Part shown: positions 1-64,000 of the stretch, piece after piece
How positions within the stretch are numbered: the first letter of the stretch is position 1
Layout: each line of letters begins with the position of its first letter
IMG/VR virus record: IMGVR_UViG_3300036881_000188
Coordinates: 60,054 to 124,053 of that record
Source: a virus
Strand: one strand, 5' to 3'
DNA: 64,000 bases
Translations under genes and position numbers: made by a program
Notes under the pieces: model-generated
Databases searched by the model: none
The model's input: only the letters and a program-made list of their open reading frames with translations
Told to the model about the DNA's origin: nothing

Positions 1-146
1 CTGTCGGAATCGTCTTGACCCACAGGCTGTGCCAACGAATCACGATGGGCATACAAGACCCGGTGACGGTCGGCCAGGCAGAGCTTCGCGGTTACGAGCA
101 TCACGATACCGACGTGATCGAACAGATCGGCTGGGATCCCCAGTAG
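1..146 (+). CDS. C-terminal end of an unknown protein, cut by window edge
   Basis: An open frame runs in from the left edge and stops at TAG 144-146, giving about 47 residues that end in IGWDPQ. The next gene follows after 8 bases, with the stop codon lying inside the ribosome-binding sequence TAGGAGC, as is usual for tightly packed same-strand phage genes. Nothing in the visible tail identifies a family. The start lies outside the window. Confidence 0.6.
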   Translation, partial: VGIVLTHRLCQRITMGIQDPVTVGQAELRGYEHHDTDVIEQIGWDPQ

Positions 147-154
147 GAGCACAC

Positions 155-499
155 ATGTCGGATAGCATTTCGATCATTCGCAGTTATCAAGATGGTGTTT
201 GCCCAGACTGTGGTCTGGAAATCCCTCTTGAGGTCGTGGCCGGCCAAGCGTGCCAGAACTGTGGCCATGTATTTGTTCCGCCACACCCTTCAGATGATGA
301 GGAAACCTCCATGCTAGACGAAGCGAAATGCCTGATCAAGACCATCAAAGAGTTCGACGTGGCCAAGGAAGGCGATTCTGGCGATGCGGAATACGATGCC
401 GCATTGGAGATGGAAGAAGCATCGAAAGCATTTCTGCGCGCGGCGAGCGCCCGGAACATAGAGCTGGCAGAGCTGATCGATCAAGAGCTGCCGGAATAG
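155..499 (+). CDS. zinc-ribbon small protein
   Basis: The protein has 114 residues. Two CxxC pairs near the N-terminus (CPDCG, about residue 17, and CQNCG, about residue 36) form a zinc ribbon, followed by an acidic helical part. The ATG at 155 has TAGGAGC just upstream; the frame is open further upstream but reads as low-complexity sequence over the neighbouring gene, so I rejected the longer form. Zinc ribbons of this size in phages usually bind nucleic acid or protein, but no specific function can be assigned. Confidence 0.75.
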   Translation: MSDSISIIRSYQDGVCPDCGLEIPLEVVAGQACQNCGHVFVPPHPSDDEETSMLDEAKCLIKTIKEFDVAKEGDSGDAEYDAALEMEEASKAFLRAASARNIELAELIDQELPE

Positions 500-504
500 A
501 TGTG

Positions 505-646
505 GGAGATGATGGGCGGTTGTATCGGATAGCCCGCCGGTCTTGCGCCGGTTTCCTGGGTCACGCATGGTGACCGCGAGCGATAATGTTGCGGGGAAAT
601 GCAACTGACCTGGGAATTGCAGGTTCAAATCCTGCCATCTCCCCCA
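505..646 (+). ncRNA. tRNA-like RNA with perfect acceptor and T-arm but about 142 nt long
   Basis: GGAGATG (505-511) pairs perfectly with CATCTCC (636-642), followed by C643 and an encoded CCA (644-646). A canonical T-arm precedes it: GCAGG (619-623), TTCAAAT, CCTGC (631-635). Inside are a D-arm-like stretch (GGGC...GCCC) and three hairpins: CCGG-TCTTGCG-CCGG (537-551), GGTCA-CGCATGG-TGACC (559-575) and GTTGC...GCAAC (588-605). The total is twice a normal tRNA, and no loop has U33 before a clear anticodon. It could be a tRNA with an insertion or intron near the anticodon, a tRNA with a huge variable region, a decayed tRNA, or a tRNA-like regulatory RNA. The 7-bp acceptor match and CCA make chance unlikely. 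Confidence 0.6.
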
Positions 647-720
647 AAACCTAAGCAGTTTCCCTTATCCCAATTTGCAAGCTCACAGTTCAGTCTGGTT
701 GTAGCCAGACAAGGAGACCC

Positions 721-1302
721 ATGCTTCGTCCCACCAAATACAAGAGCCCTGCCTACGTGCTGTGCAAGCACGTTTGGAACAGGAATCAGGAGGCCACACC
801 CGGACATGCGTGGCAACGCCTAAACCATTCCATGCACTCGGCAGTCGTGCTTGCGATCACCAGCGGCATGAGATTTATGAAGTGCGACTTCAAGAAACTC
901 ATGGACGACTTTCGGGGCGGTTATTGGTTTGGCTGTGAACACGAGCGGTTTTACAGCGCCGCGGTGGACGTTCGCAACATCTCCGCCTGCCAGGCCTACG
1001 AAGAATGGGCCGGTCGGAAGCCCTTCATCCTCGAGGGTGAGCGCATGTTTGTCGGCCGCCAGTTCATCTGGGACGGACATCGAGTGACCTGCACCAGTAT
1101 CACGCCAGACCACTTCATCGCCGTAGAACCGCGGGGAGCAACAGAGGATCATGTGTGGGTCGACAAGGTGGAGCGATTCACTCGATATGACCGTACACCG
1201 AAACGGCGATTCAAGATCACCCGTCCGATGGTGAAGGCTCTCAACAGCACATCAAGGGCTGCAAAGTGCTCTCAAAAGCAGACGGAACAGGTTGCGGCCT
1301 AA
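721..1302 (+). CDS. hypothetical protein, 193 aa
   Basis: I do not recognise this protein. The ATG at 721 has a strong site (AAGGAGACCC). The N-terminal third is basic and aromatic; the middle (about 60-130) is mixed alpha/beta with GYWFGCEHERFY and a WDGHRVTCTSI segment; the tail is basic and ends in AA. There is no signal peptide or membrane segment. Its stop overlaps the next start (TAATG), so the two are translated together. Confidence 0.7.
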   Translation: MLRPTKYKSPAYVLCKHVWNRNQEATPGHAWQRLNHSMHSAVVLAITSGMRFMKCDFKKLMDDFRGGYWFGCEHERFYSAAVDVRNISACQAYEEWAGRKPFILEGERMFVGRQFIWDGHRVTCTSITPDHFIAVEPRGATEDHVWVDKVERFTRYDRTPKRRFKITRPMVKALNSTSRAAKCSQKQTEQVAA

Positions 1303-1637
1303 TGGCTAAAGCACTCGGCGCAGAGATCATGGAGTTCTACGACCATCATTGGCCGGAGGGCTACTACCACGACGACAGCCAAATCGAATTCCACGATCAG
1401 AACCCGCCGCCGGAAGCAACAGACGACATCTGGATTCTTGAGCCAGAGACAAAGTACGATCTCGAGCAGTGTGGCGTTCTGATAAGCGAAAAGGACGGCG
1501 AAGCAATTGATTTCGCGCTGGCCTTCAATCGGTGGAAGAGAACCCGGGATGTTGCGATTCTGGCTGTTCACGTCCCCAAGGCCCGCGAACAAGAGATTCG
1601 TGACTACCTGAAGCTGCAAGGCTGTAAGGTCCAATGA
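1302..1637 (+). CDS. hypothetical protein, 111 aa
   Basis: The ATG at 1302 shares a base with the preceding TAA. The protein is acidic, with many Asp/Glu/His residues near the N-terminus (YDHHWPEGYYHDD), and ends in a helical region with VPKAREQEIRDYL. No family is recognised. It overlaps the next small frame by ATGA, which supports the coupled arrangement. Confidence 0.7.
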   Translation: MAKALGAEIMEFYDHHWPEGYYHDDSQIEFHDQNPPPEATDDIWILEPETKYDLEQCGVLISEKDGEAIDFALAFNRWKRTRDVAILAVHVPKAREQEIRDYLKLQGCKVQ

Positions 1638-1726
1638 ACCCGAAACTCTTGCCAACCGTAATGGTGGCGCTCTCCTTGGATTCGTCCATCGGCTATCTGC
1701 TGGAGAAGATCTACGCCAAGGTGTGA
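1634..1726 (+). CDS. possible 30-aa small protein
   Basis: This short frame begins at the ATGA overlap with the preceding gene and ends at TGA 1724-1726. It encodes a mostly hydrophobic first half (LLPTVMVALSL) and a short amphipathic tail. Position and coupling are the only support; it may be a tiny membrane peptide or not be expressed. Confidence 0.4.
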   Translation: MNPKLLPTVMVALSLDSSIGYLLEKIYAKV

Positions 1727-1784
1727 CCGCTGCGGTAGCTTTCGTAGTCGGCGAGACTCTGCTGAACTGAACACTGGAGAAATC

Positions 1785-2090
1785 ATGGGGAAACAAGTCG
1801 TATTCACAGACCTCGAATGGGAGTTCTTCCAGCAGCAGACCCATCAGGGTCTCCTTAACCTGGCCATGGACGCCTATGCCCCAGGACTGCCCACATCTGC
1901 GCTCCCTCCTTCGCGGGAGGAGCTGGTGGAAGACAACCTGGCTGAAAACTGCTTGGCCCGGTTGGCAGCGGCAATCACAGTACCAGATCCAGGCCCCCCG
2001 GTAGCATCTCCCGGCGCTCCGCAGGCGATGGGGCCTGAGGTGGTTGGCTATGTGGCGCCTCCGCCGGAGCCGCCTCCAACCTTTTACTAA
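1785..2090 (+). CDS. hypothetical protein with proline-rich C-terminus, 101 aa
   Basis: The start has a good site (TGGAGAAATC). The N-terminal half is acidic and helical. The last 35 residues are rich in Pro, Gly and Ala (APPPEPPPTFY at the end), a disordered tail that often serves as a protein-docking segment. No domain is recognised. Confidence 0.7.
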   Translation: MGKQVVFTDLEWEFFQQQTHQGLLNLAMDAYAPGLPTSALPPSREELVEDNLAENCLARLAAAITVPDPGPPVASPGAPQAMGPEVVGYVAPPPEPPPTFY

Positions 2091-2130
2091 GCGTTTGGAA
2101 TCGCTCAATTGGTTGGATCAGGAGAAGACG

Positions 2131-2343
2131 ATGGATTTCGACATTGAAGTTGCAGGTACTGGGATTTACTCAATTCAAGGCCGAAGCGAAGAAGGGGCCG
2201 CCTGGGTTCGGAATAACGTTCAAGATTCCGATCCTCAAGGTTTAGCCTATACCGACGATTCCCGACTCGCATTGGAAATAGTGAAAGGCGCATCGAACGA
2301 TGGCCTTTCTGTTTCGATCGACGGTCGCAAATACACGGAGTAA
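2131..2343 (+). CDS. hypothetical protein, 70 aa
   Basis: The ATG at 2131 follows CAGGAGAAGACG. The frame is open upstream to 2044, but that part overlaps the previous gene and looks random. The protein reads like a small beta-rich domain (FDIEVAGTGIYSIQG, LSVSIDGRKY). It is the last gene before a long gene-free block that leads to the tmRNA. Confidence 0.7.
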   Translation: MDFDIEVAGTGIYSIQGRSEEGAAWVRNNVQDSDPQGLAYTDDSRLALEIVKGASNDGLSVSIDGRKYTE

Positions 2344-2750
2344 TCGAGTTTGGGTGCGGATGGGTAGCGGGCGACGGGTTGATATTCCCGCCGGCGAAGT
2401 CAGAGCAGGAGCCGAAAGGCGTTGACTGCAAGGACTTCGTGGCTGACCAGTGCACGGGAAACCAAGAGTAGGCCAAACGCAAAGTAGATTCAGTTCGAAA
2501 CGCAAAGTAGCCCAGACGGAAGTACCTTCGACACACAGCGGACGAGGCTTTGGCTGCACCCAAAGCAAATTGGGCACGGAACAAGGCACCAGGTGGGCGA
2601 CGCACACCACGATAAAAACGTTGACACTGTGCCCACAGATGCGGGTCTTGCCGTGGAGATTCCGGAAAGAACCGGCTCCAAAGTTGATTAAAGGCTCACT
2701 GGCGAGAGTCTCCCGCATCAAGTTTCCTCAGAAATGGGGAGTATAACGCT
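2344..2750 (+). other. gene-free leader block upstream of the tmRNA
   Basis: About 400 bases carry no convincing gene. They hold a small GNRA hairpin (GCC-GAAA-GGC near 2412), two direct copies of AAACGCAAAGTAG (2475-2487 and 2498-2510), a TTGACA hexamer (2621-2626) without a good partner, and TATAAC at 2742-2747 just before the first tmRNA piece. The block probably holds the tmRNA promoter and perhaps another structured RNA. A 98-codon plus-strand frame (2450-2746) lacks a ribosome site and looks random. Confidence 0.5.
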
Positions 2751-3036
2751 CGTGAGAAGACAGATCGTCTTCACGATTTCGGACGAGGGTTCGATTCCCT
2801 CCGGGTCCACCAAAGCCCTCATGCTTTAGCTGAAGTTCACCGAACTTCGGGGGAATGTAAGTCAGAGAGGGCTTTGGTGGGCCCGTCACGGTTTCGACGG
2901 AATCAGTGACGGATAGAGATGACGAGCCGGGTGGTGTGGCTGCCGTGTCGATCTCTGGATCGGCAGAAGGACACACAGACGCATATATGCCAACACTGGG
3001 TATGTCGCCAGCATGACGTTTGAGGTCTTCGAACCG

Positions 3037-3081
3037 GCCACGGCCGCGGAGAACATCCTGGGCGTTCTTGCTGCTGTCTAG
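3037..3081 (+). other. tmRNA tag reading frame
   Basis: Inside the 5' piece, a frame reads ATAAENILGVLAAV and stops at TAG 3079-3081. The hydrophobic Leu-Ala-Ala-Val end fits a degradation tag, although most bacterial tags end in Ala-Ala rather than Ala-Ala-Val. The stop sits within a perfect 8-bp hairpin (GTCTAGTC 3076-3083, loop CGAAA, GACTAGAC 3089-3096), matching the usual helix 5. The resume codon (GCC 3037) is inferred and could be a codon or two away. Confidence 0.75.
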
Positions 3082-3127
3082 TCCGAAAGACTAGACGGGG
3101 CCAAGTCTGCTTGGCCTGGCAACAGAA

Positions 3128-3145
3128 GGGCGCCTTCGGGCGCCC
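3128..3145 (+). terminator. UUCG hairpin at tmRNA end
   Basis: GGGCGCC-TTCG-GGCGCCC forms a perfect 7-bp stem with a stable UUCG loop. No clear U-run follows, so it may act as a terminator, a 3'-end stabiliser or a last tmRNA helix. The same 18 bases recur at 4075-4092. Confidence 0.6.
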
Positions 3146-3202
3146 AGCAGACCGGACGCGCATTATACAGAAACATCATGTATTCCATGTCACAAAAGAT
3201 TC

Positions 3203-3220
3203 ATAGGGGCTTTCCCCTAT
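3203..3220 (+). promoter_or_regulatory. TAGGGG-cttt-CCCCTA element, copy 1
   Basis: ATAGGGG-CTTT-CCCCTAT is a perfect short inverted repeat about 50 bases before the response-regulator gene. Related sequences occur before other operons (4103, 7429, 13875, 19019, 30676). It may be part of a phage promoter or an operator; the role is inferred from position only. Confidence 0.5.
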
Positions 3221-3272
3221 CCTCAATACGGCCATCTTCCGGCCTGATATTAGCTGAGAGGAAAAAAGGCCA

Positions 3273-3896
3273 ATGATTCGATGTGTAATGGCGGACGACC
3301 ATGTTCTGGTCCGTGAAATTCTGTGCAAGATCATGGAACAGACTTCCACGATCCGAATCATCGGGGATCATGGAGATGCGCGCGAGGCAGCAGAACATGC
3401 TGTCGACCAGAAGGTCGATGTTCTCATCCTCGATGTGAATATCCCAGGCGCCGATCCATTTGAAGCGGCTCGATGGGCCAAGTCTTCTCACTTTCCACTG
3501 AAAGTGATGTTTCTTACCGGATCAACCGAAGAAGAGCATATCCTCAATGCAGTCGAAGCTGGAGCCTCGGCCTACCTGACGAAGACGTGTGGTTTCGATG
3601 AGCTGCAGAAAGTGATTGCCAAGATCTATCGCGGCGATTCCCACTTTTCCATTCAGCCCAGATTTACCGGACATGAACACTCTGCCGGCTTCCATCGGCT
3701 GTCTCCTCGACAGAATGAGGTTCTAAAGATGCTCGCCGAGGGAAACAGCGTCAAGGAAATCTCCATCCTCCTCGGTTTGAGCGCAAAGACCGTGGAAGTG
3801 CATAAGTCGACCTTGATGGAGAAGATCGGGTGCCACAACAAAGTTCAACTCGTCATGTACGCGGTTCGCCACAAGCTGGTCTCCGTCAGTGTCTGA
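3273..3896 (+). CDS. NarL/LuxR-type response regulator
   Basis: The protein has 207 residues, the usual length. Residues 1-120 form a receiver domain with the acidic pair D8/D9, the phospho-acceptor D54, T82 and K104. Residues about 142-198 form a LuxR-type helix-turn-helix (LSPRQNEVLKMLAEG, then KEISILLGLSAKTVEVH). Such proteins are phosphorylated by a histidine kinase and bind DNA. No kinase is encoded in the window, so a host kinase or acetyl-phosphate would have to act on it. The start is set by GAGGAAAAAAGGCCA. A response regulator is an unusual phage cargo and may redirect host transcription. Confidence 0.92.
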   Translation: MIRCVMADDHVLVREILCKIMEQTSTIRIIGDHGDAREAAEHAVDQKVDVLILDVNIPGADPFEAARWAKSSHFPLKVMFLTGSTEEEHILNAVEAGASAYLTKTCGFDELQKVIAKIYRGDSHFSIQPRFTGHEHSAGFHRLSPRQNEVLKMLAEGNSVKEISILLGLSAKTVEVHKSTLMEKIGCHNKVQLVMYAVRHKLVSVSV

Positions 3897-3914
3897 CGAA
3901 GGTGCGAGGCGGCG

Positions 3915-4070
3915 ATGAAACTGAAGATTGAACAGCTCGACTCTTCCGTGAAGGGCCGAGTGATCAGGAAGACGTACAAGCGGCGCAATGCCAAGTTGAA
4001 TCGACGCCTGGCAAAGGCCGATTTAGAAAATGCACCGACCAAGCCTCGATACCGAGGGTATGTGTCGTGA
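3915..4070 (+). CDS. basic small protein, 51 aa
   Basis: The ATG at 3915 lies 18 bases after the response regulator, with GCGAGGCGG upstream. The protein is strongly basic (KTYKRRNAKLNRRLAKAD), suggesting RNA or DNA contact. It ends just before a UUCG hairpin terminator, so it is the last gene of the response-regulator unit. Confidence 0.65.
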   Translation: MKLKIEQLDSSVKGRVIRKTYKRRNAKLNRRLAKADLENAPTKPRYRGYVS

Positions 4071-4074
4071 GCCG

Positions 4075-4092
4075 GGGCGCCTTCGGGCGCCC
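4075..4092 (+). terminator. UUCG hairpin, second copy
   Basis: This copy is identical to the hairpin at 3128-3145 (GGGCGCC-TTCG-GGCGCCC) and lies 4 bases after a stop codon. Only a short, mixed pyrimidine tract follows. Its position between two transcription units supports a terminator or 3'-end stabiliser. Confidence 0.65.
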
Positions 4093-4102
4093 TTCGTACG
4101 TT

Positions 4103-4121
4103 TAGGGGCTTTCCTCTATCC
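4103..4121 (+). promoter_or_regulatory. TAGGGG element, copy 2
   Basis: TAGGGGCTTTCCTCTATCC matches the element at 3205 almost base for base and again lies 45-50 bases before a gene, directly after a terminator hairpin. That position favours a promoter-associated role. Confidence 0.5.
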
Positions 4122-4167
4122 AATTCCAGCCAACAATTCCATAGGATGCAGTTGTATCGGAGAAACG

Positions 4168-4782
4168 ATGAGAGAGTTCAGCGAGGTCACCTTGAAGGTG
4201 ACCATTGAGAAGCCGTATGTGGGCGAAACCCGGCAGTTGCTGGTGCAAGCGGTCGATACGATCCACGAGAGCAACTACGTGTTCGAGCATCAGGTGACGG
4301 ACATAGATGTGCCGGCCCCGGCAAATGCGGACGAAGGGACTGAAGCTGAGGAGATCTCGGAAGAGCGGATCTATGTGATCGTTCCAAAAACCGTTCAGGT
4401 CACTCCGCCCGACAGTTCGCCGCGGTCGATTCCTATGGAGCCCGGCCGCCTTATGGCGCAGTGCGCCCATGTCGTATCGGTCATGCGTGGGTGCGAGATC
4501 ATTAACAACGGCGATGAAGCCATTCTTGAGCCAATCACGACGATCGTGCTCAGCGTGCGAAACAGCCGGGAACTGAAGATGATTCGGGATGCCCTCGTTC
4601 AGGACTCCTTGACGGGAACCGCCGGAATCGAAGGCAACTGCCGTTATCGGGTCCAATCATTCCACGACAGCAATCCCCCGTTCTATGGAACGGAAGAGAC
4701 TGTCCTGACTGCCATCTGCACCACGCCTGTTTGCAAAGCCGATGTAGACGCCGTAATCGGTCACCTGGAGCTTTATGCCTGA
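4168..4782 (+). CDS. PTH2-like peptidyl-tRNA hydrolase
   Basis: The PTH2 family cleaves peptidyl-tRNA released from stalled ribosomes. The signature parts are GRLMAQCAHV (about residues 92-101, matching the family GK-AAQCAHA helix), a strand and helix TTIVLSVRNSRELKMI, and the terminal TVLTAICTTP then VIGHLELY (family VTGHLKLL). The N-terminal 85 residues are an extra acidic extension not typical of the roughly 120-residue core. The start at 4168 follows CGGAGAAACG. It lies 1 kb after the tmRNA and before two tRNAs, which suggests a shared role in recycling tRNA. The family call is by motif only. Confidence 0.72.
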   Translation: MREFSEVTLKVTIEKPYVGETRQLLVQAVDTIHESNYVFEHQVTDIDVPAPANADEGTEAEEISEERIYVIVPKTVQVTPPDSSPRSIPMEPGRLMAQCAHVVSVMRGCEIINNGDEAILEPITTIVLSVRNSRELKMIRDALVQDSLTGTAGIEGNCRYRVQSFHDSNPPFYGTEETVLTAICTTPVCKADVDAVIGHLELYA

Positions 4783-4966
4783 CAAAGAACTGTCCGCCGA
4801 GGAGCTTGCCGAAAAGTACGGGGAATGGAATTCACATCCCACACATTCAGTCACTGACTGGCAACAAGAGGTCAATGAGAACAACACTCGACGCAGCTAT
4901 TGGGAATGGGTTGCCGCTCAGATCGAAGAGGAAGACGACAACTCAGAAGATGAGGAGCAGGAATAG
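4775..4966 (+). CDS. acidic small protein with YWEW motif, 63 aa
   Basis: The start overlaps the PTH2-like gene by 8 bases. The core W-x-x-EV-N-x3-TR-x-SYWEW, followed by an acidic tail, closely matches another small protein in this window (38167-38346, EWQREVAAGETRAGYWEW). The pair is therefore a small phage paralogue family. The function is unknown. Confidence 0.75.
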   Translation: MPDKELSAEELAEKYGEWNSHPTHSVTDWQQEVNENNTRRSYWEWVAAQIEEEDDNSEDEEQE

Positions 4967-4968
4967 CC

Positions 4969-5457
4969 ATGGGTTTCATCTGTGCGAAGTGGATTCGTCT
5001 GGACGACGGTTGTGTCGCGCGGTGCGACAAAGACCACACCCATCAGGACAGGCATTTGGACTCCATCATCGACATTTGCTGGCCGGACAACGATCCTCGA
5101 ATGCAGGCCAACATGCCGGCGACCACGGCCGCCGAGCTGGTAAAACGTGTGCAAACACGACAGTTTGAACTTGCAAGAGCAATCGAGCAGCGCAACCACG
5201 CGATCGCAATGGAGAGCCCTTACGAAGCAGGCCAACTGATTCAGACATCAGATGGTACTCGCTATCGCCTCACGGCAGTTCAAGGCACCGTTCGGGCTTG
5301 TCCACCTTACGTTGGGATGCCAAACCTTATCGGTTATCGTCTTCCAGTCGAAGATGGCAAACCTCATTCCATCTACTACAAGGAAGGGGATGAGCCTGCA
5401 GTCATTCCCGAACCTTTGGAAGATGAAACGGCCGCAGTAACCTCGGAAGCAGCTTAA
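4969..5457 (+). CDS. hypothetical protein, 162 aa
   Basis: The ATG at 4969 comes 2 bases after the preceding stop, with AGGAGCAGG upstream. The N-terminus has Cys and His residues (CAKW, CVARCDKDHTH) that could bind a metal. A helix (about 48-75) and a beta-rich domain (about 78-140, IQTSDGTRYRLTAVQG) follow. No family is recognised. It is the last gene before the tRNA pair. Confidence 0.7.
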   Translation: MGFICAKWIRLDDGCVARCDKDHTHQDRHLDSIIDICWPDNDPRMQANMPATTAAELVKRVQTRQFELARAIEQRNHAIAMESPYEAGQLIQTSDGTRYRLTAVQGTVRACPPYVGMPNLIGYRLPVEDGKPHSIYYKEGDEPAVIPEPLEDETAAVTSEAA

Positions 5458-5461
5458 CTAC

Positions 5462-5535
5462 TGGCGGTTCATCTAACGGTAGGATAGTGCCCTTTGGAGG
5501 CGCTTATCGGGGTTCGAATCCCTGACCGCCAGCCA
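5462..5535 (+). tRNA. tRNA-Gln (UUG)
   Basis: This is a full cloverleaf of 74 nt with encoded CCA. Acceptor TGGCGGT/ACCGCCA has the weak U1-A72 pair typical of tRNA-Gln. The anticodon stem GTGCC/GGCGC holds the loop CTTTGGA, anticodon TTG (5494-5496). The T-arm is GGGGTTCGAATCCC-like. It lies 9 bases before tRNA-Leu and was probably transcribed with it. Confidence 0.93.
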
Positions 5536-5544
5536 CCGTGTAGC

Positions 5545-5631
5545 GCAGATGTGGTGGAATTGGCAGACACGCCAGCTTGAGGTGCTGGTGCCCGTAAGGG
5601 CGTATGAGTTCGAGTCTCTTCATCTGCACCA
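5545..5631 (+). tRNA. tRNA-Leu (GAG)
   Basis: This is a class II tRNA of 87 nt with encoded CCA. Acceptor GCAGATG/CATCTGC, anticodon arm CCAGC-TTGAGGT-GCTGG (anticodon GAG, 5579-5581), a long variable arm TGCCCGTAAGGGCGT and a TTCGAGT T-loop are all present. Confidence 0.95.
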
Positions 5632-5919
5632 ACTTCAGAAATAGGGAGAAGGCCTCGCGCGAGGCCAAAATCGCTCTTTGTTGTTATGCGGTTTTGGCGA
5701 CCTTTCCCGGTTGTGGATTTGAAATCCAAATCGTGACGGGCCATTTTCAATAGCCAGGGCAGGAGCAGACCCAGTGGGAAGGGAGTCCTACGCCAGATCT
5801 GTAAGGCGATAGCAGTCGCCTAGAGATGGCTGAGTTAAGTGGATAAACGGAGTGACCGTTGAACGCCTTGCTAGCGGGATTGTTGTTCACACCGGCCCTG
5901 GCTCCGATTCGAGGATACG
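5632..5919 (+). other. gene-free region after the tRNA pair
   Basis: No credible gene. The palindrome GGCCTCGCGCGAGGCC (5651-5666) is directly followed by CCAAAATCG (5665-5673), which can instead pair with CGGTTTTGG (5689-5697). The two stems share CC, so they are mutually exclusive, like an attenuator or a tRNA 3'-end terminator. A further small stem GGCGA...TCGCC lies near 5802-5818. The rest looks featureless. Confidence 0.45.
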
Positions 5920-6261
5920 ATGATCGTTTTGAAGATTGAGATGTGGCCCAGAGGTGAGGAAGCAAAGGCATACCTTCTCGGGTCCGCTCACATCTGGAAT
6001 GATGCCACCGGAACAGCAAGCACCGGAAACTACGGTTTCAAGCTGTTTCGCAAAGATGGCCGCCAGTAAAGGGAAGGCGTCATCACCAACTTTCCGCGTA
6101 AGCGGCTGCTGGTGTGGGATCTGCTGTTTAGAGCCCTGTGCCAGCACTTCATCAAACGGAACCATATAGCCCTCGGTAAAGGAGAGCCATTTGAAGAAGC
6201 CAAAACTGCTGAAACCGGGCTGGCAATGCGGCATGTGCAAGAAGCGCAATCCTGCCCGTAA
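5920..6261 (+). pseudogene. conserved phage small protein gene interrupted by an in-frame TAA
   Basis: The first 49 codons (MIVLKIEMWPRG ... NYGFKLFRKDGRQ) end at TAA 6067-6069. Translation of the same frame continues as REGVITNFPRKR then VWDLLFRAL and stops at 6259-6261. From memory of this family, these two parts belong to one protein of about 80-110 residues (KIE-WP-G start; NFPRKR and WDLL near the end). So the TAA is a nonsense mutation, a readthrough site or a sequence error. Other genes here end normally in TAA, so the code is not changed. A restart at GTG 6112 is possible. Start ATG 5920 follows GAGGATACG. Confidence 0.6.
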
Positions 6262-6349
6262 TCGCGCGCGCTGCAATGCTTGCGGCGCCGTCAAGGGAAT
6301 GGGAATAGCTTACCGGGAAATCCCGGGCGAATTGGTAGATCAACCATGA
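6191..6349 (+). CDS. RanBP2-like zinc-finger small protein (TTG start)
   Basis: The protein has 52 residues with GWQCGMCKKRNPARNRARC then NACG: W-x-C-x2-C-x3-N-x7-C-x2-C, close to the RanBP2-type zinc finger. A TAG at 6167-6169 closes the frame upstream, and the only start left is TTG 6191, which has GGAG 9 bases upstream. The stop overlaps the next ATG (ATGA), which confirms the frame. Probably binds single-stranded nucleic acid or protein. Confidence 0.72.
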   Translation: MKKPKLLKPGWQCGMCKKRNPARNRARCNACGAVKGMGIAYREIPGELVDQP

Positions 6350-6555
6350 AACAGTTAGTGATCAAAGTCGACATCGGAATTCTGGAAACCGGCATCAATC
6401 TGGGTGACGCTATCCAGGCCATTCAGACTTCTCTCGAACCGATCAAGGCCAAGGCCTTCGCAGACGATGCAATCTCGACGATGTCGGGCGAGATCATCGA
6501 CGAAGTGAATGGCGACGAGCTGATCGGCTTTTGGGAGATCGGAGACCGAAAGTAA
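6346..6555 (+). CDS. hypothetical protein, 69 aa
   Basis: The start is the ATGA overlap at 6346. The protein is acidic, with a strand and helix (LVIKVDIGILETG, then LGDAIQAIQTSLEPIKAKAF). No family is recognised. Its stop TAA overlaps the next ATG region by adjacency (TAAATGG). Confidence 0.7.
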   Translation: MKQLVIKVDIGILETGINLGDAIQAIQTSLEPIKAKAFADDAISTMSGEIIDEVNGDELIGFWEIGDRK

Positions 6556-6705
6556 ATGGGTCTCCTCGACGCAAGAACAAAGGCGGCAATCCGCCGCGGC
6601 GCCTGGTACAAGACGGTCAACGATCCAATTCCAGAGCACCTGAAACCACAGATGTATCCAGGAGCGGCCACTCTCAAGGTTACGACGGAGAATCCTCTTG
6701 GATAG
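6556..6705 (+). CDS. hypothetical small protein, 49 aa
   Basis: The ATG directly follows the previous stop. The protein starts with an amphipathic basic helix (DARTKAAIRRGAWYK) and ends in a short beta segment. It overlaps the next gene (TTG 6698) by 8 bases. Unknown function. Confidence 0.6.
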   Translation: MGLLDARTKAAIRRGAWYKTVNDPIPEHLKPQMYPGAATLKVTTENPLG

Positions 6706-7027
6706 CGCAGAACGCTGTCAGTTGATTGCCGATGTCGCAGAGTACCTGAGCTTCAGGATGAGTGAAGGTGTTGTGATTGGTTCCAACGCCTGGTTCGATC
6801 TGGCTTGGGTGATCTTCCCGGCCATCGCTCAAGACAAGGTGTGCTATTTTCCATCGGCACGCATGAAGATTCTTGCCCTGCTGAAGAAGAACCCACCTCT
6901 ATATGCCCGTCTGGCTGAGTTCGTTCAGATCAACTCGGCGGCCTATCCCTTGCTCGAACGGAAGCGCGTAAACGGTGATCCCGACATGAGTAAGTACCTC
7001 GATAGCTTAGGCATTCACGCTGCATGA
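6698..7027 (+). CDS. hypothetical protein, 109 aa (TTG start)
   Basis: The start TTG 6698 has GGAG about 8 bases upstream (ACGGAGAATCCTC). The protein is mostly helical, with an aromatic core (NAWFDLAWVIFPAIAQ) and a C-terminal helix. No family recognised; soluble. Confidence 0.7.
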   Translation: MDSAERCQLIADVAEYLSFRMSEGVVIGSNAWFDLAWVIFPAIAQDKVCYFPSARMKILALLKKNPPLYARLAEFVQINSAAYPLLERKRVNGDPDMSKYLDSLGIHAA

Positions 7028-7050
7028 ATTCAATCCTGTAAGGAGGCACC

Positions 7051-7431
7051 GTGCCCCAGTTTAAGCGCTCCGTTTGCGTTTGGATTCTGTGCTTGTTCTT
7101 GTTTGTTACGGCAACAGCAAGAGCAGTCACAAGAACCGTGAAGACCGTGGTTGGCATCGCCAGTTATTACGGGCACGTCCACCAGGGCCGGCGCATGGCC
7201 AATGGCCAGAGATTCGACGAGAGCAAGCTGACTGCGGCCAGCAGGACGCTGCCGCTGGGCACGCGTGTGAAGGTCACATCGCTGCGAAACCAGAAGTCTG
7301 TCATCGTCACCATTACCGATCGAGGCCCTGCTGCAAAGACGAGAGTGATCGATCTGTCTACCGCAGCGGCGCGCGCCCTCGGAATGATTTCTCGTGGGGT
7401 GGACAAGGTGAGAGTAGATCCCTTGCATTAA
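7051..7431 (+). CDS. RlpA-like exported double-psi beta-barrel protein
   Basis: The protein has 126 residues. Residues 1-26 look like a signal peptide (basic KR, hydrophobic VWILCLFLFVTA, then ATARA). The RlpA core follows: GIASYYG (about 35), GRRMANGQRFD (about 46), LTAASRTLPLGTRVKV (about 59), VTITDRGP (about 86) and IDLSTAAARALG (about 99). RlpA proteins act on septal peptidoglycan; in a phage this suggests wall remodelling or lysis. The GTG start has a near-perfect AAGGAGG. No lipobox Cys is seen, unlike host RlpA. Confidence 0.85.
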   Translation: MPQFKRSVCVWILCLFLFVTATARAVTRTVKTVVGIASYYGHVHQGRRMANGQRFDESKLTAASRTLPLGTRVKVTSLRNQKSVIVTITDRGPAAKTRVIDLSTAAARALGMISRGVDKVRVDPLH

Positions 7432-7448
7432 GGGATTCCCCTGATACC
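7429..7448 (+). promoter_or_regulatory. TAGGGG-like element, copy 3 (divergent)
   Basis: TAAGGGATTCCCCTGATACC begins in the stop codon of the RlpA-like gene. It resembles the elements at 3205 and 4103 but with one G fewer. It lies about 45 bases before the next start. Confidence 0.35.
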
Positions 7449-7476
7449 GCAGACTACCAGGAAAGGAAACACTGAT

Positions 7477-7683
7477 ATGGATGTGACTGCACGAAAGCTC
7501 ACGGTTTATCCCAGGATTCTGGCTGTAGCCAAGCGTGCCGAGTTCGGGCTCGGCATCTACAGTTGCTGTCCAGAATGCAAGGGGTGTGAACACCACGACC
7601 CAACCTGTGAACGCGGTCAGTTGTTTGCCATGGCCGCGACGATTGAGAAAGATGAGAAGGAAGCATGCCCAAGTTCCGAGTGA
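7477..7683 (+). CDS. Cys-rich small protein, 68 aa
   Basis: The ATG at 7477 follows AGGAAAGGAAACACTGAT. Residues 30-48 hold CCPECKGCEHHDPTCERG, a cluster of five Cys and two His that probably binds zinc. The tail is acidic. The gene overlaps the next by 19 bases. Confidence 0.7.
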   Translation: MDVTARKLTVYPRILAVAKRAEFGLGIYSCCPECKGCEHHDPTCERGQLFAMAATIEKDEKEACPSSE

Positions 7684-7847
7684 AAGTAACAACGGAAGCC
7701 CTGGTCACCACCTCTATGGAGATCGAGGCGCCGACTGAAGACGACGCCATCGAAGAAGCCGCAACGCAGGCACGGAATAACGGCGGCGATCACATCTGGG
7801 CCTATGACGGCTTGATCGAAGACGCCCCGATCACGGCAACGCTATGA
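7665..7847 (+). CDS. hypothetical protein, 60 aa
   Basis: The start lies inside the previous gene with GAAGGAAGC upstream. The fold looks like a small alpha/beta domain (FRVKVTTEALVTTSMEIEAP, then a helix DDAIEEAATQARN). Similar small proteins are common in phages; function unknown. Confidence 0.65.
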   Translation: MPKFRVKVTTEALVTTSMEIEAPTEDDAIEEAATQARNNGGDHIWAYDGLIEDAPITATL

Positions 7848-7872
7848 CCAACAAAGTGTTCGAGAACTGACC

Positions 7873-8466
7873 GTGCCGCGACTGACAATCGAGCTTGTGC
7901 CCGCCTCCTGCTGGTTCTCGAATGTGAGATCCAGCGTCCCTCCTTCCGTGTGGGAAGTTCTGAAGAAGCAAACCTCGAAGCTGACCCGGCACCGCTGCGA
8001 GATCTGCGCCGGCCGTGGCCGTCGCTGGCCTGTTGAGTGCCATGAGGTCTGGCTGTACGACGACAAGACGCATACCCAGACTCTGGTGAGGCTGATAGCT
8101 CTGTGTCCCATGTGCCACAAAGTCAAGCACATCGGCTTAGCCAGTGTGAATGGCGAGTTCGAAGAAGTCCGCGCTCACCTGATGAAGGTGAACCAGTGGC
8201 CACAACAATCGACTGCTGATGCCTATATTGCCAGGGCATTCGAGATCTTTGAGGAACGCAGCCGGCATGAATGGACTCTGGACATCTCGTATCTGAAGCA
8301 GTTCGGGATCGATCCGGCAACAATGAAGCGGCCTCTCGCTGGCACCGTTCGGTTACTTCCTGTGATGTCACCGATCAGTGTCCTACCAAATAGTGATGTG
8401 CCCTTTGTTTCCGAAGCGGACTTCGATCCGTTCGACCACATCATCAACAACGAAAGGGTTGCATGA
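7873..8466 (+). CDS. HNH-nuclease-like protein
   Basis: The protein has 197 residues. The zinc-bound HNH-like core is CEICAGRGRRWPVECHE (about residues 40-56) followed by LCPMCHKVKHIG (about 77-88), i.e. two CxxC-type pairs around an ECHE motif. This matches a phage family with an SNVRS N-terminal segment that is often annotated as HNH endonuclease. The GTG start 7873 is the first in frame after the previous stop; an 8-codon ATG frame (7843-7869) ends just before it and may couple translation. The tail beyond residue 100 is helical. Cleavage activity is not certain. Confidence 0.72.
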   Translation: MPRLTIELVPASCWFSNVRSSVPPSVWEVLKKQTSKLTRHRCEICAGRGRRWPVECHEVWLYDDKTHTQTLVRLIALCPMCHKVKHIGLASVNGEFEEVRAHLMKVNQWPQQSTADAYIARAFEIFEERSRHEWTLDISYLKQFGIDPATMKRPLAGTVRLLPVMSPISVLPNSDVPFVSEADFDPFDHIINNERVA

Positions 8467-8467
8467 C

Positions 8468-8647
8468 ATGGCTGAATTGGAAGATGTCTGGATTCTGCTG
8501 GACCGTAGGAAGAAGGGGCCAATGCTTTTGGTTCTGCGTTGGTTTTCATCCAGAGAAGAAGCAGAAGGTTTTGCCACGGATATGCTTGGTCTCGGTCCTT
8601 TAGGGTTTCAGACGTATCACTTGAATAATGAGGATCGCGTTGCCTAA
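8468..8647 (+). CDS. hypothetical protein, 59 aa
   Basis: ATG 8468 comes 1 base after the HNH gene stop. The sequence suggests a ferredoxin-like small fold (VWILLDRRKKGPMLLVL, helix SSREEAEGFATDML). Family not recognised. A tRNA gene follows 6 bases later. Confidence 0.65.
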   Translation: MAELEDVWILLDRRKKGPMLLVLRWFSSREEAEGFATDMLGLGPLGFQTYHLNNEDRVA

Positions 8648-8653
8648 CTCGAA

Positions 8654-8737
8654 CGTGCGGTAGCGAAGTGGTCAAACGCGGCAATCTGCAAAACTGCCGG
8701 CTCAAGCCTTCGTGGGTTCGAATCCAACCGCCGTCCA
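8654..8737 (+). tRNA. tRNA with Cys anticodon (GCA) and a class II-like variable arm
   Basis: The anticodon loop CTGCAAA gives GCA (8688-8690), and the 3' end reads T-CCA, where U73 is a cysteine identity base. The D-arm GCG...CGC and T-loop TTCGAAT are normal. The acceptor is irregular: CG-(T)-GCGG pairs with CCGCCG only if T8656 bulges out. The variable region is 14 nt with a small stem (GGC-TCAA-GCC), like tRNA-Tyr or tRNA-Ser rather than tRNA-Cys. It may be a Tyr-type tRNA that became a Cys reader, or be slightly decayed. Confidence 0.75.
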
Positions 8738-8750
8738 ACTTTGGAGAAAC

Positions 8751-9938
8751 ATGGCAGACACCACGATGAATGAGCACACTCATCCCCCTGAATGGTGGCG
8801 GGAGCAGGAGCGGATCGCTGGTTTAACCACAGCGACAGCGCTTGAGCCAGATGAACCATGCAGCCATGTCGGCTGTTTATCCCACACCAGCCATTCTTGC
8901 GAAGGGTGCGGCCGTACCGGCGGCGCCGTTGCACATCAGGAAGATATTCCTGACATGAGTGATTACGACCCCTCGACAGATCGGTTCGCAGAGTTCGGCG
9001 CGCCTGGTTCACCAGAGCGCCATGAGTTTTCTCTTGCCATGATGAAGGCAAGTATAGCCGCCGGGGAAGAGTGGTTGAAGAAGCCCGAGTCGGAGAGATA
9101 CAAGCCCAAGGGACCCATCTGGGATGTGTCATGGCCGACCTACATCGAGAGCTGGCCGAACGCTTTGCACAGCTTGTCAGTTCCCTCAGTAAGGGTTCAG
9201 ATGACCCTGGAAGAAGCGCGCGTCATGGGCAGCTACATCATCGAGCTGGGCGAAGGATTTACCGAGGGTGTGCCCGAGAACCACGAGACGGTAAAGGATC
9301 TCCTGATCGCGCGGCTGGACAAGGCCGTTCAGCAGTTCCCAAAGGGTATCTTTGTCCGCCTTGGCTCGCGCAGTCCGAAGGATGCTTTTTACTGGGGATG
9401 TGGCCTCGGCGAAGGCGCTCAGTTGCCAAATGGCCAAATCACCTCAGGCCAGATGGCTTTCGATCTCCTGACCTGCTGTTCCGAGCGCATCTATGACGAC
9501 CTGCATATGCAGATCGCCATGAACTACCCGCCCAGTGTTTGGATCCGTGAGGGCCTGGACCTGCCCGAGTGGTCAGAGTTCCGTTGCTTCATGCAGGACC
9601 GCAAGCTCGTCGGGATCAGCCAATACTACTACCGCGGAGTGTACTCGGAGATTACCGAAGACGCCGCCGGCATCAAGTGGGCGATCGAGCAGTTCTTTGA
9701 CAAGGAATTGCGAGATGCTTCTCATCTCGATTCAGTAGTCTTCGATGTGTTCATCAAGCGCCGGCGGAGTCTTTCTGACAGCTATAACCAGTACGGTGTC
9801 AAGCTGTTGGAAATCAATCCCTTTTACAACCTGAGTGATCCGTGTCTGTTCGATTGGAACCGGCCGGAGGAATTCAAAGGTCAGATCCGATTCAGGACTG
9901 AGCTTGGCGGCCACCGTTCCGGTGTAACCGATCTATAG
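8751..9938 (+). CDS. hypothetical protein, 395 aa
   Basis: I do not recognise this protein. The ATG at 8751 has TTGGAGAAAC upstream and clears the tRNA; the frame is open to 8712, but that part lies in the tRNA. Residues 30-65 hold Cys/His (CSHVGCLSHTSHSCEGCG), a likely zinc site. The C-terminal half is alpha/beta with FDVFIKRRRS and a Tyr-rich stretch (LVGISQYYYRGVY). Its size and position just before the PRTRC cassette could make it a partner, but nothing proves this. Confidence 0.75.
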   Translation: MADTTMNEHTHPPEWWREQERIAGLTTATALEPDEPCSHVGCLSHTSHSCEGCGRTGGAVAHQEDIPDMSDYDPSTDRFAEFGAPGSPERHEFSLAMMKASIAAGEEWLKKPESERYKPKGPIWDVSWPTYIESWPNALHSLSVPSVRVQMTLEEARVMGSYIIELGEGFTEGVPENHETVKDLLIARLDKAVQQFPKGIFVRLGSRSPKDAFYWGCGLGEGAQLPNGQITSGQMAFDLLTCCSERIYDDLHMQIAMNYPPSVWIREGLDLPEWSEFRCFMQDRKLVGISQYYYRGVYSEITEDAAGIKWAIEQFFDKELRDASHLDSVVFDVFIKRRRSLSDSYNQYGVKLLEINPFYNLSDPCLFDWNRPEEFKGQIRFRTELGGHRSGVTDL

Positions 9939-9971
9939 CCAACATCAACAGCCCATTGGGCGAGGACAACC

Positions 9972-10559
9972 ATGTTCACAGAACTGATGCCGATTCTGAA
10001 GAGTCGGCCCGTGACGATTACGATCGCTTCGGTTGACAAGACCAAAATCAGGGTCAACGTCATTCCCAAGGCGGTCGACAGTGACAGCCAGCTGACCCGC
10101 GACGTGACCCAGAAGGAAGGCGTGACAAAGGAAGATGTTGCAGCCTTGATCACACCCCTATCCCTGGTGGGCACACCCGAAGAGATCGACGCTGAGCTGC
10201 CTCAATTGCTGGCCAGCTACTCCGACGGCCACACAACCGTTCTGGAAAGCCTGAAGGAACTCCAGGAGACGCTTGCCGAGGTTGCCAAGTCAGCCAAGGA
10301 AGCAACGGCGAAGGCCAAGACCAAGGTGACGCCGGCGAAGGCCGACAAGAAGGATGAAGGCAAGCCTGCCGTTCATCCAACCAAGACAACGGCTGGTACT
10401 GCCCAGGCCCCGGATACCTTCACACTCTGGGAGGCCGCGGGCGATGCCAATGCCGCTGCCGCCGTTCACGCCGAGGAACCCGCTGCGGCACCGCCGGCAG
10501 AAGACGGCGAACTTCCCGCTGAACTACCAGACGGATTCGACGAAGGCGAGGCCGAATAA
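9972..10559 (+). CDS. PRTRC system protein E
   Basis: The N-terminus MFTELMPILKSRPVTITIAS, then RVNVIPK (about residues 27-33), TPLSLVGTPEEIDAELP (about 61-77) and a helix, match PRTRC protein E. The C-terminal 90 residues are Ala/Lys/Pro-rich and disordered. PRTRC cassettes are named for ParB- and ThiF-related members; the role of E is unknown. The next gene starts in the stop codon (TAATGG), so E and C are coupled. Start 9972 has no strong site close by (GGGCGAGGACAACC). Confidence 0.82.
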   Translation: MFTELMPILKSRPVTITIASVDKTKIRVNVIPKAVDSDSQLTRDVTQKEGVTKEDVAALITPLSLVGTPEEIDAELPQLLASYSDGHTTVLESLKELQETLAEVAKSAKEATAKAKTKVTPAKADKKDEGKPAVHPTKTTAGTAQAPDTFTLWEAAGDANAAAAVHAEEPAAAPPAEDGELPAELPDGFDEGEAE

Positions 10560-10768
10560 TGGCAGTCAAAGTCGAGAAAATGACGCGGGAGTTCGTGTTC
10601 GATGATGCAGTGTTGCCGGACCCCAATCCGGAATTCACCATCGAGCAGGTGCGGGCGATGTACGCTCCGCAGTACCCCGAGATCACCACGGCAACAGTTG
10701 TGGGCCCTGAGGCCCGCAACGGCAAGCTGCGGTTCCGCTTCGGTCGGGCAGTGGGTGCCAAGGGGTAG
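10559..10768 (+). CDS. PRTRC system protein C (ubiquitin-like family)
   Basis: The protein has 69 residues, the family length. The LPDPNP motif (about 18-23), EQVRAMYAPQYPEITTA (about 29-45) and terminal FGRAVGAKG match PRTRC C, which Pfam-type analyses place among prokaryotic ubiquitin-like proteins. The chain ends in a single Gly, the position used for conjugation in ubiquitin-like proteins. With the E2-like B and E1-like ThiF genes downstream it could be the modifier, but conjugation has not been shown for this cassette to my knowledge. Confidence 0.85.
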   Translation: MAVKVEKMTREFVFDDAVLPDPNPEFTIEQVRAMYAPQYPEITTATVVGPEARNGKLRFRFGRAVGAKG

Positions 10769-10772
10769 TCAG

Positions 10773-10985
10773 TTGACCAGATCATCAAAGAAGGTTGCCT
10801 TGATCCGCAGGCTCAATGAGTTTGCGGATCAGGGTGATCCCGCTTCGATTGCCATTGTTGGCGAGGTTGTGAAATGCGAATCCGCGCGAAAGATAGGGCA
10901 GGCTCTGCATGTGCTGTTCGACAGGCGTCAACGAGACAAAGAGCTGCTCACTCCCGCCGCGAGTCTGATCCATCCGTTGGTCTGA
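10773..10985 (+). CDS. hypothetical protein within PRTRC cassette, 70 aa (TTG start)
   Basis: The TTG at 10773 lies 4 bases after PRTRC C. The protein is helical and mixed-charge (ALIRRLNEFADQGD, then ESARKIGQALHVLFDRRQR). It has no match I recognise and is not a standard PRTRC member. Its stop overlaps the presumed CTG start of the F gene (CTGA). Confidence 0.6.
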   Translation: MTRSSKKVALIRRLNEFADQGDPASIAIVGEVVKCESARKIGQALHVLFDRRQRDKELLTPAASLIHPLV

Positions 10986-11980
10986 TCGCGCCGGCCAACT
11001 TTCTCCGCCTGCCAAGTCTGCGCGGGGTGCAGTTCCAGTACACGGTTCGCCGCGATATGGAGCTGGCTCTCAAACCGCTAGAAGTTCTGGTGGACAAAGG
11101 CTATGTGAGGAATGAACACATCGAGGGTGCCAAAGATGTTGTTGAAGTTCTGATCCGGGCGCTGAAAGACATGCTGGCTTCCTGTTGGTGCGAAGAAGGG
11201 TTTGAGATTCACTTCGAGCTGAGCAGTGAAGAGTGGATGCGGAAGGCAAAGAAGGAACCGTTGTACTTGTGTTTCTCCTGGACCAATGGGTCGATGCAAT
11301 ACATGGCACTGGATACGGTGGTCCAACGCCTGGGCAATGCTCCTGAGTACGAGAAGCTGATGGCGACGTTCTACTGGCTGATCTATGGCGCAGCCTGTGC
11401 CGTGACGATGCCTTTCTCTTTGAATGAAGCCAAAGCCGAATATGAAATACGTCAGGATTACCTGGCTGAAGAGAGGGAGCAAGGGGAAGAGCCTCTGGCT
11501 GAGGAGCTCGCCGATCCCAATGACTGTCCGGTGTATCTCAAGGAAGCCAGCCGGTTAAAGTTCGCCGAGCGTCGCATCAAAGCAGCCTTCGACACCATTC
11601 CCGATGAGGAATGCAAGGCACTCTTCCTGACCTGCTTGGAAGCCTACAAGCTTTCCAAGACGATCAAGTTGTCGAAGACAATCCCCGAGCTGGAATACTC
11701 CGTCGGGAATGCCCGGTATTACGACGGCGCTTCGCAGATCGGTCTTGCCCTCGGTGTCGACAGGAAGGACAACATCACCGCCTGGATCGATGAATACCAG
11801 CAGGACCTGTACAACAGCGGCTGTGACCCGACGCCAACTATCGTCCGGGGTTATCGGCCTGATGACTACCAGGCATTCGCGCAGCTGTTCGAAGCTCTGC
11901 CTCGGATGGTCAAGCTGATCGGCCTTCTGAACAAGTGCGTGATGACAGTTGAGGAGTGGGAGAAATGCACCTCGAAGTAA
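10982..11980 (+). CDS. PRTRC system protein F
   Basis: A protein of about 332 residues, with an N-terminal LRLPSLRG segment and a long helical body ending in LIGLLNKCVMTVEEWEKC. Order and size fit PRTRC F between C and B. The start is unclear: CTG 10982 overlaps the preceding stop (CTGA), GTG 11027 is later, and ATG 10874 would overlap the previous gene by 112 bases with random-looking residues. A dense acidic patch (about 155-180) and several Trp/Tyr are visible. The function is unknown. Confidence 0.72.
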   Translation: MIAPANFLRLPSLRGVQFQYTVRRDMELALKPLEVLVDKGYVRNEHIEGAKDVVEVLIRALKDMLASCWCEEGFEIHFELSSEEWMRKAKKEPLYLCFSWTNGSMQYMALDTVVQRLGNAPEYEKLMATFYWLIYGAACAVTMPFSLNEAKAEYEIRQDYLAEEREQGEEPLAEELADPNDCPVYLKEASRLKFAERRIKAAFDTIPDEECKALFLTCLEAYKLSKTIKLSKTIPELEYSVGNARYYDGASQIGLALGVDRKDNITAWIDEYQQDLYNSGCDPTPTIVRGYRPDDYQAFAQLFEALPRMVKLIGLLNKCVMTVEEWEKCTSK

Positions 11981-12678
11981 ACATTGGGATGCGCCATGAG
12001 TACACCCTGAACAAGGTGCTGCTCTACTATGCTGGCGGAACCGAGAAGGACAAGTCCGGATTCCTGACTGAACACACGCCGGTTTGCCTGGACGGGGAAC
12101 TGCAGGTCGGCCCTGGCAGCCTCATCTCGATCGAGTTGTTGACTGAACTCCTGGAGACTCTTGGGCAGAAGACCGGCCTGGTTTACCTGCCGCCGAATGT
12201 CATCGCCTGCACCTCCAACGCGATTGTCTGGTGGACGCCGGCAAGAAAGCGGGCCATGTTCTTCCACAAGGAAGAGGCTGCAGCTCTGAATGGCCAGGTG
12301 TTTCCTCACCCGGCTTTGATCTGGATCGTCAACCGCGGCCGCTTATCCTTGCGCGCTCTGGCTGGGGATCACCGTCCTGATCCGGAAGATCCACTCTTCG
12401 TGGCTCCCTACTGGAACACCGAGCCCGGTCGAGGAAGTGTCTGCTCCGGCAGCATGAAGCGGCCGAGGGTCACCGACGTGTCCACGTTGGAAGTCTGGGA
12501 AGAAGGTTTCTTCGATAGCGAATTCACCCATCCCAGCGGAGCTGGCGTGCTTACCAAGCACCCCGGAGGTTTCCTTGGGCTGTGGACGGAACTGGCCGGC
12601 GCTGAAGCCTTCGGCATCGAGTATCTGCACTCCTCCAAACAGACAGTTCGTGACTTGCTGACTGAAGGATGCCAATGA
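11965..12678 (+). CDS. PRTRC system protein B (E2-like family)
   Basis: The protein has 237 residues. YLPPNVIACTSNAIVWWTPA (about 74-93), FPHPALIWIV (about 113-122), APYWN (about 147-151), GSVCSGS (C160) and FTHPSGAG then HPGGFLGLW (about 188-207) are the conserved PRTRC B landmarks. The family is grouped with prokaryotic E2 (ubiquitin-conjugating) domains; C160 is the best candidate for a thioester cysteine, by inference. ATG 11965 has GAGGAGTGGGAGAA upstream and overlaps the F gene by 16 bases. Confidence 0.85.
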   Translation: MHLEVNIGMRHEYTLNKVLLYYAGGTEKDKSGFLTEHTPVCLDGELQVGPGSLISIELLTELLETLGQKTGLVYLPPNVIACTSNAIVWWTPARKRAMFFHKEEAAALNGQVFPHPALIWIVNRGRLSLRALAGDHRPDPEDPLFVAPYWNTEPGRGSVCSGSMKRPRVTDVSTLEVWEEGFFDSEFTHPSGAGVLTKHPGGFLGLWTELAGAEAFGIEYLHSSKQTVRDLLTEGCQ

Positions 12679-12959
12679 AGAACACAATCGCTGTTACCGT
12701 TGGGTTGCGTTATCGCTTTCAGGACTTTGAAATCGGAACCATCCTGGAGTGCAAAGGCAGCTTCTACATCAAGACCACGGGCAAGTATCCGCTGGTCGAT
12801 CTAACGACTGGGGTGAGCCTTCACTACGCCCTGGTCGAGAAGATGGAATTCTCTCTGCTGAACATGGGCTCGCGGTTGACGATCACAATCTTCAACAAGC
12901 AGAGGCTACGTCTTCGCAACAAGTACAAGCGAGTCAAGAGATCGGTGGCAATCCCTTGA
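12675..12959 (+). CDS. hypothetical protein within PRTRC cassette, 94 aa
   Basis: The start ATGA 12675 overlaps the B gene stop (an ATG at 12669 is also in frame). The sequence is beta-rich (TVGLRYRFQDFEIGTILECKG) with a basic tail (LRLRNKYKRVKRS). It lacks the histidines of a JAB peptidase, so it is not the usual PRTRC A. It ends with TTGA, overlapping the ThiF start. Confidence 0.65.
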   Translation: MKNTIAVTVGLRYRFQDFEIGTILECKGSFYIKTTGKYPLVDLTTGVSLHYALVEKMEFSLLNMGSRLTITIFNKQRLRLRNKYKRVKRSVAIP

Positions 12960-13783
12960 ACCACAAGCTGGATCACAGATGCTCACGGACCCGCGTCGCA
13001 GTGGTGGGATGTGGAGGGACAGGTAGTGCGCTGGCCGGCGGCTTGCCGTACATCAACCAGTCCCTCCTTGCCGAGGGACAGCCAGGTCTCAATGTCATCT
13101 TCGTTGATGGCGATCGCATCTCCTCCACCAATTGTGTAAGGCAGCCTTTCTCCCAGTCGGAGATCGGCCTGTACAAGTCACTGGTTATTGCCAACAGGCT
13201 GAACCTCTTCTGGGGACTGAAATGGAACGCCTCCACTGGGCACTTCACAGAGAAGACAGATGGGGTTGTAGACATCCTGATCACCTGTGTGGATACGCGG
13301 GCGGCCAGGCTGGCCATCAGCCGGTCTCCAGCCTTCAAGAAGACGCTCTACTGGCTGGACATCGGGAACAATGCCGACAACGGCCAGTTCGTTCTGGGCC
13401 AGCCCCGGAACCGGCGCAATCAGCATGCCAAGTACCGTCTGCTTACGGTCGCGGAACTCTACCCGGAGATCATCGATCCCAGACTGGACGGCGAGGACAC
13501 GCTGCCCTCCTGCAGCTCCGTCGAGGCGTTGAAACGACAGGAGCCCTTTGTGAACCAGGTGCTGGCCAATCACGCGCTCGCTTTGCTGGCGCGGCTGTTC
13601 AGGCACCGCGAGGTTTCCTATCAAGGAGGCTTCGTCAACCTCGCCACCGGCCAGATGGCGCCTATACCGGTGACCCAGTGCGAACGCAAGAGGAAACATG
13701 CTGCAAGAGATTCTGTTTCGCCAGCTCGACCCGGCGGAAGAGGCCGATTTCCGCAAGTACGCTCAGGAGAACGATCCGCCTGA
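12956..13783 (+). CDS. PRTRC system ThiF-family (E1-like) adenylyltransferase
   Basis: The protein has 275 residues from TTG 12956 (TTGA overlap). The nucleotide site VAVVGCGGTGSA (about 14-25), IFVDGDRISSTN (about 48-59), NCVRQ with the conserved Asn and Arg, and ITCVDTRAAR (about 104) are the E1/ThiF landmarks. LPSCSS (about 183) offers a candidate catalytic cysteine. E1-like proteins adenylate the C-terminus of a ubiquitin-like protein; here the partner would be PRTRC C. The last 25 residues are Arg-rich and overlap the next gene by 86 bases. Confidence 0.87.
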   Translation: MNHKLDHRCSRTRVAVVGCGGTGSALAGGLPYINQSLLAEGQPGLNVIFVDGDRISSTNCVRQPFSQSEIGLYKSLVIANRLNLFWGLKWNASTGHFTEKTDGVVDILITCVDTRAARLAISRSPAFKKTLYWLDIGNNADNGQFVLGQPRNRRNQHAKYRLLTVAELYPEIIDPRLDGEDTLPSCSSVEALKRQEPFVNQVLANHALALLARLFRHREVSYQGGFVNLATGQMAPIPVTQCERKRKHAARDSVSPARPGGRGRFPQVRSGERSA

Positions 13784-13877
13784 GATAGCCAAGTGGTGGA
13801 TCTATCATCCCGTCTGCCGCCAGGAGTGGGAGAAGCGCGGGTTGGTTGCGCCACCTCTACCTGCAGAGCAAGCCTAA
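13698..13877 (+). CDS. hypothetical protein, 59 aa
   Basis: The ATG at 13698 has AGAGGAAAC upstream and lies inside the ThiF gene end. The protein is acidic and helical (LFRQLDPAEEADFRKYAQEN), then WWIYHPVCRQEW. Its length and charge resemble small PRTRC- or phage-linked proteins of unknown role. It is the last gene before the SSB leader. Confidence 0.65.
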   Translation: MLQEILFRQLDPAEEADFRKYAQENDPPEIAKWWIYHPVCRQEWEKRGLVAPPLPAEQA

Positions 13878-13893
13878 GGGCTTTACCCGAATG
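13875..13893 (+). promoter_or_regulatory. TAGGGG-like element, copy 4
   Basis: TAAGGGCTTTACCCGAATG starts in a stop codon and lies 24 bases before the palindrome at 13917. The same two-box order is seen at 19019/19063. Both precede DNA-metabolism genes. Confidence 0.4.
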
Positions 13894-13916
13894 CAGTCCG
13901 GTGTCTGGCGAGCTAC

Positions 13917-13927
13917 CTTACGGTTAG
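13917..13927 (+). promoter_or_regulatory. palindromic box CTTACGGTTAG
   Basis: This 11-base box differs by one or two bases from CTAAC-n-GTTAG and lies 75 bases before the SSB start. It is a candidate binding site for the XRE-type regulator encoded at 17890-18300 on the minus strand. Confidence 0.5.
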
Positions 13928-14001
13928 TTTTGTACTCGCTCAGATTGATGTCAACTAAGAGAATCCCCGGCCGTATGGCTGGATGAAAGAGGAAGAGAAG
14001 C

Positions 14002-14619
14002 ATGGCAGGAATCAAGGTTCATTTCGATGGCAAGATTGGCAAGCAGCCGGAGTTGCAGGGTGAAGGCGACAAGGCTTGGGTGCAGGTCGGCGTCGCCACC
14101 GAGCGGTGGGTCGGCGAAGGCAAGGGCGACGTCCGCAACTACAACGGCCAGGATCAGACCACGGCCTACAAGACCACTTGGGTCAACGTGGTTGCATTCG
14201 GCCGTCAGGCTCAGTATGTTGCCGAACGGTTCAGCCCCGGCGACACGATCGTCATCAACGATGGCGAGATGGAGTTCACGACCTATTCGAAGAAGGACAA
14301 GCAGAGCGGCAATGTGATCGACAACGCGGCCGTCGGCTTCCGCTGCGTTGCGCGCGACATCTCCGGTCCGTTCCGTGTGGTGCCTAAGAGCGAAAACAAC
14401 GGCAACAGCAACGGGAATGGCGGGAACGGGAACCATCAGCAGGCCGCTGCGCCCGCACAGCAACCGGCCCCGCGTCAGACGGCAGCTCCTCGTCAGGCCG
14501 CGGCGCCCCGCACACAAGCGGCAGCTCCCGCAGCCCGGCAGACACAGCAGCGGCAATCCGCCCCTGCGGCTGTCCAGCCCGCGCAGCAGGCCCTGATCGA
14601 CGACGACATCCCCTTCTGA
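14002..14619 (+). CDS. ssb: single-stranded DNA-binding protein
   Basis: The protein has 205 residues. The N-terminal OB fold spans about 1-125 (VHFDGKIGKQPEL, VATERWV, TTWVNVVAFGRQAQYVAERF, GDTIVINDGEM). A long Gly/Asn/Gln/Pro/Ala-rich linker follows, and the chain ends in DDDIPF, the acidic tip by which SSB recruits replication and repair enzymes. The ATG has GGAAGAGAAGC upstream. The 124-base leader contains the two motif boxes described separately. Confidence 0.95.
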   Translation: MAGIKVHFDGKIGKQPELQGEGDKAWVQVGVATERWVGEGKGDVRNYNGQDQTTAYKTTWVNVVAFGRQAQYVAERFSPGDTIVINDGEMEFTTYSKKDKQSGNVIDNAAVGFRCVARDISGPFRVVPKSENNGNSNGNGGNGNHQQAAAPAQQPAPRQTAAPRQAAAPRTQAAAPAARQTQQRQSAPAAVQPAQQALIDDDIPF

Positions 14620-14630
14620 GATGGAAGAGA

Positions 14631-14653
14631 GCCGGGTGGTAACCCCACCCGGC
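14631..14653 (+). terminator. hairpin after ssb
   Basis: GCCGGGTGG-TAACC-CCACCCGGC forms a 9-bp GC-rich stem 11 bases after the SSB stop. Only a short TTC follows, so termination is probable rather than certain. Confidence 0.65.
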
Positions 14654-14663
14654 TTCAAGAGCT

Positions 14664-15260
14664 ATGACCGAACTCGTTGTTTCAGCACGAATCATGATCG
14701 AAGAAGCCGTCGACTATGTGTATATGTCGCGGGTCGGAATCACTTGTCTGAACCGATTTGGAGAGTTGATCAGCTTCGTGTTGGACCCCAATGAGGCGCC
14801 CTACACCGTAGTGGTGCAGGATTGCCTCGTGCTTCCTGGTCTTCATCTGATGGTCAGTCACGTTTTCGTCGACCGGTATATGAAGTGGGCCGGTCTGGAC
14901 GAACCGTTTCAAGTTTGGCGCTGGCATCTTGATGTCTATCCGCCCATGGGAATCGTCCCCGTCCAGTACGGTGTCTACGGTGATTCGGTTCTGCGGAAAG
15001 ACAGAATTTACCGCTCGTCTTTTGAACCAGTTGGCGGTCCTGAACTGACTGATCCGGTTCTGCTTGGGATGCAGTTCGCAGCAAAGGATATACCTACGGC
15101 AGCTTGCACCTGTGATCTGGTTGCAGAGCGGCAGTTGTATCGGCGGAACTCTCCGTTCCTGCCACATCCCGGTAATTTCGATGCCAGGCTTGGCATCCTG
15201 GTCGACTACGAGTCAGTGCTCGAACAGGACAAAACACCAAAGCAAGAGTGGGTGATGTGA
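14664..15260 (+). CDS. hypothetical protein, 198 aa
   Basis: This protein is not recognised. It is beta-rich with VVVQDCLVLPGLHLMVSHVF in the middle, many aromatics, and Cys near 150 (AACTCDLV). The ATG lies close to the terminator stem, which may influence its translation. The stop overlaps the next gene (TGATG). Confidence 0.65.
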   Translation: MTELVVSARIMIEEAVDYVYMSRVGITCLNRFGELISFVLDPNEAPYTVVVQDCLVLPGLHLMVSHVFVDRYMKWAGLDEPFQVWRWHLDVYPPMGIVPVQYGVYGDSVLRKDRIYRSSFEPVGGPELTDPVLLGMQFAAKDIPTAACTCDLVAERQLYRRNSPFLPHPGNFDARLGILVDYESVLEQDKTPKQEWVM

Positions 15261-15595
15261 TGAGCTTGAATGCAGCACTGAACGCTACCATCGCGTTGAT
15301 TGAGAACCGGCCGGCGCAGTTCCGGGAAATGCTACGCGAACCGACATCGGATGTGAAGAACATCTCGCCGGTGTACAGCCGCATGATCCGCTCTCTGGAC
15401 TTCTATGCGGCCACAAAGATCCGTATCGCCCTGATGGCAGCCTTGCATGTGCAACCGACAGAGGAACAGCTCACTGCGTGTCCGGACTACACGAAAGCAA
15501 CGCGCGCCGATTTCGAGCGGAGCTTCTTCGACGGTGTGACCGCTGTTGAAAAGGTCTTTGAAGGCATTCTCAACATGCTGGAGGAAAAAGAATGA
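15260..15595 (+). CDS. hypothetical helical protein, 111 aa
   Basis: The start overlaps the preceding TGA at 15260. The protein is all-helical (LNAALNATIALIENRPAQF; FFDGVTAVEKVFEGILNML), ending KEE-rich. It overlaps the deformylase gene by ATGA. No family is recognised. Confidence 0.68.
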   Translation: MSLNAALNATIALIENRPAQFREMLREPTSDVKNISPVYSRMIRSLDFYAATKIRIALMAALHVQPTEEQLTACPDYTKATRADFERSFFDGVTAVEKVFEGILNMLEEKE

Positions 15596-16113
15596 CCGCA
15601 ATCTGCGAATATCCGGACGGCGTAATTCTCAAGACCTGCGAACCAGTTGATGCTGAGTTTGGCGAGGGTCTCTCGAATCTGATCGGCGACATGAAGGAAG
15701 CTTGCCACTCCTTCGGTGGACAAGGCCTGGCCGCCAATCAGATCGGCGTCTTGAAGCGGGTCATCATCTACCAGGACAACCAGGGACAGATGCAGTCCCT
15801 GACCAATCCCGAGATCATTGAGTTCGGTTCCGAAACATCGGCGGCCGCGGAGGGTTGCTTGAGCCTGCCCGGCCTGCAGGTCAAGGTTACTCGTCCAACG
15901 GAGATCACCGTCACCGGGCTGACCGAAGACTTTCAACCGATCACTATGGTCGCCGAGGGCCTGGAAGCACGAGTCATTCAGCATGAGATCGACCATCTCA
16001 ACGGCATCTTGATCGTCGATCACCAAGGTAAGCTGAACCGGAAGATGATTCTCGACAAGTGGATGAAGAAGACGATTCAGTTCCGCCGCCACGAACGGAA
16101 ACTGGCGGCATGA
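15592..16113 (+). CDS. def: peptide deformylase
   Basis: Deformylase removes the formyl group from new proteins. All three metal-site motifs are present: GQGLAANQIG (about 43-52), EGCLSLPG (about 87-94) and QHEIDHLNG (about 129-137). The Cys of motif 2 and the two His of motif 3 bind the metal. At 173 residues it has the full bacterial length, longer than many trimmed phage forms. Translation is coupled at both ends (ATGA). It joins tmRNA and PTH2 as translation-support functions. Confidence 0.95.
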   Translation: MTAICEYPDGVILKTCEPVDAEFGEGLSNLIGDMKEACHSFGGQGLAANQIGVLKRVIIYQDNQGQMQSLTNPEIIEFGSETSAAAEGCLSLPGLQVKVTRPTEITVTGLTEDFQPITMVAEGLEARVIQHEIDHLNGILIVDHQGKLNRKMILDKWMKKTIQFRRHERKLAA

Positions 16114-16730
16114 AGCTGATCATCTACACGGATGGTGGCAGCCGTTCAAACTCAGCCACCGAGCCGGGCCCAGCGTCCTGTGCCTTCGTCGCATTCGATG
16201 AGCAGCACAAATACGTTGCCTGCCTGAACGAGACTCTGATCGGCAGCAACAACGTTGCTGAGTACCGGGGTCTGCTGCTGGCTGTAAACAGCCTGGACCC
16301 GTTGCTCGACTTCACATCCGACGTCGATCGTATTGAGTTCCGCGCGGACTCCCAGCTCCTGGTCAATCAGATGACCAGAGAGTGGAGATGCAAGGACGAG
16401 AACCTGATAGCACTTCAACATCAGATTAGAGAAATCCTGGCTTTCTATTCAGGCATTGTCATTTCGTACGTGTGGTATCCGCGGGAAGAAAACAGAGATG
16501 CCGATTATCTCTGCAACCTCGCTCTCGACGGCACCATCATCGACAACATGTTCGGGCCGCTGCCTGTCAAAACCAAGGTCAGAGGCATCTCTGCCGGCCA
16601 ACTGTTTCGTGCCGGCCGTTTGACCGAATCCCGGCCCCTGCGTGTAGATCCCGAGGGCTATGCCCTCTGTGGCTCCTGTAAAGAACGTCTCACCAACTGC
16701 AAGTGCCCGCCACTTGAGGAAGCAGTATAG
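16110..16730 (+). CDS. ribonuclease H with C-terminal Cys cluster
   Basis: RNase H cuts RNA in RNA-DNA hybrids, for example primers. Residues YTDGGSRSN (about 6-14), NVAEYRGLLLA (Glu about 48), FRADSQLLVNQ (Asp about 76) and ENRDADYLCN (Asp about 131) give the four acidic residues. After a linker, residues about 185-200 read CGSCKERLTNCKC, a possible zinc site not part of standard RNase HI. The start is the ATGA overlap with the deformylase. Confidence 0.88.
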   Translation: MKLIIYTDGGSRSNSATEPGPASCAFVAFDEQHKYVACLNETLIGSNNVAEYRGLLLAVNSLDPLLDFTSDVDRIEFRADSQLLVNQMTREWRCKDENLIALQHQIREILAFYSGIVISYVWYPREENRDADYLCNLALDGTIIDNMFGPLPVKTKVRGISAGQLFRAGRLTESRPLRVDPEGYALCGSCKERLTNCKCPPLEEAV

Positions 16731-16732
16731 GC

Positions 16733-17431
16733 ATGGGCTGGATCTCTGGATACTACTCACGCAAGTCACTCATCCGTCAACTGACCACGGACAGCGAGTA
16801 CGGTGGAACTACCCGACGCTGTCTCAAGAAGGTGACGAAGGGCAACATCTTATGGTCGGTCTGGGAAATCGCTGCACCAGGCGTGGCCTCGCATCGCTAC
16901 ATCGGATACGACATCATGCAGCGGTTCAAAGGGGAAGGCTGGGGAGTCAAGTCGCTCGATGAGAGCTGCGGACCTTCCCACTACACCTGTCCGTTGACCT
17001 TCTTCACCGATGTCCCTGAACCGCCGAACGACTATGCCGCGCGCTGGCGTGCAACGATCAAAGAGCAGGCGGCTGGCCGCAGGGGATTCAAACCTGAAGG
17101 TTGGATCAAACTGAAGAGCAACTGCAAGCCTCTCTTCGTGAGGTGCCGTTCAGTCCGTCCTTTCCGGTGTTATGGGTACAGAATTACTCGCAGGCTTCTC
17201 GAAAGACCGGTGCCTGAACTCGACGAGCTGCTCGCCAAGATGGACACTGCATTTGGCGCGTTCGGCCGCAACAGCTGGCACGATATGGATCCTGACGCGG
17301 AGACCAGAGCGAAGATGCTAGCCTTTGCGGAAGCCAACCCGTTTCCTGTCGATCGCAAGTTCTTCGAGTGCGAATGTGTGACGCCAGCGCTGACAGAGGC
17401 TTGGTATCCACAGGAAAGAGAGGCAGCATGA
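16733..17431 (+). CDS. conserved phage-type hypothetical protein, 232 aa
   Basis: The N-terminus MGWISGYYSRKSLIRQL resembles a hypothetical family seen in phages and plasmids, but I cannot name its role. The core is beta-rich (ILWSVWEIAAPG; RYIGYDIMQRF), with SCGPSHYTCP in the middle and a Cys pair near the end. ATG 16733 comes 2 bases after RNase H; it overlaps the next gene by ATGA. Confidence 0.7.
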   Translation: MGWISGYYSRKSLIRQLTTDSEYGGTTRRCLKKVTKGNILWSVWEIAAPGVASHRYIGYDIMQRFKGEGWGVKSLDESCGPSHYTCPLTFFTDVPEPPNDYAARWRATIKEQAAGRRGFKPEGWIKLKSNCKPLFVRCRSVRPFRCYGYRITRRLLERPVPELDELLAKMDTAFGAFGRNSWHDMDPDAETRAKMLAFAEANPFPVDRKFFECECVTPALTEAWYPQEREAA

Positions 17432-17670
17432 CGGAAATCATCGGTGCAGAAGACAACCTGCGAACTTACACCTTCTATTTCCAGATGCCGGAGTTGACCA
17501 GTGTCAACATGGGGCAGTCGGCAACCGCCAAGGCTAGCGATTATGGCACGGCGTTCAACCGTGCCTGGAAAGAAGTCAAGAAGCGGAAGGGCGTGAAGGG
17601 TCACAGCATCACCCAGATGAAAGTCTCGATTGTGGTTGCTGAGAAGCCGAAAAACAACACCAATGGCTGA
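17428..17670 (+). CDS. hypothetical protein, 80 aa
   Basis: The ATGA start at 17428 couples it to the preceding gene. The fold looks like a small alpha/beta domain (YTFYFQMPELTSV; helix YGTAFNRAWKEVKKRKG; strand KVSIVVAEK). It overlaps the next gene by 8 bases. Confidence 0.68.
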   Translation: MTEIIGAEDNLRTYTFYFQMPELTSVNMGQSATAKASDYGTAFNRAWKEVKKRKGVKGHSITQMKVSIVVAEKPKNNTNG

Positions 17671-17932
17671 TCCCTTCCTTGCAGAGATCCCCGGAATGTC
17701 GGACGAGAAGATCGGAAGGTGCCTGGAGTTCGCACAGAAGATCCGTCAGGCAATAACCCAGCAATCCCGATCCAAGGTGCGTGGCTTGCCCAAACACCTG
17801 AAGGATCAGGAAAAGGCTCTTCTGAGGGAGAGGGCTCGCCGGCGCGGCGAAGTGGTGGAAAAGGAAAGTCTGACTGCAGCGCAGGTAGATTACGCCACTC
17901 TTTCCTTCTTCTCGACGGATCGTTCGGCATAG
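17663..17932 (+). CDS. basic helical protein, 89 aa
   Basis: ATG 17663 lies inside the previous gene. The protein is basic and helical (KIGRCLEFAQKIRQAI; RERARRRGEVVEKES). Its last 43 bases overlap the end of the minus-strand regulator gene, so the two transcripts converge here. Confidence 0.62.
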   Translation: MADPFLAEIPGMSDEKIGRCLEFAQKIRQAITQQSRSKVRGLPKHLKDQEKALLRERARRRGEVVEKESLTAAQVDYATLSFFSTDRSA

Positions 17933-18300
17933 AACTTGTCGATCATCTTGATGATGGGCTGGCGTATTGGCTGGGGCAGAGCGTAGAGCTTCTGGCCCAG
18001 CCGATTTGCCTTGGCAGTCTGAGCTGTTTGTTCTTGTGTCAGGTAGCCCACCAGGCTTGGGTAGACGTCTGCAAAAGCCATCTGGATCATCTCGAGGACC
18101 GGAACCTGCAAGACTTCGGCCAGAGCAGGTAACCGTTCGAAGTTTGGCTTGCGAAGGCCAGATTCGATCATGCCAACAAACTCAGGCGCAGAGACCTTGA
18201 GAGCCGCAGCAACCTCGCGCTGCGTCAGGCTCAACTCGCGTCGCCGCCGTCTGATGAATGGACCGAAGTGATTGGTGTGCTTTCCTAAAGTGCGTGGCAT
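17890..18300 (-). CDS. XRE-family transcriptional regulator
   Basis: This is the only minus-strand gene in the window. It has 136 residues, with a Cro/CI-type helix-turn-helix at about 13-68 (FIRRRRRELSLTQREVAAAL, then FVGMIESGLRKPNFERLPALAEVL) and a helical tail. The start ATG (complement of 18298-18300) has GGAGGCAGG upstream. It probably represses the divergent gene at 18369. The palindrome CTAACAGTTGG lies in the 68-base divergent region and recurs before several operons, so this could be a genome-wide regulator; that link is inferred. Confidence 0.85.
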   Translation of the reverse strand: MPRTLGKHTNHFGPFIRRRRRELSLTQREVAAALKVSAPEFVGMIESGLRKPNFERLPALAEVLQVPVLEMIQMAFADVYPSLVGYLTQEQTAQTAKANRLGQKLYALPQPIRQPIIKMIDKFYAERSVEKKERVA

Positions 18301-18345
18301 CCTGCCTCCGGGTTCATTGTCAATCCGAGACCGAGCCTGAGTCAA

Positions 18346-18356
18346 CTAACAGTTGG
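18346..18356 (+). promoter_or_regulatory. palindromic box CTAACAGTTGG in divergent region
   Basis: This box lies 12 bases before the start of the 18369 gene and 45 bases from the regulator start. One base differs from CTAACAGTTAG. It is the most natural place for an operator that controls both the XRE regulator and its neighbours. Confidence 0.55.
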
Positions 18357-18368
18357 ATAGGAGAAGAA

Positions 18369-18677
18369 ATGGCAAATCCCTTGGATCGTACATTGGACAA
18401 GACGGGACGCCTGGACGACGAAACAATCCGGGTGCTTGAGTCTGTCCTGTGCGACATACATCCCCCGATCAACCCAGCGGTCTTATTGTTGGCGATGCGG
18501 AACTGGTACCTGGTTTACGGATCAGGTCCGATCATCCGGGCATGCACCGACTGGTTTATCCAGGTGGTTCAACTGGACACACACAGGCCCGATCTCTACG
18601 ACTGCTACCGGGAAGGCCAGGCGCTCTTCACAGAGAAGACTGGTATAGATCTCGCAGAGAGAGTCGGCGCCCGATGA
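18369..18677 (+). CDS. hypothetical protein, 102 aa
   Basis: ATG 18369 follows ATAGGAGAAGAA. The protein is helical and acidic (RVLESVLCDIHPPINPAVLLLAMRNW). It is divergently placed from the XRE regulator and so probably under its control. No family is recognised. Overlaps the next gene by ATGA. Confidence 0.7.
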   Translation: MANPLDRTLDKTGRLDDETIRVLESVLCDIHPPINPAVLLLAMRNWYLVYGSGPIIRACTDWFIQVVQLDTHRPDLYDCYREGQALFTEKTGIDLAERVGAR

Positions 18678-19021
18678 GAAGCCGCTACACATTCCGGTTG
18701 GGCAGGAAAGAACCAACGGGCCTCGAGTTCCTGTTCAATATCGATGCCGACTGTTCTTCTCAAGCAGTTGTTTCCGGGAACGTTCTGTTGAAGCCCTGTC
18801 ACCTGGGCTTCCTGGGGCTCCTCGCAAAGCGTTGGGAATACCTGCGCGGCGCCGAGAACCTTACCGAGGACAACCTCGTTGGGATTCAACCACTCCCATG
18901 CCGGCGACCGGTTCAATTAGCGCTGGCCTTTGCTCCCGAGTCGGCGCCGCCGCTCCTGGAGGAGCTGGTGTCACCACAGTTCACAGGATGGGTGCCTCTC
19001 CCCGAAGAGCTTTGCTTCTAG
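18674..19021 (+). CDS. hypothetical protein, 115 aa
   Basis: The ATGA start 18674 is coupled to the preceding gene. A beta-rich N-terminus (YTFRLGRKEPTGLEFLFNID) is followed by helices. The stop TAG is part of the TAGGGG element at 19019. No family is recognised. Confidence 0.68.
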   Translation: MRSRYTFRLGRKEPTGLEFLFNIDADCSSQAVVSGNVLLKPCHLGFLGLLAKRWEYLRGAENLTEDNLVGIQPLPCRRPVQLALAFAPESAPPLLEELVSPQFTGWVPLPEELCF

Positions 19022-19038
19022 GGGTTTCCTTCTATATC
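19019..19038 (+). promoter_or_regulatory. TAGGGG element, copy 5
   Basis: TAGGGGTTTCCTTCTATATC begins in the preceding stop codon and lies 44 bases before the palindrome at 19063. The layout parallels the SSB leader. Confidence 0.45.
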
Positions 19039-19062
19039 AATGCCATGTCCAGAGATGGCAGA

Positions 19063-19073
19063 CTAACAGTTAG
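19063..19073 (+). promoter_or_regulatory. palindromic box CTAACAGTTAG (best copy)
   Basis: This is a perfect CTAAC-A-GTTAG palindrome 9 bases before the RecD2-like helicase start, overlapping its ribosome site (TTAGGTGG). A bound protein here would block translation-proximal transcription, as expected for an operator. Confidence 0.55.
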
Positions 19074-19081
19074 GTGGATTT

Positions 19082-21421
19082 GTGGACGAGCAACAGCATT
19101 TCAGGGGTCAGGTTCTGTGGCAGCGGTATCCGCGTGTCATGGACAAACCACCCGAGACCACAACCGAAGGCAGCGAGCCTGAGGACAGTTGTACCTTTCG
19201 GATCCTGACCGTGCATCCGGTTGAACCGGGGCAGAAGGATCTGGCCGTCAAATGCAATTCATTCCCCGACTGGGATCCGGATGATCTGTTCGAGTTCCAC
19301 GGCAAGATGGTCGACGATTCGAAGTACGGGCCGACGTTTGAAGCCGAGCAGGCGGTAAGAGTCATTCCCGATACCATCCGGGGCATTCAGAAGTACCTGG
19401 AGCATCACGTCAAGAGCATCGGCAAGAAGACGGCCGCTGCCTTGATGTCGAAGTTCGGTGTCGCGATCATCAACATCCTTGACAACTCTCCCGAACGCCT
19501 CACCGAGTGCGCCGGAATCGGAGCTGATAAGGCCGACAAGATCGTGGCGTCCTGGCGTAGCCAACATGACCCTGTGCTCCGCCAACTGGAATTGTGGCTG
19601 GCCCGCTTTGACATCCCAAGCGCCTGGGGCAAGAAGTTCCTTGCCGCGTTCGGCAAGGATGCCATTACAATCCTGGAGAAAAATCCCTACCGCTCCATGA
19701 AGCTGAGTGGGATCGGTTTCAAAAAGGCAGACGAGATGGCTGCCCGTATGGGCTGGCCGGAACGCTGCTCGGAACGGACTGAAGGCGCTGTTACGCATGT
19801 GGTCTCAGAAGCAACCAGCAATGGCCATTGCTTCCTTACACAGGATGAGCTCGTGGGTACAGTTCGAAAGGTAGCCAGTAGTAGAAAAGGCACTCTCAAC
19901 CCAAACGAACAGCTTCCGATGGAGGTCGCAGAGCAAGCTGTCATCAAGATGTCGTCTCTCGCCAGCGATCCAGGCCCCAAGCATCTTATTCGCCAGCCAG
20001 TTAAGCTGAACGGCATTGCGATGACTTTCTACTATCTGTCTGTTTATTACGATGCAGAAACTAGACTGGCTCGACGGATCGGAGAGCTGCAGAGCTTTCC
20101 GCATATTGCGCCTCGCGGCATCGAGGAGACACTGGAACGTGTCGAGAAGGACCTGGGCCAAGAGCCGAACAAACAACAACGTCAGGCGGTCATTGCAGCT
20201 CTTCGGAACAACCTGTCGATCCTGACCGGCGGTCCCGGCACTGGCAAGACAACCACCCTCAAGATGCTGTTGCGCACGGCAGCCCGGCTGGGTCTCAACG
20301 TCGAGCTGTGCGCGCCTACTGGCCGCGCTGCCAAGCGCATGGCTGAAGTTACCGGTCAGGAAGCGCAGACGGTCCACAAACTGCTGGAGTGGAGCTATGA
20401 GGACAATGACTTCCAGCGCAATAAGAAGAACTCGCTCAATTGCAGCCTGTTGATCTGCGACGAAGCATCGATGCTGGATCTCCAGCTCGCCGATTCCCTG
20501 ATGGACGCCGTACCTGACTCCTGTTCAGTGGTATTTGTGGGCGACGTGGACCAGCTGCCTTCGGTTGGGCCCGGGATGGTCCTCCGCGACATGATCAACT
20601 GCGAGAAGATCCAGGTCACCAAACTGGAGACCATCTTTCGTCAGGCTGAGAACTCGCTGATCATCCGCAATGCCTACAAGATCAGGACCGGACAGACGCC
20701 GATCTTTCCGGACGTGAAGAAGGGGCAAGGCATTGAAGCAGACTCCTACTTCATGGAAGTTCCCAAGGGACCGGAGGGCAAGGACGATCTGGAGTGGATC
20801 AAAGCGAAGCTGCCTCCGGTCATTCAACGGATTGTTGCCAAGCACGCCGTCGATCCTATCAGGGACATTCAAATCCTGACGCCGATGCGAATCGGCCCAG
20901 CAGGTTCGATTGAGTTCAACAAAGTTCTCCAGGAAACACTGAATCCCAACGGCAAGGAAGTAACTGTCAAAGGTCACAAGTTTCGGACCGGTGACCGTGT
21001 GATGCAACTGGCTAACAACTACCAGCAGGGCATGGAGATCTCGAACGGCGACATCGGGTTCATCAAGGAATTCGATGAAACCCATAAAGAGATCCTGATC
21101 GATTTCTACGGCCGATTGGTTCGTTATCCCTTCAAGGAGACGGACAACCTGTCGCTCTCTTACGCGGCCACGACTCACAAGAGCCAGGGCAGCGAGTTTG
21201 AAATTGTAATTCTCCTCATGACGATGCACCACTATCCGATGCTTGAGCGAAACCTTCTCTACACAGCGAACACCAGGGCCAGGAAGATGATCGTCTTCCT
21301 AGCGTCCTGGGCCGCGGTCAAGCGGGCAGTGGAGCAGTGCAACGTCAACTGCCGGAATACCTTCCTTGTCCAACGTATTCGCAAGGAGGTCAAAGCAGTC
21401 GAGTTGCCGGCGGCTGCTTAG
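19082..21421 (+). CDS. recD2: RecD2-like SF1B DNA helicase
   Basis: The protein has 779 residues. The N-terminal part has OB-like and helix-hairpin-helix segments (SIGKKTAAALMSKFG; AGIGADKADKIVASW). The helicase begins near residue 383: GGPGTGKTTTLK (motif I), CAPTGRAAKRM (Ia), LLICDEASMLD (II), VFVGDVDQLPSVGPG (III) and ATTHKSQGSEFEIV (VI). RecD2 enzymes move 5' to 3' on DNA in repair and fork restart without RecBC. The GTG start 19082 follows the palindromic box; ATG 19140 is an alternative. Confidence 0.92.
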   Translation: MDEQQHFRGQVLWQRYPRVMDKPPETTTEGSEPEDSCTFRILTVHPVEPGQKDLAVKCNSFPDWDPDDLFEFHGKMVDDSKYGPTFEAEQAVRVIPDTIRGIQKYLEHHVKSIGKKTAAALMSKFGVAIINILDNSPERLTECAGIGADKADKIVASWRSQHDPVLRQLELWLARFDIPSAWGKKFLAAFGKDAITILEKNPYRSMKLSGIGFKKADEMAARMGWPERCSERTEGAVTHVVSEATSNGHCFLTQDELVGTVRKVASSRKGTLNPNEQLPMEVAEQAVIKMSSLASDPGPKHLIRQPVKLNGIAMTFYYLSVYYDAETRLARRIGELQSFPHIAPRGIEETLERVEKDLGQEPNKQQRQAVIAALRNNLSILTGGPGTGKTTTLKMLLRTAARLGLNVELCAPTGRAAKRMAEVTGQEAQTVHKLLEWSYEDNDFQRNKKNSLNCSLLICDEASMLDLQLADSLMDAVPDSCSVVFVGDVDQLPSVGPGMVLRDMINCEKIQVTKLETIFRQAENSLIIRNAYKIRTGQTPIFPDVKKGQGIEADSYFMEVPKGPEGKDDLEWIKAKLPPVIQRIVAKHAVDPIRDIQILTPMRIGPAGSIEFNKVLQETLNPNGKEVTVKGHKFRTGDRVMQLANNYQQGMEISNGDIGFIKEFDETHKEILIDFYGRLVRYPFKETDNLSLSYAATTHKSQGSEFEIVILLMTMHHYPMLERNLLYTANTRARKMIVFLASWAAVKRAVEQCNVNCRNTFLVQRIRKEVKAVELPAAA

Positions 21422-21426
21422 TTTCT

Positions 21427-21798
21427 ATGACACGCTTTCTCACAGGAATGACTCACGCAATCGTCACTGTTCCCGAGCGCAAGGACTCGGACAGCAGTGG
21501 CATCAGAGCCACGGTCTCCTTTTGCTTTGGACCGGGTGATGAGAATGCCATTACCTGCATTCATTACCGTCGCTGCGAGAGCGGAACCTTTTGGACGGTT
21601 CCGCACGTAGAGATCATCGAAGCCGGTCGCAAGACCATGGTTCCGGTGTTTCGTGGCGAACTGCTGGAGAAGATGTGCCAAGCCGCGGCCCGCGCACTTG
21701 AGCGAGTCAAAGAACAAATCGGCGCCCCGCAATGGGGCACCAGCTACCGGGTCTTTGGAAGTCCCGACGGTTCACCTATGGTGGAGGTAATCACGTAA
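21427..21798 (+). CDS. hypothetical protein, 123 aa
   Basis: The start is ATG 21427, or ATG 21448 (MTHAIVTVPERK); neither has a strong site. The protein is beta-rich (ATVSFCFGPGD; GTFWTVPHVEIIEAG) with a helix near the end. Stop and next start overlap (TAATG). No family is recognised. Confidence 0.62.
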   Translation: MTRFLTGMTHAIVTVPERKDSDSSGIRATVSFCFGPGDENAITCIHYRRCESGTFWTVPHVEIIEAGRKTMVPVFRGELLEKMCQAAARALERVKEQIGAPQWGTSYRVFGSPDGSPMVEVIT

Positions 21799-22178
21799 TG
21801 GTACTCGTGGAACGTATGGTTCTGTTGCTGATTGAGATGGCTCCCAACAATTGTATGACTGAAGCGAACTTACAGTTAGTTTGTTCCGTGATGAACAAAC
21901 GACACGGCCTGCAACTGGGAAATGGCCTTGACCACTTTCACCAGATGCTCAACTCGCTGAACGAGTTGTATATCGAGCGATGCCCATACGGTTTCCGCCT
22001 GGGTGAGGGTGGCCGTGCCGAACTGGAAGAGATTCACAGACGGCAGGCCCCTTTCTGCCGCAAGTTCAAAGCGGTCGTTAGCCCGATCATCAACCGCACC
22101 GTTCCACCGAGGAGTTGTTCAAATGCCACTGTACGAATTCAAATGCCCCGACGAGAAGAAGTGTGGGCATCAGTTTGA
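21798..22178 (+). CDS. hypothetical protein, 126 aa
   Basis: ATG 21798 overlaps the preceding stop. The N-terminal half is helical (MVLLLIEMAPN; LNSLNELYIERCP) like a small winged-helix or regulatory domain. The last 19 residues are read over the next gene in another frame. A palindrome-like CTTACAGTTAG (21869-21879) occurs inside the coding sequence. Confidence 0.58.
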   Translation: MVLVERMVLLLIEMAPNNCMTEANLQLVCSVMNKRHGLQLGNGLDHFHQMLNSLNELYIERCPYGFRLGEGGRAELEEIHRRQAPFCRKFKAVVSPIINRTVPPRSCSNATVRIQMPRREEVWASV

Positions 22179-22290
22179 AGAGCTGGTGCCGATGGGCACT
22201 GAGCAGAAACCCTGTCCGAAGTGTGGGGCTCCGGCCAAACACATTCCGAGCGGCGGGCAACGGTTCCATTTCAATTGGTTCGAGGAATAA
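22123..22290 (+). CDS. FmdB-type zinc-ribbon protein
   Basis: The protein has 55 residues: MPLYEFKCPDEKKCGHQFEE, then EQKPCPKCGAPAKHIPSG. YEF-x-C and CPKCG pairs with a Phe/Trp-rich end match FmdB-like zinc ribbons. ATG 22123 follows GAGGAGTTGTTCAA and overlaps the upstream gene by 56 bases. Role unknown, probably nucleic-acid or protein binding. Confidence 0.8.
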   Translation: MPLYEFKCPDEKKCGHQFEELVPMGTEQKPCPKCGAPAKHIPSGGQRFHFNWFEE

Positions 22291-22292
22291 TC

Positions 22293-23219
22293 ATGCCACC
22301 GAGAAAGAACAATGCACCCGCACTGGTTGCGGCTGCTCCCACTGCTGAAGTTACCTCTGCTGTCGAGGCGCAGGAACCTGAAGCTGTCGTCGAACCTCAT
22401 GTTCTGACAGACATCGACCGGCTCATGCGCGGCGGCGGTCAAGACGAGCGGGCTCTTCCGCTTTACCTGCAGGACTGGGCCAAAACCATCGAGCTGCTGA
22501 AGGCGCCATTTCATCCCGACGATGTGTCATTCCTTCCCCAGACGATCGATTACACGGCCAAGACCGCAACCGCGGCAGCCTATGCCGACTCGCGGGTTTA
22601 TACCGCACGAATGAACGAAGTCATCGGCTATGGCTTCTGGCAGTCCGAAGTGACACGGGTGGACATCGCGCCGTTCACCAAGATCATCAAGGCCAAGCTC
22701 GATTACAAAACCAAGGAAGTCATCTCGCCGCAGTCGGAGATCAGTGCCCACAAGGTGGGTGCGATCGTCCGGGTCGGCATCTGGATGGGACTGCTTTTGG
22801 GATGGGTCTGGCAGGATTCGAGCGGCGCCAAGGACACAGCGGACGAGAACTGGATCACCTCGGCAGAAGCGCAGGCTTACAAGCGCGCTATGTCCAAGTG
22901 GGGTCCTGGGATCTACTTCTATTCCTTCGGAAAGCTGAGCTATCCCTATGACCCGAAGACCGGGCAATGGAAACAGCAGCCCCAGATCCCCGAATGGGCC
23001 TACCCGATCAACTACTGCAACGATTGCGGTGAGCAGATCGTGACCATCCAGTACACGGACAAGGACAACATCACCCAGTCTATGCACGCCTGGGACATCT
23101 ACCTGCGGGGCATGGCCCAGTATGGCGTCGGTGTCTGTCCGAAATGCTCCAAGGCGCGACGTAATGCCGCGACCAGTCCGGAGGCTCAGAGCCGACTGCA
23201 GGAACAGCAGGCAGCCTAA
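22293..23219 (+). CDS. Rad52/DdrA-like single-strand annealing protein
   Basis: The protein has 308 residues. Residues about 62-205 follow the Rad52/DdrA pattern: LKAPFHPDDVSFLPQ, AYADSRVYTARMNEVIGYGFW, a beta-sheet (VGAIVRVGIW), then AYKRAMSKWGPGIYFYSFG, the helix that matches AxKRAxxxxGIG-Y. A CNDCG and CPKCS pair near the C-terminus may bind zinc. Such proteins anneal homologous strands in phage recombination. The start follows CGAGGAATAATC. It is followed by a clear terminator. Confidence 0.82.
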   Translation: MPPRKNNAPALVAAAPTAEVTSAVEAQEPEAVVEPHVLTDIDRLMRGGGQDERALPLYLQDWAKTIELLKAPFHPDDVSFLPQTIDYTAKTATAAAYADSRVYTARMNEVIGYGFWQSEVTRVDIAPFTKIIKAKLDYKTKEVISPQSEISAHKVGAIVRVGIWMGLLLGWVWQDSSGAKDTADENWITSAEAQAYKRAMSKWGPGIYFYSFGKLSYPYDPKTGQWKQQPQIPEWAYPINYCNDCGEQIVTIQYTDKDNITQSMHAWDIYLRGMAQYGVGVCPKCSKARRNAATSPEAQSRLQEQQAA

Positions 23220-23225
23220 CCCAAA

Positions 23226-23253
23226 GGCGGGAGCGATCCCGCCTTGCATTTCT
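23226..23253 (+). terminator. Rho-independent terminator
   Basis: GGCGGGA-GCGA-TCCCGCC (23226-23243) is a perfect 7-bp GC stem with a GNRA loop, followed by TTGCATTTCT. It lies directly after the Rad52-like gene and before the clamp gene: the best classical terminator in the window. Confidence 0.8.
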
Positions 23254-23269
23254 CACGGAGAACCAACAC

Positions 23270-24469
23270 ATGAAATTCCAGATCAAGGTCGGAGACCTGC
23301 TCGCAGCAGTGAACGATGTCTCCTTCACGATTGACAAGAAAAGCACGGAAGGTTCCGGCGGAATCCTGGTCAGGGCGTTTAAGACTGAGACCGAAGCAGC
23401 CGTTCTGTTGTACACCACCATGCACAAAGCCGAGACTGTCATCAAGCATTCAGCCACGGTCGAATTGCCTGGTCAAGCCTTACTCGATCCAGGGCAGCTT
23501 CGTGCCGGCCTGCTCCACCGCGACCCGGATGATATTGCCGACGTCTCGCGCATCGAGAAGAAGGATCAGCCGACCAAGATCCAGGTGAAGATCGGCAAGA
23601 GCGTCTTCCATCTGAGCGACAATCCGACCGGCATGGATGAGATGGCCAAGCGGATGCAGGAGATTCCTTTCCGGCAGCCCGAAGCCTACACCATGAAGGG
23701 GCAGGCTTTGTCCGAGTTCGTACGCCGGGTTTCGTTCTGCATTCCCAACGAGAACGAAGGCACCCAGCAGTTCGAGCTTGGCGGTATGCGCCTGCTCTGC
23801 GGCGATGAGGGCTTTGAAGCGCAGGCGACGGACGGCCACGCTTGCGCGCGGATCATTATCAAGGGCGAGAAAGGCCCGCAGAAGATGGAGAGCATCCTGC
23901 TCCCGCGTCTGGCGCTGCCTGCCCTGGCCAAGCTGGTCAAGAAGGAAGACGGTGTGAAGGTCATCGAAGGTCCGAAGAATGGCCGTAACGATGTCGTCAA
24001 GCTGTTCTTCAAGATCGGCGACAATACCTTCTTCGGCACCAGGCTACTGCTCGGAACCTTCCCGGCCATCGTGAGCGTTCTTCGGACTCACGCCCCGGAC
24101 TTCTGGTTCAAGATCGACCGCGAACAGCTCAAGCAGGTGCTCGAACGCGCGCCGGCTTTCGATGAGCTGTTGCTGGTGAAGCTCCAGGTTGTCGGTGACG
24201 TCATTCGTGTCATCACCAAGGGCAAGAATGCCGACATCACAGACGAGCTTCCGATTGAGCGGGAAGAGGGAATGCCGGCGGATCTCAACATCTCGATCAC
24301 CACCAACCTCCCGTATGTGAAAAACGTGGCCAGCGGTTCCAACCTCGAGAAGCTCCGCTTCGGAGTGAGTGACTACAACGTGAAGGCGAAGGCGGCCAAG
24401 GCGTTGATCGTGGATGACGCGAACGATGGGATCGACGCGACCTACGCGATCATGCCGGTGAGGCCCTAG
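23270..24469 (+). CDS. DnaN-like sliding clamp
   Basis: The protein has 399 residues, about the length of bacterial beta clamps (three repeated clamp domains). Landmarks include GGILVRAFKTE, an internal FRQPEAYTMKGQALSEFVRRVSF type domain start, ATDGHACARIIIK (family ATDgHRLa), and the C-terminal DATYAIMPVRP (family YVVMPMRL). Clamps ring the DNA and hold the polymerase. The clamp-loader gene lies 2.7 kb downstream. ATG 23270 follows CACGGAGAACCAACAC. Confidence 0.85.
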   Translation: MKFQIKVGDLLAAVNDVSFTIDKKSTEGSGGILVRAFKTETEAAVLLYTTMHKAETVIKHSATVELPGQALLDPGQLRAGLLHRDPDDIADVSRIEKKDQPTKIQVKIGKSVFHLSDNPTGMDEMAKRMQEIPFRQPEAYTMKGQALSEFVRRVSFCIPNENEGTQQFELGGMRLLCGDEGFEAQATDGHACARIIIKGEKGPQKMESILLPRLALPALAKLVKKEDGVKVIEGPKNGRNDVVKLFFKIGDNTFFGTRLLLGTFPAIVSVLRTHAPDFWFKIDREQLKQVLERAPAFDELLLVKLQVVGDVIRVITKGKNADITDELPIEREEGMPADLNISITTNLPYVKNVASGSNLEKLRFGVSDYNVKAKAAKALIVDDANDGIDATYAIMPVRP

Positions 24470-24471
24470 CC

Positions 24472-24636
24472 GTGGACATCCTGGCTTTTGTTGTTGCCAG
24501 ATTGTTCACGAAGACTTTCTGGCTCCTGGTGGGTGTGACCTTTGTGGGCGTCGTAATGATGGGCGCCCGGTCTTCCTACCGTAACAGCATCTTCCAGGCG
24601 GCTGGAGAAACGATCGGCAAGAGGTTCAATCGCTGA
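24472..24636 (+). CDS. small membrane protein, 54 aa (GTG start)
   Basis: A frame from GTG 24472, just after the clamp gene, to TGA 24636. It encodes VARLFTKTFWLLVGVTFVGVVMMG, split here as a single transmembrane helix, followed by a basic amphipathic tail (GETIGKRFNR). Unknown role. Tight packing and the clear helix support it. Confidence 0.6.
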   Translation: MDILAFVVARLFTKTFWLLVGVTFVGVVMMGARSSYRNSIFQAAGETIGKRFNR

Positions 24637-24637
24637 C

Positions 24638-25363
24638 ATGTTTACACTCTTCGATGGGCTTGAAGTTCAGCAGGAGAAGATAAGCGACGTCATCAAGGCG
24701 CTTTGTGTTCCTTGTGACGGCTGTCGGCTCAGTCTGATCCATCCTTACAACCGTGGCTTCATTTACCGCGGCGATCCCTACGCTCGGATTGCCGTGGTGT
24801 ATGAGGCTCCACGGGACGCGGAAACTGAACGTGGAGTTTCGATGGTCGGAGCCCACGGAAAAGCCTTCGAGAAATGGATGAGGCTCCTCAAACTGGACAC
24901 AACCAAAGACGTGTTCATCACCAGTATGGTGCAATGCCAGCCTCCGCTGGAACGGAAGGGCGATGAGAAACAGCAGCGAGAGCCGGACAAGTCCGAGATC
25001 TCAGCCTGCTTCGGTCCCAGATGCCTCCGTGTAATCCGTGCCATGCCCAATCTGGAAGCTGTGATGATTCTCGGCTGGACGGCCGCCGGGGCCATACTTG
25101 GCTTCGGCGAAGAAGCCAACGACAAGCCGAAAGCCAAGACGCACGACACCCAATGGTTTGAGAGCTCGTTGCTGCCAGGCATTCCGATCTTCTGCATGGT
25201 CGATCCGGTCTGGGTGATCAAGAAGCCCTCCCCTGATAAGAATGCAATCGTCGAGCGGGCACTCGACTACTTCCGGCGCGAGTTCCTGGAACAGACCAGG
25301 ATCGCAGAGCTGGCGCGCGCGGCGCGCGCACGGCGCGAAGAGCTGGGATTGGGATTGATCTAA
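24638..25363 (+). CDS. uracil-DNA glycosylase superfamily protein (type 4-like)
   Basis: The protein has 241 residues. CDGC (about 26-29) plus Cys near 98 and 125 could hold an iron-sulfur cluster. ARIAVVYEAPRDAETERG (about 49-66) replaces the type 4 motif GEAPGxxE, with Tyr for the first Gly. DVFITSMVQCQPP (about 89) and VMILGWTAAGAILG (about 144) follow the family. UDG-type enzymes remove uracil from DNA. The changed motif 1 leaves activity uncertain. Some phages use such a domain as a polymerase-linked factor. Confidence 0.72.
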   Translation: MFTLFDGLEVQQEKISDVIKALCVPCDGCRLSLIHPYNRGFIYRGDPYARIAVVYEAPRDAETERGVSMVGAHGKAFEKWMRLLKLDTTKDVFITSMVQCQPPLERKGDEKQQREPDKSEISACFGPRCLRVIRAMPNLEAVMILGWTAAGAILGFGEEANDKPKAKTHDTQWFESSLLPGIPIFCMVDPVWVIKKPSPDKNAIVERALDYFRREFLEQTRIAELARAARARREELGLGLI

Positions 25364-25626
25364 ACAGCATAAGTTTGCAACGGCTCGCGGTGTAGGACCG
25401 CGGCTTTACTAGGGAGCGATTCGATATTGTATGTGGCCCCTGCCTGGTGACAGGCAGAAACTGTGCGGCCATGCCCAGGGGTAACCAATCCCGCTTGTAC
25501 GGCGACAAGGGCGTCGAGGGCTTTTCGGCAATCCACAGAGGCCGGGTGTTCCCGGTTCTATCCCGGTCATACCGAATCAAGTCGGCAACCAATCCGACCC
25601 GTTGCATTTCAAGAACCAGGAGAACC
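25364..25626 (+). other. gene-free, structured region upstream of ligase operon
   Basis: No convincing gene. Two strong hairpins lie close together: CGCGGT-GTAGG-ACCGCG (25386-25402) and CTGCCTG-GTGA-CAGGCAG (25440-25457). The second is enclosed by GGCC (25435-25438) pairing with GGCC (25467-25470). This looks like a structured RNA or a leader regulating the downstream ligase operon. The rest (25480-25610) shows nothing further. No tRNA consensus is present. Confidence 0.45.
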
Positions 25627-25845
25627 ATGCGCATCTACAACCCGATTCATTTATGGCGTACGTTCTGGGCTTATTGGAACGAGTTCGATGGCCAGCCTAT
25701 CTGCAAGCGCCCACGGCGGCGGCTACACAGTTCCTGGGTGCAAACAACATGTGTTCTTGTGCCCTGGATCGACTGGCCAAAGCACAAGTTCAAGCTGCCT
25801 TCTGATTGGCCACCGAAACAAGTACTGCAAAGGAAACAACAATGA
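25627..25845 (+). CDS. aromatic-rich small protein, 72 aa
   Basis: ATG 25627 follows CCAGGAGAACC. The protein is Trp-rich (LWRTFWAYWNEFDG; VPWIDWPKHKF) and basic. It has no clear membrane helix and no recognised family. Another small Trp-rich protein follows the second ligase (29732). The stop overlaps the ligase start (ATGA), so it is co-translated with the ligase. Confidence 0.65.
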   Translation: MRIYNPIHLWRTFWAYWNEFDGQPICKRPRRRLHSSWVQTTCVLVPWIDWPKHKFKLPSDWPPKQVLQRKQQ

Positions 25846-26879
25846 GCCCATTTCTTTGGGATGAGCTTGAGCCTGGCGAGCAGGTAGTCGAGATCATCAC
25901 TGTTCAAGGCCCGGTGGTTGTCCGCCGCAAGCGCGAGGGCATCCAGCTGTGCAAGGTCTACGACCCGAAGAAACCACCCAAGTTCCGGGAGGTGTACCTC
26001 GAGCCCAAACTGGATGGCATCCGTGGCATCGTGGTGGTCAAGGACGGAAAGGCGATTGCCTATAGCTCGACAGGATTGCCGCACTACAACGTCGGTCACA
26101 TCCTGAAGATCTTTGAAGAGAGTGCCGTCCTCTATCCAGCTTTGGTTGACAATCGCACCTTCGATGGTGAGTTCCTGATCCATGGGATCGACCAGCCTGA
26201 GGCATTTGATGTCACCAGTGGCCTGCTTCGCCGGCATGACTTCGATGAACGCAGTCTGGCCATTGACTTCCATGTCTGGGACACGATTCTGACCTCTGAG
26301 TTCGAGAGCAAGACCTGCACTCGAACACAAGAGAGCCGGAAGATCTCCCTGGACTGTGCGACCGATGCCATCAATCACTTGCAGATCATCAAGGTAGTTG
26401 CCTACCGGGCGCCGAACAACCCGGAAGCCATCAAGCACTGGACAGACCTGTATCTGGAACAGGGCTACGAAGGCATCGTTCTCAAGGATGTCGATGGCAT
26501 ATACCAGTTCCGAAAGTCTGGTGTCTGGCTCAAGTGGAAGCCGTTCATCGACGGCGATATGGAGATCATCGGTGCCATGGAAGGCCGCGGCAAGCACGCC
26601 GGCATCCTGGGCAACCTGATGGTCAGAGGCTATCTCTGCGATGACGGTAACATCTCACCGGATCGGGACAGCGACAGCGTTCCCGGCGAACAGATGATCG
26701 AATGCGAAGTCGGCATGGGCAAGAAGGTTTCCGACCTGGACCGTGACCGGCTCTGGAAACAGCACCTTCGGGGCGAGCTGGTCGGCCTTGTGGCCGAGAT
26801 TTATTACCAGAACCTGACCAAGGATGGCGCGGCGCTTCGCATGGGCAAGTTCCGCCGGCTGCGGGAGGACAAGTCATGA
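25842..26879 (+). CDS. ATP-dependent DNA ligase
   Basis: The protein has 345 residues. Motif I EPKLDG (Lys56 is the nucleotide-accepting lysine), motif III-like RTFDGEFLIHG, motif IV YEGIVLKD and motif V WLKWKPF are in order, followed by a C-terminal OB-fold region. Ligases seal nicks in replication and repair. The start is set by the ATGA overlap and GGAAACAACA. A second, unrelated-looking ligase lies at 28645. Confidence 0.9.
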   Translation: MSPFLWDELEPGEQVVEIITVQGPVVVRRKREGIQLCKVYDPKKPPKFREVYLEPKLDGIRGIVVVKDGKAIAYSSTGLPHYNVGHILKIFEESAVLYPALVDNRTFDGEFLIHGIDQPEAFDVTSGLLRRHDFDERSLAIDFHVWDTILTSEFESKTCTRTQESRKISLDCATDAINHLQIIKVVAYRAPNNPEAIKHWTDLYLEQGYEGIVLKDVDGIYQFRKSGVWLKWKPFIDGDMEIIGAMEGRGKHAGILGNLMVRGYLCDDGNISPDRDSDSVPGEQMIECEVGMGKKVSDLDRDRLWKQHLRGELVGLVAEIYYQNLTKDGAALRMGKFRRLREDKS

Positions 26880-27145
26880 AGATGAAGTACAGCATTGAGT
26901 TCATCTACTCGGACAACAACCAGGTGTACCTGGATGATGTCGAACTTGAACTCGAAGAGTTCACGCGGGTCAGTGCCTTTCTCTATGCGCTTGAGAAAGC
27001 AGGCGTGATCGAAAAGGAAGGTGGCGGAGGCGAGCTGATCTATCCATTCTCCGAGCCTGAGTTCAGCAGCTTTGAAGACCTTCAGAAGAGATGGTCAGAA
27101 GGTTCCCTGGTTTCGATGGGCGCCGACTATGAGATCGAGCTATGA
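26876..27145 (+). CDS. hypothetical protein, 89 aa
   Basis: The ATGA start couples it to the ligase. It is strongly acidic, with a beta-rich start (YSIEFIYSDNNQVYLDDVE) and a helix. Unknown role. An 18-codon frame (27142-27198) bridges its stop and the clamp-loader start. Confidence 0.68.
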   Translation: MKMKYSIEFIYSDNNQVYLDDVELELEEFTRVSAFLYALEKAGVIEKEGGGGELIYPFSEPEFSSFEDLQKRWSEGSLVSMGADYEIEL

Positions 27146-27198
27146 GCCTCCACGAGATCGTCAAGGGTCTCAAACAACGGAAGGGTAAGCATGCCTGA
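27142..27198 (+). CDS. possible 18-aa bridging peptide
   Basis: A frame from the ATGA overlap (27142) to TGA 27198, overlapping the clamp-loader ATG by 8 bases. It reads SLHEIVKGLKQRKGK, a basic helix. It may simply keep ribosomes on the message to couple clamp-loader translation. Confidence 0.3.
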   Translation: MSLHEIVKGLKQRKGKHA

Positions 27199-28246
27199 CA
27201 CACAAGAACGGAACCTGAGCGTCTCACTGCGGCCGCGACGTTTCAGCGAGGTGATCGGTTACACCGACACCATCGAACAACTCAAGAACCAGTTCACCGC
27301 CGGCAGGGTTCCTACTGCCCTGAAGTTTGTCGGGGTTTCGCGCGGCGGCAAGACCACCCTGGCCAGGATTGTGGCCATGTCTGTCAACTGTACCCACGGC
27401 GAGTTCGGGGAACCCTGTGACGCCTGCCTGGAGAACGCTGACTTCGAGATCAATGAGATGAACGCCGCGGCCTTCGGCAAGGCAGAGGACATGCGCGATC
27501 TGTTGAATGATCTGCGCTGGACACCGCGAGCCGGTTTCTACCGGGTGTTCATCCTCGACGAGTGCCAGCAGATGACGACGGCAGCCCAGAACATTCTGCT
27601 CAAGCCGCTTGAGCAGGCTGACTCCTGCAACATCTTCATCTTCTGTACGACCGATCCAACCAAGCTGATCCCGGCGCTTCAGAAACGCTGTGGGAGCTGC
27701 CAGTTCACTGTGGATGGACTCAGTGCTTCAGAGATTGAACAGTTGATCAATTACGCCTCTCCGTTTGTGGTGGAAGGCGGCTTCGATCAACAGACCGTTC
27801 TTGCTCTGACCCAGCTTCTGGTTGAGCGGAGCATCTTCGCACCCGGCGATGTCGTGTCGGCCGTTGAACGGCTGTCCAATGGCGCCACACTCGAAGCTGC
27901 AGCCGTGTCCTCCGACTTTTCCGGCAAGGTTGACATCAAGGTGCTCAACGCCGCGGTGGTTAGAGGAGACTGGGACATCTGCCGGAAACAGCTCGCCCTC
28001 GCCGAGCCCCGTGATGGCGACGAGATCAGGGTGAGGCTCACTGCCCACCTGCGCTATCTGTTGCTCGATCAAGGCTGCCAGCCTGTCCGTGCGGATCTGT
28101 TGTCGCAGTTCATTCATGAGCTGACGGACCACGATACACCGATCAGCGGCCTCGTGCTGTCCGCAACAGTGGCATCGGTTCTCAAGATCTGCAACATCGT
28201 CCGGGAAGCAGCAGCCCGGCGTACGCAGTTCCAGAGGGCGGCCTGA
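27191..28246 (+). CDS. DnaX-like clamp-loader ATPase
   Basis: The protein has 351 residues. LRPRRFSEVIGY (about 13-24) is the family start. GVSRGGKTTLARI (about 48-60) is the Walker A, with Ser-Arg replacing the usual Pro-Gly-Thr. CTHGEFGEPCDAC (about 67-79) is the DnaX zinc module, and VFILDECQQMT (about 118-128) the Walker B. LQKRCGSCQFT replaces the Ser-Arg-Cys sensor. It should load the DnaN-like clamp; a separate delta subunit was not found. The start follows GGAAGGGTAAGC. Confidence 0.88.
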   Translation: MPDTQERNLSVSLRPRRFSEVIGYTDTIEQLKNQFTAGRVPTALKFVGVSRGGKTTLARIVAMSVNCTHGEFGEPCDACLENADFEINEMNAAAFGKAEDMRDLLNDLRWTPRAGFYRVFILDECQQMTTAAQNILLKPLEQADSCNIFIFCTTDPTKLIPALQKRCGSCQFTVDGLSASEIEQLINYASPFVVEGGFDQQTVLALTQLLVERSIFAPGDVVSAVERLSNGATLEAAAVSSDFSGKVDIKVLNAAVVRGDWDICRKQLALAEPRDGDEIRVRLTAHLRYLLLDQGCQPVRADLLSQFIHELTDHDTPISGLVLSATVASVLKICNIVREAAARRTQFQRAA

Positions 28247-28629
28247 TGCAGCTCAATGAACTGACAGCCAGAATCGTGAGCTGGATTACCAGCAGTTTCG
28301 GGTGGGAGGTCTTCCGCGACAAGCATGAACGCGGCCGGCGCTTCCTAGAAGAGGTGGTCGAGTTGAACCAGGCGATGGGCGTTCCTCACGAGGATGCCCT
28401 TCGCATTGTCAACCACGTCTACTCCCGGCCGGTCGGCAAGATCGAACAGGAGATGGGTGGAGTTGGCATCACCCTCCTTGGGTTGTGTGGAGCTTTGTCG
28501 CTGGACTTCCAGAAGCTGACCAAGCAAGAGCTGGACCGCGTGCTGGCTCTCCCGGCGGATCACTTCCGCAAACGCAATGTCCTGAAAGCTCAGGCGGGAA
28601 TCGCCATGTTGCCGACAGGCACAGATTGA
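28246..28629 (+). CDS. MazG-like NTP pyrophosphohydrolase
   Basis: The protein has 127 residues, all-helical. RRFLEEVVELNQAMG (about 30-44, the EExxE metal motif) and KIEQEMGGVGITLLGLC (about 65-81, ExxD-like pair) match the all-alpha NTP-pyrophosphatase superfamily. Such enzymes clean up unwanted nucleotides. The start overlaps the clamp-loader stop. Confidence 0.72.
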   Translation: MQLNELTARIVSWITSSFGWEVFRDKHERGRRFLEEVVELNQAMGVPHEDALRIVNHVYSRPVGKIEQEMGGVGITLLGLCGALSLDFQKLTKQELDRVLALPADHFRKRNVLKAQAGIAMLPTGTD

Positions 28630-28644
28630 AATTGGAGAAAGAGA

Positions 28645-29739
28645 ATGAGTGTACGGTCAATCAGCCTCGCGTACCGCGACGGCAGCTCTGACAAGGTTTA
28701 CCACGCCCAGATCGAGGAGAAAGACAACGGATATGTTGTCAATTTCCAGTACGGTCGGCGGGGTTCGACGCTGAACAGCGGAAGCAAGACCGTAACGCCG
28801 GTAGCCCTGGCCGCGGCACAGAAGGTCTACGACAAGCTCGTAGCCGAGAAGAAGGGCAAAGGCTATTCCGAGGGCGAAGAGGGCACGCCCTACGCCGGCA
28901 GCGAGCTAGCTGGCCAGCAGAGCGGGTTGATCCCGCAGCTCCTGAACGCTGTCGATGAAGAGCAGGTGGAGTTTCTGCTCGACAGCGAGAACTACTTCAT
29001 GCAGGAGAAAAAGGACGGCGTCCGCCAGTTTGTCACGCGCGTTTGTGACCAGATCACCGGCGGCAACCGCAAGGGTTTGATCGTTGCTGTTTCCCAGTCC
29101 ATCGCCGCAGGCGTTCTGAGTCTTCGCACCAAGCAGGATGCTGACTTCATCCTGGACGGCGAAGCGATTGGCGACGTGTACTGGCCCTTCGACGTTCTCC
29201 GTTATGGCGGCCAGGATACGACCGGCATGCCTGTTGAGAACCGCTGGTCTCTGTTGGAGGGCTTGTTGGGGACGACCTCCTTGCCGGCGATCGGGTTCCT
29301 GACGACGGCTTACACGCCCGAGACCAAACGCGCCCTCTTCGACAAGATCAAAGCCGAGCGTGGTGAAGGCGTGGTCTTCAAGAAGCTGGGCTCCAAGTAC
29401 GTGCCCGGCCGGCCGAACTCCGGCGGCAACCAGCTCAAGTTCAAATTCAAGGGCTCGGCAACCTGTCAAGTCATTCAGCAGAACCAAGGCAAGCGTTCAG
29501 TCGAGGTCGGCCTTGTTCAGGATGCGACCTGGGTTAGAACAGTAGGCAATGTCACGATCCCGGCCAACTATGAGGTTCCCGAGGCCGGCAGCATCGTGGA
29601 GGTTGAATACCTCTATGCCTTCCCGGGCGGTTCGCTCTTCCAGCCGGTCTACAAGGGACCGCGCGCAGACAAGGATGCGGCCGACGCCTACGACACCCTG
29701 AAGTTCAAGCAGAGTACGACCGACGAGGACGATGCCTAA
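28645..29739 (+). CDS. WGR-domain ATP-dependent DNA ligase
   Basis: The protein has 364 residues. Residues 4-75 form a WGR domain (HAQIEEKDNGYVVNFQYGRRG), which in PARPs binds damaged DNA ends. The ligase core follows: motif I QEKKDGVR (Lys123), ILDGEAIGD (III), EGVVFKK (IV) and QLKFKFKGSA (V), then an OB fold. The fusion suggests a nick- or break-directed ligase separate from the replicative one at 25842. Start ATG 28645 has TTGGAGAAAGAGA upstream. Confidence 0.88.
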   Translation: MSVRSISLAYRDGSSDKVYHAQIEEKDNGYVVNFQYGRRGSTLNSGSKTVTPVALAAAQKVYDKLVAEKKGKGYSEGEEGTPYAGSELAGQQSGLIPQLLNAVDEEQVEFLLDSENYFMQEKKDGVRQFVTRVCDQITGGNRKGLIVAVSQSIAAGVLSLRTKQDADFILDGEAIGDVYWPFDVLRYGGQDTTGMPVENRWSLLEGLLGTTSLPAIGFLTTAYTPETKRALFDKIKAERGEGVVFKKLGSKYVPGRPNSGGNQLKFKFKGSATCQVIQQNQGKRSVEVGLVQDATWVRTVGNVTIPANYEVPEAGSIVEVEYLYAFPGGSLFQPVYKGPRADKDAADAYDTLKFKQSTTDEDDA

Positions 29740-29947
29740 GCTCTTTTGGGAACCCCACAAGGTCATCAAGCGCCACCACTGGCCGTTCAACTCCCAGTTC
29801 TGGTGGTGGCTTCTGCGCGGCGTCAAGTCATCCGACTGGCGCCGCGTGTGCTGGCGTTGCCGGTACACCGGCCAGGCACACCTTCATCGGGAGTCAGGCG
29901 CTTGCCGGCGTTTCAAGCATCCGCCTGTTTTCAAAGGAGTGCTATGA
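29732..29947 (+). CDS. Trp/Arg-rich small protein, 71 aa
   Basis: It overlaps the ligase by 8 bases. The sequence is rich in Trp, Arg and His (HHWPFNSQFWWWLLRG) with CWRC and one more Cys that could bind metal. No family. It is coupled to the next gene by ATGA. Confidence 0.62.
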   Translation: MPKLFWEPHKVIKRHHWPFNSQFWWWLLRGVKSSDWRRVCWRCRYTGQAHLHRESGACRRFKHPPVFKGVL

Positions 29948-30219
29948 GCTGTTACGGGCACGAAGAACGATCTTCAACTCCTCTTTCAACCAGTATTCCC
30001 CGGCGAGAACAACTGGTGGCAGCTGTTCGTGTGCAGCAAAAGCGAGCAGCCCGGAGGGCAAATGCCTCCTTGGCTTTGGCAAGGCCCTATTACACACCCC
30101 CGGTTACAGTGCTCAGTCATTCGGAGATCCACTATCTGATCGACAACAATTCGAGGACCATCGCCAGTCTTGCCGATCCTCGCATCGCCAGTGCGATCGC
30201 CGACTTCCTGAACAGCTGA
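29944..30219 (+). CDS. hypothetical protein, 91 aa
   Basis: The ATGA start 29944 has AAAGGAGTGCT upstream. A basic, low-complexity N-terminus is followed by a helical segment (HSEIHYLIDNNSRTIASLAD). Unknown. Confidence 0.62.
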   Translation: MSCYGHEERSSTPLSTSIPRREQLVAAVRVQQKRAARRANASLALARPYYTPPVTVLSHSEIHYLIDNNSRTIASLADPRIASAIADFLNS

Positions 30220-30244
30220 CTCAACATGAAAGGCAGGACTGGCT

Positions 30245-30466
30245 ATGTCCCATAGACCAGAAGAACTCAATGCATGCCTTGAGCAGTGTGCTCGTGAATT
30301 GCCCGCAGGTTATCAGGTGACGATCGCTGTCGAGTTCGAATCAGGGTCGCTCAACCTGATCGGTCCTGACGGCGAAGAAATCGAATATCCCTCCAATCAC
30401 GAGTACGGTCTTGCTGAAGATGCCGTGGACGCTCTGAACCACGCAAAGGAGCTTGCCGGTGGCTGA
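30245..30466 (+). CDS. hypothetical acidic protein, 73 aa
   Basis: The start follows GGCAGGACTGGCT. Helix (EELNACLEQCARELPAG) then strands (YQVTIAVEFESG; LNLIGPDGEEI). It overlaps the next gene by 8 bases. Unknown. Confidence 0.65.
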   Translation: MSHRPEELNACLEQCARELPAGYQVTIAVEFESGSLNLIGPDGEEIEYPSNHEYGLAEDAVDALNHAKELAGG

Positions 30467-30671
30467 TGCAGTCTGCACGTTCATGACAATCGGAGAGCAG
30501 CTTGCCCTGTTGCTGAGTGGCGCTCCCGATCCCCGGCTTCCCCGCGGATCGGTTGGCTGGTATGAGACTGCAACGGGCTGTTGCGGTGACCAGATACTGT
30601 TCGACAAACCATTAACCGGCTGGACAGAAGTGCTTTGTCGAAAGTGCGGTCATTTCACGACAGTCAGGTAG
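30459..30671 (+). CDS. small Cys-containing protein, 70 aa (GTG start)
   Basis: GTG 30459 has AAGGAG 7 bases upstream; a TTG at 30453 is also in frame. ATGCCGDQ and CRKCGHF suggest a zinc ribbon. The first half (FMTIGEQLALLLSG) is helical. It is the last gene before the ribonucleotide-reductase leader. Confidence 0.62.
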   Translation: MADAVCTFMTIGEQLALLLSGAPDPRLPRGSVGWYETATGCCGDQILFDKPLTGWTEVLCRKCGHFTTVR

Positions 30672-30675
30672 CTCA

Positions 30676-30693
30676 TAGGGGATTTACCTGATC
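30676..30693 (+). promoter_or_regulatory. TAGGGG-like element, copy 6
   Basis: TAGGGGATTTACCTGATC lies 5 bases after a stop codon and 32 bases before the reductase start. It matches the recurrent element in the first eight bases and the spacing of CC. Confidence 0.4.
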
Positions 30694-30724
30694 GCGGAAC
30701 AAACGGAGGGCAGGTAAGGTGTCA

Positions 30725-33595
30725 ATGAAAGGAAGCATCGTGAATCAAATCGAGGTCAATCGGTACTTCACCAAGGGTGAAGATCCGTATACCGCCATCA
30801 AGTGGGAAGAACGCACCGCTCGGATCACCAACTTCAAAGGTGAAGTGATCTTCGAACAGAAGGGCGTGCGCGTTCCCGAAAGCTGGTCGGTGACCGCAAC
30901 CAACATCGTGGTCAGCAAGTATTTCTATGGAAAGCTTGAAACCCCCGAGCGCGAGACTGGTGTCGATCAGCTTGTTCGCCGCATTGTGAAGACCATCACC
31001 GCTGCCGGTATTGCCCAGGGATATTTCAACAAGGAGAACGCCGAGATCTTCGCCAATGAGTTGGCGTTCCTGCTCCTCAATCAATACGGGGCATTCAATT
31101 CTCCGGTGTGGTTCAACGTGGGCTGCGACCAGTACGAGCCCAACGCCCAGGCAGGAAGCTGGCACTGGGGTCCGATGTACCCGGATAGCACTCTCATGGC
31201 CACTGTCCATGGTGCGACCGGTTACAAGAATCCTCAATGCTCGGCATGCTTCATCAACTCCGTCGGAGATTCGATGGAAGAGATCATGGCCTTGGCCAGG
31301 ACCGAGGCTCTTCTGTTCAAGTTTGGCTCCGGGACCGGGACCAACTTCAGTCCTCTGCGGTCCAGCAAGGAGTCGGTATCAGGCGGCGGTGTCGCCAGCG
31401 GCCCACTGTCCTTTATGAAGGGCCTGGACGCTTTCGCCGGCGTGATCAAGTCAGGCGGCAAGACGCGGCGTGCTGCCAAGATGGCCATCCTGGACATCGA
31501 GCATCCCGACATCGTGGATTTCATCGAGTGCAAGCTGCTGGAGGACAAGAAGGCCCAGGCGCTGATGCGCGAAGGCTATGACGGAACGAGCGGTCCTGAC
31601 AGCCCGGCGTACGCTTCGGTGTTCTATCAGAATGCCAACAACTCGGTGCGCGTGAGCGATCAATTCATGTACGCGGTCGAAAATGACCTCAACTTCTGCA
31701 CATTGACCGTCAAAACCAGAGAAGAGGTCGAAAACTACCGCGCGCGTGACCTGATGCACAGAATCGCCCGGGCCACATGGGAGTGTGGCGATCCGGGAAT
31801 GCAGTTCGATGACACCATCAACAAGTGGCATACCTGCAAGGAGAGCGGCCGCATCAACGCCTCGAATCCCTGCTCCGAATACCTCTTTTTGGACGATTCG
31901 GCCTGCAATCTGGCTTCGCTGAACCTGTTGAAGTTTCTCAAGAACGGCATCTTTGATGTCAAAGCCTTCGAGCAAGCGGTGACTCTGTTCACGATCGCGC
32001 AGGACATTCTGGTTGATCTGTCGGGGTATCCGACTGAACGCATCGCAAAGAACTCGCATGACTACAGGCCTTTGGGGCTGGGATATGCCAATCTTGGCGC
32101 GCTTCTGATGGCCCTCGGCCTGCCCTATGACTCCGATGAAGGCCGCAGCTATGCCGCGGCGATCACCGCGATCATGACAGGACGGTCCTACGCCACCTCG
32201 GCTTTCCTGGCTGAGAATCTGGCGCCTCTGCAGTCGGCTACAGGCTTGAGGTCCGGAGACACAGGGGCTTGCCCCGGTTGGTTCAGCAACAAGGAGTCCT
32301 TCCTGGACGTGATCCGGATGCACAACGAGGCTCTGGATCATATCGATCGCAGCACCATTCCGAACGATCTGTTCTGTGCAGCGGTGTCCAACTGGCAGAC
32401 TGCCTACGATCAGGGCTTCATTCACGGCTACCGTAATGCCCAAGTCTCGGTCCTGGCGCCCACCGGCACCATCGGGTTCCTCATGGACTGCGATACCACA
32501 GGCATTGAACCTGAGCTGGCTTTGGTCAAGTACAAGAAGTTGGTCGGCGGTGGACAGCTCAAGATCGTCAACGAGACCGTTACGCAGGCACTGGAAAAGC
32601 TTGGCTACGACCCTCAGAAGATCGACGACTTCATCGTCTACATCGACAAGTTCGGGTGCCTGGAAGGAACGACGCTGAAGGCTGAACACCTGGCTGTCTT
32701 CGACACGGCTTTCAAGCCGACCAAGGGCGAACGATTCATTCAATACATGGGCCACGTCAAGATGATGGCAGCCACGCAGCCTTTTCTTTCCGGCGCAATC
32801 TCGAAGACCGTGAACATGCCTGCCACGGCAACCGTCGAGGAGATCGAGGATGCTTACATACAGGCCTGGAAGCTGGGTCTGAAGGCTGTTGCAATCTACC
32901 GCGATGGCTCGAAGTCCAACCAGGTGCTGGTGACCAGCAAGGAAAACAAGAAGGCCGAGACAGTTCAGGACATTCTGAACGAGCTCGATGCCAAGGCTGC
33001 TGCTGAAGCGACTCTGGATGATCCGAATGCACCGCCGCGCGCCGTGCGCCATCGTCTGCCGGATACTCGGCCGGCCATGACCCACAAGTTCGCCATCGCG
33101 GGACATGAGGGTTACCTGACGGTCGGACTCTACGAGCACGGCCAGCCCGGCGAGATATTCATTGCCATGGCCAAGGAAGGCTCGACCATCTCCGGCTTCA
33201 TGGACTCATTTGCCCTGGTGTTCTCGATTGCACTCCAGCATGGCGTGCCCTTGGAGACGCTGGTCGGCAAGCTGGCTCACACCCGGTTTGAACCCAGCGG
33301 ATGGACTGGTAATCCCGAGATCGGCTATGCGAAGTCCATCATGGACTACGTTGCCCGATGGCTGGAACATCGGTTCCTCAAGCCGCATCAGGGCAAGCTG
33401 TTCCCTGAGCATCCGATCCCGGAGCTGGTCATCGAGGACGAGGCCCCTCGGCCCACCAACGGCGCAGTGCAGGCGTTGTCAGCTGTCATGAGTATGACCG
33501 ACGCGCCGGCGTGCCAAGTTTGTGGCTGCATTATGGTCCGCAACGGCGCTTGTTACAAGTGCCTGGAGTGTGGCAGCTCTTCTGGATGCTCCTGA
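30725..33595 (+). CDS. nrdJ: B12-dependent (class II) ribonucleotide reductase
   Basis: This enzyme makes deoxynucleotides using adenosylcobalamin. The protein has about 956 residues. Landmarks are NSPVWFNVGCD (about 115), PQCSACFINSVGDS, KFGSGTGTNFSPLRS, SGGKTRRAAKM, NASNPCSEYLFLDDSACNL and VLAPTGTIGFLMDCDTTGIEPE. The C-terminus is Cys-rich (CQVCGCIM, CYKCLECGSSSGCS), the thiol shuttle and zinc site of NrdJ. No small subunit is needed. ATG 30725 has AAGG 5 bases upstream; GTG 30719 and GTG 30740 (with AAAGGAAGCATC) are alternatives. Confidence 0.96.
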   Translation: MKGSIVNQIEVNRYFTKGEDPYTAIKWEERTARITNFKGEVIFEQKGVRVPESWSVTATNIVVSKYFYGKLETPERETGVDQLVRRIVKTITAAGIAQGYFNKENAEIFANELAFLLLNQYGAFNSPVWFNVGCDQYEPNAQAGSWHWGPMYPDSTLMATVHGATGYKNPQCSACFINSVGDSMEEIMALARTEALLFKFGSGTGTNFSPLRSSKESVSGGGVASGPLSFMKGLDAFAGVIKSGGKTRRAAKMAILDIEHPDIVDFIECKLLEDKKAQALMREGYDGTSGPDSPAYASVFYQNANNSVRVSDQFMYAVENDLNFCTLTVKTREEVENYRARDLMHRIARATWECGDPGMQFDDTINKWHTCKESGRINASNPCSEYLFLDDSACNLASLNLLKFLKNGIFDVKAFEQAVTLFTIAQDILVDLSGYPTERIAKNSHDYRPLGLGYANLGALLMALGLPYDSDEGRSYAAAITAIMTGRSYATSAFLAENLAPLQSATGLRSGDTGACPGWFSNKESFLDVIRMHNEALDHIDRSTIPNDLFCAAVSNWQTAYDQGFIHGYRNAQVSVLAPTGTIGFLMDCDTTGIEPELALVKYKKLVGGGQLKIVNETVTQALEKLGYDPQKIDDFIVYIDKFGCLEGTTLKAEHLAVFDTAFKPTKGERFIQYMGHVKMMAATQPFLSGAISKTVNMPATATVEEIEDAYIQAWKLGLKAVAIYRDGSKSNQVLVTSKENKKAETVQDILNELDAKAAAEATLDDPNAPPRAVRHRLPDTRPAMTHKFAIAGHEGYLTVGLYEHGQPGEIFIAMAKEGSTISGFMDSFALVFSIALQHGVPLETLVGKLAHTRFEPSGWTGNPEIGYAKSIMDYVARWLEHRFLKPHQGKLFPEHPIPELVIEDEAPRPTNGAVQALSAVMSMTDAPACQVCGCIMVRNGACYKCLECGSSSGCS

Positions 33596-33657
33596 ACTCT
33601 GAACATTTGGTAGTTGGATGGGCTCGGGACATACTGGGCCCATTCAAACTCGAAATC

Positions 33658-33672
33658 TCACCTGGGAGGTGA
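33658..33672 (+). promoter_or_regulatory. ribosome-site hairpin
   Basis: TCACCT-GGG-AGGTGA is a perfect 6-bp stem whose right arm is the ribosome-binding sequence (GGGAGGTGA) of the gene at 33679. Folding would hide the site, so translation may depend on coupling, temperature or an RNA-binding factor. Confidence 0.5.
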
Positions 33673-33678
33673 ACAACA

Positions 33679-33921
33679 ATGGCACTCAGCGACAAAGTTC
33701 GCTTGCTCGTCAACGCTATCTATCGGAATGGCATTCCACTGTTCAACAGCAAAGAGATCGTGGCCGATTCTGAGATCTCCAAGCCACGGGATGGCTCGGA
33801 CATTCGGGTTGTCACCCTCCGTTTTGCCGCGCCGAGTGGTGTTGCTCACCAGATCCTCCATGCCTTCAAGACAGGGGAAGCAGAACTGAACATTCAGGAA
33901 GTCCTGCCACTCGAAAGATGA
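33679..33921 (+). CDS. hypothetical protein, 80 aa
   Basis: ATG 33679 follows GGGAGGTGAACAACA, inside a small hairpin. Mixed alpha/beta sequence (DKVRLLVNAIYRNG; IRVVTLRFAAPSG). Overlaps the next gene by ATGA. Unknown. Confidence 0.7.
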   Translation: MALSDKVRLLVNAIYRNGIPLFNSKEIVADSEISKPRDGSDIRVVTLRFAAPSGVAHQILHAFKTGEAELNIQEVLPLER

Positions 33922-34322
33922 ACCCACAAGATATGAAGCATGTTATGGAAGCCTTGCAGAATGCAGCTTCCAAGGTCGAGCTCGAACCTGCGTCCGGTAT
34001 GGGCAATCTCATCAAGATCACGACCCAGTTCAGGGACCGGAACGGAAGTCCGTTTGCTTTCTACGCTTACACGCGCGGGAAGCGCAAGAAGATCTTCCTC
34101 ACCGATGCCGGCTTGATTCTGGGGACTCTCCAGAAGTCTGGCATGGGACTGCAGATGGGGCTCGTTCAGAGCCTGCTTCGCACCTACGGCCTGATGTTTA
34201 CCCAGGAGGGTGTGGTCATCGACCAGTCCGATCGTTCAATCGAGGAACGGGTGACAGCTCTCTTCCAAGCCTGGTGCGCCGCCGATGGCGTCCTGCGCAC
34301 TTGGACTCGTCAGGAGGGTTGA
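33918..34322 (+). CDS. hypothetical protein, DUF1828-like, 134 aa
   Basis: The segment FYAYTRGKRKKIFLTDAGLILGTLQKSG (two halves about 47-60 and 61-75) resembles the DUF1828-type pattern with strand, TDxG and helix. Helical elsewhere. Stop and next start overlap (TGATGG). The similarity is weak, and the family function is unknown. Confidence 0.65.
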   Translation: MNPQDMKHVMEALQNAASKVELEPASGMGNLIKITTQFRDRNGSPFAFYAYTRGKRKKIFLTDAGLILGTLQKSGMGLQMGLVQSLLRTYGLMFTQEGVVIDQSDRSIEERVTALFQAWCAADGVLRTWTRQEG

Positions 34323-34582
34323 TGGCTGACAAGATGTATCAGATCCGGCGGAAGTCGGATGGGCTTTACTCCACGGGCGGAACCTGGCCGAGCTTCAACA
34401 CGGTCGGCAAGATATGGACCAGACCGGGTTCTTTGAAGAACCACGTCGTCATGGTCAACCAACAGTTCAAGCGGTATCAGGAGCATTATCCCTACGGAGA
34501 TTGCGAGATCGTGACTCTGGTGATTCACCGAGACGAGCTGGCGACTCTTCCGGTGGTTGATTACTCCAAGCTGCAGAAATAG
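34322..34582 (+). CDS. hypothetical protein, 86 aa
   Basis: ATG 34322 overlaps the preceding TGA, with CAGGAGGGT upstream. The sequence MYQIRRKSDGLYSTGGTWPSF recurs in phage proteins of unknown role; the centre is basic and the end beta-rich (CEIVTLVIHRDEL). Confidence 0.68.
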   Translation: MADKMYQIRRKSDGLYSTGGTWPSFNTVGKIWTRPGSLKNHVVMVNQQFKRYQEHYPYGDCEIVTLVIHRDELATLPVVDYSKLQK

Positions 34583-34589
34583 GACCCAA

Positions 34590-34877
34590 ATGATTTATGA
34601 CGTGCGAGTCGGAGCCCTCTTAGACGGTTCACAGGAAATCTACACCATCATCCAGTCAGTCGAAGCTTCCTCGGCGCAGGAAGCTGCCGAACAAGTCGTC
34701 CGTGGCTTCGAAGATGGTGCGGAAGGTCACGAAGAAGACTGGTATGACGGCGACAACGATGAGTGTGTGGACTGGCAGTTTGACGGAGAACACACAGTCG
34801 AGATCGATCCCGTAGTTGGGGTCACACAAGCGGTCACCGTTGACCACAAAGCAACGATCAAGATCATCACGGAGTAG
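34590..34877 (+). CDS. hypothetical acidic protein, 95 aa
   Basis: ATG 34590 follows TAGGACCCAA. A small alpha/beta start (DVRVGALLDGSQEIYTIIQS) leads to a very acidic middle (EGHEEDWYDGDNDE). No family is recognised. Confidence 0.65.
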   Translation: MIYDVRVGALLDGSQEIYTIIQSVEASSAQEAAEQVVRGFEDGAEGHEEDWYDGDNDECVDWQFDGEHTVEIDPVVGVTQAVTVDHKATIKIITE

Positions 34878-34885
34878 GAGCAGGC

Positions 34886-35383
34886 ATGATTGGTGAAACT
34901 GTTTACCAGCCTCAGCAGGACATCGCGGAGCTGATGAAGTTGTATGACCAGGAGGTTCGGGAGTTCCCGAGCATTCCCGACCGGGTGACGTTGCTGCTGC
35001 GGGCCCGGCTGATCTTTGAAGAAGCCATGGAGTTTGTCGAGGCTGCAGGTTGTTCCGTTCCGTTGTTGGACAAAGGGATCGGCCCCTATGTGGTCATCGA
35101 CGAAACGGCCGAGCCAAACCTGGTCGAGATGGCCGACGCGATCGGTGACACTTTGGTGGTCACCTACGGCGCCGCAAATGCTCTCGGTATCCAGGTGGAA
35201 CCCATCTGGGACGAGATCCAGCGGAGCAACCTGTCCAAGGTCTGGCCTGATGGCGCCATTCACAAGCGGGAAGATGGCAAAGTCATTAAGCCCAGCACCT
35301 ATTCACCGGCTGCCGTTGATGGCGTGCTGGCCCAGCAGGTCGATCAGTACCTGCAGAATCTTTCCAACAAGGCGGCAGCCTAA
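34886..35383 (+). CDS. all-alpha NTP pyrophosphohydrolase-like protein
   Basis: The protein has 165 residues. RARLIFEEAMEFVEA (about 40-54; EExxE) and EMADAIGDTLVVTYGAANALG (about 83-103; ExxD) are the metal-binding pairs of the MazG/HisE-like superfamily. IWDEIQRSNLSKVW and a KREDGKVIKP tail are typical of the phosphoribosyl-ATP pyrophosphatase-like branch found in phages. A second such enzyme lies at 28246. The next gene (dTMP kinase) starts in its stop codon. Confidence 0.82.
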   Translation: MIGETVYQPQQDIAELMKLYDQEVREFPSIPDRVTLLLRARLIFEEAMEFVEAAGCSVPLLDKGIGPYVVIDETAEPNLVEMADAIGDTLVVTYGAANALGIQVEPIWDEIQRSNLSKVWPDGAIHKREDGKVIKPSTYSPAAVDGVLAQQVDQYLQNLSNKAAA

Positions 35384-36165
35384 TGGTTCTGATCCTGAAG
35401 GGCGAACGCGGTTTCTTCATCTCTTTCGAGAGCATCGATGGTCTGGGCAAGACGACGCAGGCCAAGAAGCTGGTTGAGAACCTCGACCAGTCCGGCTATG
35501 ACGTGCTCCTTACCAAGGAGCCAGGCGACCGAAACACCGGCTCCAATGTTGGCGCCGGCGTCCGCAACCTGGTCTTCAAAGACCCGACAACCCTGAAGAT
35601 GCGGCCAGGTGTGGCTGATCTGCTGTTTCTGGCTGACCATATCCAGACCGCCGGCGACATCGAAGAGGCTGTCAGCGCCGGCAGGATCGTCGTCTCGGAT
35701 CGGTATGCCGATTCGCAATGGGCCTACAACGCCTCGGCCAGCAAGAATTGTCCTCAGTGGGTGATGGATTTGTTCGAGCAGCAGTACGGCATCATCCCGG
35801 ATATGACCGTTCTTTTGATTGCCCGCGGCAAGCAAGTCCTGGTGCCAAGTCACGCGAACCTGGATTCATCAGGCGAGATCAGCATCGCTGGTCCCATGCG
35901 CGAGGACATCTCCTGGGCTCTGGCCCGTGGGAAGGCCCGCCAAGGCTCTGAGGCGGGCAAGCAGGACGGCAAGGCATGGAACAACGTCGAAGACCAACGG
36001 CGCATCCAGGACGCCTACCTGCACTATCTGCAGGCCCTTCCTCGCACCTTCATCGTGGATGTTTGGGACCACATGACACCGGGCGATCTTTCCATGCCCA
36101 TTCTCACCGAGGTATTGCGCCGGATCGGCAAACATACAGTTAGTTCGGCATACGAGGCAGCGTAA
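35383..36165 (+). CDS. tmk: thymidylate (dTMP) kinase
   Basis: The protein has 260 residues. FESIDGLGKTTQAKKL (about 15-30) is the P-loop; KEPGD (about 46) and VSDRYADSQWAYN (about 105-117, the DR(Y/F) motif) follow; VLLIAR ends the core. The LID region is enlarged with an acidic-Gly insertion. It phosphorylates dTMP, feeding the polymerase with the NrdJ products. A palindrome-like CATACAGTTAG (36133-36143) is in its last codons. Stop and next start overlap (TAATG). Confidence 0.9.
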   Translation: MVLILKGERGFFISFESIDGLGKTTQAKKLVENLDQSGYDVLLTKEPGDRNTGSNVGAGVRNLVFKDPTTLKMRPGVADLLFLADHIQTAGDIEEAVSAGRIVVSDRYADSQWAYNASASKNCPQWVMDLFEQQYGIIPDMTVLLIARGKQVLVPSHANLDSSGEISIAGPMREDISWALARGKARQGSEAGKQDGKAWNNVEDQRRIQDAYLHYLQALPRTFIVDVWDHMTPGDLSMPILTEVLRRIGKHTVSSAYEAA

Positions 36166-37565
36166 TGGCAAAAGGAGCGCGCATTGGCGGCCGTGCTAGA
36201 GGACCAGTCTGTACTCCATTGGAGATGCATGTGCCAGTGGCGTACAAGATCGTGGGAACACATGACTGGTTGCAAGGAGCATGGGATCCGGGCGCATGGG
36301 ACTCCGATCAGATCATTCCTGTTTCATCGTCAGGCGATCTGGCGGAGATCAAACGGACCCTGAACAAGCTTCCAGTTCACGGCATTGACACCGAAACCAC
36401 AGGTCGCGTCGTCAAGGGCGACAAATACTATTCGATGAATCCGGTGAATCCGGACACACGGATGGTGTTGTTCCAGATCGGCAATGAGGACATGGTGTAT
36501 CTGATCCAGCCTGAACTCGTTGTCGAGTTCAAGGAGTGGTTGGAGTCTGCCTGCTTTCTTCATCTGCTGCATAACGCGATCTACGACTTCAAATGGCTGC
36601 TGGTGAAATACGGCATTCATATGCAGCGCATCTTCTGTTCCATGCTGGCCGAGCAGCTCCTGGTTGCTGGCCTGCTGGCCATGAAGGTTGGTCTGGCTGA
36701 TTGCAGCCGCCGGCATGCGCCGTTCTGGCTGATCAACAAGGCCGTCCGTGACAGTTTCATCACACTGGATCATGACGGCCGGAAGATGACCCGCGAGATG
36801 GCCTACTACTCGGCCCGCGACATCGTTCTGATGTTTCCTTTGATGCGCGACCAGGCCAGGATGCTGAAGCATTGGCAGCTGACCACTGTGGCGCAAGACG
36901 AGTTCGATGTCATCTACCCAACTGCGGAGATGGAGATCGAGGGCGTCACTCTGAGCCTGCCGATCATGCGCCAGATCATCGAGTATTGGGAACAACACGA
37001 GATCGACGTAGCCAACGAGATCTTCAATGTCTTCGGCGAAGAGAAGCGTGAGCAAGGCGACCTGGCCGAGACGCTCATCCCTGAGCTGACCTACGTCTTC
37101 AACCTCAAGTCGAACGCAGACAAGCTGTCCGCCCTCCGCGAGATCGACATTGATCTGGACAACATCAAGCGTGAGTCGCTGAAGGAAGTCTCGAAGAACG
37201 AAAAGGACTTCTCCCCGCGGCAACGGAAGCTGGCCAAACTGTTGGCCGAGTTCTCCAATGTCACGAAGATGACGACCACCTATGGCAAGAACATGGTGGA
37301 CAGGATCAATCCCAACACCAACAGATGGCACCCTCGCTTCAAGCAGTTGGGATCGGGAGAAGAGGAAGGCCGTAAGAGCGGGGGCGAGGACAAATCGACC
37401 ATTGCTACCGGCCGATTCAGCTCTGATGCCCAACAGTTTCCGAAGCCGAAGGAGTTGTTTGCTCCGGTTCGCAAGCCGGATGAAATCAACCATGTCATGG
37501 CAGTCTTCGCTGACAAGATCGCGGCGATGAAGGCCGAACAGGCGCAGTTGCAGGAGGCTGCATGA
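36165..37565 (+). CDS. DNA polymerase A, N-terminal gene (exonuclease and thumb)
   Basis: The protein has 466 residues. VHGIDTETTGR (about 66-76) holds the exonuclease I acidic pair, HNAIYDFKWLL (about 137) exo II, and YYSARDIVLMFPL (about 206) the exo III Tyr and Asp. Helical thumb sequence follows. The end carries STIATGRFSSDAQQFPKP, the motif just before polymerase motif A (TATGRLSSSDPNLQNIP in Pol I). The chain then stops, and the rest of the polymerase is encoded at 38346. The two halves must assemble, because the motif and the catalytic residues are on different chains. Confidence 0.9.
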   Translation: MAKGARIGGRARGPVCTPLEMHVPVAYKIVGTHDWLQGAWDPGAWDSDQIIPVSSSGDLAEIKRTLNKLPVHGIDTETTGRVVKGDKYYSMNPVNPDTRMVLFQIGNEDMVYLIQPELVVEFKEWLESACFLHLLHNAIYDFKWLLVKYGIHMQRIFCSMLAEQLLVAGLLAMKVGLADCSRRHAPFWLINKAVRDSFITLDHDGRKMTREMAYYSARDIVLMFPLMRDQARMLKHWQLTTVAQDEFDVIYPTAEMEIEGVTLSLPIMRQIIEYWEQHEIDVANEIFNVFGEEKREQGDLAETLIPELTYVFNLKSNADKLSALREIDIDLDNIKRESLKEVSKNEKDFSPRQRKLAKLLAEFSNVTKMTTTYGKNMVDRINPNTNRWHPRFKQLGSGEEEGRKSGGEDKSTIATGRFSSDAQQFPKPKELFAPVRKPDEINHVMAVFADKIAAMKAEQAQLQEAA

Positions 37566-37732
37566 GCAAAGCGAACTACACGATCGCCAAGCATAACGAC
37601 CAGCTGGTCCTTGTCATGAATGAGAGGACTGCCGGGCTGGTCAAGTCTGCCCTGGAGATCATCAACCCTGACAGTCAATTTGACGAGAATCTGGCGCGCA
37701 ATCTGGCGATGGATCTGGAGAACAAACTATGA
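37562..37732 (+). CDS. hypothetical protein inside split polymerase locus, 56 aa
   Basis: ATGA overlaps at both ends (37562 and 37729). Alpha/beta sequence (YTIAKHNDQLVLVMNERTAG; helix ALEIINPDSQFDENLARNLA). It sits between the two polymerase genes. No nuclease motif, so it is not a homing gene. Confidence 0.65.
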   Translation: MSKANYTIAKHNDQLVLVMNERTAGLVKSALEIINPDSQFDENLARNLAMDLENKL

Positions 37733-38163
37733 GTCAAGACAACAGACGCCGGGCTTTCAAGCCCTTGCGGTTGCGGTTATCCGAGATACAGGACCCGGAA
37801 GTCCGGTCCGATCTCGAAATGCGGTTTGAAGGCGTTCAGGTGCAGCGCGAGCTGGCCGTCGCCGCTGCCCGGCAGTCGGCCATTGCCGACCGTAACCGGC
37901 AGATCGCCACGGCTGAGGCCGAGATCGGCTTCATCAAGCTGATGCAGGAAGCCGGCAAGCATCTGGACCCAATTAACAGGGAGCCCGTGTGGGCGGCGTT
38001 CCGCGACAACGGAGAAGTTGTCTTTGAATGCCCGTTCAGTGAAGGCGACATGCGCAATGCCATGAAGGTCAACCGTGCGCAGCTGGAGCAGGCTGCCCGG
38101 CAAGTGGATGAAAACGGCGGAGACGATCTCTACCGCGGCGGAGACGAAGAGCCGGAGGCGTAA
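37729..38163 (+). CDS. coiled-coil protein inside split polymerase locus, 144 aa
   Basis: A basic start (NRRRAFKPLRLRLSEIQD) leads to a long heptad-like helix (about 25-75, VQVQRELAVAAARQSAIADR then QIATAEAEIGFIKLM), then an acidic tail. Coiled coil and location raise the possibility of a polymerase-associated role, but no family is recognised. Confidence 0.68.
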   Translation: MSQDNRRRAFKPLRLRLSEIQDPEVRSDLEMRFEGVQVQRELAVAAARQSAIADRNRQIATAEAEIGFIKLMQEAGKHLDPINREPVWAAFRDNGEVVFECPFSEGDMRNAMKVNRAQLEQAARQVDENGGDDLYRGGDEEPEA

Positions 38164-38166
38164 ACC

Positions 38167-38346
38167 GTGCAATCAACGAACGTGCCACCTGACGGCCAGG
38201 ACTATTGGAACGACGAAGACCCAGAGCATCCCTTTGCTGAGTGGCAAAGGGAGGTTGCCGCTGGTGAAACCCGTGCAGGGTATTGGGAATGGGCGTTCGA
38301 CATACGTTCCCTTTGCTCCGATATGGAAGGCCAACCGGAGGTGTAA
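38167..38346 (+). CDS. YWEW-motif small protein, 59 aa (GTG start)
   Basis: From GTG 38167, 3 bases after the preceding stop, to TAA 38346, which overlaps the polymerase ATG. FAEWQREVAAGETRAGYWEW parallels DWQQEVNENNTRRSYWEW of the 63-residue protein at 4775, so the two are paralogues despite different contexts. Unknown function. Confidence 0.65.
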   Translation: MQSTNVPPDGQDYWNDEDPEHPFAEWQREVAAGETRAGYWEWAFDIRSLCSDMEGQPEV

Positions 38347-39296
38347 TGGGCGCAACAACTCAAGCCAGAGCTGTACTCGGTATGGTCGGGGACAAGACCT
38401 ATTACTGGAACTTCCAGACGGACAGTCTGGAATGGTCAGTCCCTGATCCACGGTCTGCGATTCGTGCGGAACCCGGGTACAAGATCCTGGCGGCCGATTA
38501 CTCACAGATTGAAGTGAAGCTGATGGCCCACGCATCGGGAGATCCAATTCTGATTGCGGCCATCAACTCCGGGCAGGATGTTCACAGCTTCAATGCAACG
38601 AAGGTATTCGGCGCCCGCTACAAGTTCACCTACGAGGAAATGGAACTGGCTCGTCACTCCGAGAGCCATCCTCGCCACAACGAACTGTCGCTGATCCGCT
38701 CCCGCATCAAGACGGTGACCTTCGGCGTGCCCTACGGCGCCGGCCCGACTCGTGTGGCGCTGATGACCGGCATGAGCATCGATGAAGCCAAAGCATTCAT
38801 CGAGGAGTTCTTTGGCACCTTCAAGGTGCTGAAGCAGTGGCTGGAACGTCAGGGCCTGCTGGCAGTCGAACTCGGCTACAGCTGCAGCCCCAGAGGCAGG
38901 AAGCGGTTCTATACGCTGCCCGCCGATGACGCTGAAGATGCCAAGGAGCTGATCGCACAGATCAAGAGGTGGGCCGGCAACATGCCGATCCAGGCAGGGA
39001 ATGCCGACATCCTCAAGGTCGCAATGCGAAACATCTACCTGGCGGTCCGCGGCGGTTCCTTCGTAGGCAAGAAGTTGTACGACGTCCGATTCCTCCTCGT
39101 TGTTCATGACGAGATCGTTATGGTCTGCGCGGAGAAAGACATTCCGGCGGTCAAGGCCATCATGGCCAAGTGCATGAACGATGCCTACCACCAGATCGTT
39201 CCGAAGTTTGGTGAGCCTGGCTGGATTGCCCTGGGTCCAGAGAAGCATGACTGGGGAGTTGAAGTTGTCGAGGCAGAGATATGGGCCAAAGCGTAA
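38346..39296 (+). CDS. DNA polymerase A, C-terminal gene (palm and fingers)
   Basis: The protein has 316 residues. Motif A ILAADYSQIEVKLMAH (about 51-66), the O-helix region with SRIKTVTFGVPYGAG (about 118-132; family RRxAKxxNFGxxYG, with Thr-Val where Ala-Ile/Asn usually stand) and motif C LLVVHDEIVMV (about 250-260, HDE) are present. The start ATG 38346 overlaps a preceding TAA. It lacks exonuclease and thumb, which lie in the gene at 36165. The break is between the TGRFSS motif and motif A. Confidence 0.9.
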   Translation: MGATTQARAVLGMVGDKTYYWNFQTDSLEWSVPDPRSAIRAEPGYKILAADYSQIEVKLMAHASGDPILIAAINSGQDVHSFNATKVFGARYKFTYEEMELARHSESHPRHNELSLIRSRIKTVTFGVPYGAGPTRVALMTGMSIDEAKAFIEEFFGTFKVLKQWLERQGLLAVELGYSCSPRGRKRFYTLPADDAEDAKELIAQIKRWAGNMPIQAGNADILKVAMRNIYLAVRGGSFVGKKLYDVRFLLVVHDEIVMVCAEKDIPAVKAIMAKCMNDAYHQIVPKFGEPGWIALGPEKHDWGVEVVEAEIWAKA

Positions 39297-39592
39297 AGCG
39301 GAAGCCTGTCAAGCAGGGGATTGGCCGAAACAATCCCCTGGCTTTGGTACTTGTCAGCCGAGGGTGTAGTTACAGGGCAGCTAGGAAGATCGTGAATTTG
39401 ATCTTCGATGAAATCAAGGCTGCTTTGAAGCGACACGAGGATGTTGAACTGCCTTTCGGAACCTTCCGGGTTGTAGAGCGCGGCCAGCGGCCACATCGGC
39501 GCTGGCGGTTCGGGCAACCCCAATCCGTCTTCCAGCAGCGTTACCGTGTGGTGTTTTTACCTCGAGAAAGGGATACCAGTGGGGAATCATAA
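39281..39592 (+). CDS. HU/IHF-like DNA-binding protein
   Basis: The protein has 103 residues. SYRAARKIVNLIFDEIKAAL (about 30-49), ELPFGTFRVVERGQRPHR (about 56-73) and YRVVFLP (about 89-95) follow the HU fold: helices, then FGxF, basic arm, and final strand. The N-terminal 25 residues are an extra basic segment. It overlaps the polymerase gene by 16 bases. Such proteins bend DNA at origins or in packaging. Confidence 0.78.
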   Translation: MGQSVKRKPVKQGIGRNNPLALVLVSRGCSYRAARKIVNLIFDEIKAALKRHEDVELPFGTFRVVERGQRPHRRWRFGQPQSVFQQRYRVVFLPRERDTSGES

Positions 39593-39599
39593 GGCGGGA

Positions 39600-40418
39600 A
39601 TGAGCAAGAACCCGTTCGGCGGATACGACAGGCTGGACAAGTGCAATCTTCAGGGACCGTCGATTCTTGGCGGCTTGCTCATTGACGTCTTCTCGGACGT
39701 TCCAGGTGAACGCACGATGATTTGCAAGATGTTTCTGGACGACTGCAACAACTATGTCAACTACGCCCTCGCAGCGCAGAACGGCACCAGTCTGGACCAG
39801 TTCTTTTACGCGAGTGAGTTTCTCTTGAGAGTCAGGGCTTCCAAGCCGGAGACGTGGCAAGGCGCGCGTCTCATGCGGACGACCTACTTTGATGAGTATC
39901 TTGGCAGGCGGGTGACGCGCGCGCAGGCGCTGACGGACGACCAACTTCGTATGGGCTGTGCGGATTATTTGTGGGGGCTCATGGAGATGCCGATGGAGTT
40001 CGAGGACTTCATCGCTGCTCTTCGAGCCGAACGGCGCAAGAGAATCCAGAAGAGCCAGGAACAGGTCGATGAGTTCATCGCCCTGATGAACAGCCCTTCG
40101 CTGTCACGGAACATTCTTCACAAGGAAACGATTCCGCTCAAGCTTTTGAGCCAGTCTCCGGAAGATATTCTGACCGATCCAACTATCAATCCAGTAGACC
40201 TTTGCCACCTGATCAGTTACCAGCCAAGGAGGCGGAGAAGGCCTACGGGATCGCCTGCAGGTCACTGTGTTCGCGGCAGACGAATACGCATCTGCGAGAA
40301 GAAGCCGGCTGTGAGGCAAGCCCAGCCAACTAAAGGAGATCTCTTTGCTTGTTTGGAAACCAATTCTCCTGAGTCTGCTGACAGTGCTGGGTGTTGTGCT
40401 GTTGGGCTGTCTGCTTGA
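39600..40418 (+). CDS. hypothetical protein, 272 aa
   Basis: ATG 39600 follows AAGGCGGGA; GTG 39579 (with AAAGGGATACCA) is an alternative. Residues 1-190 are helical and look genuine (LIDVFSDVPGERTM; MEMPMEFEDFIAALRAERRKR). The last 70 residues are Arg/Pro/Cys-rich with no clear structure, and the end overlaps the next gene by 74 bases, so a frameshift or sequence change near 40210 is possible. Not recognised. Confidence 0.6.
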   Translation: MSKNPFGGYDRLDKCNLQGPSILGGLLIDVFSDVPGERTMICKMFLDDCNNYVNYALAAQNGTSLDQFFYASEFLLRVRASKPETWQGARLMRTTYFDEYLGRRVTRAQALTDDQLRMGCADYLWGLMEMPMEFEDFIAALRAERRKRIQKSQEQVDEFIALMNSPSLSRNILHKETIPLKLLSQSPEDILTDPTINPVDLCHLISYQPRRRRRPTGSPAGHCVRGRRIRICEKKPAVRQAQPTKGDLFACLETNSPESADSAGCCAVGLSA

Positions 40419-40509
40419 TTCAGGGTTCCTCTATTACCAGGCCACACGGGGAGTGAAGCTGCCTTTCAAGGTCAAGCTTCTCCCCGTCATGGGCGGAGAC
40501 TTAGGATGA
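40345..40509 (+). CDS. small membrane protein/lipoprotein, 54 aa (TTG start)
   Basis: TTG 40345 has a strong AAAGGAG 8 bases upstream. A hydrophobic helix (WKPILLSLLTVLGVVLLGC) ends in LLGC, close to a lipobox, then a short tail. The stop overlaps the helicase ATG (ATGA), which supports the frame. Role unknown. Confidence 0.62.
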   Translation: MLVWKPILLSLLTVLGVVLLGCLLDSGFLYYQATRGVKLPFKVKLLPVMGGDLG

Positions 40510-43418
40510 GAAGGCCGAGTGCAAAGCAATTAGTTCACACACTGGCATTTGACTTTCCAGTCATCCTGGATTTGTCGAAGCCCAGTGTCACCCTTCACAA
40601 GAATGGCAAGTATCTGCTATTCAAACCCAACGATTTAGCCGCAGCCGACATCCTACGCGAGCTGAAGATCCGTATGGAGTGCAACAAAATGCACCTCACG
40701 TCCTTCTTCGGCTTCGTTGAAGAAGAGACGGTTGAGATGCCCGTCGCCAACGGCGTAGTGAAGACCCATAGGCACAAACAGGTGTCCGGTTGGGGCCGTG
40801 TCGAATTGTGGAAACACCTCGGAGGCGATGTCAACAAGCATCCCCTCTGCGACATGCTCCGGTCCTATGGTGTTGAGGTCGGTACATCTTCGACATTGAA
40901 GGGCTACATCCTGAAAGAGCATCGGCGCCGCGTGCTGGAGGAATTCCCCTACCCGGCTTCCCCGATCGTCAAGGACGACGTGTCCCTCTTCGGACGATGC
41001 TGCCCTGGCACTACCCTGGTCTGTGTCAAGAACTTTGCGCCCGCCGGTGCAACCGCCGCCCTCTTCAAGAAGGGGTCACGCTACCTCGTTGCCTCTACTG
41101 GTGAGAGCGAGGGTTGCGATCAGATCCAGATCTGCACGGAAGCGATCACTCACAACGCAAAGCTGAACTTGGTCGGCAAGGGCAAACTGCACAGCTGGAC
41201 CGAGTTCAACCCTGCGATGGAAGAGTGGTTCGACGACACCGAGACCATGGACTTCGGCAAGACGATTGATCAGGTCTATCCGGACCGGGTCAAGCAGATG
41301 GAAGACCGCCTCGCCAAGCTTTCCTATATGCAGAAGGCAGTCGAGGCCGGCGACAGGCTACCTCTCTTTGAGCACGTCCGCAAGGACGCTGTCCTGGAGG
41401 CACTCAAGCGCGGGGTCATCAACTGCAAGCTCATGCGAATGGGCAAGACTTCCGAGGCCATTACGATTTGTGAACTCTGGGGCTCCCAGAAGATAGGCAT
41501 CGTTGGCACCAGGAATGTTCGACTGGCCTGGCGCAAGGAGTTCCGGCGCCTGGGTATGAAGAACTTTGTCTTTGTGAACAAGCTTGAGGATCTGGACAAG
41601 GATGGGAAGTATTACCTCTTCACGCTCGATTGGCTCAAGGACTACACGGACCCCAGCCGGGGATCACGAAAGAACTTTGAGAACTACTTGCGTGCGTCGG
41701 AGCGGAAGGTTCGCCGGACCGTTAAATGGTCCTGCAAACCGGAAGAGATCACGGTTTACCAGCACAATACCTGCCCGCATTGCCAGTCGCCCTTGGAACG
41801 GCCGCTGTTCAGTGAGGAAGGGGTTACGACCAAGGTTGGCTGGACGACCGACAAGGGGTATCTCTGCCGGAATCAGGGTTGCTCTTGGACAACGGACAAC
41901 CGGTGCAAGCCTGGTCACAAGCTCGTTCATGACAGCCTGTCCCATCGCGGAGCTGCCTGGGCAGCTGAGGATGATCGGGTTATCACTCACAAGCCTGGTG
42001 CCTATGTGGATGAAGCCCTGGCCCGCCATGCGCGGTGCTCGGGCGAACACATCAAAGGCCGCATGTGCTTGGAGTGCGGCGTCGTAGACGGCACCTGGAT
42101 TCCGCCGCGGTATCGCCGAGTGAAGGACTTGTACTCGGCCGTGGTTGGAGACGAGATCCACAACGCCAAGGAATACAACACGCAGAATGCTCGCGCGATG
42201 TACTCCTTCCGTTCTCGCCGGCGGATCGCCATGACTGGCACTCTGCTGTCCAACTCTCCGCTGGATGCGTACTGGCCGCTGCACTGGGCCGTTGCCCGGC
42301 CTTGTCCTCAGTTCCCTTGGCAGGGCGCCGAGGGCAAGAAGGAGTTCGAGAACCGGTTCTGCGACTTTGTCTACCTGGAGAAACCGACTGGGGAGATCGA
42401 CGAAGAGACTGGTGTGGAGATCACCAAGACGATCAGAAAGCGCACTCCGTTCCTCATCAATCCTCCGGACTGGTGGAGAACGATGCAGCCGAAGATCGTT
42501 CGCCGTAACTACTCTGACCCGCTGTTCCAGCAATCTCTGCTGGAAGCTGGCATGAAGCTGCCCCTTGTGTCGATCAAACGGACGATTGTCCCGATGGCTG
42601 CCGCGCAGGCAAGGCTGATGCTGGCGGCTCTCAGGGACTTCCGGGTGCAGTTCGAACAGATGGTTGAGGAGGCCGAGGCAAAGGGAAACGAGGTCAACAA
42701 GGCTCTGGTCATCGCCAAGATGTCCGCGCTGCGCACCATCGCTACCTCGCCGGAGCGTCTCAATCAGAAGTTCGGATATGAGGTCTACAACGGGCCACCG
42801 GGCGGTGGCAAGATGCGCCAGATCGTCAACCTGGTTGCGGACTCCGTTGCCCAAGGCAAGAAGGTCTTCATCCTCTCGGACTTCATCGAGATGCAGATCC
42901 AGGTCGAGAAGGCGCTTCACGCATACAACCCCATCAGGATGCCATCCAGTTGGGGAGACGAGAAGCGCGTCGAAGCCATGGAGCTGTTTGCTCACGATCC
43001 GGAACGCCACGTCTGGGTTTCCGGCACGCGTTCCGTGCGCGAGGCGATCGATGTCTCCTGTGCGGATGTGACCATCTGCTGCGACCTGTTGTGGTCGCCG
43101 GCCTGGCAATGTCAGGCATGGTCTCGCACCATGGCCCCCACAGAAAGGGACCGTGACTGCGAGGTTTACCTTATGTTGTCCCAGAACTCTTTGGACGAGT
43201 ATATCTACACAGTCTTCTATAGCAAGATGGTGGGCGCTGAACAGGCGCTTGACCGCAAGGTCATGAACCGTCGCGCTCTGGACTTCGATGTAAAGTTCTT
43301 CGCCCAGCGAGTTCTCGAAGAGGAAGAAGCTCTTTCACTTCAGATCAGGGACGACTTTGGCGACACCGAGATGGTGTATATGCCGGAGTTGGAACTGGCA
43401 GAGGAGCGCGCGTCATGA
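40506..43418 (+). CDS. SNF2-type SF2 helicase with zinc motifs
   Basis: The protein has 970 residues. Motif I is LMRMGKTSEAITI (about 308-320), motif II VVGDEIHNAKEYN (about 545-557, DEIH), motif III IAMTGTLLSNSPLDAYW (about 576), and motif VI QCQAWSRTMAP (about 876). The first 250 residues are an extra domain. Between motifs Ia and II are CPHC, CRNQGC and MCLECG clusters, probably zinc-binding insertions. It resembles phage helicases for DNA remodelling. ATGA overlaps at both ends. Confidence 0.82.
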   Translation: MRRPSAKQLVHTLAFDFPVILDLSKPSVTLHKNGKYLLFKPNDLAAADILRELKIRMECNKMHLTSFFGFVEEETVEMPVANGVVKTHRHKQVSGWGRVELWKHLGGDVNKHPLCDMLRSYGVEVGTSSTLKGYILKEHRRRVLEEFPYPASPIVKDDVSLFGRCCPGTTLVCVKNFAPAGATAALFKKGSRYLVASTGESEGCDQIQICTEAITHNAKLNLVGKGKLHSWTEFNPAMEEWFDDTETMDFGKTIDQVYPDRVKQMEDRLAKLSYMQKAVEAGDRLPLFEHVRKDAVLEALKRGVINCKLMRMGKTSEAITICELWGSQKIGIVGTRNVRLAWRKEFRRLGMKNFVFVNKLEDLDKDGKYYLFTLDWLKDYTDPSRGSRKNFENYLRASERKVRRTVKWSCKPEEITVYQHNTCPHCQSPLERPLFSEEGVTTKVGWTTDKGYLCRNQGCSWTTDNRCKPGHKLVHDSLSHRGAAWAAEDDRVITHKPGAYVDEALARHARCSGEHIKGRMCLECGVVDGTWIPPRYRRVKDLYSAVVGDEIHNAKEYNTQNARAMYSFRSRRRIAMTGTLLSNSPLDAYWPLHWAVARPCPQFPWQGAEGKKEFENRFCDFVYLEKPTGEIDEETGVEITKTIRKRTPFLINPPDWWRTMQPKIVRRNYSDPLFQQSLLEAGMKLPLVSIKRTIVPMAAAQARLMLAALRDFRVQFEQMVEEAEAKGNEVNKALVIAKMSALRTIATSPERLNQKFGYEVYNGPPGGGKMRQIVNLVADSVAQGKKVFILSDFIEMQIQVEKALHAYNPIRMPSSWGDEKRVEAMELFAHDPERHVWVSGTRSVREAIDVSCADVTICCDLLWSPAWQCQAWSRTMAPTERDRDCEVYLMLSQNSLDEYIYTVFYSKMVGAEQALDRKVMNRRALDFDVKFFAQRVLEEEEALSLQIRDDFGDTEMVYMPELELAEERAS

Positions 43419-43714
43419 CCACCATCCAGAAGAACGTGATGATCGTTATCGATGCCATGCTCTTCCTGACCTGGCCTCCTCGCACCAGCGCATTTACCTG
43501 GACACGGCTGCTCAAAGCCGTGTCTCTGGGCCAGAAGATGGTCCTGAAATCACAAGAGGCTTTCTATCTGGTGATGAAGGTTGAGCCTGTTGTGTTCGAG
43601 AGACTCTTGCCGTTCCTGGAGATCACAGCGCGGCAAGGTGCAGGCCTCTTCGAGGCGCATAACAATCCCGCAGAGGTTGCTCTCCGCCGCAAAGCTTGGA
43701 GGGGCTACTATTGA
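43415..43714 (+). CDS. hypothetical protein, 99 aa
   Basis: The ATGA start is coupled to the helicase. Hydrophobic start (NVMIVIDAMLFLTWPP) and helical body; possibly membrane-associated or a small alpha/beta domain. It is coupled by TTGA to the next gene. Confidence 0.65.
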   Translation: MTTIQKNVMIVIDAMLFLTWPPRTSAFTWTRLLKAVSLGQKMVLKSQEAFYLVMKVEPVVFERLLPFLEITARQGAGLFEAHNNPAEVALRRKAWRGYY

Positions 43715-44460
43715 TCGAATTCATCGGTAAGCCTGGATCTGCAGCTTGCAGCATCCAGTTCTCTCCGCGGTCGGCCTACAAAGGCGATCCCAGGTACACG
43801 CGATTTGAACGGGACCTGGTGTATGGCCATTACTGTCCGACCTGCGGCAATGTCGTGCAGGCCTGTTTCCTAACTGCGAAGCCGATTGACCTCTGGTTCT
43901 ACGAAGAAACCAACGTCATCAGCACTGCGAACGACGAGAAGAAGTTCGGGAACGTCCTCAAGATTGTTCCCAACCAGGACTCGAAGTTTGGTTACAGCCA
44001 GTACACGTCCACCGTCCTCCGGACGGCAGGTGGAACGGCTCAACACCTGACCCTCAAGAACCACATCGTCAAGTACCACGGGATCAATGAGGCCACTCAT
44101 ACTTCCGATCGGTACTTTGAGCCAGGTGGCCACACCTGCGCCTACACGGGCCTCTTCAGCCTGCGGGAAGACCTTGCTCTCAAGGATCTGTGCATGCTGT
44201 GGAGATTCCCGGAAGGCCACGGCGACAACTTGAACGATTACAAGTTCACGAAGGTTGCCGAAGTGCTGGACCATTTCATCACGAAGGAAGGGTCCCATCT
44301 CAATGGCCTTTCGTTCCACGGAGTCAGGGCGCTTCCCGCTTATGGACAGGCGCCGCCAGTGCTCGTCTTTCCTCGAGACAAACTGACCGGCAACTATGCG
44401 CCGTGGGGCCAGATCTCCACGCTCATGAGCCGAGCTTTCAAGAAGGAGCAGAACGTATGA
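43711..44460 (+). CDS. hypothetical protein with CPTC zinc pair, 249 aa (TTG start)
   Basis: TTG 43711 overlaps the previous stop (TTGA) with GGAGGGG upstream. HYCPTCGNVVQAC (about 43-55) could bind zinc. The rest is alpha/beta with GGHTCAYTGLFSL and LSFHGVRALPAYG. No family is recognised. It ends at ATGA with the first DUF1257-like gene and may belong to that module. Confidence 0.68.
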   Translation: MIEFIGKPGSAACSIQFSPRSAYKGDPRYTRFERDLVYGHYCPTCGNVVQACFLTAKPIDLWFYEETNVISTANDEKKFGNVLKIVPNQDSKFGYSQYTSTVLRTAGGTAQHLTLKNHIVKYHGINEATHTSDRYFEPGGHTCAYTGLFSLREDLALKDLCMLWRFPEGHGDNLNDYKFTKVAEVLDHFITKEGSHLNGLSFHGVRALPAYGQAPPVLVFPRDKLTGNYAPWGQISTLMSRAFKKEQNV

Positions 44461-44873
44461 GCAGTTTTCGACAGCTCAAGGCAGGGACGATGAATGACAG
44501 ACGTTGTCTCGTCGACACCCTCAAGAAGATGGGTTACAACCCCATCCTCGGCAAGAACCAAACCGTCCGTGGCGATCAGAGCTACGACAACCGCAACGGT
44601 TACGACATCGTGCTGAAGAAGGAAGACACGGCGCTTCGCGGGGACATCGGGTTCCAGCGTGGCGACGATGGCTACTACACCGTCGGCATGGATTCGTACA
44701 TCATCCGCCAGTTCACGCCCGAGCAGTTCGTCAAGAAGGTTCAGGGCGAGTACACGGTGGCCAAGGCACGGGCGACGGCAGAAACACTTGGCCTGAGCCT
44801 CATTGGCAAGCAAGAACTGGTTGTCGACGGCCGGCCGATTGTCCGTTACCAGTACGAGAAGGTGGGCGCTTAG
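44457..44873 (+). CDS. DUF1257 (Ycf35)-like protein, copy 1
   Basis: The protein has 138 residues. SSFRQLKAGTMNDRRCLVDTLKKMGYNP then GDIGFQRGDDGYYTVGMDSYI follow the DUF1257 pattern (short basic start, helix, GYxP, and a digF...DG.Y..V.D strand pair). The family is known from cyanobacteria and plastids (Ycf35) with unknown function, and often neighbours DUF2997 and Ycf46-type ATPases, as here. A hairpin GGGCGC-TTAG-GCGCCC spans its stop codon. Confidence 0.78.
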   Translation: MSSFRQLKAGTMNDRRCLVDTLKKMGYNPILGKNQTVRGDQSYDNRNGYDIVLKKEDTALRGDIGFQRGDDGYYTVGMDSYIIRQFTPEQFVKKVQGEYTVAKARATAETLGLSLIGKQELVVDGRPIVRYQYEKVGA

Positions 44874-44899
44874 GCGCCCCGCCTTTCCGAAAGGAAGTC

Positions 44900-45307
44900 A
44901 TGTCCCTTTACCGGGAACGAAAGACCAAGATCAACGATGCGCGCGCCCTCGAGGAAGCTCTGAAGCAGAAGGGCTTCTCACCCTTGCGCCACAGCCAACC
45001 TGTGTCTTTGGAAGGCTACATGGGTGATAAACGCAAGGACACTGCGGAGATCATCATTCCACGCACGCAGGTTGGCCGCGCTTCGAATGACATTGGGTTC
45101 AAGCGGCAGGAAGATGGTTCGTTTGCGGCCATCATCAGCGACTTCGACAAGTCCCACGGCTACGGCGACGGTTGGCTCAAGGAGATTATCGGCCTTGCAA
45201 CCGAAGCCAAGGCAATGCGAATTGTCCAGAAACTCGACCTGGAGCAGATCAGTCGTACGGAACTTCCGAACGGCAAGATCCGGCTCCAATTCACTCAGAG
45301 AGGGTAG
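44900..45307 (+). CDS. DUF1257 (Ycf35)-like protein, copy 2
   Basis: The protein has 135 residues with the same architecture as the preceding one (SLYRERKTKINDARALEEAL; NDIGFKRQEDGSFAAIISDF), so it is a tandem duplicate that has diverged. ATG 44900 follows AAAGGAAGTC. The pair may form a heterodimer; that is inference. Confidence 0.75.
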   Translation: MSLYRERKTKINDARALEEALKQKGFSPLRHSQPVSLEGYMGDKRKDTAEIIIPRTQVGRASNDIGFKRQEDGSFAAIISDFDKSHGYGDGWLKEIIGLATEAKAMRIVQKLDLEQISRTELPNGKIRLQFTQRG

Positions 45308-45309
45308 CA

Positions 45310-45507
45310 ATGCCACAGAAGATTGTCACCATTGACATCGACAAAGAGGCAGGCACGTTCTCCGTGGATACCGAAGGGTTCCACGGTCAGGGCTGCCAGG
45401 CCATTCACCAGGCTTTTGAATCCATGGGTACGGTCACCAAGGAAACCATCAAGCCTGAATTCTACGCTGGGCCCGGCAACGGAAACCGAGTCACGTCAGG
45501 ACGGTAG
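45310..45507 (+). CDS. DUF2997-like protein, 65 aa
   Basis: KIVTIDIDKEAGTFSVDTEG then FHGQGCQAIHQAFESMG and a Tyr-Ala-Gly end fit the DUF2997 pattern (strand, strand, GxxC, helix, LG). It is usually next to DUF1257, as here. Function unknown. Starts 2 bases after the preceding stop. Confidence 0.75.
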   Translation: MPQKIVTIDIDKEAGTFSVDTEGFHGQGCQAIHQAFESMGTVTKETIKPEFYAGPGNGNRVTSGR

Positions 45508-45509
45508 CC

Positions 45510-45755
45510 ATGCCCGAGCCACAGATGGTCCACGCACTGGTTCACCACCATCAGTACGGTGAAACGGTGTACCTCTACCGCGGAGCACCGGATCGTGACG
45601 CCAGGGAAATCGCCATCAAGCTCAAGGTTGATTTGGAACCTGAGAAGGGCGAATGGGTCGCCATTGATTCAGTCGACATCGCCAACATTCCCGAGCTGGA
45701 CAACACACCTGTCGAGTACGACGACGATGACGACGAAGACGAGGACGAGGCTTAA
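45510..45755 (+). CDS. acidic-tailed small protein, 81 aa
   Basis: Starts 2 bases after the DUF2997-like gene. His-rich start (VHALVHHHQYGE), beta region, and a tail with a run of Asp/Glu (YDDDDDEDEDE). Unknown role; acidic tails often mimic nucleic acid or dock proteins. Confidence 0.68.
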   Translation: MPEPQMVHALVHHHQYGETVYLYRGAPDRDAREIAIKLKVDLEPEKGEWVAIDSVDIANIPELDNTPVEYDDDDDEDEDEA

Positions 45756-45757
45756 AC

Positions 45758-46099
45758 ATGGCAAGTTCCATCGTGATGATGGAGCAGGACGTAAGTGCAG
45801 AGGACATCGACCCTCGGAACATTCAGTGTCCTAACTGCAAGTCAACAACCTTTGTGCTCTACGGCAACAGCCAGGTGAGGAGAACGGAAGCATGGGAAAA
45901 CGGAGTAGTCACCTTCACGGAGACCGATCCGAAGTCCCATGCTTTCGAGGTTGAAGCCATCGAATGCCTGAACTGCATGACGCGCGCACAGATCAAGACA
46001 ACCGAGGTCATGACCTTGAAGCGGCAAACTTATCAGCTTCGCCAGGCGGTGATCGACCTTGGTGGTTCCGATCCGTTTGGGCTGGGCAAGCCCTGCTAG
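45758..46099 (+). CDS. zinc-ribbon protein, 113 aa
   Basis: IQCPNCKSTTFVLYG (about 22-36) and IECLNCMTRAQ (about 68-78) give two CxxC pairs of a zinc ribbon with about 42 residues between. The tail is helical. It lies just before the radical SAM gene. No specific function. Confidence 0.72.
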   Translation: MASSIVMMEQDVSAEDIDPRNIQCPNCKSTTFVLYGNSQVRRTEAWENGVVTFTETDPKSHAFEVEAIECLNCMTRAQIKTTEVMTLKRQTYQLRQAVIDLGGSDPFGLGKPC

Positions 46100-46107
46100 G
46101 AGTAGCA

Positions 46108-46788
46108 ATGTACATTCACAATCGCATCGCAAACAGCACTGCCAACGGCCCGGGCGAACGTGTTGTGGTTTGGGTTCAGGGTTGCAGCCTGGCTTGTTCT
46201 GAATGCTGGAACTCCGAGACCCATCCTTTTGTCAAAGACAAGGACATGCTCATCAGCGAACTCGCCGACTGGATTCTCAACCAGAATGTGGAAGGTGTGA
46301 CGTTCTCCGGGGGTGAGCCCTTCCAACAGGCGCCGGCCCTGGAGCTGCTTATCAGCTTCATAAAAGAACGCCGGCCGGAACTGTCTATCGGTTCCTTCAC
46401 GGGATACACCCTGCAGGAGCTGCGGGATGGCAAGTTCAACTGGTGGCATCCGGAACTCCGCACTATGATTCCCGGTGACGCCAAACTGTCCAACGCCATT
46501 CTCAAGCAGATGGACTTCATCATCGCCGGCCGCTACAACCAGTTGCAACGTTGCGACGACAAACCGCTTTGTGGTTCGCGGAACCAGGAAGTTCACTTCC
46601 TGTCGACGCGGTATAACCCCAAGGATCTTCACGCCAACATCGTCGAGATGGTTGTTGACCCGGAAGCAGGGCTGGTGCAGATCACCGGCTTTCCTGACTC
46701 TCTGACCGCCATCGACGGCAAAGAGGGGTGCGAAGACTACTCCCACAAAGACGAAGGCCCTGACGATCAGATGCTGGCCTGCGCCTAA
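46108..46788 (+). CDS. NrdG-like radical SAM activating enzyme
   Basis: The protein has 226 residues. GPGERVVVWVQGCSLACSECWN (core about 14-34) holds C-x3-C-x2-C for the iron-sulfur cluster; GVTFSGGEPFQQ (about 68-79) is the glycine motif. This matches NrdG, which activates the anaerobic reductase NrdD. The window encodes NrdJ instead and no NrdD, so the target could be elsewhere in the genome, in the host, or different. ATG 46108 follows TAGGAGTAGCA. Confidence 0.8.
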   Translation: MYIHNRIANSTANGPGERVVVWVQGCSLACSECWNSETHPFVKDKDMLISELADWILNQNVEGVTFSGGEPFQQAPALELLISFIKERRPELSIGSFTGYTLQELRDGKFNWWHPELRTMIPGDAKLSNAILKQMDFIIAGRYNQLQRCDDKPLCGSRNQEVHFLSTRYNPKDLHANIVEMVVDPEAGLVQITGFPDSLTAIDGKEGCEDYSHKDEGPDDQMLACA

Positions 46789-46797
46789 CGAGGAACT

Positions 46798-47382
46798 ATG
46801 GATTTCATTGATCGCTCTCTGGTGATCGTGGACCTGGAAACAACAGGTCTCGACCCACTCGTACACGAAGTCATCGACATCGGTGCCGTTCGTGTGGACC
46901 AGGCCAGCCTGGAAATCGAAGCGACCTTCAGTGCCAAGATTGCGCCGGCCCATATCGAACTGGCGAATCCGATCGCACTTCAGGTCAACGGCTATACCCC
47001 TGAGGGTTGGCGCCATGCGGTAGATCCGCGCAACGGCTGGCTCTCCTTCTTCGCCTTTGGGCGGCAGGGTGTGTTTGCTTCGTACAGCACACGCTTTGAC
47101 TGGGGCTTCGTGAATGAAGCCATCCGGTTCCACTTTCCGCATCAGGAAGCTGATCGTTCGCGGGAAGAGTACGGTCCATTCGAGCGGCATCTGATCGACA
47201 TTCCCAGCATCGCCTGGGGTGTGCTTGGCCCGCTGCCTAAGATCGGCAAGGACCCGGTTGCAATTCATCTCGGCATCGGGGAAGAGAAGAAGCCTCATGG
47301 CGGGTTGAATGGCGCATTGCACGCTTTGGAAGTTCTTCGGAGCCTGCGTGCCCGGAGGAACTTCTATGCCAAAGCAGCGTAG
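46798..47382 (+). CDS. DnaQ-like 3'-5' exonuclease (DEDDh)
   Basis: The protein has 194 residues. VIVDLETTGLDP (about 9-20; Asp, Glu), YSTRFDWGFVNEA (about 98-110; Asp) and HGGLNGALHAL (about 166-176; His and Asp-like position as Asn) are the exonuclease motifs. The last acidic residue seems replaced by Asn or lies nearby, which may reduce activity. It resembles the proofreading subunit epsilon. Its start follows ACGAGGAACT. It overlaps the next gene by 17 bases. Confidence 0.82.
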   Translation: MDFIDRSLVIVDLETTGLDPLVHEVIDIGAVRVDQASLEIEATFSAKIAPAHIELANPIALQVNGYTPEGWRHAVDPRNGWLSFFAFGRQGVFASYSTRFDWGFVNEAIRFHFPHQEADRSREEYGPFERHLIDIPSIAWGVLGPLPKIGKDPVAIHLGIGEEKKPHGGLNGALHALEVLRSLRARRNFYAKAA

Positions 47383-47599
47383 ATTCCACGAGTACCGGGT
47401 TGAATTCTCCGGTGTGGCCGAGGTTCCATTCACGGCATTCAAGAATCAGGTTGCAGACAATGCAGAGGAAGCAGTCCGGCTCTTCAAAAAGGAACTGAAG
47501 GTTGCTCCTCTGGATGCCCTCGATCCTCGAATCTCCACCGGCCGACTCAAGATCAAAAAGCTTCGTCTTGAAGTGATCGTTCCACCCAAACAAGACTGA
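47366..47599 (+). CDS. hypothetical protein, 77 aa
   Basis: ATG 47366 lies in the exonuclease gene with GGAGGAACTTCT upstream. Basic alpha/beta protein (FHEYRVEFSGVAEVPFTAF; LKIKKLRLEVIVP). Unknown. Confidence 0.66.
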   Translation: MPKQRRFHEYRVEFSGVAEVPFTAFKNQVADNAEEAVRLFKKELKVAPLDALDPRISTGRLKIKKLRLEVIVPPKQD

Positions 47600-47607
47600 G
47601 AGGTTGT

Positions 47608-47871
47608 ATGGCTCGAGGTCCAGAGGACCTGTTCGAGATCGCTCTCGACGTTGAAGCCCGTGTGTCCCTTGACATGGAACGTATTGAGAGCGATCCCGTT
47701 TATCGGCAGTGCATCACGATTGAACCTGACTCGGCTTTGGCCCTGCAGGCGTACATCGAGCACTATGTCGCGCGCGATCGGTTCCTTCGGGACATGCCGT
47801 CCACGAATGGCCCCGGTCAACTCACACTGAAAGGATGGGCAGGACCAAATGCCTCCCAAAGCAACAGTTAA
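47608..47871 (+). CDS. hypothetical acidic helical protein, 87 aa
   Basis: Start follows GAGAGGTTGT. Helical (LFEIALDVEARVSLDMERIE). The last 23 bases overlap the AAA gene start, so translation is coupled. Unknown; it could be a partner of the ATPase. Confidence 0.64.
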   Translation: MARGPEDLFEIALDVEARVSLDMERIESDPVYRQCITIEPDSALALQAYIEHYVARDRFLRDMPSTNGPGQLTLKGWAGPNASQSNS

Positions 47872-49828
47872 AAGCCCTCGGGTAGTGCAACGCGGCGTGC
47901 CTGACTTTGTCAGGCTCATCACGGATGACTATCAGGCGCAGATCTCCCACGTTTTCATCCTGCACGGCAACATCTACGACTTCGTAGATAATGCCGGCAA
48001 TGACCTGCCGATCAGGAAGGTGTTGGCCTCCTGTTACGACGACAACATCCAGAAGAGTCTCAATCCGAATGCGGTTTTGGACAACAAGGAAGCCGGCATT
48101 CAGTCGGTCCGGCGTGTATCGCAGAAGACCCGCATTATGGCCTTCTACAACACGTCCACTGGCCTGGATTTTCCCGATCCGAAGAGCAAGACGATGTGGA
48201 TCGAGACTTTCAAGCAGGTGCTTGGCGAAGACGTGATCGAAGACATGGGCAAGACCTACTTCGAGCCCAAGAGTCCGGAAGCGGCAATGAAGCTGCTCAA
48301 TGACTGGTTCGCCATCTCGAAGAAGATCCTGACCGACAACAAGATCAAGCTCACACAGGACCAGGCCTTGCAGCGGGAGCTGTGTCTGACCCTGGTGTTT
48401 ACCGATTCCGACAGCCTATTCCCGCGCGGCGACATCGCCAACCTGGGATGCGACCGTGGCGCTATTGTGAACATCCGGAACTGGGCCCAGGACAAAGCGA
48501 TTGGAGACCGGAATCGGATCATCTTGATGACCCGGCACCTGTCCGATATTCATGAGTCGATCCGCGGCGAACTGGCTGTCAGCCACATCGTCCGGAAGCC
48601 TAACCTGCAGGACCGGTTGGAATGGCTCAACAACTTCGAGACCAACATCAAGAACCGGGTTGTAAAGGACGGTGCGCTGACCATCGGCGAGAACACCAAT
48701 GTGACCGGGATCGACCTGGCCTGTGATTTCAGCATTCAGGAGTTTGCTCTTCAGTCGGCAGGAATGAATCGGCGCCAGATCAAGGATGTCATCCTGAACT
48801 CCTGGCGCAACCAGGTGCCGGTGGACTTTCCATTGGTTCAGGAACGCAAGAAGCGCGCGCTTGAGGACGAGTACGGCGGCATGATTGACATCAAGGAGCC
48901 GTCTTTCGGCTTTGAGTTGATCGGAGGCCATGACCATTTCAAGGACTTTTGCCAGTGGAAGATCATCAAGCCGCTTCGGTCGGGGAACAAGAAGCTCTGC
49001 GCCCGCGGCGCCCTGATGACTGGGCCGCCCGGGACCGGCAAGACGATGGCTGCCTGGGCTCTGGCCAAGGAGGCCGGCGTCAACTTCATCATTGTCGACT
49101 TCGGCAAGGTCTTCGGTGGTCTGGTTGGGGAGACGGAATCCAATACTCGCAAGCTGATTGAAGCGATCGAAGCTGCCGCCCCATGCGTGGTCTTCGGCGA
49201 CGAACTGGATTCGGTGTTTTCCAGCGGGCGACAGTCGGCAGGCGATTCAGGCACCTCAGCTCGTGTCTTCAACTCATTGATGACCTGGCTGTCGGACCCC
49301 GGCCGCGTCGGCAAGGTCGTGTTCCTGGCGGCGACCAACCGACCCGAACTGCTGGATGCTGCGTTGATCCGCGCAGGACGTATGGATGTCAAGATCCCGA
49401 TGCTTCCGCCTGCCAAGGGGGATGCCAAGGGGCGCTGGGCCATCCTGAAGTCGCAGACCCACAAGCACAAGATTGTCCTGGCCGACGATCTGATTGCTTC
49501 CAAGAATAACCCGCAAGCTGGCCTTGGCCGGCTGCTCTATGACCCGAAGCGGATCTGGACGGGCGCCGAGATGGAGCAGCTCCTTCAGGCAGCCTTCGAT
49601 GAAACGATCAGGGCCGAGCGCAAGACAGACGAGAAGGATGACCTGCGAGTCTTCCTCAGCGACTGGGATGCTGCCTTCGACAACATCATCCCCAACACCG
49701 ATGAGGTGGAGCGGATGACGAATCTGGCGCTGCTCTACGTCGACAACCTCCGCTATGTGCCGGCTGAATGGCGCGAAGCCGCGAGGGACAAGAAGAACCT
49801 CAGGGAAGTCTGCGGGTTGGACAAGTAA
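47849..49828 (+). CDS. Ycf46-like AAA ATPase
   Basis: The protein has 659 residues. The N-terminal half is a degenerate ATPase-like domain (SHVFILHGNIYDFV; LVFTDSDSLF). The C-terminal AAA module holds LMTGPPGTGKTMAAWAL (about 389-405), FGGLVGETESNTRK, CVVFGDELDSVF (about 446), GDSGTSARVFNSLMTWL and AATNRPELLDAALIRAGRMD (arginine finger). FGGLVGE and GDSGTxSRVF are hallmarks of Ycf46-type proteins. With the DUF1257 and DUF2997 genes 2.5 kb upstream, this reproduces a known bacterial neighbourhood of unknown function. ATG 47849 follows AAAGGATGGGCAGGACCAA. Confidence 0.83.
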   Translation: MPPKATVKSPRVVQRGVPDFVRLITDDYQAQISHVFILHGNIYDFVDNAGNDLPIRKVLASCYDDNIQKSLNPNAVLDNKEAGIQSVRRVSQKTRIMAFYNTSTGLDFPDPKSKTMWIETFKQVLGEDVIEDMGKTYFEPKSPEAAMKLLNDWFAISKKILTDNKIKLTQDQALQRELCLTLVFTDSDSLFPRGDIANLGCDRGAIVNIRNWAQDKAIGDRNRIILMTRHLSDIHESIRGELAVSHIVRKPNLQDRLEWLNNFETNIKNRVVKDGALTIGENTNVTGIDLACDFSIQEFALQSAGMNRRQIKDVILNSWRNQVPVDFPLVQERKKRALEDEYGGMIDIKEPSFGFELIGGHDHFKDFCQWKIIKPLRSGNKKLCARGALMTGPPGTGKTMAAWALAKEAGVNFIIVDFGKVFGGLVGETESNTRKLIEAIEAAAPCVVFGDELDSVFSSGRQSAGDSGTSARVFNSLMTWLSDPGRVGKVVFLAATNRPELLDAALIRAGRMDVKIPMLPPAKGDAKGRWAILKSQTHKHKIVLADDLIASKNNPQAGLGRLLYDPKRIWTGAEMEQLLQAAFDETIRAERKTDEKDDLRVFLSDWDAAFDNIIPNTDEVERMTNLALLYVDNLRYVPAEWREAARDKKNLREVCGLDK

Positions 49829-49868
49829 CCGGGAGGGTGCCAGAGCGTTGCTTTGGTACCCAACCGAA

Positions 49869-49879
49869 CTAACAGTAAG
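49869..49879 (+). promoter_or_regulatory. palindromic box CTAACAGTAAG
   Basis: One base off the CTAACAGTTAG palindrome; 8 bases before the RecB-like gene start and overlapping its ribosome site (AAGGTGG), as at 19063. Confidence 0.5.
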
Positions 49880-49887
49880 GTGGCAAC

Positions 49888-51165
49888 ATGGGAACGTTCA
49901 ATGTGTTTTCGTATCTTGACCCTGCATTGGTCAAGGAAGAGATGGGAGATCCCTATGCTTCCAAGACGCCGGCTGTATGGCCGTCGGAGGCTTCGGCCGA
50001 GCGTGTGGACAAGACTCTCTTCAATATCGTCGGGAAGTGCCATCGTGCATCCTTCATGCGAATGATGGGCTTCTCAGTCACTAACCCTGCCGATGCCACC
50101 GGCGCCTGGAAGTGGCTCATGGGCCGCGCAATTGAGTCGGGCCTGACCGACCAGGCCAAGCTGGCGGGAATCTACGCAGCCAACGGTGTGAAGCACTTCA
50201 TCCGGGACATCACCTTGTCTCTGGAGTTCGATGTGATCGCCGTCGACCCGGTGGACAAGCGTGGTTGGATTCTGGAGTGCAAGTCGTACTCCGGCTACTA
50301 CGCGAAGAAGGAAATCGAGACGATGAACAAGCCAAAGCTGGAAAACCTCATCCAGATTTGCCTGTATATCCTCGAGGCCCGCACCGGCAAGCGCCTGAAG
50401 GCCATGATCCAGAAGTCGCTCGACGAGCGCAAGGTTCTGGACAAGAAGGTCCGTGACTTCAAGAAGAACGGCGAAGTGTTCGAGCATCGCAACCGCTCCG
50501 AGGCCGACAAGAAGATGGTCAAGAGCATGAGCGATGGTCCGATCGGTGGCAAGTTGCTGTACGTGGACCGTGACTCGGCAAGCCGCAAGGAATTCACCAT
50601 CGAGATATACCAGGACTTCGACGGCTTCCACTATCCGCAGGTGGATGGTGTGCCGTTCAAGATATTCACGATGGAATCGGTCTACTCCCGGTACAAGACC
50701 CAGCAGGGCTACTGGTTCCGCGCGCGGGCTCAAGGCGCTCAGAACCTGGCACAGAAGGGCATCCTTCCGCCGCCGTCTCTGAAGCTGGTGTTGTGTGCCC
50801 AGGATGTGGTTGACGGTGAAGGCTTCGTTCAGAAGACGCGGGAAGACCTGATCGCTGAAAGCAACTACCTGACGCTGCTGGAAGATGAAGTCCGTCTTCT
50901 GCCATCCTCGTTCTGGCCGCCGGCCGAGTACGAATGGTCCTATTCGCCGGTTCGTGTCGAACTGCTGTTCGAGCATGGCGCCATCGGCAAGACCAAGTAC
51001 AACGATTACAAGAAGGATAAGATCAAGCGCCTCGGTGACTGGCAATGCAGCTACTGTTCGGTCGCTGGTCATTGCCTTAAAGAAGCGCGCCCTGAGTTGC
51101 AGTATCTGATCACCGATCTGCAGGGTCTTCTGTCGGACACCAGCGCGGAGGTGGAGATTGGCTAA
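49888..51165 (+). CDS. PD-(D/E)XK nuclease, RecB/Cas4-like
   Basis: The protein has 425 residues. KCHRASFMRMMG (about 50), GRAIESGL (about 77), LEFDVIAVDP (about 112) and WILECKSYSGYY (about 128-139; ExK) build the nuclease core; NLIQICLYILEA is the following helix. Near the end, WQCSYCSVAGHCL supplies three Cys, which with Cys50 could bind an iron-sulfur cluster as in Cas4/AddB. It probably processes DNA ends. It starts a new operon behind a palindromic box. Confidence 0.82.
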   Translation: MGTFNVFSYLDPALVKEEMGDPYASKTPAVWPSEASAERVDKTLFNIVGKCHRASFMRMMGFSVTNPADATGAWKWLMGRAIESGLTDQAKLAGIYAANGVKHFIRDITLSLEFDVIAVDPVDKRGWILECKSYSGYYAKKEIETMNKPKLENLIQICLYILEARTGKRLKAMIQKSLDERKVLDKKVRDFKKNGEVFEHRNRSEADKKMVKSMSDGPIGGKLLYVDRDSASRKEFTIEIYQDFDGFHYPQVDGVPFKIFTMESVYSRYKTQQGYWFRARAQGAQNLAQKGILPPPSLKLVLCAQDVVDGEGFVQKTREDLIAESNYLTLLEDEVRLLPSSFWPPAEYEWSYSPVRVELLFEHGAIGKTKYNDYKKDKIKRLGDWQCSYCSVAGHCLKEARPELQYLITDLQGLLSDTSAEVEIG

Positions 51166-51619
51166 CGCCGAGTTTCCCAAACCAACCGTCATGCCTGTCA
51201 GTCGGGTCCAGCAGATTCTGGCTCTCACCAAAGAGTCCGAGCTGATGGCGGAGATGGCCAAGTTTGAGGATGCGATCTATGAGGCAGGAGACCCGCTGTT
51301 GCGGCTCCTGCGTCTGGATGTCCGGTCCAATGATGTGGCCAACCTGCTGGACCACATGACTTCGGTGGAACGCTGGAGGGAACGGACCACACGCTGGTTT
51401 GGCTTGGCCACCTGCTTCGTCTCGCACTGCAAGAGCGATCACTTCATTGTCAAGCGCGAGAAGGGCATCTCTGATTTCGACCGCGAGGCCTATCAGAAGC
51501 GGCTCCTGGCTGGTTTCCTCGGCCTGGAGACATGGCTCGAAGGCCTGGTCAAGTCTGTGGACAGCCGGGTCAACCTCTGCAAGAAACTCCTCGGGATCGA
51601 GGAAGGAACCAACAACTAG
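51158..51619 (+). CDS. hypothetical helical protein, 153 aa (TTG start)
   Basis: TTG 51158 has GGAGGTGGAGA upstream. All-helical protein (RVQQILALTKESELMAEMA; GFLGLETWLEGLVKSV). It lies between the nuclease and RecA, so it may be a recombination accessory factor. No family is recognised. Confidence 0.66.
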   Translation: MANAEFPKPTVMPVSRVQQILALTKESELMAEMAKFEDAIYEAGDPLLRLLRLDVRSNDVANLLDHMTSVERWRERTTRWFGLATCFVSHCKSDHFIVKREKGISDFDREAYQKRLLAGFLGLETWLEGLVKSVDSRVNLCKKLLGIEEGTNN

Positions 51620-51626
51620 GAGCACT

Positions 51627-52814
51627 ATGCCACCACGGAAGAAGAAGGAACAGAAGGAGCCCGTCGGCATCAATGATGCGTTCGAGGCCCAGCTTGCCAC
51701 GCTGGGTCTTGGCGACGCCTTGAAGCTGGCGGACGAATACGACAACGACGTCGTGTGCGTCACGACCGGATTTCCCGGCCTGGATCATGCGATCGACGAT
51801 CGTGGCATCAACTGTGGGCTTCCCAAGTGCCGCCATTCGGAGATCTATTCGAAGAAGGAGCATGCCGGCAAGACCAGTCTCGCTCTGGCCATCGGTGTGA
51901 CCTGGCAGCTGCTGGGTCTTCGCGTGGGAATCCTCGACATCGAAGGCAGCATGACCGCTGCGTATCTGAAGCAGCTGGGGTTCATCACCGACAAGGCCGA
52001 AGCCGAAGCCAGGGGCCTTTATGCTGTTCGTCTGGTGCAGGTGAAAGTCAAGGCGGAAGACTGCGAGACCGAGATGGTCTATGTGGAAGCTGTGCTTGAC
52101 CTCATTGCCAAGGCAGCCAACGTGTTCGATCTCTTGATTGTCGATTCGGTGGATGCATTGGTCTCTGAAGCCGACGCCGCCAAGACGACAAGTGATAACG
52201 ATCTGGTCGGCGGTATCTCGAAGAAGATGAGGGGCTTTTTCCGCAAGAACACCACCCGCCGTTCACATGTCTGCTGGCTGAATCATGCAAACAAATCCAT
52301 CGGCGGAACGATGGTGAGCTACTCGACATCTGGCGGTAAGTCAGTGCCTCGATACAGCTCATTGCGCTTCGAATTGGAAGTGATCGGCAAGCTGGCGGAG
52401 GGCGACAAAGATCCATACGGGTTCATCACCCGTGTGAAGCTGGTCAAGGACCGGCTCGGCGCCAACTGGCGCTACACCGATCTCTATTACATCTTCGGTG
52501 AAGGGTTTTCCAAGGAGTATGACTACTTCAAGCAGGCGCTTCGTGTCGGCATCATCACCAAGTTCGGCGGATGGTTCTACATCCTCGGCGAGGGCAAGAA
52601 TGTCGATGAGCGGAAGAAGAGCGCCCCCTGGAAGTGTCAGGGCGAACTGGGTTCCTATCGTGATTTGATTGGTGAGCACCGTTCCATCTTCGACGGAATC
52701 AAGCAATTGATCGATGGCGAGGATGTAATACCTGAAGTCGGTTTCGAGCACGGAGACGAGGCGGCGGCGGCAGCAGCTGAGGCTGAGGAGTTCCAAGAAG
52801 CTGAGGCGGCTTAG
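51627..52814 (+). CDS. RecA-like recombinase
   Basis: The protein has 395 residues. TGFPGLDHAIDDRGI (about 47-61) is the RecA lead-in. The Walker A is KKEHAGKTSLAL (about 76-87), where Lys replaces the first Gly but the family Glu is kept. GILDIEGSMT (about 104), FDLLIVDSVDALVSE (about 171-185) and HANKSIGGTMVSYSTSGGK (about 220-238; loop 2 and the GGxAL-like region) follow. The end is Ala/Glu-rich. It promotes strand exchange. ATG 51627 follows CTAGGAGCACT. Confidence 0.87.
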   Translation: MPPRKKKEQKEPVGINDAFEAQLATLGLGDALKLADEYDNDVVCVTTGFPGLDHAIDDRGINCGLPKCRHSEIYSKKEHAGKTSLALAIGVTWQLLGLRVGILDIEGSMTAAYLKQLGFITDKAEAEARGLYAVRLVQVKVKAEDCETEMVYVEAVLDLIAKAANVFDLLIVDSVDALVSEADAAKTTSDNDLVGGISKKMRGFFRKNTTRRSHVCWLNHANKSIGGTMVSYSTSGGKSVPRYSSLRFELEVIGKLAEGDKDPYGFITRVKLVKDRLGANWRYTDLYYIFGEGFSKEYDYFKQALRVGIITKFGGWFYILGEGKNVDERKKSAPWKCQGELGSYRDLIGEHRSIFDGIKQLIDGEDVIPEVGFEHGDEAAAAAAEAEEFQEAEAA

Positions 52815-52817
52815 TCA

Positions 52818-53405
52818 ATGCCCGTTGCTGAGTCGTGTGAGTTTGGCGCCAACCGGTGCAAGAACTCGGACACCCTTGTTGGGCCGGTACGAGGCAAATG
52901 CTGCCTCTGCCGGCTCGCTCCGGGTAATGAGGACTTGGGATTGGAACGCTGCTACTGGATTGCCCTTACCAGCAGCAAGCAGCGCGCCCATCCTGTGCTG
53001 GAACACGAGAAGACGCTCGCCCGAATGCAGAAGTCTCGGGATGCACAGCAGACCCGGCTAAAGAAGGACCGCGGCAAGAAGAAGGTTCTGCAACGGGCTG
53101 AGGCTGCTGAGCAAGCAACTGGGAAGCATCTCAACATTACCGCCACCAAGAACTCTGGCCGCTCGAATAGGGACGGCGATCATGTCGCGGCCGGCTTCAT
53201 CACCCTCGATACCAAGTTCCAGTCCCAAAGAGAAAACCCGGTCGTGTTGCTGTCTGAACTGACGAAGGTCAGGCAGGATGCGACTCGGGCCAAGATGTCC
53301 ATTGGCGGATTGGTGCTGAGAAATCAGCATGGCGTCGGGGTAGTGGTTTTCGATGAGACGGATTTCGCTCGCGTACTCGGCTATCTCACGGAGAAAGACT
53401 CATGA
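52818..53405 (+). CDS. Hjc-like PD-(D/E)XK nuclease (putative)
   Basis: The protein has 195 residues. The N-terminus has five Cys (CEFGANRCKNS, CCLCRL), a likely zinc site, and a basic helix follows. Residues about 108-190 resemble archaeal-type Holliday junction resolvases: NSGRSNRDGDHVA, ITLDTKFQSQ (D-x-K), a helix with KVRQDATRA, and VGVVVFDETDFARVL. Direct fit is modest; it may be another nuclease of the same fold. It lies between RecA and the primase-helicase. Confidence 0.65.
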   Translation: MPVAESCEFGANRCKNSDTLVGPVRGKCCLCRLAPGNEDLGLERCYWIALTSSKQRAHPVLEHEKTLARMQKSRDAQQTRLKKDRGKKKVLQRAEAAEQATGKHLNITATKNSGRSNRDGDHVAAGFITLDTKFQSQRENPVVLLSELTKVRQDATRAKMSIGGLVLRNQHGVGVVVFDETDFARVLGYLTEKDS

Positions 53406-56011
53406 CCAGCAGTAGACAGGCCCTCGATCAGGTAATCGCGCAGATCAAAGAGCCGATGTACATTACGGAATACCTGACAGCTTGCGGTTACGACACCGGC
53501 AAGAGGTTCTCTTGCCCCAACCCGGACCATCCGGATAAGCACCCTTCGGCAGGTCTCATCCGGTTTAGCAACCGGGGCTACTGCTTCTCGTGTCAGACTT
53601 CCTTCGACATCTTCGATCTCTGTGTCTGGTTGGAGGGTCGCCCTTCGTCTGGCCCGGGCTGGGTGACCGAGACGGTCAAGTACCTGGCCGATCGATTCAA
53701 CATTCCGTTTGAGGCACCCGATCTGACGACGGAAGAACTGCGGGAGATGGAAGTCATCACCGCCTACTCGCACGCCTACCAAATCGTTCGGCATGTCAAG
53801 GACAATGAGCTTCCTCCCATCGTCCTGAACAAAGTCCACGAGCTGCGTTGGGATCAAGGCCTTCGCTACAAGATGGGCATTGGCACCGTGAAGTCCTACG
53901 ATGACTATCTGCACAGGATGACGGTGCAGTACAAGCACTCGCTGGATCTACTGCAAAGTTGCGACCTTGCCGACAGCCGGGAGCACCACAACGCCAGCCG
54001 AATCTTCAGCCCGGAATCCCTGATCTACACCATCCGGGATGTAAATGGCTCGCCCATTGGTTTCTCGGCGCGTGACCTGCTGTTCATTGAGCATCAGGCC
54101 GACTTCGATGCCGGCAAGACCAAACGGGAGGCCAAGAAGTACGTCCACACCCGTGAGGAAGGCACGCTGTTCAATAAGCGGAATCTGCTCTACAACCTGG
54201 ATCTGGCCAAGAAGTTCGATGGCCCAATCACGGTGGTAGAGGGAAACCCTGATTGTGTGACCCTGTATGCCGGTGGTGAACTGGGGACAGTCGCCACCTG
54301 CGGCACGGCCTTCACTCGCGAGCACCTGGAGCTTCTGCTGTCGCTTGGCAAGCGCCACATCATTGTCGGGATGGACAACGACAAGGCCGGCAAGAAGGGT
54401 GTGGAGCGGGTCGTCAAGCTGGTCGAAGAGGTCAGTGGCAGTGTGGGCACCCGGTTGGAGGTCATCACCACTCCCGATGGCGTCAAAGATCCGGATGAGT
54501 ACATTCGCCGATTCGAGACCCTGGAGAAAGGAACTGACGCCTGGCGCAAACTGGAACGTCTGGACATGTTTACCTGGAGCCTGAAATGCAGACGGGAAGC
54601 CGGAGAAGATCCGTTTACCATCTGCGAGTCGACGATTCCGCTGATTATCAACGAGCCGTCGAACATCCTGAGGATGCGTCAGGCCCGGCAATTGGCCCAC
54701 TGGACTAACACCAACGAAGACTTCGTAATGAAGGAAGTCCTCCGTCTGATGGACAAGGAGGATGCGAGGCTGGACGAAGAGCGGTCGCTGATCGGCGATA
54801 CCGTTGCCAAGAAGCTCCGCCAGGACCCGGCCCACATTGAGGCCCACCTCGCTGCCGCCACGGCGCAGCTTGAAACCCTCAGCAAGAAGAAGATCGGCTA
54901 CAACCCGGAATCGGTGCTGAAAACCATCGACGTTCTCTTCGATCAGAAGGAGCGAAATATCACTGAGTACGAGTTGCGGACGGGATACCCGATCTTCGAC
55001 AAGATGTTCGGTGGCATCCCGCGGTATGGCTCGATGCTTTGCTATCCGGGCAAGCCTCACCATGGCAAGTCGATTGTCCTCGACAACCAGATCATCGGGC
55101 TGCTGGAGAACAACGAAGACCTGATCATGCTTCTGCACACGGTCGATGACTCGATGAATGATCGCATCAACCGCCTGCTGGGTGCCTATACAGGGATGCC
55201 AAGCGACTGCTTCCGCCGGCCGGGTTACTACATGAACCACCCGGAGGGCCAGGAGCTTGCACCTGAGGACTTCCACGAACGCTATCACGCCGCCAAGACC
55301 TGGTATCGCAAGATGCACGAGGATGAGCGCCTGATCGTTGTCGATCCTTCGATCTTGCCTTCTGACCTTGGCTGCCTGAAGTCGTGGGTTCAGGATCTGC
55401 GGAAGAAGTTTCCCGATCACGCGCTGTTGGTGGTCGGAGACAACTTCCACCTGTACAGCCTGGTCACCAATGAGACAGGCGAGGGTTATATCCGTGCCAT
55501 GTCTCGCTTCATCAACGAGGAGATCGTTGCAGCGAATCGCACGACCGCCTTGTTCACGATGGAGATTCCGAAGGAGCAGTTGCGCCCGGGTTCTCGCCCG
55601 ACGTATCTGAACCTGAAGGGATCGGCTGGCCTCTCTTTCGATGCCAAGGCCAACTGCGGAGTCTACAACCAGCTTCAGGACTGGTGTGACGTTCCCAACA
55701 ACGTTGACGTCTGGTGGGAGTCTTCCGAATGGATGGAAACGGTCACGAACCCTGATGGGGTTCAAGCTCGGGTCGCCATCAGGAAGCCGATCATCGAAGT
55801 CATCATCGACAAGAACAAGATCACCGGCACGAAGGGAACGATCTTCTACCGGCTGGAAGACAAGTCTGGCCAGATGATCGAATGTTCCGATCGGGAACAG
55901 CAGCAATACCGCACCAGGCTGGTCGAAGCAGCGGCTACCAGGGATAAGGCCGACAAGTCGGCACGAGGCACTCTGGCAGGCTCCAGGGCCGCGTACAGGT
56001 CCAAGCTGTGA
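53402..56011 (+). CDS. primase-helicase (DnaG/DnaB-type fusion)
   Basis: The protein has 869 residues. A CHC2-type zinc finger is at C38, H43, C61 and C64. A TOPRIM domain follows, with VVEGNPDCV (about 278) and IVGMDNDKAG (about 320-329). The C-terminal DnaB-like motor carries CYPGKPHHGKSIV (about 546-558, an atypical Walker A) and LLVVGDNFHLYSL (Walker B region). It should unwind DNA at the fork and lay primers, like T7 gp4. ATGA overlap with the preceding gene. Confidence 0.87.
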   Translation: MTSSRQALDQVIAQIKEPMYITEYLTACGYDTGKRFSCPNPDHPDKHPSAGLIRFSNRGYCFSCQTSFDIFDLCVWLEGRPSSGPGWVTETVKYLADRFNIPFEAPDLTTEELREMEVITAYSHAYQIVRHVKDNELPPIVLNKVHELRWDQGLRYKMGIGTVKSYDDYLHRMTVQYKHSLDLLQSCDLADSREHHNASRIFSPESLIYTIRDVNGSPIGFSARDLLFIEHQADFDAGKTKREAKKYVHTREEGTLFNKRNLLYNLDLAKKFDGPITVVEGNPDCVTLYAGGELGTVATCGTAFTREHLELLLSLGKRHIIVGMDNDKAGKKGVERVVKLVEEVSGSVGTRLEVITTPDGVKDPDEYIRRFETLEKGTDAWRKLERLDMFTWSLKCRREAGEDPFTICESTIPLIINEPSNILRMRQARQLAHWTNTNEDFVMKEVLRLMDKEDARLDEERSLIGDTVAKKLRQDPAHIEAHLAAATAQLETLSKKKIGYNPESVLKTIDVLFDQKERNITEYELRTGYPIFDKMFGGIPRYGSMLCYPGKPHHGKSIVLDNQIIGLLENNEDLIMLLHTVDDSMNDRINRLLGAYTGMPSDCFRRPGYYMNHPEGQELAPEDFHERYHAAKTWYRKMHEDERLIVVDPSILPSDLGCLKSWVQDLRKKFPDHALLVVGDNFHLYSLVTNETGEGYIRAMSRFINEEIVAANRTTALFTMEIPKEQLRPGSRPTYLNLKGSAGLSFDAKANCGVYNQLQDWCDVPNNVDVWWESSEWMETVTNPDGVQARVAIRKPIIEVIIDKNKITGTKGTIFYRLEDKSGQMIECSDREQQQYRTRLVEAAATRDKADKSARGTLAGSRAAYRSKL

Positions 56012-56016
56012 GTCTA

Positions 56017-56027
56017 CTAACCGTTAG
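56017..56027 (+). promoter_or_regulatory. palindromic box CTAACCGTTAG
   Basis: A perfect CTAAC-C-GTTAG palindrome 5 bases after the primase-helicase stop, followed by a stem GGCAGG...CCTGCC (56026-56047). It lies 50 bases before the next gene. Confidence 0.5.
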
Positions 56028-56076
56028 GCAGGTCCGGCCTGGCCTGCCTGGCACAACGAAGTGAAGAGGAGCATCA

Positions 56077-56478
56077 ATGAGCACACGGAACTACAAGGTT
56101 GAGTTCGATCCCACCTTTTTCGGTGGAAACTATACGGGACACGGTAACCATGCCCTTATTCCCGAACAGTTGGTCGAGAAAGTCGGCATGTCCGCGGCGT
56201 TCCTAAAGACCACCGGGCACAACCCGGCCAATATCGTTCACTTTGCTGAAGACCTTCGGTTCGATTCCAAGGGCTTGCTTTGCACTGATGAACCCGCGAT
56301 CGACACCTCAACGGATTCGACAGTTGAGCTGGCGGCCGAGGGGACTGTTCAGATCCCGGCGGATGAACCAATCCAATTCCCGGAGCCAACCGTGATCGAG
56401 ATTGGTGACCAGCCGGTTCAGATCGAGACCGAGAGCCAGGACGTGCCAAGGCTGTCCAGGCGCAAACAGGCGGCCTAA
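56077..56478 (+). CDS. hypothetical protein, 133 aa
   Basis: Start ATG 56077 follows AAGAGGAGCATCA. A compact N-terminal region (YKVEFDPTFFGGNYTGHGN) is followed by an acidic, Pro-rich, low-complexity tail. No family is recognised. Confidence 0.68.
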   Translation: MSTRNYKVEFDPTFFGGNYTGHGNHALIPEQLVEKVGMSAAFLKTTGHNPANIVHFAEDLRFDSKGLLCTDEPAIDTSTDSTVELAAEGTVQIPADEPIQFPEPTVIEIGDQPVQIETESQDVPRLSRRKQAA

Positions 56479-56501
56479 CTCAGTTCAACAGAAGGAGCTG
56501 C

Positions 56502-57056
56502 ATGAAACACGGACGCGACTTCCTCGTCTACCTCGCCGGCCCAATCTCCGGCATGACCTACGACGAGGCGCAAGCCTGGCGTGCTTATGCGAGCCAGAAC
56601 CTGCCACAGGAAATCCGGGCAATTTCGCCGCTTCGGGCAAAGTCCCAGCGGCTTGCCCGCCTGGGCAAGATCTGGAACAGCTATGAGGACCATCCTCTCT
56701 GCTGTGAAAGCGGAATCACAGCCCGCGATCGCAACGATTGCACGCGCGCGGATGCCTTGATCGTCAATCTGCTGGGCGCCACATTTGTTTCGCCCGGAAC
56801 CTGCATCGAGCTTGGCTGGGCGGATGTGTACCGCATCCCAGTCATCCTCGTCATGGAGAAGACAGGGAATCCTTATGACCATCCGATGGTCCGGCGCACG
56901 GCCGGCTTCCGTGTGGAGACCCTCGACGAGGCGCTCGCCGTCTGCGAAGCAGTCCTCATGCCCGAAGGAGTCGGAACCGCACGGGAACTCCCGCTCGAAC
57001 CGATCCAGGACTGGCGAGTCCCCGTGCTGGACCCTGGCCAGAGGATAGCGGCCTGA
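56502..57056 (+). CDS. nucleoside 2-deoxyribosyltransferase-like protein
   Basis: The protein has 184 residues. FLVYLAGPISGMTYDEAQAW (about 7-26), ARDRNDCTRADALIVNLLGA (about 74-93) and SPGTCIELGWADVYRIPVI (about 97-115; catalytic Glu) fit the 2-deoxyribosyltransferase/DNPH1 superfamily. These enzymes exchange or remove bases on deoxynucleosides, and a role in nucleotide salvage or in removal of modified nucleotides is plausible. Start follows AGAAGGAGCTGC. Confidence 0.8.
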   Translation: MKHGRDFLVYLAGPISGMTYDEAQAWRAYASQNLPQEIRAISPLRAKSQRLARLGKIWNSYEDHPLCCESGITARDRNDCTRADALIVNLLGATFVSPGTCIELGWADVYRIPVILVMEKTGNPYDHPMVRRTAGFRVETLDEALAVCEAVLMPEGVGTARELPLEPIQDWRVPVLDPGQRIAA

Positions 57057-57057
57057 C

Positions 57058-57750
57058 ATGCTGTTGACCGAGCGCCAAATCGACTTGCGTCTCAAGTGCC
57101 CGATGTTCGATATGGAGGATCGGCATGGTCCTTCCTCCTACGAATGTGCCCAGAAGCTGTTGCGCTGGGCCGTCCTGGATGCTTTCAAGGGCAGGCTTGT
57201 GTCTGTAGCTACCTTGCGTGGCAAGTTTGAAAGCATCTGGAACGGGCACACGGCAGGATGGGCTCCCGATCATCAGCAGGCTTACTATGCAGGGCTTCGT
57301 GCCGGCAATACGGCCGCCAGGAAGACGTATCTATTCCTTCAGCATTACGAAGTGCTGAAGCCAGTCGAGGCGTACAGCGTCGAATGTGCGGGCGACTGCA
57401 TTGAAGGCGAGTACGCCATGGTGCTCCGGCGCCATGACCGGCGCACAGACGAGCGACCGATGATCCTGCAGACCCACGAATGGCGGCCGGCTTATTGCCA
57501 GCAGCCAGGCGTGATCGAGCTGATCCGGTACGTGCATCTGATGGCCTCAACCGATTACACAGTTCCGGGGGTTTATCACCTGCCGTTGTTCCGCGGCGAA
57601 CCCTGGAAGATGAAGAACTTCGATCTGCCTTTGGTACGCAAGGCAGTCACTTCCATACTGGACGCTATTCGGAATACCGGCCATCCGGTGCCTGGTTCTC
57701 ATTGCGAGGACTGCGCCACCAAGCCCTGCAGGAGTCTCGCTCATGCCTGA
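57058..57750 (+). CDS. PD-(D/E)XK (Cas4-like) nuclease-like protein
   Basis: The protein has 230 residues. QIDLRLKCPMFDMED (about 7-21; early Cys), ECAGDCIEGEYAMVL (about 108-122) and GVIELIRYVHLMAS (about 150) resemble the PDDEXK_1/Cas4 fold, ending in SHCEDCATKPC (three Cys). An E-x-K active site is not obvious (QTHEWRP stands in its place), so it may be degenerate. A related nuclease lies at 49888. Confidence 0.5.
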   Translation: MLLTERQIDLRLKCPMFDMEDRHGPSSYECAQKLLRWAVLDAFKGRLVSVATLRGKFESIWNGHTAGWAPDHQQAYYAGLRAGNTAARKTYLFLQHYEVLKPVEAYSVECAGDCIEGEYAMVLRRHDRRTDERPMILQTHEWRPAYCQQPGVIELIRYVHLMASTDYTVPGVYHLPLFRGEPWKMKNFDLPLVRKAVTSILDAIRNTGHPVPGSHCEDCATKPCRSLAHA

Positions 57751-58036
57751 AACGCTGCCCGTCTTTATGAAGGGCGAACGCAAGCCGATCAACTGCTTTC
57801 GGGATGCCGAAGGCTTTCTCGTCATCGACGCGGTGATTGGAGATGACGATCTTACTGTGGTCAGTCCTGACTCTGGTGAGGAACGGTTCCGCATCACAGA
57901 CGGTGAAGTGATAGACATTCGTCCACATGAGCATGAGTGGGCTATCGATCACAGCCTTTGCACGGTCTGCAACAAGAGCAAACAACAGATCAACGAGGAA
58001 CAAGATGAACAGACCCACCCAACCGCAGTCCAGTAG
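57743..58036 (+). CDS. hypothetical protein, 97 aa
   Basis: Overlaps the preceding gene by 8 bases. Beta-rich (EGFLVIDAVIGDDDLTVVSP) with HEHEWAIDHSLCTVCN near the end, a potential zinc site. Overlaps the next gene by 32 bases. Confidence 0.65.
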   Translation: MPETLPVFMKGERKPINCFRDAEGFLVIDAVIGDDDLTVVSPDSGEERFRITDGEVIDIRPHEHEWAIDHSLCTVCNKSKQQINEEQDEQTHPTAVQ

Positions 58037-58670
58037 GCTGCGTGTTCAAGCTGCGACCAGTGCGGTCAATGCTCCCATCGAATGCCCTTCTTGCGGATCG
58101 ATCTTCTTTATCGAGGCGCAGGCCGGCATGTACACCACCTCCGGCGCCGGCTATCGCAATGTGAATCAGGCTCCTCAAAAGGTGTACCTGTGCCCGTGCG
58201 GCGAGATCATGATTCCGTCAAACTACAGCTCCGGTGTGCCAGCAGGTTCCGAACGTGATCTGTTTGTCCAGTCCCTGAAACTGGCAATCACGCGCAGGAA
58301 CAGCACTACTCTCGATCAGGTCGCGCAAGGCACAGTCAGTCTGGCCGAGCACAACAGGTTGAAGGCCCAGTTCGAAGAGCTGGCTACGCGCTTCAATACC
58401 TGGGCGGCCGGCGGCGAAGTGCCCGAACCTGTCGAGCTGGCGACCAATGGCGACGAGGAAACTCCAGAAGAGGAGCAGTCCCCTGAGCCTGCGGCACGCA
58501 TTACGATGCGCGAACTCGGCGCGGCTCCTTTGATTGCCACAGGCACACGCGGCCGGTCGGCTGCGGCGGCGGTGCAGTCCACGGGCGATCACAAGGAGAT
58601 CACGTCCACACCCGCCACCATCTACACCGGGGGCGCCAGAGAGCGCATGAAGCGTCAAGGGGGCCAGTAA
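58005..58670 (+). CDS. zinc-binding protein with disordered tail, 221 aa
   Basis: ATG 58005 follows GAGGAACAAG. IECPSCGSIFF (about 24-34) and LCPCGEIM (about 61-68) form a zinc ribbon. A coiled segment (EHNRLKAQFEELATRF) leads to a long Glu/Pro/Ala/Thr-rich disordered tail. Family unknown. Confidence 0.68.
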   Translation: MNRPTQPQSSRLRVQAATSAVNAPIECPSCGSIFFIEAQAGMYTTSGAGYRNVNQAPQKVYLCPCGEIMIPSNYSSGVPAGSERDLFVQSLKLAITRRNSTTLDQVAQGTVSLAEHNRLKAQFEELATRFNTWAAGGEVPEPVELATNGDEETPEEEQSPEPAARITMRELGAAPLIATGTRGRSAAAAVQSTGDHKEITSTPATIYTGGARERMKRQGGQ

Positions 58671-58671
58671 C

Positions 58672-59172
58672 GTGTCCAAACGTCAACTTGCATCCCGATC
58701 AGTGAATGTTGAGTTCCTGACCGGACTGGAACTTGTCAGTACGAAGATCTTTCCATTGCCGGGTGGTGTTGGCCGTCGTCAGAACCCGACTGCCTACGAT
58801 CCTCGTCTGACCCATTTGTCGGGCCTGACTCCCGTGGGTGATGAGGTCGTCTACTACGAGCACATCGCAACCGTGCGACACAAAGCGACCAACAAGTTCT
58901 TCGTGGCCTTCAAGGAAACGATGGATGCATTTCTCGCGCGCTCGACTGATCTTCAGAAGTATCCCGAGTGGCTGATGAAGCAACCCAACAAGCAGGCTGA
59001 GCGGGAGATCCATATCTATCTGGTCACGCGCACTCCCCAGAGCGTGTCGATCATGAGGAGCCATGAAGATTGGCTGGCTCATATCGCGGATGTCGGAACC
59101 TTCGACACCCTGGCCTACTTCCTGGCTCAGAATAATGTCATCGATGAGAAGGCCTTGGCCACTCTTCGATAG
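58672..59172 (+). CDS. hypothetical protein, 166 aa (GTG start)
   Basis: GTG 58672 is 1 base after the preceding stop. Alpha/beta protein (EIHIYLVTRTPQSVS; LAHIADVGTFDTLAYFL). No family recognised. Confidence 0.66.
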   Translation: MSKRQLASRSVNVEFLTGLELVSTKIFPLPGGVGRRQNPTAYDPRLTHLSGLTPVGDEVVYYEHIATVRHKATNKFFVAFKETMDAFLARSTDLQKYPEWLMKQPNKQAEREIHIYLVTRTPQSVSIMRSHEDWLAHIADVGTFDTLAYFLAQNNVIDEKALATLR

Positions 59173-59183
59173 CAAGGGGAAGC

Positions 59184-59546
59184 ATGGCCGGACCAGTCAG
59201 TATCGAACGCCGTTCAGCGGCCATGAAGATGGTGCTCATGCATCTTCGCATGCCCACCAGTGATGTTGCGCGATTCGAAGTGACTTTCACGGGCAACAGC
59301 GATTGCTTTGTTGCCCGTATTGACTTTCCCGCACACTACGGCGGCGGCTACCAGATCTTTGAGGGCATTCTTGGATACAAGGTGTCACCCAGTTCCTCGG
59401 TAATGGGTAAGAACCGGGTGACACCGAGGTTCCCACTGCGCTCAACCATCCCACCGCAGACGGCAGAAGACCTCAGGGAAGAAGAGAGGCAGCTTCGGAT
59501 GCGTCTCGACTATGGCGAAACCTTCAACAACGACAGGGTGAGCTGA
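59184..59546 (+). CDS. hypothetical protein, 120 aa
   Basis: Start follows GCAAGGGGAAGC. Beta-rich centre (FEVTFTGNSDCFVARIDFPA) and a charged helix at the end (AEDLREEERQLRMRLDYG). Overlaps the next gene by one base (TGATG). Unknown. Confidence 0.66.
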   Translation: MAGPVSIERRSAAMKMVLMHLRMPTSDVARFEVTFTGNSDCFVARIDFPAHYGGGYQIFEGILGYKVSPSSSVMGKNRVTPRFPLRSTIPPQTAEDLREEERQLRMRLDYGETFNNDRVS

Positions 59547-60079
59547 TGCCTCCAACAGAAGATTTGAACCTGTCAGTTGGAACGGAGATCACAGCCACAG
59601 ACGTTCCCTACGGAAGCTCGTACACCAACGGGCACCTTTATGGTGCTCATGCCATGGGAAACATCCTTTCGGGCGACCTTCAGAATCCTGACAGTGCTCC
59701 CTTGGCCGAGGCCTTCGATCCGCGAACTGGAACAACCTACCATGGCTTTCGCTTTCCGGGAAACGTAGTTCAAGATTCACGCATTCCGGTTGGCACCATC
59801 GCCATGCTCAACAGCAACTGCCACATGGTGCTCATGGCGCCTGACGGTCGAACCGTGGAATGCGATGTCAGAGATGTGATGCTCAACGTCGATCCAGCTC
59901 GTGCCATGAGTGAGCGGATAGCTCTCAAGGCAGGGGAGTTTGGCAGTGGCACGATCCGAGGAACGATGCAGATGTCTCCGGAATCGCACAAGGGGCTGAT
60001 GCGGGCATTCGGATTTACTGATGAGACGAAGCCGGTGATCGTACCGGAAGAGGATCTATTCGAAGACAGGACCTGGTAA
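59546..60079 (+). CDS. hypothetical protein, 177 aa
   Basis: Beta-rich protein with many Gly and Thr (GTEITATDVPYGSSYTNG; RTGTTYHGFRFPG). The ATG overlaps the previous stop. No domain recognised; the composition is compatible with a small structural or binding protein. Confidence 0.66.
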   Translation: MPPTEDLNLSVGTEITATDVPYGSSYTNGHLYGAHAMGNILSGDLQNPDSAPLAEAFDPRTGTTYHGFRFPGNVVQDSRIPVGTIAMLNSNCHMVLMAPDGRTVECDVRDVMLNVDPARAMSERIALKAGEFGSGTIRGTMQMSPESHKGLMRAFGFTDETKPVIVPEEDLFEDRTW

Positions 60080-60098
60080 TGAAAGGAATCATCCTCCA

Positions 60099-60299
60099 AT
60101 GGCCAAAACGACTCGCAAGACGTCGGGCTCCTCGAAAGCCCGTTTTCCGGTGCCCCCTATTAAGGCACCTGCACGCAATGTCAAAGGGATTGGAAAGCTC
60201 GGTCTCTTCGAAGGCGGCCTGACCCCCACGGTTATCAACCCCAAGTATGGTCCGAACGGCGGAAAGCTTGACGGCCAGATCCTTGGCAGACAGAGGTAG
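60099..60299 (+). CDS. basic low-complexity protein, 66 aa
   Basis: Lys/Arg/Gly/Pro-rich throughout (KTTRKTSGSSKARFPVPP), probably unstructured. ATG 60099 follows AAAGGAATCATCCTCCA. Possibly nucleic-acid binding by charge only. Confidence 0.6.
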   Translation: MAKTTRKTSGSSKARFPVPPIKAPARNVKGIGKLGLFEGGLTPTVINPKYGPNGGKLDGQILGRQR

Positions 60300-60304
60300 T
60301 TCTC

Positions 60305-60769
60305 ATGGCAGGCCTGTGGTTCAAACCCGTTTGTGACGATTTGCTGGGAAAGATCCACCGCTGGTGGGTCAACTACGAGCGCGGGGAAATCTTCTCCACG
60401 CGCGAGTGGCTTGACCGAGAGGGCAACAAGGTCGACAAGCCCACCCGCTATGCCTACAGGATTCCCTTTCGGCCTTTGGAGATCCAGCACCTGGTTTCAA
60501 TTCTCGAAGCCCTGGCGCCGACGAATTCTCTGACCAAGGATATGAAGGAACTTCACGAAAGCATGAAGCACCGCTTCATCAATCTGAACCTGAAGAACCG
60601 GCCGCGCCTGCTGCCCACCGGTGTGTGGATGGTCACCTTGGCCTGGTACAAGGCAGACATCGAAGAGGTTCTCACGCTTCTGCTCGAAGCCAAATCCGGC
60701 AAGTCGCAGACGATAGAGTCCCTGGCTGAACGACAGAAAGAACAGGGGAAGGATCTCTTTGAGGTATAG
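60305..60769 (+). CDS. hypothetical protein, 154 aa
   Basis: Helical protein with an aromatic, basic start (LLGKIHRWWVNYERGEI) and a C-terminal helix. Preceded by GGTAGTTCTC, a weak site. No family recognised. Confidence 0.66.
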   Translation: MAGLWFKPVCDDLLGKIHRWWVNYERGEIFSTREWLDREGNKVDKPTRYAYRIPFRPLEIQHLVSILEALAPTNSLTKDMKELHESMKHRFINLNLKNRPRLLPTGVWMVTLAWYKADIEEVLTLLLEAKSGKSQTIESLAERQKEQGKDLFEV

Positions 60770-60771
60770 CC

Positions 60772-61023
60772 ATGGCCAGCAAGCGTTGTATACGGCGCCG
60801 GCGGGAGCGTGTGAGTCGCACGGTGTGCCGCTCCCAGCGACTCCGCATTGAGCGGTGCTGTTTGAACAAGCAGCACTTCGACACCTTTGATCAGGCGGAA
60901 GGCGAGATGCTCAGCCTGATGGGTGCCTCCTATTACGATGGCGAGGACTTGAACGTCTACCTCTGTCCAGTCACCGGAAACCACTACCACTTCGGCCATG
61001 TGCCGAGCCAGTTCCGCAGGTAA
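60772..61023 (+). CDS. basic Cys/His-containing protein, 83 aa
   Basis: Arg-rich start (KRCIRRRRERVSRTVCRSQR) and then CCLNKQHFDTFDQAE and LCPVTGNHYHFGH, with Cys and His that could coordinate zinc. The end resembles short phage proteins with a YxC...YH pattern. Unknown. Confidence 0.64.
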   Translation: MASKRCIRRRRERVSRTVCRSQRLRIERCCLNKQHFDTFDQAEGEMLSLMGASYYDGEDLNVYLCPVTGNHYHFGHVPSQFRR

Positions 61024-61026
61024 ATC

Positions 61027-61731
61027 ATGATTCCCAATGCACCCAAAGTTAGAGTGCCCAAGTTGAAGATCCCGAAGATCGCCGGACTGCCCAAGCCGGC
61101 CAGCACAGCTCTGACCGAAACACGCCTGACCGCTCCGGACTACATCCTGGGCCTCGACATGTCTCTCGAACACACCGGATGGTGTCTGTACAACGTCAAG
61201 ACTGGAGTCCGTCAGGAGAGGGTCTTGGAGCCCAATCCGACCAAGTCCAAGAAGGTGACCCCGGTCCTGGGCATGCGCCGGCTGGTCTGGCTGCGGGAAC
61301 GGGTGACCAACCTGGCCATGTGGGGCGTGCCTGAGCGGCCGACAGAAGGTGAACGGATCTCGTGCCTGGTGATGATCGAGGGCTATGCCTTCGGCGCCAA
61401 AGGGTCGAGCGGCATCAGCCTGGGCGAGCTGGGCGGGGTTACCCGCGTGGCCCTGTATGACCTGAATGTTCCGTTCATCGAGATCCCGCCAACGCAGCTG
61501 AAGAAGTTCGTGACCGGGAAAGGCACTGCCAAGAAAGAGCACATGCTCATGGAAGTGCTCGACCGCTGGCATGAGAAGTTCTTCGACGACAACATCTGTG
61601 ACGCCTTCAGCCTGGTTCAACTGGGCCGCGCCATCACCAACACGCAAGAAGGAAACCTGCTGGCTCACCAGAAGGAGACAGTCTCCGACGTGGTGAAGAC
61701 CTGGCTGAAAGATCACCCGGCCGCGGCATAG
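61027..61731 (+). CDS. RuvC-like Holliday junction resolvase
   Basis: The protein has 234 residues. ILGLDMSLEHTGWCL (about 39-53; Asp43), CLVMIEGYAFGAKG (about 117-130; Glu122) and DDNICDAFSLVQLG (about 184-197; two Asp) are the RuvC acidic motifs; LKKFVTGKGTAKKEHM (about 158-173) is typical of the phage branch. A Pro/Lys-rich 35-residue extension precedes the fold. It resolves branched recombination DNA before packaging. Starts after a weak site. Confidence 0.87.
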   Translation: MIPNAPKVRVPKLKIPKIAGLPKPASTALTETRLTAPDYILGLDMSLEHTGWCLYNVKTGVRQERVLEPNPTKSKKVTPVLGMRRLVWLRERVTNLAMWGVPERPTEGERISCLVMIEGYAFGAKGSSGISLGELGGVTRVALYDLNVPFIEIPPTQLKKFVTGKGTAKKEHMLMEVLDRWHEKFFDDNICDAFSLVQLGRAITNTQEGNLLAHQKETVSDVVKTWLKDHPAAA

Positions 61732-61761
61732 TCTGTGGCCCCAACCGAAACCGGAGGCACC

Positions 61762-61977
61762 ATGAAGTACCACGTCTCTTACATCGAAGACCCGTCGCAG
61801 GACGTTGACATTGAAGCCGACGACCTGAACCTCGGCGAGCAAACTGTGAGCTTCTACAAAGATCCGAAGGGCACAAGCTTCGTCAAGACGATTGCCATCC
61901 TGACGCTCGTTCCGGGCATGAAGATCATCGGCGACGACAATGTCGTTCTGGCCGAAGAACTTCCCATCGCCGCCTAG
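61762..61977 (+). CDS. hypothetical protein, 71 aa
   Basis: ATG 61762 has CGGAGGCACC upstream; the earlier in-frame GTG (61735) lacks a site. Small beta-rich acidic protein (YHVSYIEDPSQDVDIEA; FVKTIAILTLVPGM). Unknown. Confidence 0.68.
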   Translation: MKYHVSYIEDPSQDVDIEADDLNLGEQTVSFYKDPKGTSFVKTIAILTLVPGMKIIGDDNVVLAEELPIAA

Positions 61978-62031
61978 CTTTGGTAGTACCGGACCCACCA
62001 TCAACAATTCAGAAGTACGAGGAACAGATCC

Positions 62032-62418
62032 ATGGCAACACTCGCAATTGAACAGATGCAGTTTCCATTCATGCCTCCGCCGGCGCCGTTGCCGACCGAG
62101 CTGCACAACCTCAAAGTGAACCGTCTTGAGCCGGGACAGTTGGGCAACACCGTTCGCCGTGGCGACAAGTGGGCCAACGTTCCCAGGGGACATGATCTTC
62201 TTCTGACCCAGGGACCGGATCACAAGATGGTCGGTCACGGCCGCGTGGAAAAGGTCTGGACCGGCCCGTTCAACGAGGTCCCGGCCACCGTGCTCGATCG
62301 GAACCACTCCGGCAGCCAGAGCTACTCCAGCGTTTTGCTCGCCATGCGCGACGCCTACGGCGCGGACTTCTCGGAAGATGAGATCGTCGTCTTCCTCGAC
62401 TACAAACGCATCAGCTAA
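62032..62418 (+). CDS. hypothetical PUA/ASCH-like protein, 128 aa
   Basis: The core RRGDKWANVPRGHDLLL then VGHGRVEKVWTGPFNEVP looks like an ASCH/PUA-type barrel (short RxG-K-x motif, then glycine turns and strands), a fold that often binds RNA. The match is weak. Start follows CGAGGAACAGATCC. Confidence 0.55.
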   Translation: MATLAIEQMQFPFMPPPAPLPTELHNLKVNRLEPGQLGNTVRRGDKWANVPRGHDLLLTQGPDHKMVGHGRVEKVWTGPFNEVPATVLDRNHSGSQSYSSVLLAMRDAYGADFSEDEIVVFLDYKRIS

Positions 62419-62432
62419 CTATCGCGTGAGGA

Positions 62433-62819
62433 ATGTCAGAACAATCCAAGATCCGGTGGAGAACCAAGTATCCTGAGCGGCACAAGAAAGCTCAGGCGGC
62501 TTGGAGGGCGAAACATAAGGCCGACATCGCCACCTACAACAAGCAGAACGGTTACGCCCTCAAGCTGGAAATGATCCAAGCTTACGGCGGCAAGTGTTCC
62601 TGCTGTGGTTTGGATATTCCTGAGTTCCTTACACTCGACCATCCTGAAGGCGACGGAGCAGCTGATCGTCGCCAGCGCAAGACAAATGGAGGATACGGAA
62701 TGTACCTCCAGTTGAAGAAAGAAGGATGGCCAAGCACCTTTCGTCTTCTGTGCTGGAACTGCAACTGCAGCATTGGCCGTTATGGCTACTGTCCGCATCA
62801 GCATCAAACGCAACTCTAA
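62433..62819 (+). CDS. HNH-nuclease-like protein, 128 aa
   Basis: Basic start (RWRTKYPERHKKAQAAW), then GKCSCCGLDIPEFLTLDHPEG (about 53-73, with CxCC and LDH) and LLCWNCNCSIGRYGYCPH. This Cys/His pattern matches a small HNH-like family in phages. No intron context is visible. Start ATG follows GTGAGGA. Confidence 0.75.
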   Translation: MSEQSKIRWRTKYPERHKKAQAAWRAKHKADIATYNKQNGYALKLEMIQAYGGKCSCCGLDIPEFLTLDHPEGDGAADRRQRKTNGGYGMYLQLKKEGWPSTFRLLCWNCNCSIGRYGYCPHQHQTQL

Positions 62820-62866
62820 TCAAGTACGGCGCCTTTCTCCGTGTGGGGACACTTTGAGGGGCTTCC

Positions 62867-64000
62867 GTGTCGAGATCGTATACTCTGTCAGCAACACATT
62901 ATGCAGCGGGCTGGGTTGTGCCCGATGATGACAACTTCAACGTTCGGACTGAGGTCAACGATCTCGCCATTCGTTACGCCAAGCTGCCAGACGGGCCCGA
63001 TAAAGAAACGGCCTTTTTGAAGCTGGTGGAGTGTTTCCACGGCTATCTGATCAAGTACACCAACATGGTGATTCGTGGTCAGCTGCCGAACCCGACATCC
63101 CGGGTCGGCAAGGACGCCGCAGAGATGCTGAAGAAGTTGCTGCCGCGGGGATCCAACCCCGACCAGGCCGTCCTGTCGAAGACTTGTCACACCCTGCATC
63201 TGGCCTTCAAGACCATGACCACGGATGACATCTACGACGCGATGGTGATGTGTTTCCTTCGCGCCTGCCGGCGTTACGATCCGCTCTATACGGATAAGGT
63301 CCGTCAAGTTTGTGAGGTATTGGATGGGAAAACATTCTGCCAGCAGTTCACAGCCGACGCCGTCTCATCAGTTGTGGGTTTTGACGCTGTTGGGTGCATT
63401 AGGCTGCTGGTTCGCAAGCAGTACCTGGTCTCGGTGGTCGGCAACCAGAGGAAGGTTATCGGTTATCGAAGGGGGCCGTCTTGGCCACCTCAGCAAGCAT
63501 TCTTTGAATCGGGGCCGATTGGGTTTACATACTTCGCGGCCATGTGGTTTCGCTACTACCTGGCGGAACATATTGTGGCGGCGATGGGCGAACTCGAGTC
63601 CAGGGAGGGAGTGCTTCAGTTGGATCGGGGCATCACTTGCATCGGAAAAGTCTCCTCTCACGAGGATTTTGCACACTCCAGCGATGCACTGCCTCATGCG
63701 GACGGCAACTTCGTGGACCAACACGGCACCGCCTGGGCAGCTGACACGTCTCTGATGGAGACCCAGCTCGACATCAGCGAGATGACCGACGGCTGGGTCC
63801 GACAGACCAGCGACAAGCTGTTCCGCAACCTGACAACCACTGAACGTTGGCTCCTCCAGATGATCTTCCGGAAGGAGTTCAACTGGGTTCAGATCTCAGC
63901 CATGCTGCAGTGCAGCACTCAGACGGCCCGCCAGCAGTACAACGATGTCATGAAGTACCTGCGCGGGCACGTTGGCGTTCCGGAACCGATCGCTGCTTAG
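62867..64000 (+). CDS. sigma-70-like factor (putative), 377 aa
   Basis: The frame opens with GTG 62867 and ends at TAG 63998-64000. LVECFHGYLIKYTNMVI and DIYDAMVMCFLRACRRYDP (about 52-138) resemble sigma region 2. FTYFAAMWFRYYLAEHI (about 222-238) looks like a core helix. The end, LTTTERWLLQMIFRKEFN then ISAMLQCSTQTARQQYND (about 325-365), matches region 4 (a winged HTH). The middle has an insertion (about 155-205). It may direct host RNA polymerase to phage promoters, for instance the recurring intergenic boxes. The assignment is by motif only. Confidence 0.65.
   Translation: MSRSYTLSATHYAAGWVVPDDDNFNVRTEVNDLAIRYAKLPDGPDKETAFLKLVECFHGYLIKYTNMVIRGQLPNPTSRVGKDAAEMLKKLLPRGSNPDQAVLSKTCHTLHLAFKTMTTDDIYDAMVMCFLRACRRYDPLYTDKVRQVCEVLDGKTFCQQFTADAVSSVVGFDAVGCIRLLVRKQYLVSVVGNQRKVIGYRRGPSWPPQQAFFESGPIGFTYFAAMWFRYYLAEHIVAAMGELESREGVLQLDRGITCIGKVSSHEDFAHSSDALPHADGNFVDQHGTAWAADTSLMETQLDISEMTDGWVRQTSDKLFRNLTTTERWLLQMIFRKEFNWVQISAMLQCSTQTARQQYNDVMKYLRGHVGVPEPIAA

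Follow-up and report, generated by a model that had tools for sequence, protein, structure and literature searches.

Organization of the gene set

The window analyzed here, a stretch of 64,000 nucleotides, covers positions 60054-124053 of a viral record that is 124,053 bases long. Its + strand harbors a PRTRC cassette at positions 9972-13783 with the gene order E-C-X-F-B-Y-ThiF, in which X and Y denote the small open reading frames (ORFs) starting at 10773 and 12675. The coupled operon described in the original prediction was recovered: the E and C genes share 1 nt, X starts 5 nt past C, F and B overlap, and overlaps of 4 nt each connect B with ORF 12675 and ORF 12675 with ThiF.

The five PRTRC genes named in that prediction (E, C, F, B and ThiF) were all found, four of them with scores over the curated NCBIfam cut-offs. 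Protein E (9972-10559, + strand, 195 aa) matched PRTRC_E (TIGR03741) with 63.2 bits (cut-off 37.95) and reached 24.8 bits with the PRTRC_E model of Pfam, slightly below the cut-off of 26; it is 34-39% identical to E of Acidobacteriota sets. C (10559-10768, + strand, 69 aa) was matched by PRTRC_C (TIGR03738; 80.4 bits, cut-off 46) and, above cut-off, by Prok_Ub (PF14454; 85.1 bits). For B (11965-12678, + strand, 237 aa), matches were obtained to PRTRC_B (TIGR03737; 156.7 bits, cut-off 131) and, again above cut-off, to Prok-E2_D (PF14460; 126.5 bits). ThiF (12956-13783, + strand, 275 aa, TTG start at 12956) scored 237 bits with PRTRC_ThiF (TIGR03736; cut-off 145) and 50 bits with the Pfam ThiF model, which is above cut-off. 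The labels of C as ubiquitin-like, B as E2-like and ThiF as E1-like, which the original prediction had made dependent on profile matches, therefore agree with both NCBIfam and Pfam. A ParB-type gene had not been seen before, and our own ParB profile likewise gave no match in the window and in L003-L005. ParB is also missing from many phage and Bacteroidota sets.

The F gene (10982-11980, + strand) has an uncertain start, with CTG 10982, GTG 11027 and ATG 10874 as candidates, the last one being located within X. Its product scored below every curated model, and TIGR03742 gave no match. A profile built from the F proteins of other sets matched the ORF 10838-11980 (E=8e-6), the protein is 30-34% identical over its full length to F of Acidobacteriota sets, and it occupies the position between C and B where F always sits. 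Judged by profile, full-length similarity and position, F is a diverged PRTRC F homologue. The structural model of F is mostly helical and of moderate confidence (pLDDT 70), residues 1-47 of the version starting from ATG 10874 being of very low confidence, and a structure search in the PDB returned nothing significant.

The original prediction had listed ORFs 10773 and 12675 as two extra proteins interleaved with the set. This holds for Y (12675-12959, + strand, 94 aa), which is specific to the phage and lies in the usual slot of PRTRC A (JAB); X turned out to be a conserved member of the system (see below). Y had no match in Pfam, NCBIfam, PHROG or PADLOC, and among viral contigs it was found in a sister contig only. 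The idea that Y is a degenerate A was rejected, because neither the A profile nor any family matched it and it is confined to this phage and its sister.

The set resides on a phage genome and is under purifying selection

Outside the window, the same record encodes a major head protein (phrog_3922), a portal (phrog_9232) and a terminase (phrog_9), and the window itself encodes a primase, clamp, clamp loader, DNA polymerase, ribonucleotide reductase (NrdA) and ligase. By its capsid, portal and terminase genes the record is a bacterial virus (tailed phage), which upholds the viral setting assumed before; the flanks of the set are not plasmid or chromosomal. The nearest portals of sequenced phages, at 27-31% identity, are those of Acinetobacter phage ME3, Bacillus phage KLEB27-3 and Moorella phage MTATph1. 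Directly upstream of E lies a gene for a D123/CDC123-type ATP-grasp protein (9201-9938, + strand; PF07065, 77.9 bits, cut-off 24), for which a longer ORF from GTG 8712 also exists, and downstream of ThiF a single-stranded DNA-binding protein (SSB) is encoded (14002-14619, + strand; PF00436, 36.9 bits, cut-off 26).

A second, differing assembly of 178 kb (the sister phage) carries the same set in the same place, with a ThiF that is ~99% identical. Comparison of the two revealed 44 synonymous and 9 nonsynonymous codon differences in E, C, F and B together, demonstrating that these genes are under purifying selection. C alone contributes 4 synonymous and no nonsynonymous differences; for ThiF and Y the differences are too few to show selection.

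The nearest cellular sets were found in metagenome-assembled genomes (MAGs) of Acidobacteriota, with identities of 65-67% for ThiF, 62% for C and 47-49% for B. They have the same gene order, and A is absent within their 7-kb flanks, as it is within the 7-kb flanks examined of Bacteroidota sets. These similarities place the origin of the phage set near the Acidobacteriota sets and suggest that the phage may have an Acidobacteriota host.

Candidate catalytic residues of B and ThiF

Cys160 of B, which had been proposed as its candidate catalytic residue, is invariant in all 42 aligned B proteins, and His189 is kept in 41 of them. The structural model of B is confident (pLDDT 90.6). With Foldseek it gave no match in the PDB at E<=0.001, and its two matches in a viral structure library are unnamed or uncharacterised. 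This comparison with solved structures did not support the E2 label of B, which is put forward from profiles and conserved residues. ThiF contains the nucleotide (ATP) motif GCGGTG, Lys74 and the candidate thioester residue Cys186 (within PSCS), all in invariant alignment columns. Its sequence is similar to NEDD8, UBA5 and Cap2 E1 domains, the likeness to Cap2 being remote.

A small conserved gene between C and F

X (10773-10985, + strand) starts with TTG and encodes an unannotated PRTRC component of 70 aa ending in ..LLTPAASLIHPLV. It is 38-40% identical to ORFs in the same place in L096, L098 and L172, and its counterparts in Acidobacteriota sets all end in ..IHPLV. In 123 of 158 sets, an iterated profile placed a member of the X family right at the stop codon of C, the commonest starts being at -3 nt (56 sets) and -7 nt (38 sets) relative to that codon. 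Elsewhere, at E<1e-3, this profile matched only the C genes of L050, L054, L055 and L065, four cases of fusion with X, and a fragment in L101 that adjoins the C gene of that set. Most of the 35 sets lacking a match show, as judged by eye, a similarly ending ORF in place or a fusion. A simple C-terminal motif was composed after examples had been seen and so describes the family rather than testing it blindly. In 75 sets the ORF at the C stop carries this motif, and in 6 further sets a fused C terminates with it; among 20,112 small ORFs in other places, 1.4% have it. Searches of 32 X proteins against Pfam and NCBIfam gave no match for any of them.

The codon pattern argues independently for translation of X. 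Over 162 pairs of Burkholderiales sets, differences at X codon positions 1, 2 and 3 numbered 1504, 1075 and 2647, respectively. The pattern still follows the X frame in the last 108 nt of X, which the annotated F overlaps (720/651/1457), and switches to the F frame in the 60 nt past the X stop. Since the differences follow the X frame, X is translated in the Burkholderiales sets, and since this frame holds in the overlap, annotated F starts, for example that of pMOL28, are probably ~110 nt too early. These codon positions also rule out X as a mere shadow ORF of F. Between the phage and its sister, X shows 2 synonymous and 4 nonsynonymous differences; a non-coding ORF 10773 was rejected nevertheless, as so few differences count for less than the conservation of X in other sets. 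X is fused to C in only some sets, and a general origin as a split-off extension of C was discarded because Mu-like phages possess both the extension and a separate X. X is thus a conserved member of the PRTRC system that has been overlooked by annotation, being short and often overlapping C, and it is likely a new component of PRTRC sets. If this reading is true, any reconstitution from the annotated genes alone, past or future, would omit it.

The modifier ends at its glycine in sets lacking JAB

C is encoded with Gly69 as its last residue (..RAVGAKG followed by the stop codon), in agreement with the original prediction, and the glycine motif is kept in all C proteins compared. PRTRC A, which had not been seen in the window, was absent from the whole record and the sister as well: no Prok-JAB domain was detected in the 124-kb record or in the 178-kb sister, while 11 of 14 control genomes matched, and in the stretches searched the A profile matched nothing at a meaningful E-value. 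The PRTRC_A model yielded zero matches, also with the positive controls; therefore, the absence of A rests on the Prok-JAB search and the A profile.

To relate the two features, we compared 158 sets in which C, B and ThiF are all present; 34 of them lack A and 124 have it. In all 34 sets without A, C stops exactly at the conserved glycine. Where A is present, residues beyond the glycine were found in 110 of 124 sets and none in 14, so that all 110 sets with a tailed C carry A. A naive Fisher test over these related sets gave p = 1e-23; the ThiF tree requires a minimum of 2 changes of A and a kinship-aware pairing test was without power, and the association thus stands on about two independent losses. 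If A served to trim C, its loss would be tolerable only where C is ready without trimming, and the pattern agrees with this expectation. A processing role of A is supported by Bacillus phage KLEB27-3, whose C is a fusion of four ubiquitin-like repeats with a short tail behind them, a JAB gene lying nearby. The pairing of C tail and JAB among sets looks new, and it yields a simple prediction on the job of A.

PRTRC sets on other viruses

The original prediction regarded PRTRC sets as mostly known from plasmids and chromosomes. This view needs correcting for viruses: when viral contigs were screened with a ThiF alignment, 195 relatives were retrieved. Among the best 80 of these 195, most have the full order E-C-F-B-A-ThiF and some include ParB. 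The terminase of BgVeeders33 was matched in 20 of 50 of these records, in 13 at 40-43% identity, and it is for these 20 that viral status rests on a terminase, so that the others, ParB bearers especially, could include plasmids. Furthermore, the cultured phage BgVeeders33 contains a complete PRTRC set, and the existing annotation of Acinetobacter phage ME3 names one of its genes PRTRC system protein A. Among viral contigs PRTRC sets are no rarity, and the phage setting by itself is not new. In the open-licence literature, no description of phage PRTRC sets turned up.

Proposed function of the phage set

Since 2006, PRTRC or type 6d operons have counted as predicted ubiquitin-like systems, with no function assigned to them. 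Taken together, our results favor the reading that the phage operon belongs to the PRTRC / Iyer type 6d class of ubiquitin-like conjugation operons, as a variant lacking JAB; we assign this reading a probability of roughly 0.6. The observation behind the original prediction is confirmed. Its interpretation is supported in part, namely in the family assignments and the viral setting, whereas an action on host or phage proteins or against an antiviral system such as Bil is a prediction. In the proposed cycle, ThiF would adenylate the C-terminal Gly69 of C and hold C as a thioester, probably on Cys186. C would then move to Cys160 of B, and B would join it to target proteins. F, E and X, and likewise Y, may act as specificity or assembly factors. 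Because C is encoded already mature, no protease would be needed to start the cycle, and because no JAB is encoded, the phage would be without a deconjugating enzyme of the JAB family of its own. As the set sits among replication genes, its likely use is the modification of host (or phage) proteins during infection. The ATP-grasp and SSB neighbors fit such a replication-phase role, and protein modification has been predicted for that ATP-grasp clade (Burroughs et al., PMC4431377).

That the virus tags host proteins in a way its own genes could not undo, with a ready-made modifier, the protease dropped and X as a core part of the class, is a tentative and rather doubtful extension. Counting against the JAB-less operon reading, a host JAB could act in trans. 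In that case the phage set would be half of an ordinary reversible system, and the frequency of JAB-domain genes in bacteria, illustrated by the 11 matching control genomes, would provide the missing half. The cellular relatives speak against this, since the Acidobacteriota and Bacteroidota sets also lack A in their flanks and have a C that requires no trimming; we consider a host-supplied JAB unlikely. A different use of the same biochemistry, namely as a weapon in conflicts between elements, either in counter-defence or in a Bil-like exclusion of rival phages, is a real possibility that falls short of an even chance. It would account for the unrelated nature of the carriers (conjugative plasmids, 33-kb and larger phages, integrated elements) and for the adjoining SSB and ATP-grasp genes, and Bil employs the same biochemistry in defence (PMC11354881). 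However, the main text of a survey of anti-defence genes in leading regions contains neither PRTRC nor ThiF nor ubiquitin (PMC11541004), and with PADLOC models E, C, X, F, B and Y had no match and ThiF gave nothing past weak E1-E2 matches. By analogy to other mobile-element genes, an anti-defence role would be plausible.

The set could instead be a sulfur-carrier or small-molecule biosynthesis module of the ThiS/MoaD-ThiF kind, in which C would form a thiocarboxylate and stay unconjugated. In favor of this, ThiF is weakly similar to thiamine ThiF models, and single-domain E1s that lack a recognised catalytic-cysteine domain may serve in sulfur transfer. In the sets compared, however, an E2-family B with its invariant cysteine always adjoins ThiF, no sulfurtransferase, thiamine or molybdopterin gene was found among the scanned neighbors, and the 6d operons have been classed with regulatory and not with metabolic systems (Iyer et al., 2006; PMC1779556), which makes a biosynthetic module quite improbable. 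The cassette could also do nothing in the phage, being either passenger cargo or an artefact of assembly, given that it is the sole block in common with other PRTRC loci. Its recurrence at the same place in the differing 178-kb assembly, the 44:9 ratio of synonymous to nonsynonymous differences and the retention of every key residue render this very improbable. If the conjugation operon reading is true, PRTRC operons are carried by many phages besides plasmids, and the phage set represents their minimal form (mature modifier, E1 and E2, no protease), which can be directly expressed and tested. The chief value of X and of the pairing of C tail and JAB is that they open this long-predicted system to direct tests.

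Comparison with known systems

Bil (BilABCD) and the Cap2/Cap3 proteins of type II CBASS share bacterial E1-E2-Ubl biochemistry with the phage set, but they belong to other families, serve in host defence and possess their own JAB. Among phages, Bacillus phage vB_BauM_KLEB27-3 and ME3 combine a ThiF gene with JAB/PRTRC-A-like genes; KLEB27-3 differs by its C of four fused repeats and by having kept JAB. Their PRTRC genes are far in sequence from the set in the window and are probably separate gains. In Burkholderia phage BgVeeders33 (OK665841), E, C, X, F, B and ThiF occur on a phage as they do here, whereas this phage is of 33 kb and Mu-like-tailed, carries A and has a long C-terminal extension on C.

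Type 6d operons were defined by a ubiquitin-like protein with a C-terminal glycine, a helical protein, an E2-like and an E1-like protein (Iyer et al., 2006; PMC1779556). The phage set shares the C-terminal glycine, the helical protein, the E2-like cysteine with a downstream histidine and the E1-like protein. Type 6d E1 genes were reported always to occur with a JAB gene, fused or adjacent (PMC1779556), and the phage set differs in that JAB is missing. Plasmid pMOL28 of Cupriavidus metallidurans CH34 (PRTRC models TIGR03734-03742) arranges E, C, F, B and ThiF as the phage does, with order and strand unchanged, and X follows C there too, unannotated. In contrast to pMOL28, the phage lacks A and ParB, its C is without the 5-residue tail of the plasmid protein, and the phage-only Y sits in the slot that A holds in pMOL28. 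The Acidobacteriota sets L096, L097 and L098 (Angelobacter / Terriglobia MAGs) are on cellular contigs with DUF932, helicase and DUF6094 neighbors, have no Y and start X at ATG, but they resemble the phage set in the order E-C-X-F-B-ThiF, in the absence of A and in a C that ends with glycine.

Other genes of the window phage

The same ATP-dependent DNA ligase family was matched by three separate proteins of the window phage, two of which are encoded in the window (25842-26879 and 28645-29739) and one in another stretch of the same viral record (L005:8651-10315). ARAGORN reported a tmRNA at window positions 2720-3172, with an unusually long tag peptide and flagged with an asterisk; this call may be spurious. 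Downstream of the PRTRC cassette, a peptide deformylase gene (15592-16113) adjoins an RNase H-like gene (16110-16730).

PRTRC genes and C protein variants in other genomes

On plasmid pMOL28, an unannotated X gene was located between PRTRC C and F (L011:5355-5555), and the annotated start of F falls within it. The viral contig IMGVR_UViG_3300014872_000006 (L178) harbors C, F, B and ThiF together with a weak ParB match, and no A. Its C protein ends in ..AVGAKG and the ORF after C in ..LLPPAGSLLPPV. In the Mu-like viral contigs (L021-L082), C continues past the glycine into C-terminal extensions, which vary among contigs and often correspond to a helical-looking ..CPLLDEEVAFINALHARY domain. Acinetobacter phage ME3 encodes ThiF, PRTRC-A-like genes and a weakly matching C-like protein of 63 aa whose C-terminal residue is not glycine (L192:5465-11504), possibly representing a diverged or decaying set.

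In the cultured Bacillus phage KLEB27-3, gp199 (L009:751-1458), annotated as hypothetical, comprises four head-to-tail Prok_Ub repeats. Repeats 1-3 each end in ..KAGVKG, and repeat 4 ends in ..KAGVKG-MPRIVVK. Genes for an E2-D-like (weak match), a JAB-like and a ThiF protein lie nearby. The gp199 protein is a polyubiquitin-like precursor.
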